NCBI GenBank assembly: GCA_015178975.1
Contig: WHVD01000013.1
Coordinates: 1,116,001-1,180,000 of the forward strand
DNA from: Hysterangium stoloniferum
Lineage: Eukaryota > Basidiomycota > Agaricomycetes > Hysterangiales > Hysterangiaceae
Length of the DNA stretch: 64,000 nt
Direction: 5' to 3'
Shown: one piece after another, positions 1-64,000 of the stretch
Layout of the letters: the number at the start of each line of letters is the position of its first letter
How positions within the stretch are numbered: position 1 is the stretch's first letter
Notes under the pieces: generated by a model
The model's input: only the letters and a program-made list of their open reading frames with translations
Database searches by the model: none
Told to the model about the DNA's origin: nothing
Program-made: the position numbers and the translations under genes

Positions 1-50
1 GTCACACCCTTGTAGCGTCGCACATATCTCAGCCATCCAACATTGACATC

Positions 51-1390
51 ATGTCGCAAGAACAGCTCGAGGGCTTCAGTAATCCTGTAGGGAGTCATAA
101 CAATCGCAGATTTCCTTTCTAATATCCAAATAGCACGTGGAACGCTTTCGAATTTTGGTTATTGGGAATGCCAACGCTGGAAAGACAACCATTCTGGAAA
201 AGGTGTGCCATGCCCAGGGTCGCGAACCGGTCTATCTCAATGTAAGTGATCTGTGCCATCCCTAACTGCAATATCCCCAATCCGGTTTACTTAATGCTTT
301 TGTTACTTACCTGATGTAGAGCGATTCAAAGTTGGAGCCGTCGGCCTCGGTCTGTGTTGGATCGACTTGCACCTCCAGTGGTGGTGCACTCATGATAATT
401 TTTTAGCGCGGAAACCATGAGATCGAACACCAGTTCCAGTATCCAACTGCTCACGGCTTTGTATTTCATGACTCCTGTGGGTTCGAAGCGGGTGGTGCTG
501 TCGAACTGCAAAAAGTCAAGGACTTTATCGAAAACCGAGCAAAGGGTGGGCAATTAAAGGATCAATTGCATGCCATCTGGTGCGCTGAAGTTTTGTGTTT
601 TTTCCAATTTCTGACTTTTGGGGTTCAGGTGTTGCTTGCCAACTAGTAACGATAGAGGGATGACCAATGCAGAGATGAGTCTGTTTGAGAGCGGCACGGG
701 AAATGGTCAGCCAGTGTCTGCGTCATGAGCTGAGCCTACTGATTATCATCCAAGTCCCCATTATCGCCATTTTCACGAAGATGGATGCTCTGGACCAGGT
801 GGCACGCAACCAGTTAATGTTTAATGACGATGACCTTTCTTGTAAAGAAATTGAAGAACAAGTTCCCAATCTAGCAAAATCCATATTTCGAAAAAAATAT
901 CTCAAGCGACTCGAAGAAGTAAAACACAAGCCTCGTTATGTCGTGCTGCTCCGTGGTATGCTCCTTGTCGATGACATAGCAACCCGCTCAGCCATACTGC
1001 TCAGACATGAACAAAGAGGATACTAATTGTGATGAACTGATCGTGAGAACCTCACAGGCCCTTGACCGTGACACTCTGAAACTGTTCTGTCTGTCGATGT
1101 TGCGGATCGATATTGACTCTCGTATCAAACAAGTTATCAACAGGTGAGCTACCCAGTTCTCCGCCTTCAAAGCAGACGGCCAATACATGGATATCCAAGG
1201 ATAATTATACCGCAGGTGCAAGGTGAGGGAGGATATGGCAATGCAAGATGCAAGGCAGACTATTGAATTCATGGGTATCACTTTTCTCAGTTGTTCTCGG
1301 ATCGGGCACATTTTCCGAAGAACAAGCAAAATCCTTGTTCTGCAAGGTCATGTGTTGTTTTCCACACGTCTTGGTGCGAGAATGTTGTAA
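51..1390 (+). CDS. Multi-exon P-loop GTPase (G-domain protein), apparently intact
   Basis: Likely a GTP-binding protein of the G-domain family expanded in Agaricomycetes; cellular role unknown. My eight-exon model is 51-86, 134-241, 320-349, 407-579, 629-705, 755-955, 1005-1143 and 1216-1390. It totals 939 nt, giving about 312 codons ending in TAA, with all introns GT-AG and 47-78 nt. Motifs seen: the G1 P-loop GNANAGKT in exon 2 (after FRILVI), a DxxG-like G3 in FHDSCGFEAG (exon 4), and a G4-like FTKMDAL (exon 6). HAIWCCLPTSNDRG is assembled across the exon 4/5 junction and SGTGNVPIIAIF across exons 5/6, which supports those splices. The ATG at 51 gives MSQEQLEGFSNP and then the G-domain, but an earlier start beyond the window is possible. 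The last exon is the least certain: another frame at about 1325-1386 contains CCFPHV, resembling the WFPH-type end of this family, and a GT donor at 1387 overlaps the stop and leads into the splice-site train. Confidence 0.78.
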
Positions 1391-2870
1391 CTCTTGCACT
1401 TACATGTTTTTATGTTGGTAACAACAGCCCGTGAGTGGCTCACAGCTATCCTCTTATCATGTCATTCCCTGATATTTCATTGGTAGAGTGTGAGTGTCCA
1501 TACGTATGTTGACAATATCCGGAGATTATTGATTCCAGTATCTTGGCCTTTGAGTTTGTGGGTTGATCTTCCTTGTGATGTAATTGCCTCATCTAACTTA
1601 ACATCATTGCTTCTGAACAGGATGTAGGTCTACCTTGGGAAGTGTTATCATTATGTTGATCTCCACTTCTCCTTGCTCATCACAGAAAGTATGTAACACA
1701 ATTTCACTGCAGTCTGCCTTTTTCTGTTCACAATCATTGAATTATTTTATTATTATGTTTCCAGCTGGTGAGTATTTTAGCAAATATGATTATATTAGCT
1801 CAAGTTAGTTTATTATCCACTGCCCCTTTAGATTGTGAGTATGGCTTCTTCATATTTTTGTTTGGCTTCTGACATATTTGACAGGTGGTAAGCCCTTGCT
1901 GTTGTTTCAAGGCTGTATAACCTTCATCTGGTACATTGCCAATAGGATGTGAGCCTGTCTCCGCCCAGTTTTGCATATACTGGCTCATAACTGTTTCTGT
2001 AAACTACCATGTGGCAGATGGTGAGTCTTTTTGTACTGCATGTTCCTTTAGTGGCTCAATGACCTGTGGATGACTCAGGATGTAAGTATGTGCATCCAAT
2101 GCACAAATGATTGATGCACACTCATAAGAGTATGATCTGACTGGTTTTAAACTGCACAGAGAGTGAGTATGCTTATATGGTTGGTTATCTTGAAGTTAAC
2201 CTTATATGATTCTACATTCTGAAAAGAATGTAAATTCCCTCTGAGTTCTAATTACATGCTTCATTGACTCACAGCAATTTTCTCCTTGGACTTGATAGGC
2301 TGTAAGTTGGAATATTCTGTGGATTTGGGTACTAAGAAATTGTAATACTATAATTGTAATCCTCAAACAGGTTAATGTGAGTGTCTCTCCCAAACAGTTA
2401 TAGTATGCTTATTAAAAATGGGGTTTGAGATAGGCTGTAAGCACTGCCTATTGAAGGTTTGGAACCCAGTTCATGATGGGTTGGTTTCATCTTACCAACA
2501 GTCTGTATGTGTTGTCTGGTTAAATGCATTGTCAAGGTGGATAACAATGCTTATGCTCTTTGGCTATTTGGATTACCTACAGAGAGTGAGTGTATCTGAC
2601 TCTGTTGCATTCCATGGCTAAATGGGCTGTGGACAATTTAGGAGGTTAGTCATCTACTCATTGTCATGGATAGGAATGTGTTGAGTGATGGATTCATTGG
2701 ATGTAAATCAGAGTGTATGTGTTTTCCTTTTGTAACAAATTGGAGAAGGGTACTCAATGGGAGTTCTGTCTGGGATTGCAGTTGGTGAGGATTCCTTGCT
2801 CACTTGTAATCAGAATGATTATCACAACCTAAACTGATGTCTGGAACAATTGTTTGGGTAGTCATTACAG
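1387..2870 (+). other. Train of intron-like units separated by 3-nt microexon candidates (diverged part)
   Basis: After a possible 41-nt first intron (1387-1427), this stretch divides without gaps into 21 intron-like units of 50-86 nt. They are 1431-1486, 1490-1554, 1558-1620, 1624-1685, 1689-1764, 1768-1831, 1835-1884, 1888-1945, 1949-2017, 2021-2078, 2082-2159, 2163-2226, 2230-2298, 2302-2370, 2377-2433, 2437-2501, 2505-2582, 2586-2641, 2645-2711, 2715-2781 and 2785-2870. Each begins GTGAGT, GTAAGT, GTATGT or a close variant. Nineteen end in CAG or TAG; the weak ends are GAG at 1554 and AAG at 2226. The spacers are exactly 3 nt (for example CCC 1428, AGT 1487, AAA 1686, ATG 2018, AGA 2160, GAG 2642), except for 6 nt at 2371-2376. 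Unit interiors show no obvious similarity to each other, so this is not a simple minisatellite. No ordinary exon is visible in the stretch. Splicing itself is inferred. Confidence 0.6.
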
Positions 2871-4960
2871 GATGTAAGTTTTTCCTCCTTTTCTGCCCAT
2901 CACAGCTCATCTCCCTTGGCATGCTCTTCCCAGTTTGTGAGTTTCTGACTTCTTCCTCCTTGTGTGCCCCTCATAGCTCATCCCCTTGGCATCCTCTTCC
3001 AGGAAGTGAGTTTCTGACTTTCTCTTCCTTCTCTTCCTTCTCTGCCCCTCATGGCTCATCTCCCTTGGCATCCTCTTCCCAGGAAGTGAGTTTCTGACTG
3101 TTTTCTCCTTGGGCCCTCATGGCTCATCTCTATTGGCATCCTCTTCCCAGTTTGTGAGTTCCTGACTTTGTCCTTGTCTGCCCCTCACAGCTCATCTCCC
3201 TTGGCATGCTCTTCCCAGTTTGTGAGTTTCTGACTTTGTCCTCGTTATCTGCCTCTCATGGCTCATCTCCCTTGGCATGCTCTTTCCAGCGAGTGAGTTT
3301 CTGACCTTGTCCTCCTTGTCTGCCTCTTATGGCTCATCTCCCTTGGCATCCTCTTCCCAGTTTGTGAGTTTCTGACTCTGTTCTTCTTGTCTGCCCCTCA
3401 TGGTTCATCTCCCTTGGCATGCTCTTCCCAGCAAGTGAATTTCTGACTTTGTCCTCCTTGTCTGCCCTCATAGCTCATCCTCCTTCACATCCTCTTTCCA
3501 GGAAGTGAGTTTCTGACTGTCCTCCTTGTCTGCCCCACATGGTTCATCTCCCTTGGCATGCTCTTCCCAGGATGTGAGTTTCTGACTTTGTCCTCCTTGT
3601 CTCCTTATGGCTCATCTCCCTTGGCATCCTCTTCCCAGCGAGTGAGCTTCTGACTTTGTCCTCCTTGTCTACCCCACATGGCTCATCTCCCTTGGCATCC
3701 TCTTCCCAGGGTGTGAGTTTGTGACTTTATCCTCCTTGTCTCCTTATGGCTCATCTCCCTTGGCATCCTCTTCCCAGCGAGTGAGCTTCTGACTTTGTCC
3801 TCCTTGTCTACCCCTCATGGCTCATCTCCCTTGGCATCCTCTTCCCAGTTTGTGGGTTTCTGACTTTGTCTTCCTTGTCTGCCCCTCATGGCTTATCTCC
3901 CTTGGCATCCTCTTCCCAGCGAGTGAGCTTCTGACTTTGTCCTCCTTGTCTACCCCTCACGGCTCATCTCCCTTGGCATCCCCTTCCCAGTATGTGAGTT
4001 TCTGACTTTGTCCTCCTTTTCTGCCCATCATGGCTCATCTCTGTTGACATGTTCTTCCCAGCAAGTGAATTTCTGACTTTGTCCTCCTTGTCTGCCCCTC
4101 ATGGCTCATCTCCCTTGGCATCCTCTTCCCAGTTTGTGAGTTTCTGACTTTGTCCTCCTGGACTGCCCCTCATGGCTCATCTCCCTTGGCATCCTCTTCC
4201 CAGAATGTGAGTTTCTGACTTTGTCCTCCTTGTCTGCCCCTCATAGCTCATCTTGGCATGCTCTTCCCAGTTTGTGAGTTTCTGACTTTGTCCTTGTCTG
4301 CCATGGCTCATCTTCCTTGCATGCTCTTGCCAGGAAGTGAGTTTCTGACTTTGTCCTCCTTGTCTACTCCTCATGGCTCATCTCCCTTGGCATACTCTTC
4401 CCAGTTTGTGAGTTTCAGACTTTGTCCTCCTTGTCTACCCCTCATGGCTCATCTCCCTTGGTCTTCACAGCTTGTGAGTTCCTGACTTTGTCCTCCTTGT
4501 CTGCCCCTCATGGCTCATCCTTGGCATCCTCTTCCCAGGAAGTGAGTTTCAGACTTTGTCCTCCTCGTCTGTCCCTCATGGCTCATCCCCCTTGGCATCC
4601 TCTTCCCAGTGTGTGAGTTTCTGACTTTGTCCTCCTTGTCTGCCCCTCATGGCTCATCTTGGCATGCTCTTCCCAGTTTGTGAGTTTCTAACTTTGTCCT
4701 CCTTGTCCGCTCTTTGTGGCTCATCCCCTTTGGCATCCTCTTCCCAGTTTGTGAGTTTCTGACTTTGTCCTCCTTGTCTGCCCCTCATGGCTCATCTCCC
4801 TTGGCATCCTCTTCCCAGCTTGTAAGTTTCTGACTTTGTCCTCCTTGTCTGCCCCTCATGGCTCATCTCCCTTGGCATCCTCTTCCCAGTTTGTAAGTTT
4901 CTGACTTTGTCCTCCTTCTCTGCCCCTCATAGCTCATCCCCCTTGGCATCCTTTTCCCAG
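2871..4960 (+). repeat. Tandem array of 30 near-identical intron-like units (mostly 71-bp period) with variable 3-nt spacers
   Basis: Thirty units follow, 16 of them with exactly 68 nt between spacers and the rest 60-77. Each starts GTGAGT (variants GTGAAT, GTGGGT, GTGAGC, GTAAGT) and then has TTCTGACTTTGTCC, a pyrimidine-rich body, CTCATGGCTCAT and a TTCCCAG end. The 29 internal spacers start at 2934, 3003, 3083, 3151, 3219, 3290, 3361, 3432, 3502, 3571, 3639, 3710, 3778, 3849, 3920, 3991, 4062, 4133, 4204, 4271, 4334, 4405, 4471, 4539, 4610, 4677, 4748, 4819 and 4890. Ten triplets occur: TTT 11 times, GAA 5, CGA 4, CAA 2, CTT 2, and GAT, GGT, TAT, AAT and TGT once each. The spacer is the most variable part of the unit. 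CTCAT copies 30-40 nt before the AG could serve as branch sites. The array continues the phase and architecture of the diverged train to its left and stops abruptly at repeat R1. Confidence 0.85.
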
Positions 4961-7546
4961 GAGAGATGGTCTCTGCAGCGGTAGTTTCGTCTTGGCTCTG
5001 CGTCAGAAGCGTGGCGCCAGTGTCTTCACAAAATTGAAGGACTGTGTTGGGTTAAGCATCTGAGGAGCCAGGTGGAACTTTCCATCCAGAGCTGTCACAA
5101 CAGCTTTGCTTCCTTAGGCACTCTCTGGATATACAAGCGTTCATGAAGATATCCACCTGACAGAAGTCAAGAGAAAAGCTGCCTGCCCTGGTATTTAAGT
5201 CCCCAAACGTCTGTCCTAGCGGATTGGTTTCAGTACCAAGCACGTAACGCTTTGTGAGTCTCCATCGTTCATGTATAGAAAAACGTTAATCCAATAGCCT
5301 GCTCCTTAGCCTTAGGGATGTAGACGGAATCCTGGGTTGCCTGTATTAGAGGGAGATGCGCAATGTTACGATAAAACAGTAGTGAAATGAAGGATGGCCA
5401 TCTAAGATATGCACTGACTAGCAAAAGGCGCCTTCTCACCTACTTGTCAATCCAAAGATAATAAACTATTGATGGAGGAAGTTGGAGACACACCGTTTGT
5501 GACGAGTCAAGAATCACGATACGAGACGCGAAAACAGGTTGTGAGGAGACTGCATCAGCTATTCTCGAACATGCAGAGCAAAGGCCGACGCCTATTATGT
5601 AAAAGGTTCCCGCGTCAGTGAAATTGGTGGGGCGAAAACTATGTCAATGGAAAAAAAACAAAAGGGACGGAACAGCGAAACAGGGTAATGTAGAAGACGT
5701 AGATAATACACAATGAGAGCTGAATACATGATATACTATGAACAACACAACACATCTATAAGTATGTCGTACTACTGAGTTGCTACCATCTACTTGCTCT
5801 GTCAGACGGAGAGCGGTCTTCTCAACAGCACCGATTATTTCAGCACAAGGCGACTACTCTTCGGGTCAACGGATTAGATAGTGATTTCACCATAACAGGA
5901 CCGAGAGTGTCAGGATTGTATGGTCATTTAACCTTTGGAAACCAAAAGAAGCATTATCCTTGCTTGGTGCCATCTCAGCTCTTTCTGGCCTAAAATAGGC
6001 GTGTTCTTAAATTCCATTCGAAGGCTTAGCCAATCAATTTCCAGTGATTGCCGCTACAATGAAATTCACCGGACTGCTGATCCGATCAATACCAGATTAA
6101 ATTGTCAATGTTCTGTTTTCGCAAGTATTTAGCAAAGGCGGTGTAAAATTTCTTGTACTAATATATGAAATAAATTTGAAAAATTAAATTAACTTTGTTG
6201 TTTTGCAGTGCCGGTGGAAATGTCTCAGTCCTTCTGCCGCACTCAACAACCTGAACGTGTTAAATATTTCGGAGTCTCGCAGCTTCTATGGCTGGCAGAC
6301 TCCAACAATAGGAAATAATATCCTTTGCACGCCGCTCACATTACAGCGTGCGCGGGACCCACAACGCTCTAGGGAGTCTACATAATGGGTGTAGACATTC
6401 CCAAATCCCTGATGTTAATCACCAAGTATTATCTGATGCAGGTTCTTTTCTGAAACCACCTGTTCTCGTAGCACTATGGAGCGGTATTTCCCATGAAAAG
6501 ACCGACATCCACGTGGTTTCTCAGGTCCACGCTTCAACTTGAAGTTATTTCCTTCTTTTCTGACGTCATTAGTACATGCCTGATGGTCTATCTTATATCT
6601 ACCTTTGGTCTGGCTTGCTTTGTGCTCACACCCATGTGACAGAAGGTCCTTGTCTCATAGTCATTGGCTCTAGCATCGCCACAATTCAGGATACGGAATG
6701 GCATTACTATTTTTCTGTGGCGATATCTTGATAATTTTAGAAAAATAGATAACAGCCGGGGCAAAAATCGACATGTGCTTCCTACAGGTCATGAAGGAGA
6801 GGGGCTGTCAAAGAAAAAAATCTATTTAAAAGGGTGCATCTTTGTGTTGTAAGACTAGTATCTGCTGTGGGCGCAGACAGACACTAGAATGAGTGATGGG
6901 GAACTAACCACTACTTTATTCAAAATCCACATATACAGATTATATACTAGTGGACAACAATGGGATATGGACAACAATAAGGTCAAATATTACTAAATCA
7001 CAATGTAGGGAGCCTAATGACGAAGGCGATAATTTACTTGACGTCTGGACCAACGGTGGGCCCATTTGATACTACATGTCAACACCACACCCAATGCTGG
7101 TTTTCCCTGTCTTAATTCACTCTCACATTGTACAAATACATTTATTGGGAACTTGCAAAGACCACAGTAGATATTAGAATATAACTTGGCTTGTATCTAC
7201 GAGTGAACTACTGGGGATTATATATATCTATGGGGAGAAGGTTCTGGAAGGGATGACAGAGATATTACTAAAGCTATCTTAAGTATGTTCCAAGATATTC
7301 TATAATATTCTAGGAATGTCAGGTTCATTACCAACAACATTATCATTGTAAATTCAAATGCACTTCAATTATTGTTTACAGCTGTTCCAAGTACCTAAGG
7401 TATAGTTCAAAATTTAAAAAAAATCCCACCACAGACAAATTGTGCCATATCTCCAGAATGAGTGGCAATTAGCACATAATAACATGATATGTGTATGATA
7501 TTGTATGGATCTATATATGTATGTATATTTTTGGCCTTATGAGAGG
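4961..7546 (+). repeat. Repeat R1, copy 1 (unclassified, non-coding as far as seen)
   Basis: Matches 37,925-40,617 in the same orientation and the reverse complement of about 25,770-32,900 outside the Harbinger insertion. It begins sharply at 4961, right after the last CAG of the splice-site array, so this copy lacks the central R1 part seen at 33.1-37.9 kb. The right end passes into the left arm of the inverted-repeat element IR at about 7,470 and is cut by an LTR at 7547. Short ORFs inside recur in the other copies only because the repeat recurs; none resembles a known protein. The site used by the Harbinger insertions in copies 2 and 4 is empty here (GTAGCACTATGGAGCGG at about 6471). R1 superfamily unknown. 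Confidence 0.8.
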
Positions 7547-7758
7547 CTGTTAACCTTTCAGCGAAAATATGACCAGACCTATGTATAGAGGACGAGCGCA
7601 AGACTGTCTGAGTTATATTGTTGGTTATAAATGTATAGGGGGGTCTCATGCGTAACTACAGGATTATATACTCAAAACAAGAGTGGTAATGAATGTGGGC
7701 AATAATGACCCCCATCACTATACGACTCCGACTGCTCGCTTTACCCAAAAATCTAACA
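7547..7758 (-). mobile_element. Short LTR (~212 bp) of a fossil LTR element
   Basis: Starts TGTTAACC and ends ATCTAACA, giving TG...CA termini. On the minus strand a purine-rich tract (complement of CACCTCCTC at 7759-7767) lies directly before it, as expected for the 3' LTR of a minus-strand element whose gag-like fragment follows at 7766-8095. It interrupts R1/IR at the GAGGC site. No second LTR was found. Confidence 0.5.
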
Positions 7759-7765
7759 CACCTCC

Positions 7766-8095
7766 TCAAGCGAAGGAGTCGTGTGGCATTTCTATCCTGC
7801 TAAAAGGCATACTCTCAGGTACTGTACTCCCTATCTTCATCTGTTGAGCATAATGCCCTCTATCGCCACAGAAGGAACATGTGATCTCAGACACAGGCCA
7901 TTTACCATTGCTGCAAACAACAAGTGTGGTCTCTGGGTCGGGACGAATTCTGGTGGATGACCTTTGGCACACCTCATTCGTGAGATGGGTGATGACGCTA
8001 TTGAGAGTCAGTTGGTCAAAGGGGGGAATCGAGTCAAGGGTGACAATGAGGGCGGAGTAATCTTCTGGGATGTTCTGGTGTGCTTTCAATTTAGG
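7766..8095 (-). pseudogene. Gag-like fragment with zinc-knuckle-like motif (copia-type fossil)
   Basis: An open frame of about 107 codons on the minus strand. It resembles the C-terminal part of Ty1/copia Gag: an IPEDYSALIVTLDSIPP-like stretch followed by a knuckle-like CSFCGDRGHYA segment. It ends next to a purine-rich tract and LTR, so most of the pol region expected between gag and a 3' LTR is absent. Fossil. Confidence 0.55.
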
Positions 8096-8109
8096 CTTCA
8101 GTTTGGGTT

Positions 8110-8395
8110 AGGTGCATGCTGTTTAACAAGGCGTGGCTAACAGTTTGGTTCGGTTCGGTGCACACTGTTCAATGAGGCATGGCTAACGATTTGATTTGGT
8201 TCGGTGTGTGACACTTTTCAATGAGGTGTCCACGGGTTCGGGTTCAAATTTGGTGTGCGATGCTTTTCAACGAGGTGTCCACAGGTTCGGGTTCAGGTTT
8301 GGCATGTGATGCTTTTCAACAAGGCATCCACGGTTCCGATTCGGGGTCAGTGTGCGATGCTTTTCAATGAGGTGTCCATGGTTCCGATTCGGGTT
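8110..8395. repeat. Degenerate ~48-60-bp tandem repeat
   Basis: Five to six units share the core GATGCTTTTCAA followed by GAGGTGTCCA and a GGTTCGG-rich spacer (cores near 8,210, 8,259, 8,307 and 8,355, with weaker ones at 8,120-8,190). The unit drifts from about 60 bp on the left to 48 bp on the right. It lies between the gag-like fragment and the copia fossil. No coding capacity is evident. Confidence 0.7.
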
Positions 8396-8397
8396 CG

Positions 8398-11184
8398 ACC
8401 TCATAGCATGAGTGTCGATTGTAGTCATATTGGTGGTCGGGGCAAATGTTTCGGAGTAATCTAGCCCATGCTTCTGATGCTGTCCATTAGTGACAAGTCA
8501 TGCATGGAGTTTAATCTTCTTTCCATCAGGTCCATACATGGTTGCCAATACAAAGTGACATGGAATGATGTTAACATGAAGAGCTGGGTTTACAATTTTC
8601 CATGCTCCAAGCTTCTTGAGCTGTCCAATTTCATAATTGATAGCATCTTGTCATTCCAATGCATCTGGTCCACTGAGTGCTTCCTTCTGGTTCCACAGTT
8701 GCTAATGCCCAGTGGACATTTGATTCCATTGAGTCCTGTTCTTCAATAGTTCTAATTGCTGCATGTTCTCCTTCATTAAGGCTTTGATAATATCCTACAG
8801 GTGGTCGGACTCGGGTTGTTCTCAGTGCAGCTAGTTGTGGAAGTGGCTGTGATGGTCTAGGAGGTGTTACTGGTGGAGCAGGGAGTGGAGCTTGTATAGG
8901 TGGTGCAATGGGCTGGACGACCTGTGGTGTGCTTACTGGTACTGACTCCCCCACATCCAGTTTGTCGGCCTGTAATGTGAGAATCATTGGTGCAAATGTT
9001 ACATTGCATTCTATACCTACACACCTCTTTTCTGGCCAATAAATATGGCACCCTTTGCTTTCTTCATCTATTCCAACAAATATGGCTTCATTTTCTCGAG
9101 CTTCTAGCTTTCCTCCAGCAGTGGAGTGAACATACACTTTTCCTCCAAACTTGTGTGCTTGTGCAAGGTTGGGTTTGGATTTGTGGACAAGGGAATAGGG
9201 GGTTTCTCCTGGAATAGCACGGGATGGTAGACGGTTCTTCAACCATGTCACATAGTTAATGGTTTCTGGCCATAGGAACATCTGCATGTTCTTTCCTAAT
9301 GACATTGCTCTTGCATGTTCCACCAAAGTGCAGTTGAGTCTTTCTGCTACTCCATTTTGCTGTGGTGAGTTGTGGATGGTGAGCTGTCATTTGATTCCAT
9401 TATCCTTTAGGTAGTTATTGAATTCTTCATTCAAATATTCACCACCTCTGTCAGACCTCAATTTCTGTACTGTTATTCCATTGTGATGGCATGCTGTTAC
9501 GACCGTGTCGCAACCCTATCGGTCCTGAGGTTATCGCCACTTGTCAACGACAAGTCACCCTCTCGGAAACCATCGGCCCCGAAGCTGATGAATGTTTTCG
9601 CGAAGATCAAACTCCGTTTACGCCCACGTCAAAACAACTCATATTGTCTGGTCAAACTTTGATACGTCCCCTTTATTATGTTGATCCGTTCAATCTTATG
9701 TTTCGCATATGTCTATCTATATGTGTAGTCCTTGAACTATTTCCTTTTTATCGTAATCCTGCTCTCGGTTATCATCGGCCTCCGAACTAATCATAAACTT
9801 CCCGTTCCTAGTCAAGCTTATTGTTAATACCGTGTTCCGCCCTTCTCCCCATTAGTATTTTCCAGACGCCTGTTACTTGTATATGAACCCGCTGTAGTTG
9901 TAGTTACTAAGCAATCAGAATATCGACTCAGAATACCCTCATACACCTGTATCAGTCTCATACTCAGAGTTCCCCCATCCGCCTTCGCGTGTGCTCGCCC
10001 ACTTCCGGCCCCGACCCCTTGGCCCGACGCTCGACTTGTCCTTCGATTCCGATCGGTATCATGCTGAAAGGTACTCGCTAGGATTAGTCTTCACCCGCCC
10101 GAAATTTAAGGACATCCTACGGATATTTGCGAGGGTGCAGCACATAAGCTGAAGCCAAGTCCTTCCGATCGGTCCCTGTCGGCCACCGACATTAGTCAGT
10201 TTCCAGTTCTTAACACATGCTATCTCTGCCACATAGTGTTTGAAAGCCTTAAGTGCATCAGATATGAGTTGGAGAAATTGAACTTGGGTTTCCTGGCTAT
10301 AATCATCTGTGAGCTAATGTAATAGAGACTTCCACCAATGCTAGTAGTTTTCACAGGTCCCCATAGATCAGTATGCACTAATTCCATATATATTCAAGCT
10401 CTGTTCCTGGATTCTTCTGGGAATGGTTGTCGGACTGCCTTAGCCTTTCTGCAGGCATCACAGAACTCAGAAGTGGAGGTGGAGTCTAGCTCCACACCTT
10501 CAACAATTCCGTTCTTTACTGCATCCATAACTGCGGGTTGTGCTACATGTCCTAGAATTCAATGAAGTGCATGCACAGAAAATTTCTCCTATGCTGCAAG
10601 TGGTTGGTGGGAAAATGGAGTGGGGATAGTGTATAAACCCATTGGCTAGTGGAATTTCCACTATGGTCTTCCACTGTGGTGCAGGAGAAATGATCCTACA
10701 CAGATTTTCCTCAAATTGGAATGTAAATCCTGCTGAAGCAATGCGATTTGTGGAGATAAGGGTTAGAGACATTTTCAGAGTATACAGCACATTTTTCAGC
10801 ATTACTACTGTAGTCTTGCTTCCTAAGGGTAGATTAATCTTGATATCTCCTCTTCCAATAGCACTGATTGTTGTTCCATTAGTGGTGTAAACCTCTTGTG
10901 CAGGGATATTTGAGAAGGTAATAAACTTTGTTCGGTCTGGACCGAAGTGTGATGTTGCACCAGATTCTATGATTGCACTTTCCTTGTTCTTTGGCATAGT
11001 TATGATTGCTGTGGGAATAAATGCAAAGTTATCTTGGGGTGTTGGAGCAGATGCAGTACTTGCAGATTGCTTCTTTGAGCTCTGCCTCCTTGATTATTGT
11101 GTCCTGGATGCTGGAGTGCCTGTCCCTCCTTTCCACCTCCTGGCCGCCAACAATCTGATTTGTAGTGGCCTTTATGATGACACA
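8398..11184 (-). mobile_element. Ty1/copia fossil, minus strand (protease, integrase, start of RT)
   Basis: Reading leftward on the minus strand: an aspartic-protease-like region (IIESGATSHF, about 10,990-10,500), a GAG-pre-integrase/integrase region (to 10,216 and about 9,490-8,640, with WLKNRLPS and GGKVYVHS-like integrase motifs and a proline-rich linker), then the beginning of the RT (to 8,398). The same family recurs at 20,426-21,185 and at 59,659-64,000. A solitary LTR-A sits inside, and the gag end is lost where truncated LTR-B begins at about 11,185. Broken in several places; no flanking LTR pair identified. Confidence 0.8.
9495..10215 (-). mobile_element. Solitary LTR-A (721 bp) nested in copia fossil
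   Basis: TGTTACGACC...TTCTTAACA, with target duplication CATGC at 9490-9494 and 10216-10220. The uninterrupted target GGCATGCTATCTCTGCC is present at about 62,587 in another copia copy, which confirms the insertion. It carries the shared LTR hairpin in minus orientation. Same length as the copy at 13,127. Confidence 0.9.
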
Positions 11185-11601
11185 GGTCAAAAGATTAGAT
11201 ATAGAATAAAACACTATTTGGCTAATATATGCTTTATTTATACTAACCTACAGGGTCTACTGTGATACTAACTTATCAGGATCTTAATGTAGCCTTAAGG
11301 ATCTTGCAAGGATATTTTCAGTATTTATTTATGCATAAAACTGAAAGAAATTTATTACTTTAATTGATAGCCAACAAATCAACTAGAGGTGGATAAGTAA
11401 TAAAGGCCAGCTACTCAACTAAGAGGTGGCAAAGGGGAACAGAACCAGGGAATCCTGATTGGTCAGAAGCTCAACTAGAGGTGACAAGGGATCCTGATTG
11501 GTGCCAGAAGCTCAACTAGAGGTGGTGCTGCAGTGACACACAGATGTGGAGTAGTATATGGGTTCATAAAAAGTTATATTTTCATGGCTGGAGCAGAGCT
11601 C

Positions 11602-12145
11602 TGTTACGACCCATTCCCAGATGTTTCAATATCCAACTTCCAATCTCTGATTACAGAACATCATAGTTACCGTATCATCCGCATTCTTCCCTTGTTCCGC
11701 ATTTGGTAATTTGTCCATTGACAAGTATTCACTCGTTTGTTTGTTATATTCCCATTTCGGAATATTGTCTCCCTAATATGTCTTATTGTATTTCCATTTT
11801 AAGAATACTTCCGTTTCTGTCTTATTATAATCTTAGTTTGTAGTAAAATAACGAGTAGACTTATATTAGTTTCCGCAAATTTGTACTTTACCTTAGATCT
11901 GATATCGACTTAGTTTCTTATTCCTCCTCCCGTCTTTCTGTACGCTCGATATTCGGAACTCTTCGGAACTCTGAATATCCATATCTTCCATTGTAAGCCT
12001 TACTTCTGAAATTAAGGACTTTGAGCATTTGCGTAGAGGTGCAGCACATAAGCTGAAGCTGACATCCTGACCCTATCCAATAGTTCTCGACTTCCCGGTG
12101 ACTTTCCGATAGTTCCAGAATAAGTTCCCGATACAGCACTTAACA
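11602..12145 (-). mobile_element. Solitary LTR-G (544 bp)
   Basis: TGTTACGACC...CACTTAACA, flanked by AGCTC at 11597-11601 and 12146-12150. The empty site GCAGAGCTCCTTATATACA is present in the other LTR-B copy at about 43,341. It contains the shared hairpin (minus orientation, about 12,030-12,055). Confidence 0.9.
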
Positions 12146-12434
12146 AGCTCCTTATATACACTAGGATCTGAGACATTTTGAGACATTTAGAACTTTATTT
12201 CTATCCTATTTTAGTTTCTACCTGGAAACTGCTAGAATGTTTTAGAAATTTCCACCATTCTCCATATATGATGACATAATTGATGATGTAATGTTCCCAT
12301 GTGTTATGAGGTCAGTGCACATCACACTACTCTTCACATTTGTCACTAGTTGTTGCATTTTGTGGATGTCACTTGTTGTGATAACTGTCACCTGTTGTGA
12401 TGACTATTCCTGTGCATTGTGTAATAAGTGCTAG

Positions 12435-12976
12435 TGTTACGACCTGTTCCCAGATGTTTCAATATCCGACTTCTGATCTCCGACTACAGAACATCATAGT
12501 TACCGTATCTTCCGCATTCTTCCCTTGTTCTGCATTTGGTAATTTGTCTGTTGACAAGTATTCACTCATTTGTTTATTATATTCCCGTTTCGGAATATTG
12601 TCTCCCTGATATGTCTTATTGTATTTCCGTTTAAGAATACTTCTGTTTCCATCTTATTATGGTCTTATTTGTAGTACAATAACAAGAAGACTTATATTAG
12701 TTTTTGCGAATTTGTACTTTACGTTAGATCTGATATTGACTTAGTTTCTTATTCCTTCTCCTGTCTTTCTGTACACTCGATATTCGGAACTCTTCGGAAC
12801 TCTGAATATCCATATCTTCCATCGTAAGTCTCACTTCTGAAATTAAGGACTTTGAGCATTTGCATAGAGGCGCAGCACATAAGCTGAAGCCAACGTCCTG
12901 ACCCTATCCGATAGTTCCCGACTTCCCAGTGACTTTCCGATAGTTCCGGAATAAGTTCCCGACACAGCACTTAACA
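12435..12976 (-). mobile_element. Solitary LTR-G (542 bp), second copy
   Basis: Same family as the LTR at 11,602, with its own target duplication GCTAG (12430-12434, 12977-12981). The corresponding empty site GCGCTAGGTGGCCGG is at about 43,908. It is therefore an independent insertion into the same LTR-B. Shared hairpin at about 12,867-12,892. Confidence 0.9.
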
Positions 12977-13126
12977 GCTAGCTGGCTGGTTTAAAAATAT
13001 ATAGTTAAAAAAGAATAAAAAGGTAGAAATTTCGTAGTTCCTTCAATTCTTAAAATGGAAATGAAAATTAAATTGCATATTTTCAAGATAAATCAAAGGA
13101 ATATTGTACAATTTTATCATCATGAT

Positions 13127-13847
13127 TGTTAAGAACTGAAAACTGACTAATGTCGGTGGCCGACAGGGACCGATCGGAAGGACTTGGCTTCAGCTTATGT
13201 GCTGTGCCCTCGCAAATATCCATAGGATGTCCTTAAATTTCGGGCGGGCGAAGACTAATCCTAATGAGTACCTTTCGGCGTGATACCGATCGGAATCGAA
13301 GGACAGGTCGAGCGTCAGGCCAAGGGGTCAGGGCTGGGAGTGGGCGAGCGCACGCGAAGGCGGATGGGGGAACTCTGAGTATGAGACTGATACAGGTGTA
13401 TGAGGGTATTCTGAGTCGATATTCTGATTGCTTAGTAACTACAACTACAGCAGGTTCATATACAAGTAACAGGCGTCTGGAAAATACTAATGGGGAGAAG
13501 GGCGGAACATGGTATTAACAATAAGCTTGACTAGGAACGGGAAGTTTATGATTAGTTCGGAGGCCGATGATAACCGAGAGTGGGATTACGATAAAAGGAA
13601 ATAGTTCAAGGACTACAAATATAGCTAGACATATGCGAAACATAAGATTGGACGGATCAACATAATAAAGGGGACGTATCAAAGTTTGACCAGACAATAC
13701 AAGTTATTTTGACGTGGGCGTAAATGGAGTTTGATCTTCACGAAACATTCGTCAGCTTCGGGGCCGATGGTTTCCGAGAGGATGACTTGAAACGTTGACA
13801 AGTGGCGATAACCTCGGGACCGATAGGGTTGCGACACGGTCGTAACA
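13127..13847 (+). mobile_element. Solitary LTR-A (721 bp)
   Basis: TGTTAAGAACTG...GTCGTAACA with target duplication ATGAT (13122-13126, 13848-13852). Third nested insertion in the truncated LTR-B. Shared hairpin at 13,186-13,208 (stems GGC/GCC and CAGC/GCTG, loop TTATGT). Confidence 0.9.
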
Positions 13848-13935
13848 ATGATATAAGTACATTTAAAGAGCCTTTTTAGCAATTTCATTTTGGGGAAGTT
13901 GAGAAAAATTGAAAAAATCTTAAAAATACATGACA

Positions 13936-14610
13936 CACATTCCTTAACACATGGCTACAAAGTTGGATGGATCTCAGGTGTGAGAGGTACTGTGAAATAC
14001 ATTCTGAAAATAGTCCGGACAGACCCACACTATATTTCAATTATTTTTTCTATTTTCTCTTTATTTTATCACACGCATATATTAGTTTGACGATCTATGT
14101 ATTTCTATGGTACATAGACTCTTGTGGGGGCACACATACTAGATCTATGTACTCTAGCACCTATAGTTGAAACTCAGACACTTTTCACCCTGTAACCACA
14201 ACTTGCCCAGACACCCACTTAGTGTCCTGTAAGTTGTGATTGGGGTATCGTCTCGACTGTCACAGATGGAATTCAACTATTGGTGCAATCACCGTTTCAA
14301 ACTACATAGTCAAAACTCGAATCATTATCTCGATCCGTGCAGATTGTATCTGCACTACTCTACTTGTTCAGCTCTCTTATTATTTCCTTAATTATTAAAG
14401 CTGTTGCTCATAATCATACTGTAGAGTTAATTCTTCTCACAGTTGTCTTAGTTATCAATTCAGTACTTAAGATACCTAATTCTTTCAGTTGTATTGAACT
14501 TAGACAGTCAATACACACTTTGTCCATATTAGACTTAAATAGTCAATACTTCATTGTGTTGTACCTAAATGGTTGATATTCTTTGTATATAGAATGGTTA
14601 GAACTCTCAC
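13936..14610. other. AT-rich stretch without recognised gene
   Basis: I see no conserved ORF, repeat family or transposon end here. Composition and position suggest degraded retroelement leader or LTR sequence between LTR-B and the gypsy fragments, but nothing in the sequence proves it. Confidence 0.3.
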
Positions 14611-15003
14611 GACTCTTCACACCAGGCATTCACAATCAACCTCAGAATTGTTGAAGCCACCAGACATTTTACAACCCTGGAACCCAAAGCCATCCCAGAT
14701 AAATACCATGACTTTGCAGATGTTTTTAGTAAAAAGGAAGCTGACCAGTTTGAACCCCATAGACTGTACAACCTAAAAATTGACCTTGAAGACAGGGCAA
14801 AGCCACCCCTTGGACCAATATACCTGCTCTCCTCTGTGGAATCTTCCACAATCTGGGATTTCCTGGATGAGCATTTGTCCATAGGTTAAATCCAGCCATC
14901 CAAGTCTCCTTTTGGAGGACACATCCTTTGTGTCAAAAAGAAGGATGGATCCGTCAAACTTTGTGTTGATTTCAGAGGACTCAATGCAGTTACTGAAACA
15001 ATC
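14611..15003 (+). pseudogene. Ty3/gypsy reverse-transcriptase N-terminal fragment
   Basis: Shows the gypsy RT entry region on the plus strand (FADVFSKKEADQF-like, then [21 protein letters not shown]). It ends abruptly against an oppositely oriented gypsy RT fragment. Fossil, broken. Confidence 0.7.
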
Positions 15004-15560
15004 AGTCCAAGATATTCAATCTTTTCCTGCTCAAATTCACATTTCTCTGCCTTTAAGTATATCTTATTTTTCTCCAACATCTCCAGAACCCTCTTGACTG
15101 CTTCTCTGTGTTTTTTAAGGGTGAAGACAAGGATATCATCCATGTAAACAATGACAACCTGTCCATTAATCAGTTCTATGTATGAACAGATCATTCATCA
15201 TGGTCTGAAAAGTAGCAGGACTGTTGGTGAGACCAAAGAACATGACTAGTGGTTCAAATAACCCTCTATTGGTCCTAAATACTGCTTTCCACTCATCTCC
15301 CTTCTTTATCCTAACATTATTATAACCCTATCTGACATCCAGTTTGGTGAAGTATTTGGCTTTCTTCAACTTACTGATAATGTCACATATGAGTGGCAGG
15401 GGATAGGAATTTTTGATTGTCATGTCACTCAGTTTCCTATAGTCCTGAACCAGCCTCAAGGATCCATCCTTCTTTTTGACAAAAAGTACTGGGGATGCCA
15501 TAGGGGATTTGGAGGGCTGGATCCTGCCACTTTTAAGGTTCTCCTCAAGAAATGCATCTA
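15004..15560 (-). pseudogene. Ty3/gypsy reverse-transcriptase fragment, opposite orientation
   Basis: Minus strand. Contains the catalytic [11 protein letters not shown] motif followed by [16 protein letters not shown], and further right the upstream RT part ([17 protein letters not shown]-like, [16 protein letters not shown]-like). It meets the plus-strand gypsy fragment at 15,003/15,004, so two RT pieces lie head to head. Fossil, broken. Confidence 0.75.
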
Positions 15561-16770
15561 AGTGTTAGAGTATGATACTACAGCTCTAACATAGTCTATT
15601 ATGATCTCCATATTTTTCTGATATTTGTAGTATTTTTCCCAGCACTGTAGGTGCAGTATTGAGTGAGTTACCTTAGGTCAGTACCTCCTGTATAGGTGCT
15701 TAGATAAGCACCTAGTAGTATAGTCCACTGTGGGTGTGGGAAAGTCTCCTTAGTGTTTACTTTCCAATCACACTCACAGGTATGTCTTTACAGTTGAATA
15801 TACTTAGTGTTTACTTTCCAATCACACTCACAGGGGTGTTCTGCAAAGTGTTATTCAACTGTTTCAACACTAAGTCCTGTTCATTTGGTGCTAAGGGGTA
15901 AAGCTTGCATCTGAGAGGTTCTGAACCAGTGGACCAATTCCCCACTCATATATGTATGAAGAACAATAGATAAATGGGGAAACAGTGAATCATGGTGAGT
16001 AATAGAAAAGATCAGATGACAATAGAATGATGATCACATGAGTAAGGATAAGGGACATCAAATCACAATGATGGCTAGTTGAATAGCAGGGGTAATATGT
16101 AAGTATCATAGACCTCATCACAGAACTGAGAATGGACATGCTTTATTCATGTGAAGTGCAAGGTCAAGGAATGGGAGAGTATGCAAAATCCCTACATGCT
16201 CTTGGACACTCCACAGCACCTTCTCCATACATTGGGAGCCATACACCAAATGTAGAGTGATCAGCAGCAACAGGAGAACATGCTCTTGAAATATGTGACA
16301 AATTTGGGTGGCTTGCAGACAAGGCCTTCTACATTCATAGTCTTCTGGGACCTTGAATGACATGAGATGACAACCACAATGATCTCCACTGCTCGTGGAC
16401 TGTGCTGTATAATAGTATTGCTCAAGTTCATGTGGTTATGGAGTATAATGTGTGATGAGCCAATCAAACTTGTATGGATAGACCCTAAAGTCATCATCAT
16501 ATGGATGAATGTAGATGATATCTCTGTGTTCAAATGGAGGTCAAATTTTGACTTCACAAAGACTGTGAAGATACTGTTTGGAGATGTGGATGGGTGGTAG
16601 TTCAGAGATGGTTCATGGAGGTTTCAAGACATGAGGGGGACATTGATGGTGGGAAGGAGGTTGGGTGGATTTTATTGATTGAGTTTAGATGATGAGGTGA
16701 TGCTAGATATGATGAAGATGAAACTGACTAGGCTGTGTGATGAACAAGGCTGAGGTTGGTGCCAAAGTAT
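15561..16770. other. Intergenic/LTR-debris stretch; contains a 31-bp direct repeat
   Basis: No gene is recognised. A block beginning CTTAGTGTTTACTTTCCAAT occurs twice, 53 bp apart (about 15,751 and 15,804). The segment 16,120-16,600 has open frames on both strands, but none looks like a known protein. Confidence 0.4.
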
Positions 16771-16854
16771 ATACATATGTGATTGAGTGAGTGTGAGTGT
16801 GACTGCAACTCAGGGCTTGAATGGTCTTAAGTTGCTTTCCAATTGGACTCTCTA

Positions 16855-17478
16855 TGTTAAGTTCCAGATCTCAGGTGGATTCTCCAGTGGATGTTCTGGA
16901 CACTTCCTGGTAAATGCCCACAGAGTTCCAGAGATTAGTCTGGGGAGTTTCTGGGGATTAGTTTGGGGAGCATCAGAATATATACCAGAGAGCAGAATGG
17001 ACTTGGCTTTAGCTTATGTGCTGCGCTCTCATGCACTCACTTGGGTGTCCATATTTCAGAGGGCAGATGTATCTGGAGTGCTTACAGATACTCAGAGTTC
17101 CTGGGGGCTCCATATGTCTGGAGTCCACAGAGTTCTGGATATCAAGCAGATAGAAAGAACAAAGGAGAAGGTTAACTAAGTCGAGATTAAAACTAAAGAG
17201 TAAGTACATGACTATGGAAGACTATATAGATGTTCCAGTAATTGTACTACAAGTCTGGGAGTATAATAAGACTTATTTGGAACTGTTTCCTAACTAAGGA
17301 TATAATAACAGGTCAGATAAATGAGGATACAAGGATGGGGAGAGATTGGGAAATAAGAGCAAGAACAATAAACAAACAAATGAACATCTGTCAACCAGTC
17401 AGTTACCATATGTGGAACAAAGGAAGTGAGTCAGAATGTCCACAGACATCTGATACTATCTGGAAATGGATCCTAACA
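16855..17478 (+). mobile_element. LTR-E-related solitary LTR (~624 bp)
   Basis: TGTTAAGTTCCAG...GATCCTAACA, related to the LTR-E at 53,029-53,987. The shared hairpin lies at 17,005-17,027, with a T-G wobble in the inner stem. Flanks CTCTA and CTATG do not form a clean duplication, so the boundary or target may have decayed. It sits in another LTR-like sequence seen again at 47,690-47,760. Confidence 0.55.
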
Positions 17479-17513
17479 CTATGATGACCTAAGTGTGCAT
17501 ATTTCCAGGAAAG

Positions 17514-18355
17514 TCAGAACATTGGCATAGAGAGGATTGACAAGGATGATCTGGTGAAGGTTGGGCCTTGGACCAAAGTATCTAGAACAAACACCAGGGG
17601 TCTGGGTGGAGTCCAGGTTGGGAAATGACCAAGGATGCTTGGAGATACCAGTCCAGAAGATAGTTCAGAACCTGATATACTTTCCGGGAAATACTCCATG
17701 GAGTCTCCAGGAATGGATCTTCACACTCTACATCAGGACAAAGATCTTCAAGTGAGTAAGACTATGGAATATCTGGGCAGATCCCAGTTGGTGAGTCATA
17801 CTGTAAAAGGGAGTGAAGTGCTCATAGAATGGGGTCTGGGCAGGTTTTCCAGTCCTAACAGAATATCTAGGAATTGATGGGTTTCCAGAGACAGGAATTA
17901 TATTGGAATATTGAGCAAGAATGGATTGTAACACTATCAATCAGTCACAGAGGCCACCTTTAAAATTAGTTGGATTGGATCTGCATACTCCTGTGCTTGC
18001 ACATGGATAGTTTTATGTTGGTGTTTCAAAAGGGAAAAATTGGGGAAGAGTGAAAATCCTACTCCATGACACTGTTAAGATCTAAACTAAAAGGGAAGGG
18101 AGGCTCTAAGTTGGGGGTCTGATGACTGGAAATGAACTAATCAGGGGGCCAATGATAGAGATTGTACTAGTCAGGAGGTCTAATTCTATAATCATAGTGG
18201 AGCTTGGCTTCAACTTATGTGTTGTGCCTTTGTATGAAACTGTTAGGGTGCTCCAGTATTTCAAACAGAGCAGATAGTACAATGGAGATGAAGTTCAACA
18301 ATGAGACTGGAAAGTAGTAGAGGGTAATCTAAGTTAATTTTTGAACTGAAGAACT
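17514..18355 (+). mobile_element. LTR mosaic, inverted copy of 19,510-20,425
   Basis: Nearly identical to 60,425-61,345 (same strand) and to the reverse complement of 19,510-20,425. It contains LTR-E/D-like pieces and the left part of LTR-F (starting TGTTAAGATC at 18,073, preceded by GACAC). The shared hairpin is at 18,206-18,228 with the covarying inner stem CAAC/GTTG. It breaks off at about 18,355, inside LTR-F. Confidence 0.6.
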
Positions 18356-19217
18356 GCAATGGAATTGCTACACATATCTGACATAATGTGTTTCCCCGCA
18401 CTGTCCCTGTTCCTCACCTGCCGCCATTTCATTCCTAGGCTTTGATTTCCAGTCATTTTATCGGCCGGGCTCTCTTCAAACGTCTCTGTCTCTAGGGTTG
18501 GGCCAAATTGATGTCTTGTAACTTCTAGGATTACTACTGTGCATATATGTCAGAATGCCGCCAATTTTCTTCAAGACCATCAGGAAGGGTTGAAGTGTGA
18601 GTAAATTACACCTTATAATAACATAATGACTTCATGATGTACACTAACCCACCTTGGTCCTTTCGCAATCACAGTGGCCAATCTCAAACTTGCAGAAGAA
18701 CAGAAGAACACATAGAGATGGGTATGCAGGATATAATGTATTTGATCAATCTTACCCAGATGGCCATTTGGATTTTGTGAATGACAACAAATTGCAGGAC
18801 TCTGACTCTGAAATTCAGGCTCAAATGGATGACAATAAGATGAATTGTAGTGCTTCAAGAATTGATGATGTGTAGCTCAATGCAGTGTATTGGTGAGTAT
18901 GCTGTATATTTTGTAATACCCATATTTATTGATTATCTTCATTAATAGCTACAAGGCTCTGACCTGTCGGGACAAGCCCCACCACCCTACTCTGTATCAA
19001 CAATTTTAAGTATTTATTAAGGCATGTGATCTAACTCAGAGAAACCTATTTTGAAATGATTAAAGTTCATTAATTATTTATAATTATTTACAATTATATA
19101 CTCTTGTGAATTCACTGCATCTAAAACACATCAGTCAGTCTCCTTTTGCAACCTTGCTGAATACTTACTCATGGATCAATAATAACATCCTTAAACACTA
19201 CATTTGTAGTCATATCA
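18356..19217. repeat. Unclassified dispersed repeat (also 47,289-47,690 and 61,714-62,564)
   Basis: Reverse complement of 61,714-62,564. A shorter relative lies at 47,289-47,690. A recognisable part includes GGCCATTTGGA and a GACTCTGACTCTGA-rich stretch near 18,760-18,800. Its frames encode acidic low-complexity peptide at most. Splice-like GT/AG motifs occur, so a captured gene fragment is possible, but I do not recognise one. Confidence 0.5.
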
Positions 19218-19222
19218 GTGTC

Positions 19223-19867
19223 TGTTAGGATCCCCATCATTTTGGACCCCTGCTACTTGTTTCGGACTTAATCCCCTTCATCATCTCACTGTCAGAACCC
19301 CTGCTCATGGTATCAGTGCTCACGGCACCCCTGACACTTATTTCATTATAAGTCTTACTTTTTTTTAGTTTCCATTCTGTCTCCATTCCATTCCCTTCCC
19401 TGTCACCATCTCTGTTTACACATCTCACTTGCCACCTCAGACCCCTTTAATATTGTTTAGTATATTACATTTAGTCTTCCTGCCTTGTCATCAATTTCTC
19501 ATGATCTGTTTCATCTTTCACTTCCTTGATCAGCCATCCAGTCATCCATCTCATCATAGTATAAATCCTCTTCATGTATACTACAGTTCTTCAGTTCAAA
19601 AATTAACTTAGATTACCCTCTACTACTTTCCAGTCTCATTGTTGAACTTCATCTCCATTGTACTATCTGCTCTGTTTGAAATACTGGAGCACCCTAACAG
19701 TTTCATACAAGGGCACAACACATAAGTTGAAGCCAAGCTCCACTATGATTATAGAATTAGACCTCCTGACTAGTACAATCTCTATCATTGGCCCCCTGAT
19801 TAGTTCATTTCCAGTCATCAGACCCCCAACTTAGAGCCTCCCTTCCCTTTTAGTTTAGATCTTAACA
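19223..19867 (-). mobile_element. Solitary LTR-F (645 bp)
   Basis: TGTTAGGATC...GATCTTAACA with target duplication GTGTC (19218-19222, 19868-19872). The same insertion with the same duplication is in the inverted copy at 60,974-61,708, so it predates the duplication. Shared hairpin (minus) at about 19,712-19,736. Confidence 0.85.
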
Positions 19868-20425
19868 GTGTCATGGAGTAGGATTTTCACTCTTCCCCAA
19901 TTTTTCCCTTTTGAAACACCAACATAAAACTATCCATGTGTGAGCACAGGAGTATGCAGATCCAATCCAACTAATTTTAAAGGTTGCCTCTGTGACTGAT
20001 TGATAGTGTTACAATCCATTCTTGCTCAATATTCCAATATAATTCCTGTCTCTGGAAACCCATCAATTCCTAGATATTCTGTTAGGACTGGAAAACCTGC
20101 CCAGACCCCATTTTATGAGCACTTCACTCCCTTTTACAGTATGACTCACCAACTGGGCTCTGCCCAGATATTCCATAGTCTTACTCACTTGAAGATCTTT
20201 GTCCTGATGTAGAGTGTGAAGATCCATTCCTGGAGACTCCATGGAGTATTTCCCGGAAAGTATATCAGGTTCTGAACTATCTTCTGGACTGGTATCTCCA
20301 AGCATCCTTGGTCATTTCCCAACCTGGACTCCACCCAGACCCCTGGTGTTTGTTCTAGATACTTTGGTCCAAGGCCCAACCTTCACCAGATCATCCTTGT
20401 CAATCCTCTCTATGCCAATGTTCAT
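19868..20425 (-). mobile_element. LTR mosaic next to copia RT
   Basis: Reverse complement of 60,425-60,973. Contains an LTR start TGTTACAATCC (20,009) and a second LTR-E-like start (TGTGAAGATCC, about 20,214). Joins the copia RT at 20,426. The exact boundaries of each LTR piece are unclear. Confidence 0.5.
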
Positions 20426-21185
20426 GCACGACTTGTCACTAATGGACAGCATCAGAAGCATGGGCTAGATTCCTCTGAAACATTTGCCCTGACCACCAAC
20501 ATGACTACAATTCACACAGTCCTCACTATGGCAGCTTGTCAAAACTGGTAAGTCCACCAGGTCGACATCAAGAGTGCATATAATGTGAAGCTACATGATA
20601 ATATTTACATACATGCACCAACAGAATATCTCAAACCAGAGGATGAAGGAAAGGTCCTTAAACTTCTGCTGAGTTTGTATGGACTCAAACAGGGAGGATT
20701 TGAATGGTCAGAGGAGCTGGAGAAGTTTGTTTTAGACTTCGGATTCACCAGGTCACAAGTTGATCAAGCTGTATACTTCAGGAGAAAAATGGAAGAGCAC
20801 ATGGTCATCACAGTGTCAGTAGATGACATGACCATCACTTTCAAGTATCTCCAACGCACTTTGAAATTCAAGGCACAACTCTGAACAAGATTCAAGATCT
20901 CTGACCTGGGGGAGTTGAGTTGGTTATTAGGCCTCAAGGTTGAGTGTGACTGCCAAGCCTGCTCTATAGCAATATCACAGAAGGCATATATGGAAACCAT
21001 CCTAAAACATTTCTTACTTGGAGATGCAAAACCCATGCATATTCCGATGCACACAGGGAGTATAATTTCTATTGATCAATCTCCCTCCACTTCTGATGAA
21101 TTGAAGGACATGCAAGATGTTCCTTACCAGTGTGGAATAGTATCACTGATGTGCAGTCACAAGCACAAGCCCTGACATAGCATTC
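20426..21185 (+). pseudogene. Ty1/copia RT fragment, plus strand
   Basis: Copia-type reverse transcriptase: a DIKSAYN-like motif, LLSLYGLKQGGFEW, then VITVSVDDMTIT, and a connecting region with DLGELSWLLGLKVE. Fossil. Interrupted on the right by LTR-D; the RNase H side resumes at 23,733. Inverted duplicate of 59,659-60,424. Confidence 0.8.
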
Positions 21186-21902
21186 TGTGAGGTATCAGCA
21201 TTATCTCATAAGGTTCTCTTAATTTTCTTTGAATTATTTAATATTTTCTCGAATTTATTGTATTTTTATTATATTCTATTGTGAAATATAAGGCCAAGTT
21301 CCTTTTAACTTCACATAATAATAGCATATATGAGCTCATATAATGATATTATATCTTAGTTAATTAATTATAATTTATAACTAATTATTTATATTTTATT
21401 TACTTAGTTATTGCTTTTTAGCACAGTGCTTGCTCCAATGTGCATTTTTGGAGTCATGTGACCTATTAGATAAGCCCCCTATCATTCAGTCACGAATGTG
21501 ACTGTAACGACTTACTTGAGTCATTATTTGATTCCGCCTTAGTCTGATAAACTAACTGCAAGTACCTACACTTGCAGAATCTAGAACTCTGTCAGCAACT
21601 CTTGAACTTAGCTAATCATCTAAGTTCCCCCAGCCTCACAGCTACCCCTTAGGCTTATTAATTACATTAATTACATAATAAACTTAATAAGTATCTTACT
21701 GAAATCCCTGCCAACACTTAGATTATTCAAGGCCCATTCCTTAAGCTAGTGAATTAATCAAGTACAAGCACACAAGAAATTCAATACAAACTACTTTCTC
21801 TATTAATAAATTATTTAGCACCTTGTTAAATATCGATTAATAGCTACAAATAAGCATACAAGAATCTGAAGCTTTATACCAAGTCTCTGCTAAGTTACTG
21901 CA

Positions 21903-22659
21903 TGTTACAACCGGAATTCCCGCCAGACTCTGGGCACTAACCTATATGCACCAATTGTCAGTTTACCAGAATTCCTGCCAGACTCTGTACATCAGACTTG
22001 TCCACATTCGACTTCATTACATTGTGTATCAGTCACTGGAATACCTGCCAGACTCCATCCCTGTCTATGTCCGACCTCGTCCCACACATCAGTCACCAGA
22101 CCCCACTCAGAAAACCCGTCATCACTCTAACTGAGCCCCATTCCCATTCTAGTCAAATGACCTGTCACAATTTGGACTCCGCTCCGTCCAATTCCGTGTT
22201 TAAAACACCAAATTTGGTGTTTATCTTGTTTTATGTTTTGCTAGTTTCATTTTCATTATTACTGGATTTGGTATATTATTCATTCCACAGTCTATATAGT
22301 CTGGCAGATGTTGTACATACAATCCAGTCAGAAAATCAGCTTAGATTCTCCCCAGTAATCTAGTACATTTTCCACTCTAAACTCCTCTTTGAATTACACC
22401 GCTTTCACTAGTCGGAGCCCATGGGCTCCGACGCATCTATCACTCAACCTCCGACTTATTTACAGTATCTTGACTCCCTGACCTCTCAACCCATAACCGC
22501 TTGACCCACAAACTCCACCCAGACTCCCCGGGACTCCCGTCCACCCGTTTGAAATTGGACAACACAATCTCGTGAGGGTGCAGCCTATAAGCTGAAGCCA
22601 AGTCCTACCAGATTTCCTGCGGGTTTCTCCAGAAACCCTCCATGTACGCACCCTTAACA
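21903..22659 (-). mobile_element. Solitary LTR-C (757 bp)
   Basis: TGTTACAACC...CCCTTAACA with target duplication CTGCA (21898-21902, 22660-22664). The inverted copy has an LTR-C at the same site (duplication CGCAG at 56,366 and 58,938), so it predates the large inverted duplication. Shared hairpin in minus orientation near 22,580-22,610. Confidence 0.87.
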
Positions 22660-22867
22660 CTGCACATATACTCAGCTTTTAGCCCCTATTCTCAAGGAAT
22701 AGTTCTTTTATTTGCTAAAAGAGTCATATATTGTTTTATTGAACCTTTCAATAATCAAAATAAGCATTGACTTGAGTTGTTTAAGCTTAATAGTGCAGCT
22801 CATTAATCTATCAGTATTTAAATTACTGGACCTTTGCTTGTTTTATTGTTGAAGCTCTGTGACACTA

Positions 22868-23682
22868 TTTTATGACCGGAAATCCTGCCGGACTCCGGGC
22901 ACTAACTTATATGCACCTGCACCCTATACGCACCCATTATCAGTTCACCGGAATTCCCACCAGACTCCATACATCAGACTCGTCTACATTTGTCTTCGTT
23001 ACATTATGTTTCAGCCACCGGAAAACCCACTGGACTCCGTTCTGTCTATGTCCGACCTTGTCCCGCACATCAGTCACCATACCCCACTCAGTAAAACCCG
23101 TCACCTCTCTAACGGAGCCCCATTCCCATTTTAGTCAAATGACCTGTCACGATTCGGACTCCGCTCCCGCTCCATTTCCCATTATGGTTCATGATTTGTC
23201 ACTATTCGGACTCCGCTCCATTCTGTCCCATTCCTAACACCAATTTGGTGTTTACTATTCCCGTTTTATGTTTTGCTCACTTCATTTCATTATTACTGGA
23301 TTCAGTATGACATTTACTCCACGGTCTATTTAAACTGCCAGATGTTGTACATACAATCCAGTCAAAAAATTGGCTTAGATTTCCCCCAGTAATCTAATAC
23401 ATTTTCCCACTCTAATCCCTACTTGAATTACACCGCTCACACTAGTCAGAGCCCACGGGCTCTGGCGCATCTATCTCTCTCACACCATCTCGACTCACAA
23501 CCCACGACCTCCGACCAATGACCTCTCGACCACGACCCCTGCATGGACTCCCCGGGATTCCCGTCCGCCCGTCTGAAATTGGACGACACGATCTAGCGAG
23601 GGTGCAGCCTATAAGCTGAAGCCAAGTCCTACCGGATATTCCGCGGGTTTCTCCGGAGACCCGCCCTGTACATATCCTAACA
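22868..23682 (-). mobile_element. Solitary LTR-C-like (815 bp), private to this copy
   Basis: Starts TTTTATGACC (aligning with the TGTTACAACC start of LTR-C) and ends ATCCTAACA. Target duplication CACTA at 22863-22867 and 23683-23687. Empty sites occur in the inverted copy (about 56,160) and in the other LTR-D (about 51,428), so it arrived after the duplication. It is the most CpG-rich LTR-C relative here. Confidence 0.85.
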
Positions 23683-23732
23683 CACTATAGCATATATTGA
23701 GCTATCTAAGAGAAACCCCTGAATACATTACA

Positions 23733-23810
23733 CATTCCCTGTTGCAATCTTATCACAATTTATGTGAAGCCCTGGATGTACCCATTGGGAAGCAGTAAAG
23801 GATGTTATCT
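23733..23810 (+). pseudogene. Copia fossil, RNase H-side remnant
   Basis: A short remnant with an LSQFM-like motif and a HWEAVK-like stretch, typical of the copia RT/RNase H connection, continuing the copia copy interrupted by LTR-D. It ends at the right arm of element IR (GGCAATTAAG, 23,811). Confidence 0.5.
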
Positions 23811-24115
23811 GGCAATTAAGACATAATAACATGATATGTACAGTGAGGGACAAAAGCCTTCCAATGATTTTTAGTTGTGCAAGGATTCTTGAATAGCTCA
23901 AGAACCACTAGAAATACAGATCTGAAATTTGGTGGTTGGTTAGGTCTATATGTTATGTATATGCCCTTAAAATATTATGACATAAGCATTAGTATTTCCC
24001 ACACTATAAATAAAATAATAACAATATCACATTGGAAGGGTTTTGTCGCAGTCACATGATTGGCACAAAACCTTATTGATTTTCTGCAAATAAGGGTTTG
24101 TTTAATCATGTGACC

Positions 24116-24936
24116 TGTTAAGGGTGTGTACATGGAGGGTTTCCGGAGAAACCTGCAGGAAATCTGGTAGGACTTGGCTTCAGCTTATAAGCTGCACCCT
24201 CGTGAGATTGTATTGTCCAATTTCAAATGGGCAGACGGGAATCCCAGGGAGTCCAGGTGGAGTTCGTGGGTTGAGGGGTTGGGGGTCGAGAGGTTGGGGA
24301 GTCGAGATAAATAAATCGGAGGTTGAGAGATAGATGTGTTGGAGCCCGTGGGCTCTGACTAGCGAGAGTGGTGTAATTCAAAGAGGAGTTTAGAGTGGAA
24401 AATGTACTAGATTACTGGGGAGAATCTAAGCTGATGTTCTGACTGGATTGTATGTACAACATCTGCCAGACTACATAGACTGTGGAATGAATAACATACC
24501 AAATCCAGTAATAGTGAAAACTAAACTAGCAAACATAAAACGAGATAAGTAAACACCAAATTTGGTGTTAGGAATGGGACAGAACAGAGCAGGATCCGAA
24601 TTGTGACAGGTCATAAACCATAATGGGAAATGGAGTGGGAGTGGAGTCCAAATCGTGACAGGTCATTTGACTAAAGTGGGAACAGGGCTCAGTTAGAGGG
24701 ATGACAGGTTTTCTGAGCGGGGTCCAGTGACTGATGTGTGGGACAAGGTCGGACATAGGCAGGGGTGGAGTCCAGTGGGTATTCTGGTGACTGATACACG
24801 ACATAACAAAGTCGAGTGTGGACAAGTCTGACATACGGATCTGGTGGGAATTCTGGTAAACTGACAATTAGTGTGTATAGGGTGTGGGTGCATATAAGTT
24901 AATGCCCAGAGTCTGGTGGGAATTCCAGTTGTAACA
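24116..24936 (+). mobile_element. Solitary LTR-C (821 bp) inside Tc1
   Basis: TGTTAAGGGTG...GTTGTAACA with target duplication TGACC (24111-24115, 24937-24941). All three Tc1 copies in the window carry LTR-C at this same position, so they descend from one LTR-bearing Tc1 locus. Shared hairpin at about 24,175-24,200. Confidence 0.9.
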
Positions 24937-25013
24937 TGACCTATCAGAATTATATATATATAGCTGTTCACTTTCTAATTCAACATCATCCCCACAACTC
25001 AACATTCTACACC

Positions 25014-25517
25014 ATGAAAGCTCTTACTCCTGCTCAGGTTAGCCACATTCTCACATTGATCAATAAGGGCAGGTCTGCTTCTCAGATCTCTGCAATCACT
25101 AGCAGAGGTCTGTCTACTATATCCAGGAATTCACTTTACCCATTGCCCATCACATGCCAAAGCACCTGGTGGCCATCCATGCAAGCTTTCTCCCTCAGAT
25201 CTTCATTATTACATCCAACAAATCACTTCTCAGAAGGCAGAACATGCCACTGAGGTCACCAAAATCCTTCAAAATATGACTGGAGAGTCCATTTCAGTGA
25301 AGACTGTTTATAGAGCACTCAAGAAGGCTGGAATGAGGGCTGTGGTGAAGAGAAAAAGGCTTTTACTCACTAAGAGGCATAGGAAGGCAAAGATGGACTT
25401 TGCTCTGGCACACAAGGACTGGACTGTGGATGATTGGAAGAGGGTTGTTTGGTCAGATGACAACAAAAATCAATTGTTTGGGGTCAGATGGGAGGAAGTG
25501 GGTGTGGAAAAGGGCAG
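25014..25517 (+). pseudogene. Tc1/mariner transposase, N-terminal half (broken)
   Basis: ATG at 25,014 gives MKALTPAQVSHILTLINKG and QISAITSRGLSTISR, a helix-turn-helix DNA-binding domain. A 1-nt insertion near 25,130, compared with the copy at 54,837, shifts the frame. From 25,276 it continues with SVKTVYRALKKAGMR and WKRVVWSDDN, which holds the first catalytic Asp. Truncated soon after; the second and third catalytic residues are missing. Would encode DDE cut-and-paste transposase; inactive. Confidence 0.85.
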
Positions 25518-27213
25518 AGTGGGGAAAGGATTAATGGTCAAAGAGAAGATTGATCCTATCACTATAGGATATGGGTTTTTATGTATGTAGTCAAGGTGAA
25601 TGTGGGGGAAGAACAAAGAACCACATGATCAGGCACAAGGGCACTACTCAACAATCAAGTGGCGGAACAATGAGTGGTTGATGGGAGAGGTTGGTGATGA
25701 CATATGTGGTAAGGTGGCCAGGCTTACAAAGGGAAGCCATTGCAATGCTATTTCACTGGATATTAAATAGCCTCTCATAAGGCCAAAAATATACATACAT
25801 ATATAGATCCATACAATATCATACACATATCATGTTATTATGTGCTAATTGCGACTCATTCTGGAGATATGGCACAATTTGTCTGTGGCTGGATTTTTTT
25901 TAAATTTTGAACTCTGCCTTAGGTACTCGGAACAGCTGTAAACAATAATCACAGTGCATTTGAATTTACAATGATACATAATGTTGTTGGTAATCAACCT
26001 GACATTCCTAGAATATTATAGAATATCTTGGGACATACTTAACATAGCTTTAGTAATATCTCTGTCATCCCTCCCAGAACCTTCTCCCCATAGATATATA
26101 TAATCCCCAGTAGTTCACTCACAGATTCAAGCCAAGTTAGATTCTAATATCTACTGTGGTCTTTTCAAGTTCCCAATAAATGTATTTGTACAATGTGAGA
26201 GTGAATTAAGACAGGGAAAACCAGCATTGGGTGTGATGTTGATGTGTAGTATCAAATGGGCCCACTATTGGTCCAGACGTCAAGTAAATTATCGCCTTTG
26301 TCATTAGGCTCCCTACATTGTGATTTGGTAATATTTGACCTTATTGTTGTCCATATCCCATTGTTGTCCACTAGTATATAATCTGTATATGTGGATTTTG
26401 AATAAAGTAGTGGTTAGTTCCCCATCACTCATTCTAGTGTCTGTCTGTGCCCACAGCAGATACTAGTCTTACAGCGCAAAGATGCACCCTTTTAAGTAGA
26501 TTTTTATTTGACAGCCCCTCTCCTTCATGACCTGTAGGAAACACATGTCGATTTTTGCCTCAGCTGTTATCTATTTTTCTAAAATTATCAAGATATCGCC
26601 ACAGAAAAATAGTAATGCCATTCCGTATTCTGAATTGTGGTGATGCTAGAGCCAATGACTATGAGACAAGGACCTTCTGTCACATGGGTGTGAGCACAAA
26701 GCAAGCCAGAACAAAGGTAGATATAAGATAGACCATCAGGCATGTACTAATGATGTCAGAAAAGAAGGAAATAACTTCGAGTTGAGGTGTGGACCTGAGA
26801 AACCACGTGGATGTCAGTCTTTTCATGGGAAATACCGCTCCATAGTGGATGACTCTCCGTAGCACTAAACCTCTAAGTTTCTAATTCAAACTGACAGCTG
26901 TGACAGGTGACAGGGTTTAGAACTTGCTGTTAAAACTGTAGAGCCAATTTCCATAAAATAGAAAATTAGATATATATGATTGGACCGTCATATCCCATTG
27001 TTGTGACCTTCTAATGTCACCACTCATGTCACAGCGCCATATATACCTTTAATACATTCAGCGTTCATGGATGTATACAAAATAATGAATGACAAGTCAG
27101 AAGATGAGCAGGAGGATCAAGAACATGCATATGGGCTTATATGTATGTTTTAATGCATTTTTAGATAGCTCAAATACAATGGCTGAGATATCACAACCAT
27201 GTAGGCATGACTC

Positions 27214-28467
27214 TAGCCGGTGAATTGGAAAAACGTAGAGAACGTGCTGAACACTGAAACCCCGTACACCTTTACCTTACATGTCCAGATTTGCCTCCTC
27301 CGCAAGGGGACACGGCCTGGCAGCATATGTGGACTGCTCAAAATGACCATGCATTCATAACCACGATGGGTTTTGATGTGAAAACATTCAATCATATTCT
27401 CAAATCTGGGTTTGAGATACACTGGAATACCATACCTGTGGAACGATCAGATATCAGTCAGTATGCTGCTCCCTGCCCCAAAAGCGGTCCTTGAATGCTG
27501 CTGGAGGACTAGGATTGGTATTGCATTTCATTCATTCTTGCATGGTTCAAACAAGCTTGCAACAAATTTTTGGATTGATCCCATCAACAGTCGACTGGTA
27601 TCTGAAATTTTCACTAAATATACTTGAGATGACACTCAATGATATGTCTGAGGCACTCATCATCTGGCCAAATCCTGCAAAAATGCAGTCATTTCAAAAT
27701 ATGATTGTTGCTCATCACACCCTGCTTGTGGGAGCATTTGGAAGTATTGATGGATTGAAATTACCAGTTGAAGTCCCAGATGATCCATTGATGGAAAATG
27801 CAACCTACTGTGGCTGGACTCATAATCATTATTCTAATCAAGTCTTTGTCTTTGGACCAGATGGTAGGTTAAAGGCTTGATCTTTCTAAAAGTATTCCAT
27901 TTACATATATTCTAATTATTTAGGTACCATTCTCGAAGCAGTGCTCAATGCGCCTGGTAGCTGGCATGATTTGCATGTTGCTCGTCCAATTTATGAGCAA
28001 TTGTGGAATAACACACCAGATGAATTTTATTTGGTTGCAGATGCTGCTTTTCCCCGAGGTGCTCAAAGCATTCAGAACAAGATCAAAGCTCCACTGAAGT
28101 CTGGTGATCGATTGCCACAATCTCACTTGGGACGCTTTGTACAACTAGCAGTTGATAGGGAACTACTTTCATATCGGCAGACAGCTGAGTGGGGTATGCA
28201 AGCATTACAAGGCGGATTTGGTCGACTTCGTGTGCCTTTTCCTGTGGATCCTTCTCATTACAATTACTTCGTGTTATCACTCGAGCATTCAATCTTCGGG
28301 TATGTTGTGTTGGTATCAACCAGATTCGTGCAGTGTATTGTGATATCTGGCGAGAGGCTGAGGGAGATGATGTTTATTCAAATTTTTCATCAATGCTCAT
28401 GAGCGATATTCGCAAGAATGATCGTGTAGCATGCTTCCATACAATGGCTGTTGAGATACAGCAATAG
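27214..28467 (+). pseudogene. PIF-Harbinger (HARBI1-type) transposase, DDE superfamily
   Basis: Cut-and-paste transposase/nuclease, a DDE_Tnp_4-like protein. Seen in order: RAFITTMGFD-type N-terminal region (here HAFITTMGFDVKTFN, 27,340-27,390); QQIFGLIPSTVDWYL; GSIDGLKLPVEVP with the first catalytic Asp; TYCGWTHNHYSN; an intron at 27,864-27,923 (splice gives GPDG-TILEAV); APGSWHD; EFYLVADAAFP with the second Asp; TAEWGMQALQGGFGRLR with the Glu; NQIRAVYCDIW near the end. Compared with the family it has frameshifts near 27,490 and near 28,280, and a stop before the N-terminal homology, so it is probably inactive. It converges with the Myb-like gene on the other strand, the usual Harbinger layout. 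Confidence 0.85.
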
Positions 28468-28592
28468 TTTTAGATCAGTAAACATTTTCTTGGGTCTAGT
28501 ATAGACAATTAAAAACATGTTATAGAGTAGTATTTAGTGGTACACAAGAAATGGAGTGCGGTTATCAAGAAATAGAAGCTATTTATCTCTAA

Positions 28593-29775
28593 TCAAAATA
28601 GCTTGTTGTCATGAATGGCAATGTCAGGGGTGACAAATCGGGTATGGAGAACAGGAGAAGGGGAGTGACGAGGATAATGATGCAGTGGGGAGCGGATCGT
28701 TGGAACATGGGCATTGGTCATATTGAACTGATGGTGTGAGGGTTGTGGATAGTGGGGCTGGTTACGCAACATCTCAAACATCTGTAAATCCCTCTCTGCC
28801 ATATCTACACGTCTAGTCTCATGATCCACATCCTGCTGTAACTGCCTAATCTGGCCCTCTGCCTCACGAAGTTGAGTCGTTAGAGAATGTAATTGAAAAT
28901 TTTCAAATCTACGAGCCTGACAGTTGTCTTCTCGTGTTGCCTGAACCTCTGGATCAAAGACACGTGCTATGTTGGCCAATGTACCACGAAGCTGTGAGGA
29001 TGTTGTGCGTAATCCACATCCCTCTGATTGTGGTTCATGTTTGAGTTGATGGGCAATGTAGCTCTTCGTTTTGTGTTTAATTGGTGAACATGCAGGTGAA
29101 TGGTCAGATGAGATGACAATCACATCCTCTTCCATCTCTTCATCACATACAACATCAGATGCGACTCAGTTGTTGATGTAATGCTCAATCTGATGAGCAC
29201 GCTCTATCTCCCATGGACATTCTGAATTTCCAGTTGGTTTCGTTACACGTACCAACTAGAAGTTGTATGATATTAGGTGTGGTTGTGGGAGTTTGTTAAT
29301 AACATACCTTTTTGAAATGTTTCTCCACCACATCAGCCCCTCTAATTGGCCGTCCATTTGAAACAGCCAAGTCTCAAACCTATCATAAACTAATGCCCAT
29401 TCCTTAGGTCCAGCTGGCAAGATCTCTTCTGTGAATTCCATCAGTGCCTCGAGATCAGCCTGACTCCACTTTTTTGCCCCCAGTGCTCTACCCTGCCTTA
29501 GAGATAAACCTTCATCCCCCACATCATCCTCATAGTCATCATCAAAAGTATCCTGATTTCTCTTTGATACAGGCTCATTTCCATGTCCTCCACGTCCCCT
29601 ATGACCTGCAGGGGCAGTACGCTTCCTTGGTCTGGTAGTCACGTTGTGTTTTGCTCTCATAGAGATAGCTGCGATTGTTGGGTCAGGCAGGTCATTCTCG
29701 TCAGATGCACCTTGTGGAAAAATGAACGTTTTGTTGGTGGGGTGGGGCTTAGGCTTTGTTGGTATTGAATGATCA
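28593..29775 (-). pseudogene. Harbinger-associated Myb/SANT-like DNA-binding protein
   Basis: Second gene of the Harbinger element. In this superfamily a Myb-like protein binds the ends and helps the transposase enter the nucleus. Minus strand: a low-complexity basic N-terminus (PRKRTAPAGHRGRGG, an NLS-like stretch), an acidic patch, then a SANT-like domain (KKWSQADLEALMEFTEEILP, AGPKEWALVYDRFETW), ISKR at an intron (GTATGT near 29,310 to CTTCTAG near 29,262), LVRVTKPTGNSECPWEIERAHQ, and a C-terminal coiled-coil-like region (REAEGQIRQLQQDVDHETR). One in-frame TGA lies in VASD-proximal sequence at about 29,165, where a CGA codon would fit, consistent with CpG decay. The upstream start is uncertain; in-frame protein-like sequence extends beyond the Met at 29,660. 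Confidence 0.78.
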
Positions 29776-30471
29776 ATGTGTGTGGACGAGAAGTTGGAAG
29801 GAGAGAGGGGGAGAGATGGACGACGTTCTTGGATTCAGGGAGGGCTGATCAGTAGGATGGATTGAACTTGTGTAAGAGAATGATGTTGGCTCCGATCTTT
29901 GCTGGCTCCAAGTGGGGGGAGTAGGAAATAACGAATTGAGAGGGGGAAGTCGAGTTGTACATGTCGGTAGGGGCATCCAGCTTGGTGGAAGGAAAGGATA
30001 CAGAGTGTGTTGGACATGGTTCAAAGGTGCTGTAAGACATTTAAAAGGAATAGTAAAGCAGAGACGTTACCACCATTGCAAGCTTGACTCATATTTCAAT
30101 CTACAGCCTATATGTTTGTAACCTTTGTATTTATTTGTGTAAATTGTTTGACGCATTTCACTGAATGTTAAATAATGTTTTGCTCACCAGTAAACCTTAA
30201 AGGACTTTCCAGACAAAAAGGGTATAGCAATGAACGAAGCAGAAGTCACAGCTGCAGACCGATACATAGAAGGCAGCCAGGTGGCAGCAGTGGAAGCAAA
30301 TGACTGAAAAGGATATATAGATTAATATATGACACATTGAGAATTAGGTACTCACAAAAATTTTGAACAAGGGTCCTGACCCTCATTCATAATTTTTCGT
30401 TTAGGATGAATCATCCACCTTCGAAAGGTGACATGACAGCTTCCCTGTCGTCGCTTAATGATGATGACTCT

Positions 30472-31188
30472 CCGTAGCCCTAGAATCCTAAATTCTCAGT
30501 TCTAAGTGATACTGCCGGTATGCTGATCGTTAAGCGATGACAGGGAAGCTGTCACATCACCTTTCAAAGGTGGATGATTTGTCCTAAACAAAAAATTACA
30601 AATGAGGGTCAGGACCCTTGTTCATAATTTTTGTGAGTACCTAATTTTTCAGTGTGTCATATATTAATCCATCTATCCTTTTCAGTCATTTGCTTCCGCC
30701 CTGCCACCTGGCCCTCTGTATCTGGTCTGCAGCTGCGACTCCTGCTTTGTTCATTGCTATACCCTTTTTGTCTGGAAAGTCCTTTAAGGTTTACTGGTAA
30801 GCAAATACATTATTTAAAGTTCAGTGAAATGCGTCAAACAATTTACGCAAATAGATACAAAGGTTAGAAACATATAGGGGGGCTGTAGATTGAAATACAA
30901 GTGAGGCTTTCAACTTGCTATTCATTTTGAATGTCTTACAGCACCCTTTGAACCATGTCCTGCACATGAACACTGAATGTATTGAAGGTAAATATGGCGC
31001 TGTGACATGAGAGGTGGCATTAGAAGGTCACAACAATGGGATGGCTATGACGGTTTAGTCATATACATCTAATCCCCCATTTTATGGAAATTGGCTCTAC
31101 GGTTTAATAGCAAGTTCTAGCCCATGTCACCTGTCACAGCTGTCAGTTTGAATTAGAAACTTAGTTTTAGTGCTACGGAGAGTCATCC
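30472..31188 (-). mobile_element. Harbinger-derived MITE (717 bp) forming the right part of the composite
   Basis: Reverse complement of the free-standing MITE at 48,780-49,500, with matching termini. Contains both ends of the Harbinger family and no coding sequence. Two copies of a segment (GACTTTCCAGACAAAAAGGG and the AGTCATTTGCTTCC region) lie in opposite orientation at about 30,200-30,460 and 30,480-30,800, because the autonomous-type element shares its right end with the MITE. Confidence 0.85.
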
Positions 31189-33574
31189 AGTGCTACGAGA
31201 ACAGGTGGTTTCAGAAAAGAACCTGCATCGGATAATACTTGGTGATTAACATCAGGGATTTGGGAATGTCTACACCCATTATGTAGACTCCCTAGAGCGT
31301 TGTGGGTCCCGCGCACGCTGTAATGTGAGCGGCGTGCAAAAGATATTATTTCCTATTGTTGGAGTCTGCCAGCCATAGAAGCTGCGAGACTCCTGCGTTG
31401 TCTCAGATGATTGATTCTGAGATTGAATTAAGTAAATTTGGGTGTATAAAGGCCATGTAGTTAGCATTAGACAGTAGTGTGCTTTACCCTTATATATTGA
31501 GACTCCGAAATATTTAACACATTCAGGTTGTTGAGTGCGGCAGAAGGACTTTTACATTTCCACCGGCACTGCAAAACAACAAAGTTAATTGAATTTTTCA
31601 AATTTATTTCATATATTAGTACAAGAAATTTTACACCGCCTTTGCTAAATACTTGCGAAAACAGAACATTGACAATTTAATCTGGTATTGATCGGATCAG
31701 CAGTCCGGTGAATTTCATTGTAGCGGCAATCACTGGAAATTGATTGGCTAAGCCTTCGAATGGAATTTAAGAACACGCCTATTTTAGGCCAGAAAGAGCT
31801 GAGATGGCACCAAGCAAGGATAATGCTTCTTTTGGTTTCCAAAGGTTAAATGACCATACAATCCTGACACTCTCGGTCCTGCTATGGTGAAATCACTATC
31901 TAATCCGTTGACCCGAAGAGTAGTCGCCTTGTGCTGAAATAATCGGTGCTGTTGAGAAGACCGCTCTCCGTCTGACAGAGCAAGTAGATGGTAGCAACTC
32001 AGTAGTACGACATACTTATACATGTGTTGTGTTGTTCATAGTATATCATTTATTCCACTCTCATTGTGTCCTATTATCTACGTCTTCTACATTGTCATGT
32101 TTCGCTGTTCCGTCCCTTTTGTTTTTTCTCCATTGACACAGTTTTCGCCCAATTTCACTGGCGCGAAAACCTTTTACATAGTAGGCGCTGGTCTTGATTT
32201 AAGCTCATGTTCGAGAATAGCTGATGCAGTCTCCTGACAACCTGTTTTTGGGTTGAATCATCAAATAAAAATTAAAGATGAGAGATTAAAATATGATAAA
32301 ACTTTAAAATCTAAAGCAGATAATACTTATCTTTCGCGTCTCGTATCTTGATTCTTGACTCGTCACAAACGGTGGGTCTCCAACTTCCGCCATCAATAGT
32401 TTACTACATTTGGATTGACAAGTAGGTGAGAAGGCGCCTTTTGCTAGTCAGTGTAAATCTTAGATGGCCATGCTTAATGTTTTATCGTAACATTGCGCAT
32501 CTCCCTCTAATATAGGCAACCCAAGATTCCGTCTACATCCCTAAGGCTAAGGATCAGGCTATTGGATCAACATTTTTCTATACATGAACGATGGAGACTC
32601 ACAAGGCGGTACGTGCTTGGTACTGAAACCAATCCGCTAGGACAGACGTTTGGGAACTTAAAATACCAGGGCAGGCAGCTTTTCTCTTGACTTCTGTCAG
32701 GTGGATATCTTCACGAACGCTTGTATATCCAGAGAGTGCCTAAGGATGCAAAGTTGTTGGACAGCTCTGGATGGAAAGTTCCACCTGGCTCCTCAGATGC
32801 TTAACCCAACACAGTCCTCCAAGAATGTGAAGACACTGGCGCCACGTTTCTGACGCAGAGCCAATACGAAACTACCGCTGCTGAGACCATCTCTCCCTCA
32901 GACGTTGTCGCCAAACAAACTTAATTCCGATGTAGCCCACACTTGAACCCACACGCCACTCCTTTATCCAACTGCCCGCCCCTCCACCGATTCTTTATTG
33001 ACATGCCAGACACGCTCACCTCTCCTGGAGCCAACATGATCGCGCTTTCCTCCGCGCAAAGGACACCGCTGGTGTTAATGGACGAGCGTCTATCTCTTCA
33101 ACAGGGCCATGCGTAGCGGGTAATGGTCTGGGAACATATTTTAAGTATATCGTGTCTTTGTTTCTTCGTTAGACCATCAGCTTATTGTTGATGTTGTGCA
33201 TCCTAGTAACATGCTCCTCCGTTCACGCCGAGACTATGTCCGGTTTTTAGTGCCTCATTTGAACGTTTTGAGGCCATGAGTTGAACCGCATGCACCGAAT
33301 TCGTCCGACAGCGAGAGCGGAATCAATAGTGATGGTAAGGATGACTCCGACTGTAGTGAAAGCGTAGGAAAGACCATATTACTGTGCGACAAACGAGCAC
33401 ATCAAATTGGAAGAAACACGTTTGAACCAACATCATCGTCATTAGTGGGACCTCACAGTGTGACATCTACCTATCGTTCGTCACGAATGCCTGCCATCCT
33501 ATATCTTCTGTGTACGCGTTATCGAGTTTCTCACCTGGCACCTACTGGCGGATATCTAGCCCAAGCAGCCACTG

Positions 33575-34028
33575 TCATTCCATGTTCGACCCAGCCAAGT
33601 ACACCGCATCTTCGTTTCTTTCCTGTGACGCAACCTTGATCTTGACGTTAATGCCAACCTCAATGAGATGGCCTTCGATTCTCAGCAAGGATGACGTTGA
33701 CGGTAGTAACGGCGTAAGGAAGGCGACGCGACGGACATGGGTGTATCCAACGTAGAAGAGGCACGAGGCACGTTGGATATCATCATCCAATCCAACCCTC
33801 ACTTGTGGACAGTCGTTCATCCTCCTTCACCAATTCGCGATGTTTAATATACACAATAAACCCACCTCACACACATCGAGCTTCTTACCTGCATCTCGCC
33901 CCACCTCATAAGCTCTGGGAATCCTTCTCCTAAACAGCCGCCCCCGTTCGCTCATCAGCTAGGCGACGTACAAACGCAGCCAGGACCCCCCCGAGCTGCA
34001 AGATTACCAGATCGCCAACTCGCGCCAT
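33575..34028 (-). other. Gene-like segment in left palindrome arm (mirror of 36,486-36,941)
   Basis: Reverse-complement counterpart of the right-arm gene-like segment. The first ORF (ATG at 34,028) carries a short deletion relative to the right arm. The second ORF (81 codons, MNDCPQVRVGLDDDIQR, ending VYLAGSNME) stays open. GC content is higher than in surrounding R1 sequence. Function not recognised. Confidence 0.35.
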
Positions 34029-35007
34029 ATTCCGTACTTAGGAACTTTCTTCACTTATATGAAATCCAGGAATTAAACTGAAGTACTTACTCGTTACTAA
34101 TGGTTTTCCTTTTTCTCTTAGAATGACATCGCTGCTTATCCTGCCATCCGGCTGAGGAGAAACAATGTACGTAAAGAACTTAATGTCCTTCATTTAGTTC
34201 TAGTCTAATAAGTAAAAACAGGAGATCTCAGATTTTCCGGATGGGCGCATGGGTGGGCGCATCCGCGTCTTTCGCAACCGTCCTTGCGTTTTGGCTTCCA
34301 TGTGCTATTTGCCCCCTTCACACCTACCTCGTTGTATGTCGTAGCTATGTGTTCTCAGAAGTGGTGTGGGATGGCATTGTTTTGTTGAATTCGAATTCGA
34401 GCCGCCCCCCGCCTCTCTACAAGTGAACGGATTTTAGACTCTGACTCGGGACTCGTTTCTCACTGGAAGCCCTGCTTCCATTAATCACCAAGTACTCTCC
34501 GAAGCTTCCTAAAAAGAATATTTTTTGAAACCACCTGCTCTGGTAGCGCTATGGAGCGGTATTTCCCATGAAAAGACCGACATCCACGTGGTTTCTCAGG
34601 TCCACGCTTCAAAGTTCGGTCTCGAAGTTATTTCCTTCTCTGATGTCATTAGTACATGCCTGATGGTCTACCTTATGTCTAGCTTTGTTGTGGCTTGCTT
34701 TGTACTCACACTCATGTGACAGAAGGTCCTTGTCTCATAGTCATTGGCTCCAGCATCGCCACAATTGAGGATCCGGAATGGCATTACTATTCTTCTGTGG
34801 CGATACCTTGATAATTTTAGGAAAATACATAACAGCCGAGGCAAAAATCGACATGTCCTTCCTACAGGTCATGAAGGAGAGGGGCTGTCAAATAAAAAAC
34901 TATTTAAAAGGGTGTATCTTTGCGCTAGGCAATGCTATGGTAGGCAGTATTATACCCCAATCCCAGATATTCCGCACAGTAGTATGAAATGATACCAAAT
35001 TTCTCGT

Positions 35008-35217
35008 CAGCTTGTAGTCCCGGCAAGGGAAATATTTAGAGTCTACAACCTGCCAGAAGGCATGGTGAATGAAGTAAGTGGAAACCTGCTCCTCCATTTG
35101 CTTTAACTTGCGGTAGAGTTAAAGCAAATGGAGGGGCAGGTTTCCACTTACTTCATTCACCATGCCTTCTGGCAGGTTGTAGACTCTAAATATTTCCCTT
35201 GCCGGGACTACAAGCTG
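35008..35217. repeat. Near-perfect 101-bp hairpin at the palindrome centre
   Basis: Arms 35,008-35,108 and 35,117-35,217 are complementary with about one mismatch, around an 8-nt loop (35,109-35,116). It lies exactly at the symmetry centre of R1 copies 2 and 3. DNA of this kind can extrude as a cruciform; it may mark the fold-back point at which the inverted duplication formed. Confidence 0.95.
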
Positions 35218-36485
35218 ATTTGGCTGCTTAATCAGTAGGACTAGTGGTGGGGGGAATTAGTTGCATCGTACATCACTTGTTATATGAACTGTTACCCTGC
35301 GTGGTTATCCGAGCCAAGTGAGACATCTACGATCAGCTGCGCCTCTTCAGGTACTTTGACACATGGCTTAATTTGGCCCTTAGGTAGTTATTTCTTGAGT
35401 GTCATTTTAATTGGAACTTTAACATGTCAAAAGATGTGTAGAATGTACAGACATTCTGGCACAATAATTAGCACAGCCAGTTAGAGGCCCTTCGGAGGAT
35501 ATAGATATCTGTGATAGAAATATAACCGAACGGTTAGGGGAAGTATTAAACAAGAATCTATCTGGGATTGGGGTATAATACTGCCTACCATAGCATTGAC
35601 TAGCGCAAAGATACACCCTTTTAAATAGTTTTTTATTTGACAGCCTCTCCTTCATGACCTGTAGGAAGGACATGTCGATTTTTGCCTCGGCTGTTATGTA
35701 TTTTCCTAAAATTATCAAGGTATCGCCACAGAAGAATAGTAATGCCATTCCGTATCCTCAATTGTGGCGATGCTGGAGCCAATGACTATGAGACAAGGAC
35801 CTTCTGTCACATGGGTGTGAGTACAAAGCAAGCCACAACAAAGCTAGACATAAGGTAGACCATCAGGCATGTACTAATGACATCAGAGAAGGAAATAACT
35901 TCGAGACCGAACTTTTAAGCGTGGACCTGAGAAACCACGTGGATGTCGGTCTTTTCATGGGAAATACCGCTCCATAGCGCTACCAGAGCAGGTGGTTTCA
36001 AAAAATATCCTTTTTAGGAAGCTTCGGAGAATACTTGGTGATTAATGGAAGCAGAGCTTCCAGTGAGAAACGAGTCCCGAGTCAGAGTCTAAAATCCGTT
36101 CACTTGTAGAGAGGCGGGGGGCGGCTCGAATTCGAATTCAACAAAACAATGCCATCCCACACCACTTCTGAGAACACATAGCTACGATATACAACGAGGT
36201 AGCCGTGAAGCGTGCAAATAGAACATGGAAGCCACAACGCAAGGACGGTTGCGAAAGATGCGGATGAACAAATCAGGAAATCTGAGATATCCTTTTTTTA
36301 CTTATTAGACTTGGAACTAAATTAATGACATTAAGTTCTTTACGTACACCGTTTCTCCTCAGCCGGGTGGCAGGATCAGCAGCGATATCATTCTAAGAGA
36401 ACAAGGAAAACCATAAGTAACGAGTAAGTACTTCAGTTTAATTCCTGGATTTCATATAAGTGAAGAAAGTTCCTAAGTACGGAAT

Positions 36486-36941
36486 ATGGCGCGAGTTGGC
36501 GATCTGGTAATCTTGCAGCTCGGGGGCGGGCGCTGGGTCCTGGCTGCGTTTGTACGTCGCCTAGCTGATGAGCGAACGGGGGCGGCTGTTTGGGATAAGG
36601 ATTCCCAGAGCGTATGGGGTGGATCGAGATGCAGGTAAGAAGCTCGATGTATGTGAGGTGGGTTTATTGTGTATATTAACATCGCGAATTGGTGAAGGAG
36701 GATGAACGACTGTCCACAAGTGAAAGTTCGATTGGATGATGATATCCAACGAGTTTCTTCTACTTTTGATACATCCATGTCCGTCGCGTCGCCTTCCTTA
36801 CGCCGTTACTGCCGTCAACGTCATCCTTTGCTGAGAATGGAAGGCCATCTCATTGAGGTTGGCATTAAAGTCAAGATCAAAGTTGCATCACAAGAAAGAA
36901 ACGAAGATGCGGTGTACTTGGCTGGGTCGAACATGGAATGA
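36486..36941 (+). other. Gene-like segment, function unknown
   Basis: The first possible exon, 36,486-36,634, begins ATG and encodes MARVGDLVILQL, then RWVLAAFVRRLADERTGAAV, ending at a GCAG/GTAAGA donor. A second ORF (36,702-36,941, 79 codons) starts MNDCPQVKVRLDDDIQRV and includes LIEVGIKVKIKVASQERNED. Further downstream VAAWAGDPPVGAR precedes a CCAG/GTGAGA donor at about 36,980. Codon-like sequence, several good donors and retention in both palindrome arms hint at a captured gene, but no family is recognised and the exon structure is unproven. Confidence 0.35.
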
Positions 36942-37015
36942 GAGTGGCTGCTTGGGCTGGAGATCCGCCAGTAGGTGCCAGGTGAGAAACTCGATAACGC
37001 GTACACAGAAGATAT

Positions 37016-37316
37016 TGTTAGAATATGAGTATATACAATTAGCTATGACCTCATATCTTGTGTTGCAACTGTATAGATTCAACTGGTTAACATCATGTGA
37101 TAGTTATTATTAGATAGTTCCTGAGCAGATAGTCTTACAGATCAGTGCACAGACCATCTAGTACAGTATATAGTTAGTCCAGTTGAGGGGTAGAAACCTC
37201 AACTGGAAGCCCAGCTATATCACCGGTTTATATTCTACACCGCTCTATCTAAGTTACTTAGTACCTAGATCAAGAGTCTCAAACTGTGATTCCCCGGCTT
37301 GCAGTTTATCCTAATA
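37016..37316 (+). mobile_element. Solitary LTR (301 bp) in right palindrome arm
   Basis: TGTTAGAATATG...ATCCTAATA with target duplication GATAT (37011-37015, 37317-37321). The left arm has the intact target (complement of ACAGAAGATATAGGATGG, about 33,490-33,510), which defines the insertion exactly and dates it after the inverted duplication of R1. The start resembles copia-type LTRs. Confidence 0.9.
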
Positions 37317-40300
37317 GATATAGGATGGCAGGCAGTCGTGACGAACGATAGGTAGATGTCACACTGTGAGGTCCCACTAATGACGATGATATTGGTTCAA
37401 ACGTGTTTCTTCCAATTTAATGTGCTCGTTTGTCGCACAGTAATCTGGCCTTTTCTACGCTTTCACTACAGTGGGAGTCATCCCTACCATCACTATTGCT
37501 TCCGCTCTCGCTGTCGGACGAATTCGGTGCATGCGGTTCAACTCATGGCCTCAAAACGTTCAAATGGGGCACTAAAAACCGGACATAGTCTCGGCGTGAA
37601 CGGAGGAGCATGTTACTAGGATGCACAACATCAACAATAAGCTGATGGTCTAACGAAGAAACAAAGACACGATATACTTAAATATGTTCCCAGACCATTA
37701 CCCGCTACGCATGGCCCTGTTGCAGAGATAGACGCTCGTCCATTAACACCAGCGGTGTCCTTTGCGCGGAGGAAAGCGCGATCATGTTGGCTCCAGGAGA
37801 GGTGAGCGTGTCTGGCATGTCAATAAAGAATCGGTGGAGCGGGCAGTTGGATAAAGGAGTGGCGTGTGGGTTCAAGTGTGGGGCTACATCGGAATTATGT
37901 TTGTTTGGGGACAACGTCTGAGGGAGAGATGGTCTCTGCAGCGGTAGTTTCGTCTTGGCTCTGCGTCAGAAGCGTGGCGCCAGTGTCTTCACATTCTTGG
38001 AGGACTGTGTTGGGTTAAGTATCTGAGGAGCCAGGCGGAACTTTCCATCCCGAGCTGTCACAACAACTTTGCTTCCTTAGGCACTCTCTGGATATACAAG
38101 CGTTTATGAAGATATCCACCTGACAGAAGTCAAGAGAAAAGCTGCCTGCCCTGGTATTTTAAGTCCCCAAACGTCTGTCCTAGCGGATTGGTTTCAGTAC
38201 CAAGCACGTAACGCCTTGTGAGTCTCCATCGTTCATGTATAGAAAACCGTTGATCCAATAGCCTGCTCCTTAGCCCTAGGGATGTAGACGGAATCTTGGG
38301 TCGCCTGTATTAGAGGGAGATGCGCAATGTTACGATAAAACATTAGTGAAATGAAGGATGGCCATCTAAGATATGCACTGACTAGAAAAAAGCGCCTTCT
38401 CACCTACTTGTCAATCCAAATGTAGTAAACTATTGATGGAGGAAGTTGGAGACACACCGTTTGTGACGAGTCAAGAATCAAGATACGAGACGCGAAAACA
38501 GGTTGTCAGGAGACTGCATCAGTTATTCTCGAACATGCAGAGCGAGCTTAAATCAAGACCAGGGCCTATTATGTAAAAAGTTCCCGCGCCAGTGAAATTG
38601 CGGAAAACTATGTCAATGGAGAAAAAACAAAAGGGACGGAACAGCGAAACATGATAATGTAGAAGACGTAGATAACAGGACACAATGAGAGTTGAATACA
38701 TGATATACTATGAACAACACAACACATGTATAACTATGTCGTACTACTGAGTTGCTACCATCTACTTTCTCTGTCAGACGGAGCGGTCTTCTCAACAGCA
38801 CCGATTATTTCAGCACAAGGCGACTACTTTGCGGGTCAACGAATTAGATAGTGACTTCAGCATAGCAGGATCGAGAGTGTGTCAGGATTGTATGGTTATT
38901 TAACTTTTGGAAACCAAAAGAAGCATTATCCTTGCTTGGTGCCATCTGATTAGCCGATCAATTTCCAGTGATTGCCGCTGCAATGAAATTCACCGGCCTG
39001 CTGATCCGATCAATACAAGATTAAATTTTCAATGTTCGTAATTCTTTTGTTTTCGCAAGTATTTAGGAAAGGCGGTGTAAAATTTCTTGTACTAATATAT
39101 GAAATAAATTTGAGAAATTAAAATAAGATATATTAACTTTGTCGTTTTGCAGTCCCGTTGGAGATGTAAAAGTCCTTCTGCTGCCACATTCAACAACCTG
39201 AATGGGTGTTAAATGTTTCGGGAGTCTCAATATATAAGGGTAAAGCACACTATTGTCTAATGCTAACTACATGACCTTTGTACACCCAAATTTACTTAAT
39301 TCAACCTCAGAATCAATCATATGAGACAACACAGGAGTCTTGCAGCTTCTATGGCTGGCAGACTCCAACAACAGGAAATAATATCTTTTGTGCGCCGCTC
39401 ACACTACAGCATGCATGGGACACACAACGCTCTAGGGAGTCTACATAATGGGTGTAGACATTCCAAATCCCTGATGTTAATCACCAAGTATTATCCGATG
39501 CTTCCTTAAAAAGGTTATTTTCTGAAACCACCTGTTCTCTTAGTAATATGGAGCAGTATTTCCCATGGAAAGACCGACATCCATGTGGTTTCTCAGGTCC
39601 ACGCCTCAAAGCTCGGTCTTAGGACCGTGATAAATGACGTAGTTATTACATGCCTGATGGTCTACCTTACCTTTGGTCTGAGTTGCTCTGTACTCATATC
39701 CATGTGACAGAGGGGTCCTTGTCTCACAGTCATTGGGTCCAGCATCGCCACATTTCAGGATACGGAATGGCACTATTGTGTTGCGGTGATATCTTTATAA
39801 TTAGGTTTTAGGAAAATAGATACCAGTCGAGGCAACAATCGACATGTGCTTCCTACAGGTCATGAAGGAGAGGGGCTGTCAAATAAAATCTACTTAAAAA
39901 GGGTGCATCTTTGTGCTGTAAGACTAGTATCTGCTGTGGGCACAGACAGACACTAGAATGAGTGATGGGGAACTAACCACTACTTTATTCACAATCCACA
40001 TATACAGATTATATACGAGTGGACAACAATGGGATATGGACAACAATAAGGTCAAATATTACCAAATCACAATGTAGGGAGCCTAATGATGAAGGCGATA
40101 ATTTACTCGACGTCTGGACCAACGGTGGGCCCATTTGATACTACACGTCAACACCACACCCAATGCTGGTTTTCCCTGTCTTAATTCACTCTCACATTGT
40201 ACAAATACATTTATTGGGAACTTGCACAGACCACAGTAGATATTAGAATGTAACTTGGCTTGTATCTCCGAGTGAACTACTGGGGATTATATATATCTAT

Positions 40301-40531
40301 GGGGATAAGGTTCTGGAAGGGAGGACAGAGATATTACTAAAGCTATGTTAAGTATGTTCCAAGATATTCTATAATATTCTAGGAATGTCAGGTTGATTAC
40401 CAACAACATTATCATTGTAAATTCCAATTCACTTCAATTATTGTTTACAGCTGTTCCGAGTACCTAAGGTGGAGTTCAAAATTTAAAAGAAATCCCACCA
40501 CAGACAAATTGTGCCATATCTCCAGAATGAG

Positions 40532-41305
40532 TGGCAATTAAGACATAATAACATGATATGTGTATGATATTGTATGGATCTATATATGTATGTATATTTT
40601 TGGCCTTATGAGAGGCTATTTAATATCCAGTGAAATAGCATTGCAATGGCTCCCCTTTGTAAGGCTGGCCACCTTACCACATGCGTCATCACCAACCTCT
40701 CCCATCAACCACTCATTGTTCTGCCACTTGATTGTTGAGTAGCACCCTCATGCCTGATCATGTGGTTCTTTGTTCTTCCCCCACATTCACCTTGACTACA
40801 TACATAAAAACCCATATCCTATAGTGATAGGATCAATCTTCTCTTTGACCATTAATCCTTTCCCCACTCTTCCCTAGGGAACCTCACATTCACCTTGTAT
40901 CCTACTGATATTTTAAAAACAAAGAAAACTTAGTCCTGTCCTTGTTGACTGAGTGAGGCTGATACCGACAGCCTTACACCCTTCATTCAATTCTCTCTAT
41001 ATTTGCATATAAGCTGGTAATATTAATACTGTGTATTGTATCTAAACATAACCTGAGTTGTGAGGCCTAACACTACCTTTTGAACAAGTTATAATACTCA
41101 CTATTAAGTGTGCATACAGTAAGTGGCACAACTTGGTCAAAGGGTGGTACTAAGCCTCACAGCTTAGGGTATATTCACACACAATACATATATAGTATTA
41201 GTCCCACTGACTTATATGAAAATCTAGGAAAATTTGAATGAAGGGGAGCCATTGCAATGATATTTCACTGAATATTACATAGCCTCTCATAAGGCCAAAT
41301 ATATA
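40532..41305. mobile_element. Non-coding inverted-repeat element IR, copy linked to R1 copy 3
   Basis: Long terminal inverted repeats. The left arm runs from GGCAATTAAGACATAATAAC through GGCCTTATGAGAGGC to GCATTGCAATGGCTCCCC. The right arm (about 41,240-41,300) repeats it inverted (GGGGAGCCATTGCAATGATA, CCTCTCATAAGGCC). No coding potential. It looks like a MITE-type DNA element of ~0.8 kb that later received a Tc1. Superfamily not determined. Also at 51,835-52,641 and, partly, at 7,470-7,546 and 25,518-25,850. Confidence 0.6.
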
Positions 41306-41789
41306 TACAGTCAAGTTTGGAGGAGGAAATCTGATGTTGTGGGACTGTATGTTGTGGGGAGGACCAGGATATTTCACCAAGATTGATGGAACAATGGATG
41401 CTGACCTGTATTGTATGTTAGCATTATGGAAGATGAACTTCAAGCAACCATGGAGTATTATGGCAAGAACACAGAGGATGTGGTCTTTCAGCAAGACAAT
41501 GACCACACACACAAGAGCAAGAAGGCCACCAATTGGTTTAAAGACAATGGATTTGTGGTCATGGTATGGCCACCTCAGTCTTCTGACCTTAATCCAATTG
41601 AACAACTCTGGTATTACCTCAAAAAAGAAGGGAGAATATGAAGTGGCACCCAAGAGTATCCATGAGTTGTGGGAGAGGGTTCAAACAGAGTGGGAGAAGA
41701 TCCCTGCCTCTACTTGTCAGAACTTGATAGAGAGTATGCCTAGAAGGGTTGAGGCTGTTTTTAAGGCCAAGGGAGGCTATACCAAGTGA
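41306..41789 (+). pseudogene. Tc1/mariner transposase, C-terminal half, inverted relative to its N-terminal half
   Basis: Plus strand: KFGGGNLMLWDCM, GYFTKIDGTMDADLY, EDVVFQQDNDHTHKS (second catalytic Asp), WPPQSSDLNPIEQLWYYLKK (the NPIE Glu), and a C-terminus ending RRVEAVFKAKGGYTK and TGA at 41,787-41,789. One frameshift relative to the family lies near 41,420 and another near 41,640. It begins at TA-CAGTCAAG at 41,306. The missing N-terminal half is on the opposite strand at 44,596-45,042. Confidence 0.85.
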
Positions 41790-42332
41790 TAGATTGTTTG
41801 ATTTGTGTTCTTTTTATACCAGGGACAAAACCCTTCCAATGTGATTTTGTAATTATTTTATTTATAGCATGGGAAATACTAATGCTTATGTCATCATATT
41901 TTAAGGGCATATACATAACATATAGACCTAACCAACCACCTGTTAAGAACTAGAAACTGACTAATGCCGGTGGCCGATGGGGACCGATCGGAAGGACTTG
42001 GCTTCAGCTTATGTGCTGCGCCCTCGCAATTATCCGTTGGTTGTCCTTAAATTTCAGACGGGTGAAGACTAAATCCTAAGAAGAACCTTTCGGTGAGATA
42101 CTGATCGGAACCGAAGGACAAGTCAAGTGTTGGGCCAAGGGGTCGGGGCCGAGAGTGGGCGAGCACACGTGAAGGCGGATGGGGGATTCTTAGTATGAGA
42201 CTGCTGCAGACGTATGAGGGTATTCTGAGTTGATATTCTGATTGCCTAGTAACTACAACTACAGCGGGTTCATATACAAGTAACAGGCGTCTAGAAAGTA
42301 CTAATGGGGAGAAGGGCGGAAAATGGTATTAG

Positions 42333-44131
42333 TGTAATGTATTAGCCTTATTATAATATTATTTTCTGGAAAAAGGAGTCCAATGCTCTATCAAAGTGTG
42401 CAAATACTTAATTCACTACAAGGTAAAATAATTTAAGTATTTGATATTAATCAGTGGCAGCCTAAATAGACTTAGAACCCCTGAAGTCAAGAGTTTACTT
42501 GAATATATGCACCCTACTTCGCAAAGAAGGTTTTGAGAGCTGCTTGTGCAAGCTTGTTCTTTTTCTGTGATAACAACTACTAAAATAAGAATAACAATTT
42601 ACTGATTCCAAAGCTAGATTTAACTTCAATGCTAGCTAGTTTATATATATTTTATACTATTTGTCAAACAGTAAAAATATTTATAAACGGGTCAAAAGAT
42701 TAGATATAGAATAAAACACTATTTGGCTAATATATGCTTTATTTACACTAACCTACAAGGTCTACTGTGATACTAACTTATCAGGATCTTAATGTAGTCT
42801 TAGGATCTTGCAAGGATATTCTCAGTATTTATTTATGTGAATATGCTTTACTGATTCACAATAAATGAGCAAGGGAACAGGGATTATTTGTAATATAATA
42901 ATCAGTCAAATTACTCAACAAGAGGTGACTGAAGTTTTAGATTACAAATAACAAGAAATGTAACAAGGATTATTTGCAATGTAATAATCAGTCAAATTAC
43001 TCAACAAGAGGTGACTGAAGTCTTAAACTACAAATAACAAGATATGTAACAAGCAGTCAAATTACTCAACAAGAGGTGACTGTGGTACAAAGGATTAATG
43101 CCAAATTACTCAACAAGAGGTGGCAGGGAATCCTGATTGGTAGAATTACTGTCAAATTACTCAACAAGAGGTGACAGGGAATCCTGATTGGTAGAATTAC
43201 TGTCAAATTACTCAACAAGAGGTGACAGGGAATCCTAGGTGCCAGATGCTCAACTAAGAGGTGGCAATATACTGCTAGCTGCAGTGACACACAGATGTGG
43301 TGTAAATAGGTTGATAAAATAGGTTGTATTTCATGGCTGGAGCAGAGCTCCTTATATACACTGAGATGTGAGACATTTAGAGACATATTGAACTTTATTT
43401 CTATCCTATTTTAGCTATTTTACTTGGAATGTTTTAGACATTTCTGCCATTCTCTACTGTTGCATATATGATGACATAATGTATGACATAATATTCCCAG
43501 ATGACATAACATATGACTTAATATTCCCAAATGACATAATGTATGACATAATATTCCCGCGCTAGTGCGCGTGTGACACCTGTCGCGCCTTGTGACTGTC
43601 GCGCGCCTTTTGTGACTGTCGCGCGCCCTTGTGACTGTCGCGCGCTCTTGTGACTGTCACTCGTTGTGACGATGGTCACTCGTCGTGACGGCCGGTCACT
43701 TTGTTGTGACGTCCGGTCACTTGTTGTGACGTCCGGTCACTTGTTGTGACGTCCGGTCACTTGTTGTGACGTCCGGTCACTTGTTGTGACGACCGGTCAC
43801 TTGTTGTGACGACCGGTCACTTGTTGTGACGACCGGTCACTTGTTGTGACGACCGGTCACTTGTTGTGACGAGTATTCCCGCGCATTATATAATAAGCGC
43901 TAGGTGGCCGGTTTGAAGATATATAGTTAAAAAAGAATAAAAAGTAGAAATTTCGTAGCTCCCTCAATTTATAAGATAAAAATGCAAAATAAATTGCATA
44001 AATTCAATATAAATTAAGAGAATATTGTACAATTTTTATGATCGCGATATAAGTACATTTAGAAGCTTTTGTTAAGAATTTCGTTTTGGGGAAATTGTAA
44101 AAAATAGAAAAACCTTTTAAAATACATGACA
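42333..44131. mobile_element. Complete solitary LTR-B (1799 bp)
   Basis: TGTAATGTATTAG...TACATGACA with target duplication ATTAG (42328-42332, 44132-44136). Two internal tandem-repeat zones: ACTCAACAAGAGGTG units at about 42,900-43,260 and GTGAC/GTCAC palindromes at 43,560-43,875. The end sequence resembles the complement of LTR-D, so B and D are probably related. Confidence 0.85.
43560..43875. repeat. 20-bp palindromic tandem array inside LTR-B
   Basis: About nine exact 20-bp units from 43,706 share GTGAC-GNCCG-GTCAC followed by TTGTT. They are preceded by degenerate 17-21-bp units rich in TGTCGCGCGC. Each unit is a small palindrome of GTGAC half-sites. The zone is very CpG-rich compared with its surroundings. 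Confidence 0.9.
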
Positions 44132-44595
44132 ATTAGCATTAAGCTTGACTAGGAACGGGAAGTTTATGATTAGTTCGGAGGCCGATGATAACCGAGAATG
44201 GAAATTACGATAAAAGGAAATAGTTCGAGGACTACAAATATAGATAGACATATGTGAAACATAGAGTGGAATGGATCAACATAATAAAAGGGACGTATCA
44301 AAACATGACCAGACAGAAAGGCGTAGTTGGGTTTGATTGACCGGAAGGCATACGTCAGCATCGGGGGACTGACGGCTTCCGAGATCTTGTCTTGTTGAAG
44401 ACATATAACTACGATATACCATCGGGGACCATCGGCGTGCGAAGGGTTGATGACACAGTCGTAAGACCACCAAACTTCAGGTCTGTATCTACAGTGGGTC
44501 TTGAGTTATTCAAGAATATTTGCACAACTAAAAATCATTGGAAGGGTTTTGTCCCTCACTGCATGTGTATTATATTGTATGGATCTATATATGTA

Positions 44596-45042
44596 TGACC
44601 CTCAACCAGCCTATCACTGAGCCCCTCTCCTGCCTTTTTCCACACCCACTTCCTCCCATATGACCCCACACAATTGATTTTTGTTCTCATCTTACCAAAC
44701 AACCCTCTTCCAATCATCCACAGTCCAGTCCTTGTGTGCCAGAGCAAAGTCCATCCTTGCCTTCCTATGCCTCCTAGTGAGTAAAAGCCTTTTTCTCTTC
44801 ACCACAGCCCTCATTCCAGCCTTCTGAGAAGTGATTTGTTGGATGTAATAATGAAGATCTGAGGGAGAAAGCTTGCATGGATGGCCACCACGTGCTTTGG
44901 CATGTGATGGGCAATGGGTAAAGTGAATTCTGGATATAGTAGACAGACCTCTGCTAGTGATTGCAGAGATCTGAGAAGCAGACCTGCCCTTATTGAGCAA
45001 TGTGAGAATGTGGCTAACCTGAGCAGGAGTAAGAGCTTTCAT
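44596..45042 (-). pseudogene. Tc1/mariner transposase, N-terminal half, opposite strand to its C-terminal half
   Basis: ATG at 45,042 (minus): MKALTPAQVSHILTLLNKG, RIHFTHCPSHAK, then an internal deletion of about 100 bp relative to the copy at 54,837 (SQKA joined to GMRAVVKRKR), to WTVDDWKRVVW. It ends at 44,596 (ACCCTCAACC), exactly where the intact gene would continue with the CAGTCAAG sequence now found inverted at 41,306. Confidence 0.85.
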
Positions 45043-45119
45043 GGTGTAGAATGTTGAGTTGTGGGGATGATGTTGAATTAGAAAGTGAACAGCTATATAT
45101 ATATAATTTTGATAGGTCA

Positions 45120-45955
45120 TGTTACAACTGGAATTCCCACCAGACTCTGGGCATTAACGTATATGCACCCACACCCTATACACACTAATTGTCAGTTTAC
45201 CGGAATTCCCACCAGATCCGTATGTCAGACTTGTCCACGCTTGACTTTGTTATGTCGTGTGTCAGTCACCAGAATACCCACTGGACTCCACCCCTGCCTA
45301 TGTCCGACCTTGTCCCACACATCAGTCACTGGACCCCACTCAGAAAACCCGTCATCCCTCTAACTGAGCCCTGTTCCCACTTTAGTCAAATGACCTGTCA
45401 TGATTTGTACTCCACTCCCACTCTATTTCCCATTATGGTTTATGACCTGTCACGATTCGGACTCCGCTCCATTCTGTCCCATTCCTAACACCAGATTTGG
45501 TGTTTACTTATCTCGTTTTATGTTTGCTAGTTTAGTTTTCACTATTACTGGATTTGGTATGTTATTCATTCCACAGTCTATATAGTCTGGCAGATGTTGT
45601 ACATACAATCCACTCAGAAAATCAGCTTAGATTCTCCCCAGTAATCTAGTACATTTTCCGCTCTCTACTCCTCTTTGAATTACACCACTCTCACTAGTTG
45701 GAGCCCACGGGCTCTGACATATCTATCACTCAACCTCCGACTTATTTATCTCGACTCCCTGACCTCTTGACCCATGACCTCTTGACCCATGACCTCTTGA
45801 CCCACAAACTCTGCCCAAACTCCCCGGGACTCCCATCTGCCCATTTGAAATTGGACAACACGATCTCGTGAGGATGCAGCCAATAAGCTGAAGCCAAGTC
45901 CTACCAGATTTCCTGTGGGTTTCTATGGAAACCCTCTGTGTACGCACCCTTAACA
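45120..45955 (-). mobile_element. Solitary LTR-C (836 bp), third copy at the Tc1 5' site
   Basis: TGTTACAACTGG...CCCTTAACA. The left flank is GGTCA in the Tc1 leader, the same site as at 54,917 and (inverted) 24,116. The right flank is unrelated copia gag sequence, so the locus was broken at the LTR end after insertion. Shared hairpin (minus) at about 45,873-45,900. Confidence 0.85.
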
Positions 45956-46570
45956 ACTGGGTTATAAAGACATTTCTTGAGTTCAAAATGGGTTGCGTGA
46001 GAATCCTTTTTGTATTAAGATTTGAGGCTCAACCAAACATCATTTGCAGTTTGCAGCAGAGTTGTATCCTTGAAGTGGGTTGTCTGAACAGTGTTCGATG
46101 AAATTGTTTTGTAGAGGGCTGCCCTAGCTCACTGGTCTGCCTTGAGCCATGCCTGGAGTGTAGTGTCATCCTTTAGTGGTTTTGATGAACTCTTTATGTG
46201 CTCCATAAAGTCATCATCCTCTCCAAAAGTCATCTCTAACTCTTGAGTCCAGATTCCATAATTTTCACCAGTGAATTTATTTTTCTGATCAAAGGTTCAA
46301 AGTAAGTTGTATATGGTAGGCTGTACCATGATGGTGTGGCAGTGTGAGATGTTGAAAAGAAATAGTGGAAAAGGGGAAAAGGAGAAGAAATGAGAATGTA
46401 TGTTTGAGAGTCAATGCACTGGTGGGGCCTGTAACCTGATAGAAACTTGCAAAGAGCTGACCAAAATATAACAATGCTGACCAGATAATATGCACAGTGG
46501 ACAAAGAAGCTCTATTTCTTAATGTGTATGTAATACACTTCATATAGTCTACCAGAGCATTCTGCACCTC
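45956..46570 (-). pseudogene. Copia Gag N-terminal fragment and leader
   Basis: The minus strand encodes a copia-type Gag start: FTGENYGIWTQELEMTF, EDDDFMEHIKSSSKPL, then QAWLKAD-like. Beyond about 46,310 is probable leader sequence. A broken LTR-C-like end (TGTTAGGATATG) starts at 46,571. Fossil. Confidence 0.65.
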
Positions 46571-46622
46571 TGTTAGGATATGTACAGGGCAGGTCTCCAG
46601 AGAAACCTGTGGAATATCCAGT

Positions 46623-47288
46623 AGGGAGGGTGTTTATAATTACTATAATCTCAAATATTTACTAATAAAAGTCTTATTTTTACAAAACTCCATCTTTAAA
46701 TAGTGATATCTATTCTGAAACAATTATATCATCAAAAAACAACCATCAGAAATAGTTCTCCATATTACATCTTATACAACGCATAGTTATTTAACAAATT
46801 CCATTGTATATAATTTCCTTCCTTTTACAGATGCCTACTAATACTTTTATTAGTATTTTGTTTTTTAAAAGTTGTAATGAAGTTATTTCCATGTAAAATA
46901 TGTAAAATATTATTGGAAATTTTTCATACCACAGTTGTCTTTATTAAGTAAAACCTCCTATATATTCTGGGTATGTTGAATCAAGTAGAAATCTGTTTAG
47001 ATTGACAGATCTATTCCGAAGTAATACATATGTATTTAGAGGTGCCAATGATATACATATGCATGGAATGGACTATTTAAAGGTATCTATTTTTTAAAAG
47101 TATTAGTGTTTCAAACTACTAATTTTTTTTATTGTCTAGTCATGTCCAGAAAGATTCATTAGTTTGTAATGTATGAGAGAGTTTAAAACTTTTTGAAAGT
47201 TTTAAAAACCAAATTATGTTTGAATCACATCCCAGATGTTTAAATGACCTTTAGAGTATATTAGAATTTGGTATACTTAATAGTTTTC
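46623..47288. other. AT-rich stretch, no gene seen
   Basis: No ORF of note, no recognisable transposon end and no match noticed elsewhere in the window. One of the few stretches that looks like single-copy intergenic DNA. Confidence 0.4.
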
Positions 47289-47690
47289 AGATATCCTCCC
47301 AAGGTTACCCAGATAGCCATTTGGACAATGGACATTTTGTGAATGACAACAATGTGCAGGACTCTGACTCTGACTCTGACATTCAGGCTCAAATGGATGA
47401 CAATGAGATGAATTGTAGTGTTTCAAGAATGGATGATGTGTAGCTCAATGCAATGTATTGGTGAGTATGCTGTATGTTTTGGAATACTAATATTTATTGA
47501 TTATCTTCATTAATAGTTACAAGGCTGTGACCTGCGGGGGCAAGCCTCCCCCCCACACTACTCTGTATGAACAATTTTAAGTATCTATTAAGGTATGTGA
47601 TCTAAATCAGAGAAACCTATTTTAAGATTAAAGTTCATTAATTATTTATAATTATACAATTATATACTCTTGTGAATTCTATGTGATTGA
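47289..47690. repeat. Shorter copy of unclassified repeat (relative of 18,740-19,140)
   Basis: Contains the GGCCATTTGGA-like and GACTCTGACTCTGACTCTGA stretches and the downstream TATTTATTGATTATCTTCAT block seen at 18,740-19,140 and, inverted, at 61,820-62,190. An extra GACTCT unit distinguishes this copy. Confidence 0.65.
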
Positions 47691-47878
47691 GTGAGTGTGA
47701 CTGTGAGTGTGACTCATAGCTTGAATGGTCTTAAGTTGCTTTCCAACTGGACTCTCTACATCAGGACAAACATCTTCAAGAGACTCCAGAATATCTGGGC
47801 AGAGCCCAGTTGGTGAGTCATACTGTAAGAGAGAGTGAAGTGCTCATAGGATGGCGTCTGGGACCTGGCAGGTTTTCC
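47691..47878. mobile_element. LTR debris
   Basis: Resembles the sequence at 16,775-16,855 and then 17,720-17,850 (GAATATCTGGGCAGA, CAGTTGGTGAGTCATACTG). No clean ends. Confidence 0.5.
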
Positions 47879-48010
47879 CAAATGGAAAATACACACTCGG
47901 CATCATTTCTAGGGTGGGTTTGAGGGTCGAGTATTCTCATGGACCTGTGGAGAATACTCAATCCTCAAACCCACCCTGGAAATAATGCCGAGTATGTATT
48001 TCCCATTTGA
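47879..48010. repeat. ~60-bp-arm inverted repeat (hairpin)
   Basis: The left arm (CAAATGGAAAATACACACTC...GAGTATTCTC) is closely complementary to the right arm (GAGAATACTC...GTATTTCCCATTTG) around an ~11-nt loop (ATGGACCTGTG). It separates LTR debris from the gene-like stretch on its right. Could be a small fold-back element or a fold-back rearrangement scar. Confidence 0.85.
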
Positions 48011-48705
48011 ACCTCACTCTATCCAAGACCTGACCACCAACGGTATAGTCGACCGTGGCGCCAGGTCCCAAGTGCCCCAAGCCGAAGGCACCCAGATGGA
48101 GTGGGGGATGCAAGCAGTTGGACGTGCGAGGCTTCATATCACATCTTGTGCAACCTTTTAGCATCCTCAATCATTTTTTATTTCCAGATTGGAGGAGGGA
48201 TGTGCAGTTTTGGGGGAGACATCCGGAAACAATTTTCCGATCATACAGTCAAGAGACCGAGGATTTGCTGTCATCTCAGGGAGTGTGGGGATGTCCATCT
48301 TGAACGACTTGTCCTTACCCGCTTCGTTCACATGCGATCCATTTGAGTACAGAAATAGGTAACATTGCAATCTTTCGGAAAGAAATCTATGTTTACTTGA
48401 AATATTTCTTTGCTGACATCCTTTTAGTTCTCGCTCACAACTATCAGACAGGCATTATTCCATGGGGATGCATACCCGGGGAGACCATCAGGTTTGTTCC
48501 ATGCTAATTACACTCAATTTCTGTTAAAAATTTGCAAAATGAAATGGATTAGAATTTATAAACTACGGACATTTTGACCGTCAGCACAGGTCTGTGAATT
48601 TCGAAACGACATAAGTTCCTTTCCTACAATTAATTATATTTATTGACGAGAATACAGCATACCCCATGAGTATCCTGGGGACAATTCCCACACTGGTAGG
48701 CCAGA
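48011..48705 (+). other. Possible host-gene remnant, function unknown
   Basis: GC-richer than its surroundings. A plus-strand frame at about 48,175-48,346 encodes QIGGGMCSFGGDIRKQF, RPRICCHLRECGDVHLERL. It is followed by an intron-like GTAACA...TGCTGACATCCTTTTAG (about 48,358-48,427) and a further short open piece ending at a CATCAG/GTTTGT junction (about 48,491). No domain recognised, and I found no second copy in the window. Confidence 0.3.
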
Positions 48706-48779
48706 CGTATCCCTGATATTAATCACCAAGTATTATCCGATGCAGGTTCTTTTCTGAAACCACCTGTTCTCGTAGCACT

Positions 48780-49500
48780 GGATGACTCTCCGTAGCACTA
48801 AAACTCTAAGTTTCTAATTCAAACTGACAGCTGTGACAGGTGACATGGTTTAGAACTTGCTGTTAAACCGTAGAGCCAATTTCCATAAAATGGGGGATTA
48901 GATGTATATGACTAAACCGTCATAGCCATCCCATTGTTGTGACCTTCTAATGCCACCTCTCATGTCACAGCGCCATATTTACCTTCAATACATTCAGTGT
49001 TCATGTGCAGGACATGGTTCAAAGGGTGCTGTAAGACATTCAAAATGAATAGCAAGTTGAAAGCCTCACTCGTATTTCAATCTACAGCCCCCCTATATGT
49101 TTGTAACCTTTGTATCTATTTGTGTAAATTGTTTGACACATTTCACTGAACTTTAAATAATGTATTTGCTTACCAGTAAACCTTAAAGGACTTTCCAGAC
49201 AAAAAGGGTATAGCAATGAACAAAGCAGGAGTCGCAGCTGATACAGAGGGCCAGGTGGCAGGGCGGAAGCAAATGACTGAAAAGGATAGATGGATTAATA
49301 TATGACACACTGAAAAATTAGGTACTCACAAAAATTATGAATGAGGGTCCTGACCTTCGTTTATAATTTTTTGTTTAGGATGAATCATCCACCTTCGAAA
49401 GGTGATGTGACAGCTTCCCTGTCATTGCTTAACCATCGGCATACCGGCAGTATCACTTAGAACTGAGAATTTAGGATTCTAGGGCTACAGAGAGTCATCC
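48780..49500 (+). mobile_element. Harbinger-type MITE (721 bp)
   Basis: GGATGACTCTCCG...AGAGAGTCATCC with 3-bp duplication ACT (48777-48779, 49501-49503). Same R1 site as the 4.3-kb composite at 26,847-31,188, of which it equals the right 717 bp inverted. No coding sequence. Confidence 0.9.
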
Positions 49501-50131
49501 ACTATGGAGTGGTATTTCCCATGAAAAGACCGACATCCACGGGTTTCTCAGGTCCACGCCTCAGCTCGAAGTTATTTCCTCCTTTTCTGATGTCATTAGT
49601 ACATGCCTGATGGTCTATCTTATATCTACCTTTGGTCTGGCTTGCTTTGTGCTCACCCATGTGACAGAAGGTCCTTGTCTCATAGTCATTGGCTCTAGCA
49701 TCGCCACAATTCAGGATACGGAATGGCATTACTATTTTTCTGTGGCGATATCTTGATAATTTTAGAAAAATAGATAACAGCCGAGGTAAAAATTGACATG
49801 TGCTTCCTACAGGTAATGAAGGAGAGGGGCTGTCAAATAAAAATCTACTTAAAAGGTGCATCTTTGCACTGTAAGACTAGTATCTGCTGTGGGTGCAGAC
49901 ACACACTAGAATGAGTGATGGGGAACTAACCACTACTTTATTCAAATCCACATATACAGATTATATACTAGTGGACAACAATGGGATATGGACAACAATA
50001 AGGTCAAATATTACCAAATTGCAATGTAGGGAGCCTAATGATGAAGGCCATAATTTACTCGACATCTGGACCAACGGTGGGCCCATTTGATATTACACGT
50101 CAACACCACACCCAATGCTGGTTTTCCCTGT

Positions 50132-51478
50132 TGTGAGGTATCAGCTTTATCTCATAATTTTCTCTTAATTGTCTTTGAATTTATTAATATTTTCTCAAAT
50201 TTATTGTATTTTTATTATATTTTTATTGTGAAATATAGGCTCTATTCCTTTTAACTTCGCATAATAATAGCATATATGAACTCATATTATGCTATTATAT
50301 CTTAGTTAATTTATTATAATTTTTAACTAATTATTTATATTTTATTTACTTAGTTATTCCCTTTCGGCACCTTAGTTTGCGCATTTTTGGTGTCATGTGA
50401 CTTATTAGATAAGCCTCCAGTGTCGGGATGTCACACGAGTCACGAATGTGACTACCCGAGTCACACAAGTCACGAATGTGACTACTCGAGTCACACAAGT
50501 CATGAATGTGACTACCCGAGTCACACAAGTCACGAACGTGACTTCCCGAGTCATTATTAGATTCCGCCGACTCATCGTTTGCTTCCGTCCCGGGACCGCG
50601 GCCTTGAACCTTCCTGTTCAAGCAAGAGGTTAGAACCCTTGTCTCAGGGAAGGGAATCACATGATAAACAAAGGGTAAATAATGAGTAGAATATGAGGTC
50701 ATTATGATCTCACTAATGACCTCATAAACTAAATAGTTAGCTAATCATTGAGTTGTCAAAATGTATATAAAGAGGGCCAAGTTTCCAATAAAACCAATCT
50801 ATCTCACACATATTTTACAGTACAGCACAGAAGCTTACCTCATCATCCTAAGGACAATAATAGCCTTAGTCTGATACACTAACTGCAAGCACCTACACTT
50901 GCAGCATCTTGAATCTTTGTCAGCAACTCTTGGACTTAGCTAATCATCTAAGTTCCCCCAGCCTCACAGCTACCCTTTAGGCTTATTAATTAGATAATAA
51001 ACCTAATAAGTATCTAAGTATCCTTACTGAAATCCCTGGCAATACTAGATTACTCAAGGCCCAGCCCTAAGTTTATTGAATTAATCAAGTACAAGCACTC
51101 AGATAATCCAATACATATTATTTTCTCTATTAATAAATTATTTAACACCTTTTTAAATAACTATTAATAGTTACAAATAAGCATACAAGAATCCGAAGCT
51201 CTTATATCAAGTCTCTGCCAAGTTACTGCACATATATTCAGCTTCTAGCCCCTATTCTCAAGGAATAGTTCTTTTATTTGCTAAAAGAGTCATACACAGT
51301 TCTATTGAACCTTTCAATAATCAAAATAAGCATTGATTTGAGTTGTTTAAGCTTCAGAGCGCAGCTCATTAATCTATCAGTATTTAAATTACTGGACCTT
51401 TGCTTGTTTTATTGTTGAAGCTCTGTGACACTATAGCATATATTGAGCTATCTAAGAGAATCCCCTGAATACATTACA
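50132..51478 (+). mobile_element. Solitary LTR-D (1347 bp), private to this R1 copy
   Basis: TGTGAGGTATCAG...ACATTACA with target duplication CCTGT (50127-50131, 51479-51483). The site is empty in R1 copies 1, 2 and 3 (for example about 26,212). Contains the 30-bp array at 50,430-50,555. Confidence 0.9.
50430..50555. repeat. 30-bp tandem array of GTCAC/GTGAC palindromes in LTR-D
   Basis: Four units of GAGTCACACAAGTCACGAAT followed by GTGACTACCC. Each carries GTCAC-GAAT-GTGAC, an inverted arrangement of the same pentamer found in the LTR-B array. The copies of LTR-D at 21,186 and 56,118 keep only one degenerate unit. Confidence 0.9.
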
Positions 51479-51834
51479 CCTGTCTTAATTCACTCTCACA
51501 TTATACAAATACATTTTGGGAACTTGAAAAGACCACAGTAGATATTAGAATATAACTTGGCTTGTATCTACGAGTGAACTACTGGGGATTATATATATCT
51601 ATGGGGAGAAGGTTCTGGGAGGGATGACAGAGATATCACTAAAGCTATGTTAAGTATGTCCCAAGATATTCTATAATATTCTAGGAATGTCAGGTTCATT
51701 ACCAACAACATTATCATTGTAAATTCAAATGCACTTCGATTATTGTTTACAGCTGTTCCGAGTACCTAAGGTGGAGTTCAAAATTTAAAAAAAATCCAGC
51801 CACAGACAAATTGTGCCATATCTCCAGAATGAGT

Positions 51835-52641
51835 GGCAATTAAGACATAATAACAGGATATGTGTATGATATTGTATGGATCTATATATGTATGTATATT
51901 TTTGGCCTTATGAGAGGCTATTTAATATCCAGTGAAATAGCATTGCAATGGCTTCCCTTTGTAAGCCTGGCCACCTTACCACATATGTCATCACCAACCT
52001 CTCCCATCAACCACTCATTGTTCCACCACTTGATTGTTGAGTAGTGCCCTTGTGCCTGATCATGTGGTTCTTTGTTCTTCCCCCACATTCACCTTGACTA
52101 CATACATAACAACCCATATCCTATAGTGATAGGATCAATCTTCTCTTTGACCATTAATCCTTTCCCCACTCTTCCCTAGGGAACCTCACATTCACCTTGT
52201 ATCCTACTGATATTTTAAAAACAAAGAAAACTTAGTCCTGTCCTTGTTGACTGAGTGAGGCTGATACCGACAGCCTTACACCCTTCATTCAATTCTCTCT
52301 ATATTTGTATATAAGCTGGTAATATTAATACTATGTATTGTATCTAAACAGAACCTGAGTTGTGAGGCCTAACACTACCTTTTGAACAAGTTATACTACT
52401 CACTCTATTAAGTGTGCATACAGTAAGTGGCACAACTTGGTCAAAGGGTGGTACTAAGCCTCACAGCTTAGGGTAGATTCATACACAATATATAGTATTA
52501 GTCCCACTGGCTTATATGCAAATATAGGAAAAATTGAATGAAGGGGAGCCATTGCAATGATATTTCACTGAATATTACATAGCCTCTCATTAAGCCAAAT
52601 ATATACATACATATATAGATCCATACAATATAATACACATA
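51835..52641. mobile_element. Element IR, copy linked to R1 copy 4
   Basis: As at 40,532. Its right arm is split by the Tc1 element: the outer part (ACATATCATGTTATTATG, TTAATTGCC) continues at 56,012-56,039 beyond the Tc1. Non-coding. Confidence 0.6.
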
Positions 52642-53028
52642 CAGTGAGGGACAAAACCCTTCCAATGATTTTTAGTTGTGCAAAGATTCTTGAATAACTC
52701 AAGACCCACTGTAGATACAGACCTGAAATTTGGTGGTTGGTTAGGTCTATATGTTTTATGTATATGCCCTTAAAATATTATGACATGAGGATTAGTATTT
52801 CCCATGCTATAAATAAAATAATTACAAAATCACATTGGAAGGGTTTTGTCCCTGGTATAAAAAGAACACAAATCAAACAATCTAGCACTTGGTATAGCCT
52901 CCCTTGGCCTTCAAAACAGCCTCAACCCTTCTAGGCATACTCTCTATCACGTTCTGACAAGTAGAGGCAGGGATCTTCTCTCACTCTGTCTGAACCCTCT
53001 CCCACAACTCATGGATACTCTTGGGTGC

Positions 53029-53987
53029 TGTAAAGATCCGTTCCTGGAAACTCTTTGGAGTATTTCCTGGATATTATCTCTTGGTCCCAACCATCTTCCG
53101 GACCAGTATCAAGATCCGGAATCCACTGGAACCTGATCCTCATCCCTTCAAGGTGACTTCCAGTCAGACTCCCGGTCAGACTCCCAGTCAGACTCCCAGT
53201 CAGACTTCTGGTCAGACTCCCAGTCAGACTCCCGGTCAGACTCCCAGTCAGACTCCCGGTCAGACTCCCAGTCTGACTCCCGGTCAGACTCCCAGTCAGA
53301 CTCCCAGTCAGACTCCCAGTCAGACTCCCAGTCAGACTCCCAGTCAGACACCCGGTCAGACACCCATCTCTGATCCAACTTTCCACCCCAAGTCTCTGAT
53401 CCAACTTTCTGACATCCACCTCAAAATCCGACCCGACTTCCAACTATGGAACATTTGTAGTTTCCATATTTCCGAACCTCATCCTTGTTCCATATTTAGT
53501 AACTGACAGGTTAACAGTTATTCATTCGCTTGTTTATTGTTCTTGTTGTATTCCCGTTTCGGAATCTTCATCCTAATCTGTCTTATTATACTTCTAGATT
53601 TGTAGTACAATTACTGGAACATCTATATAGTCTTCCATAGTCATGTACTTACTCTTTAGTTTTAATCTCAAATTAGTTTGTATCTCTTCTGTCTTTCTGT
53701 ATGCTCAATCTTCGGAACTCTCTGGACTCCAGATATCTGGAACTTCCGAGTATCCGTAAACATTCCGACATATATTCATCCTCTGAAATATGGACACCTG
53801 AGTGAGTGCACGAGGGCACAGCACATAAGCTGAAGCCAAGTCCATCTGTACTCTGGTAATATTCCGATACTCCCGTTACTAATCCCCAGAAACTCCCAGA
53901 CTAATTCTCCGAAACTCCAAGGACATATTTCTGGGAAGTATCCAGAATATCCATTGGAAATTCTGCCCCAAGATCCAGAACTTAACA
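53029..53987 (-). mobile_element. Solitary LTR-E (959 bp) in Tc1 transposase gene
   Basis: TGTAAAGATCC...AACTTAACA with target duplication GGTGC (53024-53028, 53988-53992). The split Tc1 copy at 41,640-41,660 shows the empty site. Contains a 12-bp minisatellite, and the shared hairpin (minus) at about 53,817-53,841. Confidence 0.92.
53161..53375. repeat. 12-bp minisatellite in LTR-E
   Basis: About 18 units of CAGACTCCC(A/G)GT with few variants. It produces long repetitive open frames on both strands, which are artefacts of the repeat. Confidence 0.95.
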
Positions 53988-54916
53988 GGTGCCACTTCAT
54001 ATTCTCCCTTCTTTTTGAGGTAATACCAGAGTTGTTCAATTGGATTAAGGTCAGCAGACTGAGGTGGCCATACCATGACCACAAATCCATTGTCTTTAAA
54101 CCAAATGGTGGCCTTCTTGCTCTTGTGTGTGTAGTCATTGTCTTGCTGAAAGACCACATCTTCTATATTCTTGCCATAATACTCCATAGTTGCTTGAAGT
54201 TCATCTTCCAGAATGCTAACATAAAGGTCAGCATCCATTGTTCCATCAATCTTGGTGAAATATCCTGGTCCTTTCCAGATTTCCTCCTCCAAACTTGACT
54301 GTACCCTCAACCAGTCTATCACTGAGCCCCTCTCCTGCCCTTTTCCACACCCACTTCCTCCCATCTGACCCCAAACAATTGATTTTTGTTCTCATCTGAC
54401 CAAACAACCCTCTTCCAATCATCCACAGTCCAGTCCTTGTGTGCCAGAGCAAAGTCCATCCTTGCCTTTCTATGCCTCTTAGTGAGTAAAAGCCTTTTTC
54501 TCTTCACCACAGCCCTCATTCCAGCCTTCTTGAGTGCTCTATAAACAGTGTTCACTGAAATGGACTCTCTAGTCATATTTTGAAGGATTTTGGTGACCTC
54601 AGTGGCATGTTCTGCCTTCTGAGAAGTGATTTGTTGGATGGAATAATGAATATCTGAGGGAGAACGCTTGCATGGATGGCCACCAGGTTCTTTGGCATGT
54701 GATGGGCAATGGGTAAAGTGAATTCTGGATATAGTAGACAGACCTCTGCTAGTGATTGCAGAGATCTGAGAAGCAGACCTGCCCTTATTGAGCAATGTGA
54801 GAATGTGGCTAACCTGAGCAGGAGTAAGAGCTTTCATGGTGTAGAATGTTGAGTTGTGGGGATGATGTTGAATTAGAAAGTGAACAGCTATATATATATC
54901 TAATTTTGATAGGTCA

Positions 54917-55738
54917 TGTCACGACTGGAATTCCCACCAGACTCCGGGCACTAACTTATATGCACCCACACCCTATACACACCAATTGTCAGTTTACCGG
55001 AATTCCTGCCAGACTCTGTATGTCAGACTTGTCCACGCTTGACTTCGTTATGTCATGTATCAGTCACCAGAATACCCACCGGACTCCACCCCTGCCTATG
55101 TCTGACCTCATCCCACGCATCAGTCACCGGACCCCACTCGGAAAACCCATCATCCCTCTAACTGAGCCCCGTTCCCATTTTAGTCAAATGACCTGTCACA
55201 ATTTGGACTCCACTCCCACTCCATTTCCCATTATGGGTTATGACCTGTCACAATTTGGACTCTGCTCTGTTCTGTCCCATTCCTAACACCAAATTTGGTG
55301 TTTACTTATCTCATTTTATGTTTGCTAGTTTAGTTTTCACTATTACTGGATTTGGTATGTTATTCATTCCACAGTCTATGTAGTCTGGCAGATGTTGTAC
55401 ATACAATCCAGTCAGAAAATCAGCTTAGATTCTTCCCAGTAATCTAGTACATTTTCCGCTCTAAACTCCTCTTTGAATTACACTGCTCTCACTAGTCGGA
55501 GCCCACAGGTTCCAATGCATCTATCTCTCAACCTTTAATTTATTTATCTCGACTCCCCGACCTCTCGACCCCCAACCCCTTGACCCACAAACTCCACCCA
55601 GACTCCCTGGGATTCCCGTCCACCCATTTGAAATTGGACAACATGATCTTGTGAGGGCGCAGCCTATAAGCTGAAGCCAAGTCCTACCAGATTTCCCACA
55701 GGTTTCTCTGGAAACCCTCCATGTACACACCCTTAACA
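54917..55738 (-). mobile_element. Solitary LTR-C (822 bp) in Tc1 leader
   Basis: TGTCACGACTGG...CCCTTAACA with target duplication GGTCA (54912-54916, 55739-55743). Same insertion as at 24,116 and 45,120. Shared hairpin (minus) at about 55,656-55,682. Confidence 0.9.
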
Positions 55739-56039
55739 GGTCACATGATTAAACAAACCCTTATTTGCAGATAATCAATAAGGGTTTGTGCCAATCATGT
55801 GACTGGGACAAAACCCTTCCAATGTGATTTTGTTATTATTTTATTTATAGTGTGGGAAATACTAATGCTTATGTCATAATATTTTAAGGGCATATACATA
55901 ACATATAGACCTAACCAACCACCAAATTTCAGATCTGTATAGTGGTTCTTGAGTTATTCAAGAATCTTTGCACAACTAAAAATCATTGGAAGGGTTTTGT
56001 CCCTCACTGTACATATCATGTTATTATGTCTTAATTGCC

Positions 56040-56112
56040 AGATAACATCCTTTACTGCTTCCCAACGGGTACATCCAGGGTTTCACATAAATTGTGATAA
56101 GATTGCAACAGG
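56040..56112 (-). pseudogene. Copia RNase H-side remnant
   Basis: Inverted duplicate of 23,738-23,810, between element IR and LTR-D. Confidence 0.5.
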
Positions 56113-56931
56113 GAATGTGTAATGTATTCAGGGGTTTCTCTTAGATAGCTCAATGTATGCTATAGTGTCACAGAGCTTCAACAATAAAACAAGCAAAGGT
56201 CCAGTAATTTAAATACTGATAGATTAATGAGCTGCACTATTAAGCTTAAACAACTCAAGTCAATGCTTATTTTGATTATTGAAAGGTTCAATAGAACAAT
56301 ATATGACTCTTTTAGCAAATAAAAGAACTATTCCTTGAGAATAGAGGCTAAAAGCTGAGTATATGCGCAGTGTTAAGGGTGCGTACATGGAGGGTTTCTG
56401 GAGAAACCCACAGGAAATCTGGTAGGACTTGGCTTCAGCTTATAGGCTGCACCCTCACGAGATTGTGTTGTCCAATTTCAAACGGGTGGACGGGAGTTTC
56501 AGGGAGTCTGGGTGGAGTTTGTGGGTCGAGGGGTCATGGGTCGAGAGGTCAGGGAGTCAAGATACTGTACATAAGTTGGAGGTTGAGTGATAGATGCGTT
56601 GGAGTCCATGGGCTCCTACTAGTGAGAGTGGTGTAATTCAAAGAGGAGTTTAGAGTGGAAAATGTACTAGATTACTGGGGAGAATCTAAGCTGATTTTCT
56701 GATTGGATTGTATGTACAACATCTGCCAGACTATATAGACTGTGGAATGAATAACATACCAAATCCAGTAATAATGAAAATGAATCTAGCAAAACATAAA
56801 ACGAGATAGGTAAACACCAAATTTGGTGTTTTAGGAATGGAATGGGATGGAGCAGAGTCCAAATTGTGACAGGTCATTTGACTAGAATGGGAATGGGGCT
56901 CAGTTAGAGGGATGACGGGTTTTCCGAGTGG

Positions 56932-58715
56932 TGTCAGGAACCGGAAAACCCGCCGGCCTCCGGGCCCCCGGACCCCATCCTACATACTCCCGACCCTCTA
57001 TATTGTATAGTTACAGCCGGAGTTCCCACGGGAGCCTGCATGTCAACTTGTTTATGCCTGACTCTCTGTACGCACCCCACCTGTCTGCACCTAACCCGCT
57101 ATGTCTCACACACCAGTCCTGGGACTCCTCCGGACTCCGGACTCCACCCTACATACACCCGACACTCTGTGTCTTATGTACCAGTTACCGGACTCCGACC
57201 GGACTCCTGGAACCCCTCTAACAGAGCATAGAACCCTGCTCCTGTTATGATCTGTCTCTGCATCTCACACACCAGTCATCGGAAAACCCACTGGACTCCA
57301 CCGGACCTCCTGCACATCAAGCCTGTCTATACCCGACACTATCTTGTGCACCAAGTCACCGGACTCCGACCGGACTTCCGGAACCCCTCTAACTGAGCCC
57401 CGCTCCAGTTATGGTTAAATGATCTGTCATGATTCGTTCTCCACTCCCGTTCCGTTCCGTCCCTAATTCCCAGTTTAGTATTTACTTGCTTCGTTTTATG
57501 TTTAATAGTTCTACCTCTCATTAATACCGGATTTGGTATTATTACATTTCACAGTCTATATAAGTCTGCTATGTTCATGTACTTAGAATCCAGTTTCAAT
57601 CTCGAACTAGTTTTCCCCCAAACAAGTTTGATCCTTGAACAGTCTCTAGTCCTCTTGTCTGTCTGCACACTCGATTCCCGGAACTCCCACAGGAACTCCG
57701 GAATCTATACCTTTGTTAAGAACTGAAAACTGACTAATGTCGGTGGCCGACAGGGACCGATCGGAAGGACTTGGCTTCAGCTTATGTGCTGCGCCCTCGC
57801 AAATATCCGTAGGATGTCCTTAAATTTCGGGTGGGCAAAGACTAATCCTAATGAGTACCTTTCGGCGTGATACCGATCAGAATCGAAGGACAAGTCGAGC
57901 GTCGGGCCAAGGGGTCGGGGCTGGGAGTGGGCGAGCGCACGCGAAGGCGGATGGGGGGATTCTTAGTATGAGACTGATACAGGCGTATGAGGGTATTCTG
58001 AGTCGATATTCTGATTGCCTAGTGACTACAACTACAGTGGGTTCATATACAAGTAACAGGCGTCTGGAAAATACTAATGGGGAGAAGGGCGGAACACGGG
58101 ATTAACAATAAGCTTGGCTAGGAACGGGAAGTTTATGATTAGTTCGGAGGCCGATGATAACCGAGAGCGGGATTACAATAAAAGGAAATAGTTCAAGGAC
58201 TACAAATATAGATAGACATATGCGAAACATAAGATTGGACAGATCAACATAATAAAGGGGACGTATCAAAGTTTGACCAGACAATATGAGTTATTTTGAT
58301 GTGGGCGTAAACGGAGTTTGATCTTCGCGAAAACATTCGTCAGCTTCGGGGCCGATGGTTTCCGATAGGATGACTTGACACGTTGACAAGTGGCGATAAC
58401 CTCGGGACCGATAGGGTTGCGACACGGTCGTAACAACCTTCCTGTATGTATTCTGTCAGCTCGAAATATGGACACCCGAATGAGTGTATGAGGGTGCAGC
58501 CTATAAGCTGAAGCCAAGTCCATCTCAGTCGTTCACCATACTTTCTGGTAATTATTCTAATACCACTGTTCCTTGTACTAATAATCCCCGGAACTTTCCC
58601 GGGACCTATTACCCGGGAAATCCGTGGGACAATTCCCGGATGCAAGTGTGTGTTCGGAATAGTTACCGGAAACCTCTGCGGGACTATCCGTGGAGCTTTG
58701 TTCGGGAACTTAACA
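56932..58715 (-). mobile_element. Solitary LTR-H (~1057 bp net) with nested LTR-A
   Basis: TGTCAGGAACCGG...GGAACTTAACA with target duplication AGTGG (56927-56931, 58716-58720). Absent from the inverted copy, so it is younger than the duplication. Rich in CCGGACTCC motifs, little CpG loss. Shared hairpin (minus) at about 58,496-58,520. Confidence 0.9.
57714..58435 (+). mobile_element. Solitary LTR-A (722 bp), innermost of a four-level nest
   Basis: TGTTAAGAACTG...GTCGTAACA with target duplication ACCTT (57709-57713, 58436-58440). Inserted in LTR-H, which is in LTR-C, which is in LTR-D, which is in a copia fossil. Shared hairpin at 57,773-57,795. Confidence 0.93.
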
Positions 58716-59658
58716 AGTGGGGTCTGGTGACTGATGTGTGGGACAAGGTCAGACATAGACAGGGATGGAGTCTGGTGGGTATTCCAGTGACTGATACACA
58801 ATGTAATGAAGTCAAATGTGGACAAGTCTGATGTACGGAGTCTGGCGGGAATTCTGGTAAACTGACAATTGCTGCATATAGGGCACAGGTGCGTATAAGT
58901 TAGTGCCCAGAGTCCGGCAGGAATTCCAGTTGTAACACGCAGTAACTTAGCAGAGACTTGGTATAAAGCTTCGGATTCTTGTATGCTTATTTGTAGCTAT
59001 TAATAGATATTTAACAAGGTGCTAAATGATTTATTAATAGAGAAAGTAATTTGTATTGAATTTCTTGTGTGCTTGTACTTGATTAATTCACTAGCTTAAG
59101 GAATGGGCCTTGAATAATCTAAGTGTTGGCAGGGATTTCAGTAAGATACTTATTAGGTTTATTATGTAATTAATGTAATTAATAAGCCTAAGGGGTAGCT
59201 GTGAGGCTGGGGGAACTTAGATGATTAGCTAAGTTCAAGAGTTGCTGACAAAGAGTTCTACAGTAGATTCTGCAAGTGTAGGTACTTGCAGTTAGTGTAT
59301 CAGACTAAGGCAGAATCAAATAATGACTCGAGTAAGTCATTACAGTCACATTCGTGACTGAATGATATCCCGAGGTCGGGGGCTTATCTAATAGGTCACA
59401 TGACTCCAAAAATGTGCCGAAAAGCAATAACTAAGTAAATAAAATATAAATAATTAGTTATAAATTATAATAAATTAACTAAGATATAATAGCATTATAT
59501 GAGCTCATATATGCTATTATTATGTGAAGTTAAAAGGAACTTGGCCTTATATTTTACAATAGAATATAATAAAAATACAATAAATTCGAGAAAATATTAA
59601 ATAATTCAAAAGAAAATTAAGAGAACTTTATGAGATAATGCTGATACCTCACAGAATG

Positions 59659-60424
59659 CTATGTCAGGGCTTGTGCTTGTGACTGCACACATCAGTGATA
59701 CTATTCCACACTGGTAAGGAACATCTTGCATGTCCTTCAATTCATCAGAAGTGGAGGGAGATTGATCAATAGAAATTATACTCCCTGGGTGCATTGGAAT
59801 ATGCATGGGTTTTGCATCTCCAAGTCAGAAACATTTTAGGATGGTTTCCATATATGCCTTCTGTGATATTGCTATAGAGCAGGCTTGGCAGTCACACTCA
59901 ACCTTGAGGCCTAATAACCAACTCAACACTCCCAGGTCAGAGATCTCGAATCTTGTTCAGAGTTGTGCCTTGAATTTCAAAATGTGTTGGAGATACTTGG
60001 AAGTGATGGCCATGTCATCTACTGACACTGTGATGACCATGTGCTCTTCCGTTTTTCTCCTGAAGTATACGGCTTGATCAACTTGTGACCTGGTGGATCT
60101 GAAGTCTAAAATAAACTTCTCCAGCTCCTCCGACCATTCAAATCCTCCCTGTTTGAGTCCATACAAACTCAGCAGAAGTTTAAGGACCTTTCCTTCATCC
60201 TCTGGTTTGAGATATCCTGTTGGTGCATGTATGTAAATATTGTCATGGAGCTTTGCATTATATGCACTCTTGATGTCGACCTGGTGGATTTACTAGTTTT
60301 GACAAGCTGCCATAGTGAGGACTGTGTGAATTGTAGTCATGTTGGTGGTCAGGGCAAATGTTTTGGAGTAATATAGCCCATGCTTCTGATGCTGTCCATT
60401 AGTGACAAGTCGTGCATGAACATT
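59659..60424 (-). pseudogene. Ty1/copia RT fragment, minus strand
   Basis: Inverted duplicate of 20,426-21,185, with the same RT motifs (YGLKQGGFEW, VITVSVDDMAIT). Joined on the right to the LTR mosaic at 60,425. Fossil. Confidence 0.8.
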
Positions 60425-60973
60425 GGCATAGAGAGGATTGACAAGGATGATCTGGTGAAGGTTGGGTCTTGGACCAAAGTATCTAGAACAAACACCAGGG
60501 GTCTGGGTGGAGTCCAGGTTGGGAAATGACCAAGGATGCTTGGAGATACCAGTCCAGAAGATAGTTCAGAATCTGATATACTTTCCGGGAAATACTCCAT
60601 GGAGTCTCCAGGAATGGATCTTCACACTCTACATCAGGACAAAGATCTTCAAGTGAGTAAGACTATGGAATATCTGGGCAGAGCCCAGTTGGTGAGTCAT
60701 ACTGTAAAAGGGAGTGAAGTGCTCATAAAATGGGGTCTGGGCAGGTTTTCCAGTCCTAACAGAATATCTAGGAATTGATGGGTTTCCAGAGACAGGAATT
60801 ATATTGGAATATTGAGCAAGAATGGATTGTAACACTATCAATCAGTCACAGAGGCAACCTTTAAAATTAGTTGGATTGGATCTGCATACTCCTGTGCTCA
60901 CACATGGATAGTTTTATGTTGGTGTTTCAAAAGGGAGAAATTGGGGAAGAGTGAAAATCCTACTCCATGACAC
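60425..60973 (+). mobile_element. LTR mosaic (copy of 17,514-18,072)
   Basis: Same orientation as 17,514-18,072 and inverted relative to 19,868-20,425. LTR-E-like and other LTR pieces; ends not resolved. Confidence 0.5.
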
Positions 60974-61708
60974 TGTTAAGATCTAAACTAAAAGGGGAAG
61001 GGAGGCTCTAAATTGGGGGTCTGATGACTGGAAATGAACTAATCAGGGGGCCAATGATAGAGATTGTACTAGTCAGGAGGTCTAATTCTATAATCATAGT
61101 GGAGCTTGGCTTCAACTTATGTGTTGTGCCCTTGTATGAAACTGTTAGGGTCCTCCAGTATTTCAAACAGAGCAGATAGTACAATGGAGAAAAAGTTCAA
61201 CACTTAGTCAGTTGACCAGGGGGCTGAAATACTAAGAGTCATATGGTAAGAGTTCATGGCTTGCCAAGAATGTCTTTGGGAGTCCAGAGAAGGGGAGAAT
61301 GAGACTGGAAAGTAGTAGAGGGTAATCTGAGTTGATTTTTGAACTGAAGAACTGTAGTATACATAAAGAGGATTTATACTATGATGAGATGGACAACTGG
61401 ATGGCTGATCAAGGAAGTGAAGGATAAAACAGATCATGAGAAATTGATGACAAGGCAGGAAGACTAAATGTAATATACTAAACAATATAAATGAGGTGGC
61501 AAGTGAGATGTGTAAACAGAGATGGTGACAGGGAACGGAACGGAATGGAGACAGAATGGAAACTAAAAAAGAGTAAGACTTATAATGAAATAAGTGTCAG
61601 GGGTGCAGTGAGCACTGATACCATGAGCAGGGGTTCTGACAGTGAGATGATGAAGGGGATTAAGTCCGAAACAAGTAGCAGGGGTCCAAAATGATGGGGA
61701 TCCTAACA
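60974..61708 (+). mobile_element. Solitary LTR-F (735 bp)
   Basis: TGTTAAGATC...GATCCTAACA with target duplication GACAC (60969-60973, 61709-61713). Same insertion as 19,223-19,867. Shared hairpin with CAAC/GTTG inner stem at about 61,108-61,130. Confidence 0.9.
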
Positions 61709-61713
61709 GACAC

Positions 61714-62564
61714 TGATATGACTACAAATGTAGTGTTTAAGGATGTTATTATTGATCCATGAGTAAGGATTCAGCAAGGTTGCAAAAGGAGACTGACTGA
61801 TGTGTTTTAGATGCAGTGAATTCACAAGAGTATATAATTGTAAATAATTATAAATAATTAATGAACTTTAATCATTTCAAAATAGGTTTCTCTGAGTTAG
61901 ATCACATGCCTTAATAGATACTTAAAATTGTTGATACAGAGTAGGGTAGTAAGGCTCGTCCTGACAGGTCACAGCCTTGTAACTATTAATGAAGATAATC
62001 AATAAATATGGGTATTACAAAATATACAGCATACTCACCAATACACTGCATTGAGCTACAGATCATCAATTATTGAAGCACTACAATTCATTTCATTTCA
62101 TCCATTTGAGCCTGAATTTCAGAGTCAGAATCTTGCAATTTGTTGTCATTCACAAAATGTTCATTGTCCAAATGGCCATCTGGGTAAGATTGATCAAATA
62201 CATTATATCCTGCATACCCATCTCTATGTGTTCTTCTGTTCTTCTGCAAGTTTGAGATTGGCCACTGTGATTGCGAAAGGACCAAGGTGGGTCAGTGTAC
62301 ATCATGAAGTCATTATGTTATTATAAGGTGTAATTTACTCACACTTCAACCCTTCCTGATGGTCTTGAAGAAAATTGGTGGCATTCTGACATATATGCGC
62401 AGTAGTAATCCTAGAAGTTACAAGACATCAATTTGGCCCAACCCTAGAGACAGAGACCTTTGAAGAGAGCCTGGCCGATGAAATGACTGGAAAGCAAAGC
62501 CCAGGAATGAAATGGCGGCAGGTGATGAACAGGACAGTGTGGGGAAACACATTATATCAGATAT
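61714..62564. repeat. Unclassified repeat (inverted copy of 18,356-19,217)
   Basis: Fills the gap in the copia fossil between its RT part (left) and integrase part (right). Compared with the copia copy at 8.4 kb, about 1 kb of integrase C-terminal region is missing here, so this is a replacement rather than a clean insertion. No gene recognised. Confidence 0.5.
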
Positions 62565-64000
62565 GTGTAGCAGTGTGTGATTCAGGCATGCTATCTCTGC
62601 CACATAGTGTTTGAAAGCCTTAAGTGAATCAGATTTGAGTCGGAGAAATTGAACTTGGGTTTCCTGGCTATAATCATCTGTGAAGCTAATGTAATAGAGA
62701 TTTCTGCCAATGCTAGTAGTTTGCACAGGTCCCCATAGATCAGCATGCACTAATTCCATATATATGCAAGCTCTGTTCCTGGATTCTTCTGGGAATGGTT
62801 GTCGGACTGCCTTAGCCTTTGTGCAGGCATCACAGAACTCAGGAGTGGAGGTGGAATCCAGCTCCATACCTTCATCAATTCCGTTCTTTACTGCATCCAT
62901 AACTGCGGGTTGTGCTACATGTCCTAGAATTCAATGAAGTGCATGCACAGAAAATTTCTCCTGTGCTGCAAGTGGTTGGTGGGAAAATGGAGTGGGGATA
63001 GTGTATAACCCATTGGCTAGTGGAATTTCCACTATGGTCTTCCACTGTGGTGCAGGAGAAATGATCCTACACAGATTTTCCTCAAATTGGAATGTAAATC
63101 CTCCTGAAGCAATGCGATTTGTGGAGATAAGGGTTAGAGAAATTTTCAGAGTATACAGCACATTTTTCAGCATTACTACTGTAGTCTTGCTTCCTAAGGG
63201 TAGATTAATATTGATATCTCCTCTTTCAATAACACTGATTGTTGTTCCATTGGTGGTGTAAACCTCTTGTGCAGGGATATTTGAGAAGGTAATAAACTTT
63301 GTTTGGTCTGGACTGAAGTGTGATGTTGCCCCAGATTCTATGATTGCACTTTCCTTGTTCTTTGGCATAGTTATGATTGCTGTGGTCATAAATGCAAAGT
63401 TATCTTGGGGTGTTGGAGCAGATGCAGTACTTGCAGATTGCTTCTTTTGAGCTCTGCCTCCTCGATTATTGTGTCCTGGATGCTGGGGTGCCTGTCCCTC
63501 CTTTCCACCTGTCCACCAACAATATGATTTGTAGTGGCCTTTATGATGATAGTTATAACATTCAACATCTACATTTTTGCCATTGGCACTATCTCCTTCT
63601 TTCCTGGGATTACATGTCTTCCTATTTTCTGATTGTGCAGAAAAGGCAGAGTTCCCTCTTTCCTTGTCAGACTTTGGCCTGTGACCTGTCTATGCTCATA
63701 TTCCTCTGTAATGACTCTTATTAGGTCAGTTGGGATTATATCCTTACCATTCATATGGGCATTGGCACTGATTGCGGATAGGGTGGGTCAATATGACACT
63801 GGTAGTGATCCCATGATAATGGCACTATAGTCTTCATCATCTATCCTCACTCCCATTCCTGCAAGGGATTGCTTCAATCTCTGAAGTGCTCCAAAATGAT
63901 CTTTCCTTCTTGAAAGCATGTCTCATGCATCCACCATTGAAGGTCAGTTTGGGTTAGCTTCATTTTGTCCTGGTGGATAGCACATAACTCCAACCATATA
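62565..64000 (-). mobile_element. Ty1/copia fossil: integrase, protease and gag parts; runs off the window
   Basis: Minus strand: a gag zinc-knuckle-like region (HHKGHYKSYCW, about 63,520), a protease-like IIESGATSHF (about 63,340), a GAG-pre-integrase region with FCDACTKAKAVRQPFPEESR, and the integrase start with HADLWGPVQTTSIG and FTDDYSQETQVQFL. Closely related to the copia at 8.4-11.2 kb. The gag N-terminal side continues past the right edge. Fossil, broken. Confidence 0.82.

Follow-up and report, generated by a model that had tools for sequence, protein, structure and literature searches.

Can a stretch of gene be built of exons that are one codon long? The question is raised by positions 1387-4960 on the plus strand of a fungal DNA stretch, where the initial annotation had described a train of about 51 mini-introns separated by spacers of 3 nt (once 6 nt) and had offered two readings, a run of one-codon exons or a ladder of recursive splice sites. 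The analysis covered one allele in one window, the window being the whole 64-kb stretch of DNA that was analysed. Its results favour the first reading: the train probably forms the 3' portion of a P-loop GTPase-like gene, with about 51 phase-0 introns between one-codon exons, where splicing, translation and function are what we infer from the sequence. This reading is supported because the 3-nt spacing is specific between introns unrelated to one another, because the spacers are hypervariable within units that are otherwise similar, and because a GTPase-like upstream frame is readable through all spacers to a stop codon. On these three grounds the first reading of the initial annotation is partly supported, with more than one possible junction between the train and the gene body.

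A dynamic-programming parse recovered positions 1387-4960 end to end as 51 introns and 50 spacers. The parse used a minimum intron length of 45 nt and therefore merged the first two units; splitting these at 1427/CCC/1431 gives 52 GT-AG units and 51 spacers, 50 of them 3 nt and one 6 nt long, and so bears out the train as originally described. The introns of the train range from 41 to 86 nt, and the features are collected in Table 1. Joined in register, the 51 spacers form 52 codons that contain no stop, in agreement with the earlier observation. The accompanying claim that both shifted registers meet stops early also holds, with the qualification that one of them has just 1 stop in 50 codons. 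Structurally, the predicted exons form a run of many consecutive tiny symmetric exons of the kind that defines micro-exon genes, and all train introns are in phase 0 in both of the gene models described below.

Table 1. Positions of the train and of the gene upstream of it in the window, together with the spacers of the control tandem repeats found in viral contigs.
Feature	Position	Strand	Description	Basis
P-loop GTPase-like gene body	51..1386	+	ATG at 51	open frame after intron removal
Walker A motif G-N-A-N-A-G-K-T	164-187	+		modelled translation
Body introns	87-133, 242-319, 350-406, 580-628, 706-754, 956-1004, 1144-1199 or 1144-1215, 1223-1290	+		
First train intron	1374..1427	+	donor 1374 (GTGCGA, 54 nt) or 1387 (GTAACT, 41 nt); 1368 also frame-keeping	
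Left part	1428..2873	+	21 introns of 50-86 nt (1431-2870) with flanking 3-nt predicted exons, one of 6 nt	parse, spacing, splice signals, branch-point-like motifs, homology test
Lone 6-nt predicted exon GTTAAT	2371..2376	+		parse
Right part	2874..4960	+	30 introns of 60-77 nt; last 29 closely similar, hypervariable 3-nt spacers	TRF, parse, 29-unit alignment
Putative terminal exon	4961..4984	+	in register of train, ends TAG	parse and gene model
Control loci L020, L037			one and the same array; spacer TGA, invariant	
Control locus L032			spacer TTG, invariant	
Control locus L028			spacer CTG, invariant	
Control locus L036			spacer TTG, invariant	
Control locus L005			spacer TCT in 9/10	
Control locus L007			spacer CAG in 4/5	
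Control locus L017			mixed: GTG, GAG, AAG, GAG, GAG	

Two other accounts of the array were also considered. Eight stop-to-stop ORFs of at least 60 aa overlap positions 2800-5000, and an unspliced coding repeat was rejected because none of the overlapping ORFs exceeds 92 aa. A search for structured RNA gave no Rfam match at gathering thresholds across the window.

The modelled N-terminus of the gene leads into a P-loop GTPase-like domain, with the boundaries of the body introns set by eye from GT-AG ends and an open frame. Pfam matches of the joined protein to GTPase families all lie below the curated cut-offs, the best being G-alpha (E 0.00026), with GTP_EFTU at E 0.00031, and the best solved-structure match of the modelled protein has an E value of 0.026. 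A tblastn search of the window for a second copy of the gene gave a best other match of E 6.1. Two gene models give a single open frame with 60 introns from the ATG at 51 to the TAG ending at 4984. Model 1 combines acceptor 1215 with donor 1387 and encodes 348 aa, while model 2 combines acceptor 1199 with donor 1374, in place of which donor 1368 works too. The frame ties these sites together, as donors 1368 and 1374 need acceptor 1199 and donor 1387 needs acceptor 1215. Six acceptor and donor combinations were tried at the junction, of which three are open throughout and three are stopped.

Judged by codon usage, the last exon upstream of the train is best read in the frame of model 2 (7.85 bits versus −3.3 and −3.7). 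This frame enters the train only through donor 1374 or 1368, both of which, in our judgement, fit the donor consensus poorly, and it ends at the TAA at 1419-1421 when the first train intron is left unspliced. The termination at this TAA lends weight to the second reading, in which the train is an untranslated ladder of splice sites that act recursively or compete with one another within one long intron or 3' UTR and the 3-nt pieces are by-products; it is also to the advantage of such a ladder that translation of the tail is something we only infer. The joints themselves argue the other way. Recursive splicing uses zero-length AG/GT joints that regenerate the donor, whereas the joints of the train are AG-N3-GT, and the whole stretch has 3 zero-length joints against 52 at 3 nt. 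Stepwise splicing of the ladder would moreover leave 3-nt remainders in the RNA.

This spacing was assessed in the left part of the train. A comparison with shuffled sequence, which the initial annotation had asked for, places both the spacing and the chain of joints far above expectation. With a relaxed motif, 22 AG-N3-GT joints are found in the left part and 0-5 joints at each of the other spacings (0, 1, 2 and 4-12 nt), while 5000 shuffles of the left part averaged 1.9 joints at 3 nt and never exceeded 8. Chains of the strict motif reach 9 joints in the left part, and none of 500 dinucleotide shuffles produced a chain longer than 2. Elsewhere, strict-motif chains reach 2 joints, both on the minus strand and on the plus strand once the array is removed; relaxed-motif chains reach 3 joints on the minus strand and in the sequence after 4965, and 1 joint in the sequence before 1380. 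Chance is excluded as the origin of the left-part spacing.

As first noticed, the 21 left units are alike only in their splice signals and size (50-86 nt). Local alignments between left introns resemble those of shuffled sequence, and of 210 pairs a single one passes the 99.5% null quantile. Aligned with the right-hand consensus, 2 of the 21 score 11 and 12, where the 99% null quantile lies at 10, and for a few left introns a remote common origin with the right units is possible. Their lengths are evenly distributed modulo 3 (7/7/7), so intron length is independent of the frame. The GT and AG found in 21 of 21 follow from the construction of the parse; in addition, 20 of 21 have G at +5 and 19 of 21 have a pyrimidine ahead of the AG. 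A branch motif of the CTNAY type is present in 11 of 21 left introns, where 6.6 are expected (P 0.037), an enrichment that depends on the motif chosen, as two alternative forms gave P 0.067 and 0.26. Introns that share no other likeness and nevertheless keep their splice signals and the 3-nt exon between them point to selection for splicing.

In the right part, the same chain of joints has a less direct meaning. This part is a tandem repeat with a period of about 71 (TRF), and the initial annotation had cautioned that minisatellite expansion could carry the splice motifs along. The array would then be an ordinary intron-derived minisatellite with no function in splicing. Viral contigs supplied controls for this possibility. 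The repeat unit itself has no match in them, and a loose three-joint pattern returned 47 viral-contig stretches, all of which were scanned for chains. Eight loci carry chains of at least 5 joints; these are controls and not relatives of the train, all of them look like tandem repeats, and their chains are 5-12 joints long. Because ordinary tandem repeats carry chains of this length, the chain in the right part cannot decide the matter by itself, and to this extent the controls speak for a minisatellite. Their spacers, however, are invariant in 5 of the 8 loci, nearly invariant in 2 and mixed in 1, whereas those of the train are hypervariable.

This variability was measured in an alignment of the 29 similar right units (u23-u51), each with its preceding triplet, over 71 columns. 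Of these 71, the spacer columns occupy the top three places in diversity, with values of 0.687, 0.660 and 0.488, while the intron columns have a mean diversity of 0.098 and a maximum of 0.474. Averaged over three columns, the spacer reaches 0.61 against at most 0.22 over 64 intron windows, and it exceeds the intron columns roughly sixfold (0.61 versus 0.098). If columns are taken as exchangeable, ranks 1-3 would fall to exactly the spacer columns about once in 57,000. Seven pairs of units have introns with a difference of about 1.5% and differ by 48% in their codons, although u49 takes part in five of the seven pairs, which are thus not independent. The spacers are distinct both from the intron columns and from the control repeats and are therefore under a regime of their own. 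Expansion can account for the similar introns and not for the varying spacers, which answers the caveat in part; together with a left part that is non-repetitive and still retains splice signals and spacing, this makes a minisatellite without splicing function very unlikely. The same variability bears on the untranslated ladder, whose spacers would not be expected to be the most variable columns. The recursive-ladder reading of the initial annotation has thus lost ground, since the 3-nt remainders stay behind and the differences between spacers go unexplained, and an untranslated ladder appears quite unlikely.

The composition of the spacers is also far from arbitrary. The right 29 comprise 10 codons (TTT 11, GAA 5, CGA 4, CAA 2, CTT 2 and single GAT, GGT, TAT, AAT and TGT), which encode 10 different amino acids. 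All 29 end in A or T, whereas 130 of the 254 codons of the GTPase body end in G or C. Position-wise shuffling predicts 2.85 stops in the 52 codons, where none is seen (P 0.030); the right 29 codons alone give 2.72 expected and none seen (P 0.026), and the left 23 alone 0.43 expected and none seen (P 0.62). The absence of stops serves as supporting evidence only, because resampling by position in the right part gives P 0.059 and a neutral walk from TTT stays free of stops in 23-39% of trials. Simulated spacer sets hardly ever lacked both stops and synonymous pairs, but this is given no weight, because the null is unfair to real codons that share part of their descent.

Joined transposon ends have coupling bases between the copies. 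Tandem small mobile elements joined by 3-nt coupling bases of random origin would thus produce a comparable layout, and the spacers do vary independently of the units overall. The abundance of TTT (11 of 29), the restriction of the third base to A or T and the absence of stops are nevertheless far from random. No inverted ends were seen in the unit by eye, and the splice signals of the left part would be left unexplained. An origin from mobile elements of this kind is extremely improbable.

A different account accepts the codons and concerns the introns alone. In an introner-like invasion or replacement, the codons, or the one-codon train, would be old, and the right-hand introns would be recent copies of one intron, made for instance by reverse splicing. 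The similarity of the right-hand introns agrees with this in showing neither spatial structure (r 0.06, P 0.26) nor overall linkage to the codons, Mantel tests giving r −0.05, P 0.78 for the preceding codon and r 0.05, P 0.19 for the following one. It also fits what is described of fungal introners, which reportedly lack target-site duplications and are interpreted as products of reverse splicing (PMC9860276). The introns of the train do not lie at unrelated coding positions, however, as introner insertions do: 50 of 51 spacers are exactly 3 nt long, which random insertion cannot yield. Some pairs of codon and donor travel together, all three GTGAGC units occurring with CGA (the fourth CGA is found with GTGAGT) and both GTGAAT units with CAA, and a two-unit duplication is visible in u32-u33 and u34-u35. 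The third-base bias of the right codons relative to the gene body also runs counter to old codons, and a blastn search found no copies of the array in the 64-kb window outside 1387-4960. An introner-like origin of the right-hand introns is, on balance, unlikely.

Under the favoured reading, in which the spacers are one-codon exons, splicing would be intron-defined and ordered, because with 3 nt between an acceptor and the donor that follows it, the two could hardly be occupied at the same time. The removal of each intron would join a codon to the upstream exon and bring the next donor into place. As every unit is in phase 0, any donor combined with any later acceptor remains in frame and free of stops, so that skipping would merely shorten the tail. 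The train may have grown through tandem duplication of units consisting of an intron and a codon, and it is through such duplication that an exon of exactly 3 nt is most simply inherited. Exchange among units would homogenise the right-hand introns, and selection at the protein level would keep or make the codons different. A single allele gives a weak indication that intron sequence has spread by exchange across the array while the codons resisted it. The codons may be actively diversified or just shielded from homogenisation, and one allele fits both. More tentatively, the tail might grow by single amino acids, with one-residue modules, interchangeable homogenised introns and selection that diversifies each coding triplet, and might thereby serve as a tail for recognition or interaction that is tuned residue by residue.

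Small exons in long series are known from other organisms. Schistosome micro-exon genes are described with 10-20 exons, mostly of 15 bp, and introns from 100 to almost 5000 bp, their smallest exon being given as 3 bp in the abstract and 6 bp in the text of the same report (PMC10526429). As in the train, these genes contain many consecutive tiny exons, mostly multiples of three, and alternative splicing and duplication are discussed there as sources of protein variation (PMC10526429). The train differs in having about 50 consecutive predicted exons, all but one of them a single codon, and introns of 41-86 nt, and in belonging to a fungus. Members of the schistosome family are secreted proteins with a signal peptide at the N-terminus. 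The exons of aphid bicycle genes are longer than one codon. The train is distinguished from bicycle and megacycle genes by its phase (phase 0), its organism and its protein; what it shares with them is a long series of small exons of almost uniform phase. In the published description, bicycle genes have phase 2 and about 17 exons on average, and a megacycle gene has more than 100 microexons (PMC9168663).

Individual exons of this size can evidently be spliced. For human RPS24, three microexons in a row are described, of 3, 18 and 22 bp (PMC12686416), and for Fusarium CYP621A one 1-nt exon (PMC12940212). According to these accounts the spliceosome can include exons of 3 nt and even of 1 nt, the latter in a fungus, and neither gene, with three microexons and one, respectively, is a train of one-codon exons. 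A parallel to the contrast between introns and codons is provided by the Podospora HNWD WD40 repeats, in which concerted evolution is described as homogenising the repeats while a few hypervariable codons are under diversifying selection (PMC12222747). Both systems thus combine homogenised repeats with hypervariable codons; in the HNWD account the homogenised part is the coding repeat, whereas in the train it is the intron, and the variable part is the codon. Introner-like elements and stwintrons likewise supply many near-identical introns in fungi (PMC9860276 for introners), but introners insert into many genes and stwintrons are nested, and neither is described in these sources with fixed 3-nt exons arranged head to tail. 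As these systems are described, none joins about 50 one-codon exons with homogenised introns, and among the matches listed from the open-licence literature on tiny exons and microexons there is no report of a one-codon-exon train.

If RNA confirms the predicted exons, some fifty 3-nt exons in a row are spliced accurately by the spliceosome, and the train would bear directly on intron definition and ordered splicing where exon definition has no room. In evolutionary terms, it would be the introns, not the exons, that are homogenised, and the diversity of the protein would be concentrated in exons of one codon. If the tail evolves residue by residue, each exon-skipping event would stay in frame. 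Standard annotation and read mapping would readily overlook such genes, so others may exist.

Some features of the right units and the predicted tail complete the description. The absence of both codon linkage and spatial structure is not expected from simple local duplication and counts against the favoured reading. So does the predicted tail, in which hydrophobic and polar residues show no significant amphipathic alternation (P 0.35). Column by column, linkage to the following codon reaches an uncorrected P < 0.05 in 0 of 37 columns and linkage to the preceding codon in 5 of 37 (columns 5, 6, 39, 55 and 58, likewise uncorrected), the latter being too weak to rely on. Columns 5 and 6 lie in the donor, and columns 39, 55 and 58 lie far from it.

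The tandem repeat of the viral-contig stretch L020, which serves as a control and not as a relative, starts at about position 7440 of that stretch and keeps a constant period of 69 nt. It contains AG-TGA-GT 12 times, the TGA spacer being invariant throughout, and L020 and L037, two viral contigs, share one and the same array of this joint.

Just 5' of the train, at 1200-1222, the GTPase-like gene itself would contain a small predicted exon, whose extent differs between the two readings of the gene-train junction (models 1 and 2). Elsewhere in the window lie two short-period tandem repeats and two ORFs, the longer of which resembles a portion of a Copia-type retroelement polyprotein. The shorter possibly contains a coiled-coil-like stretch, as judged by eye.

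Coordinates of minor features in the window
Feature	Position	Strand	Size or unit
Small predicted exon, model 1	1216-1222		7 nt
Small predicted exon, model 2	1200-1222		23 nt
ORF, Copia-like	8631-9326	-	231 aa
ORF	28593-29135	-	180 aa
Tandem repeat	43656-43872		20 bp x 10.9
Tandem repeat	53155-53366		12 bp x 17.7, unit GACTCCCAGTCA
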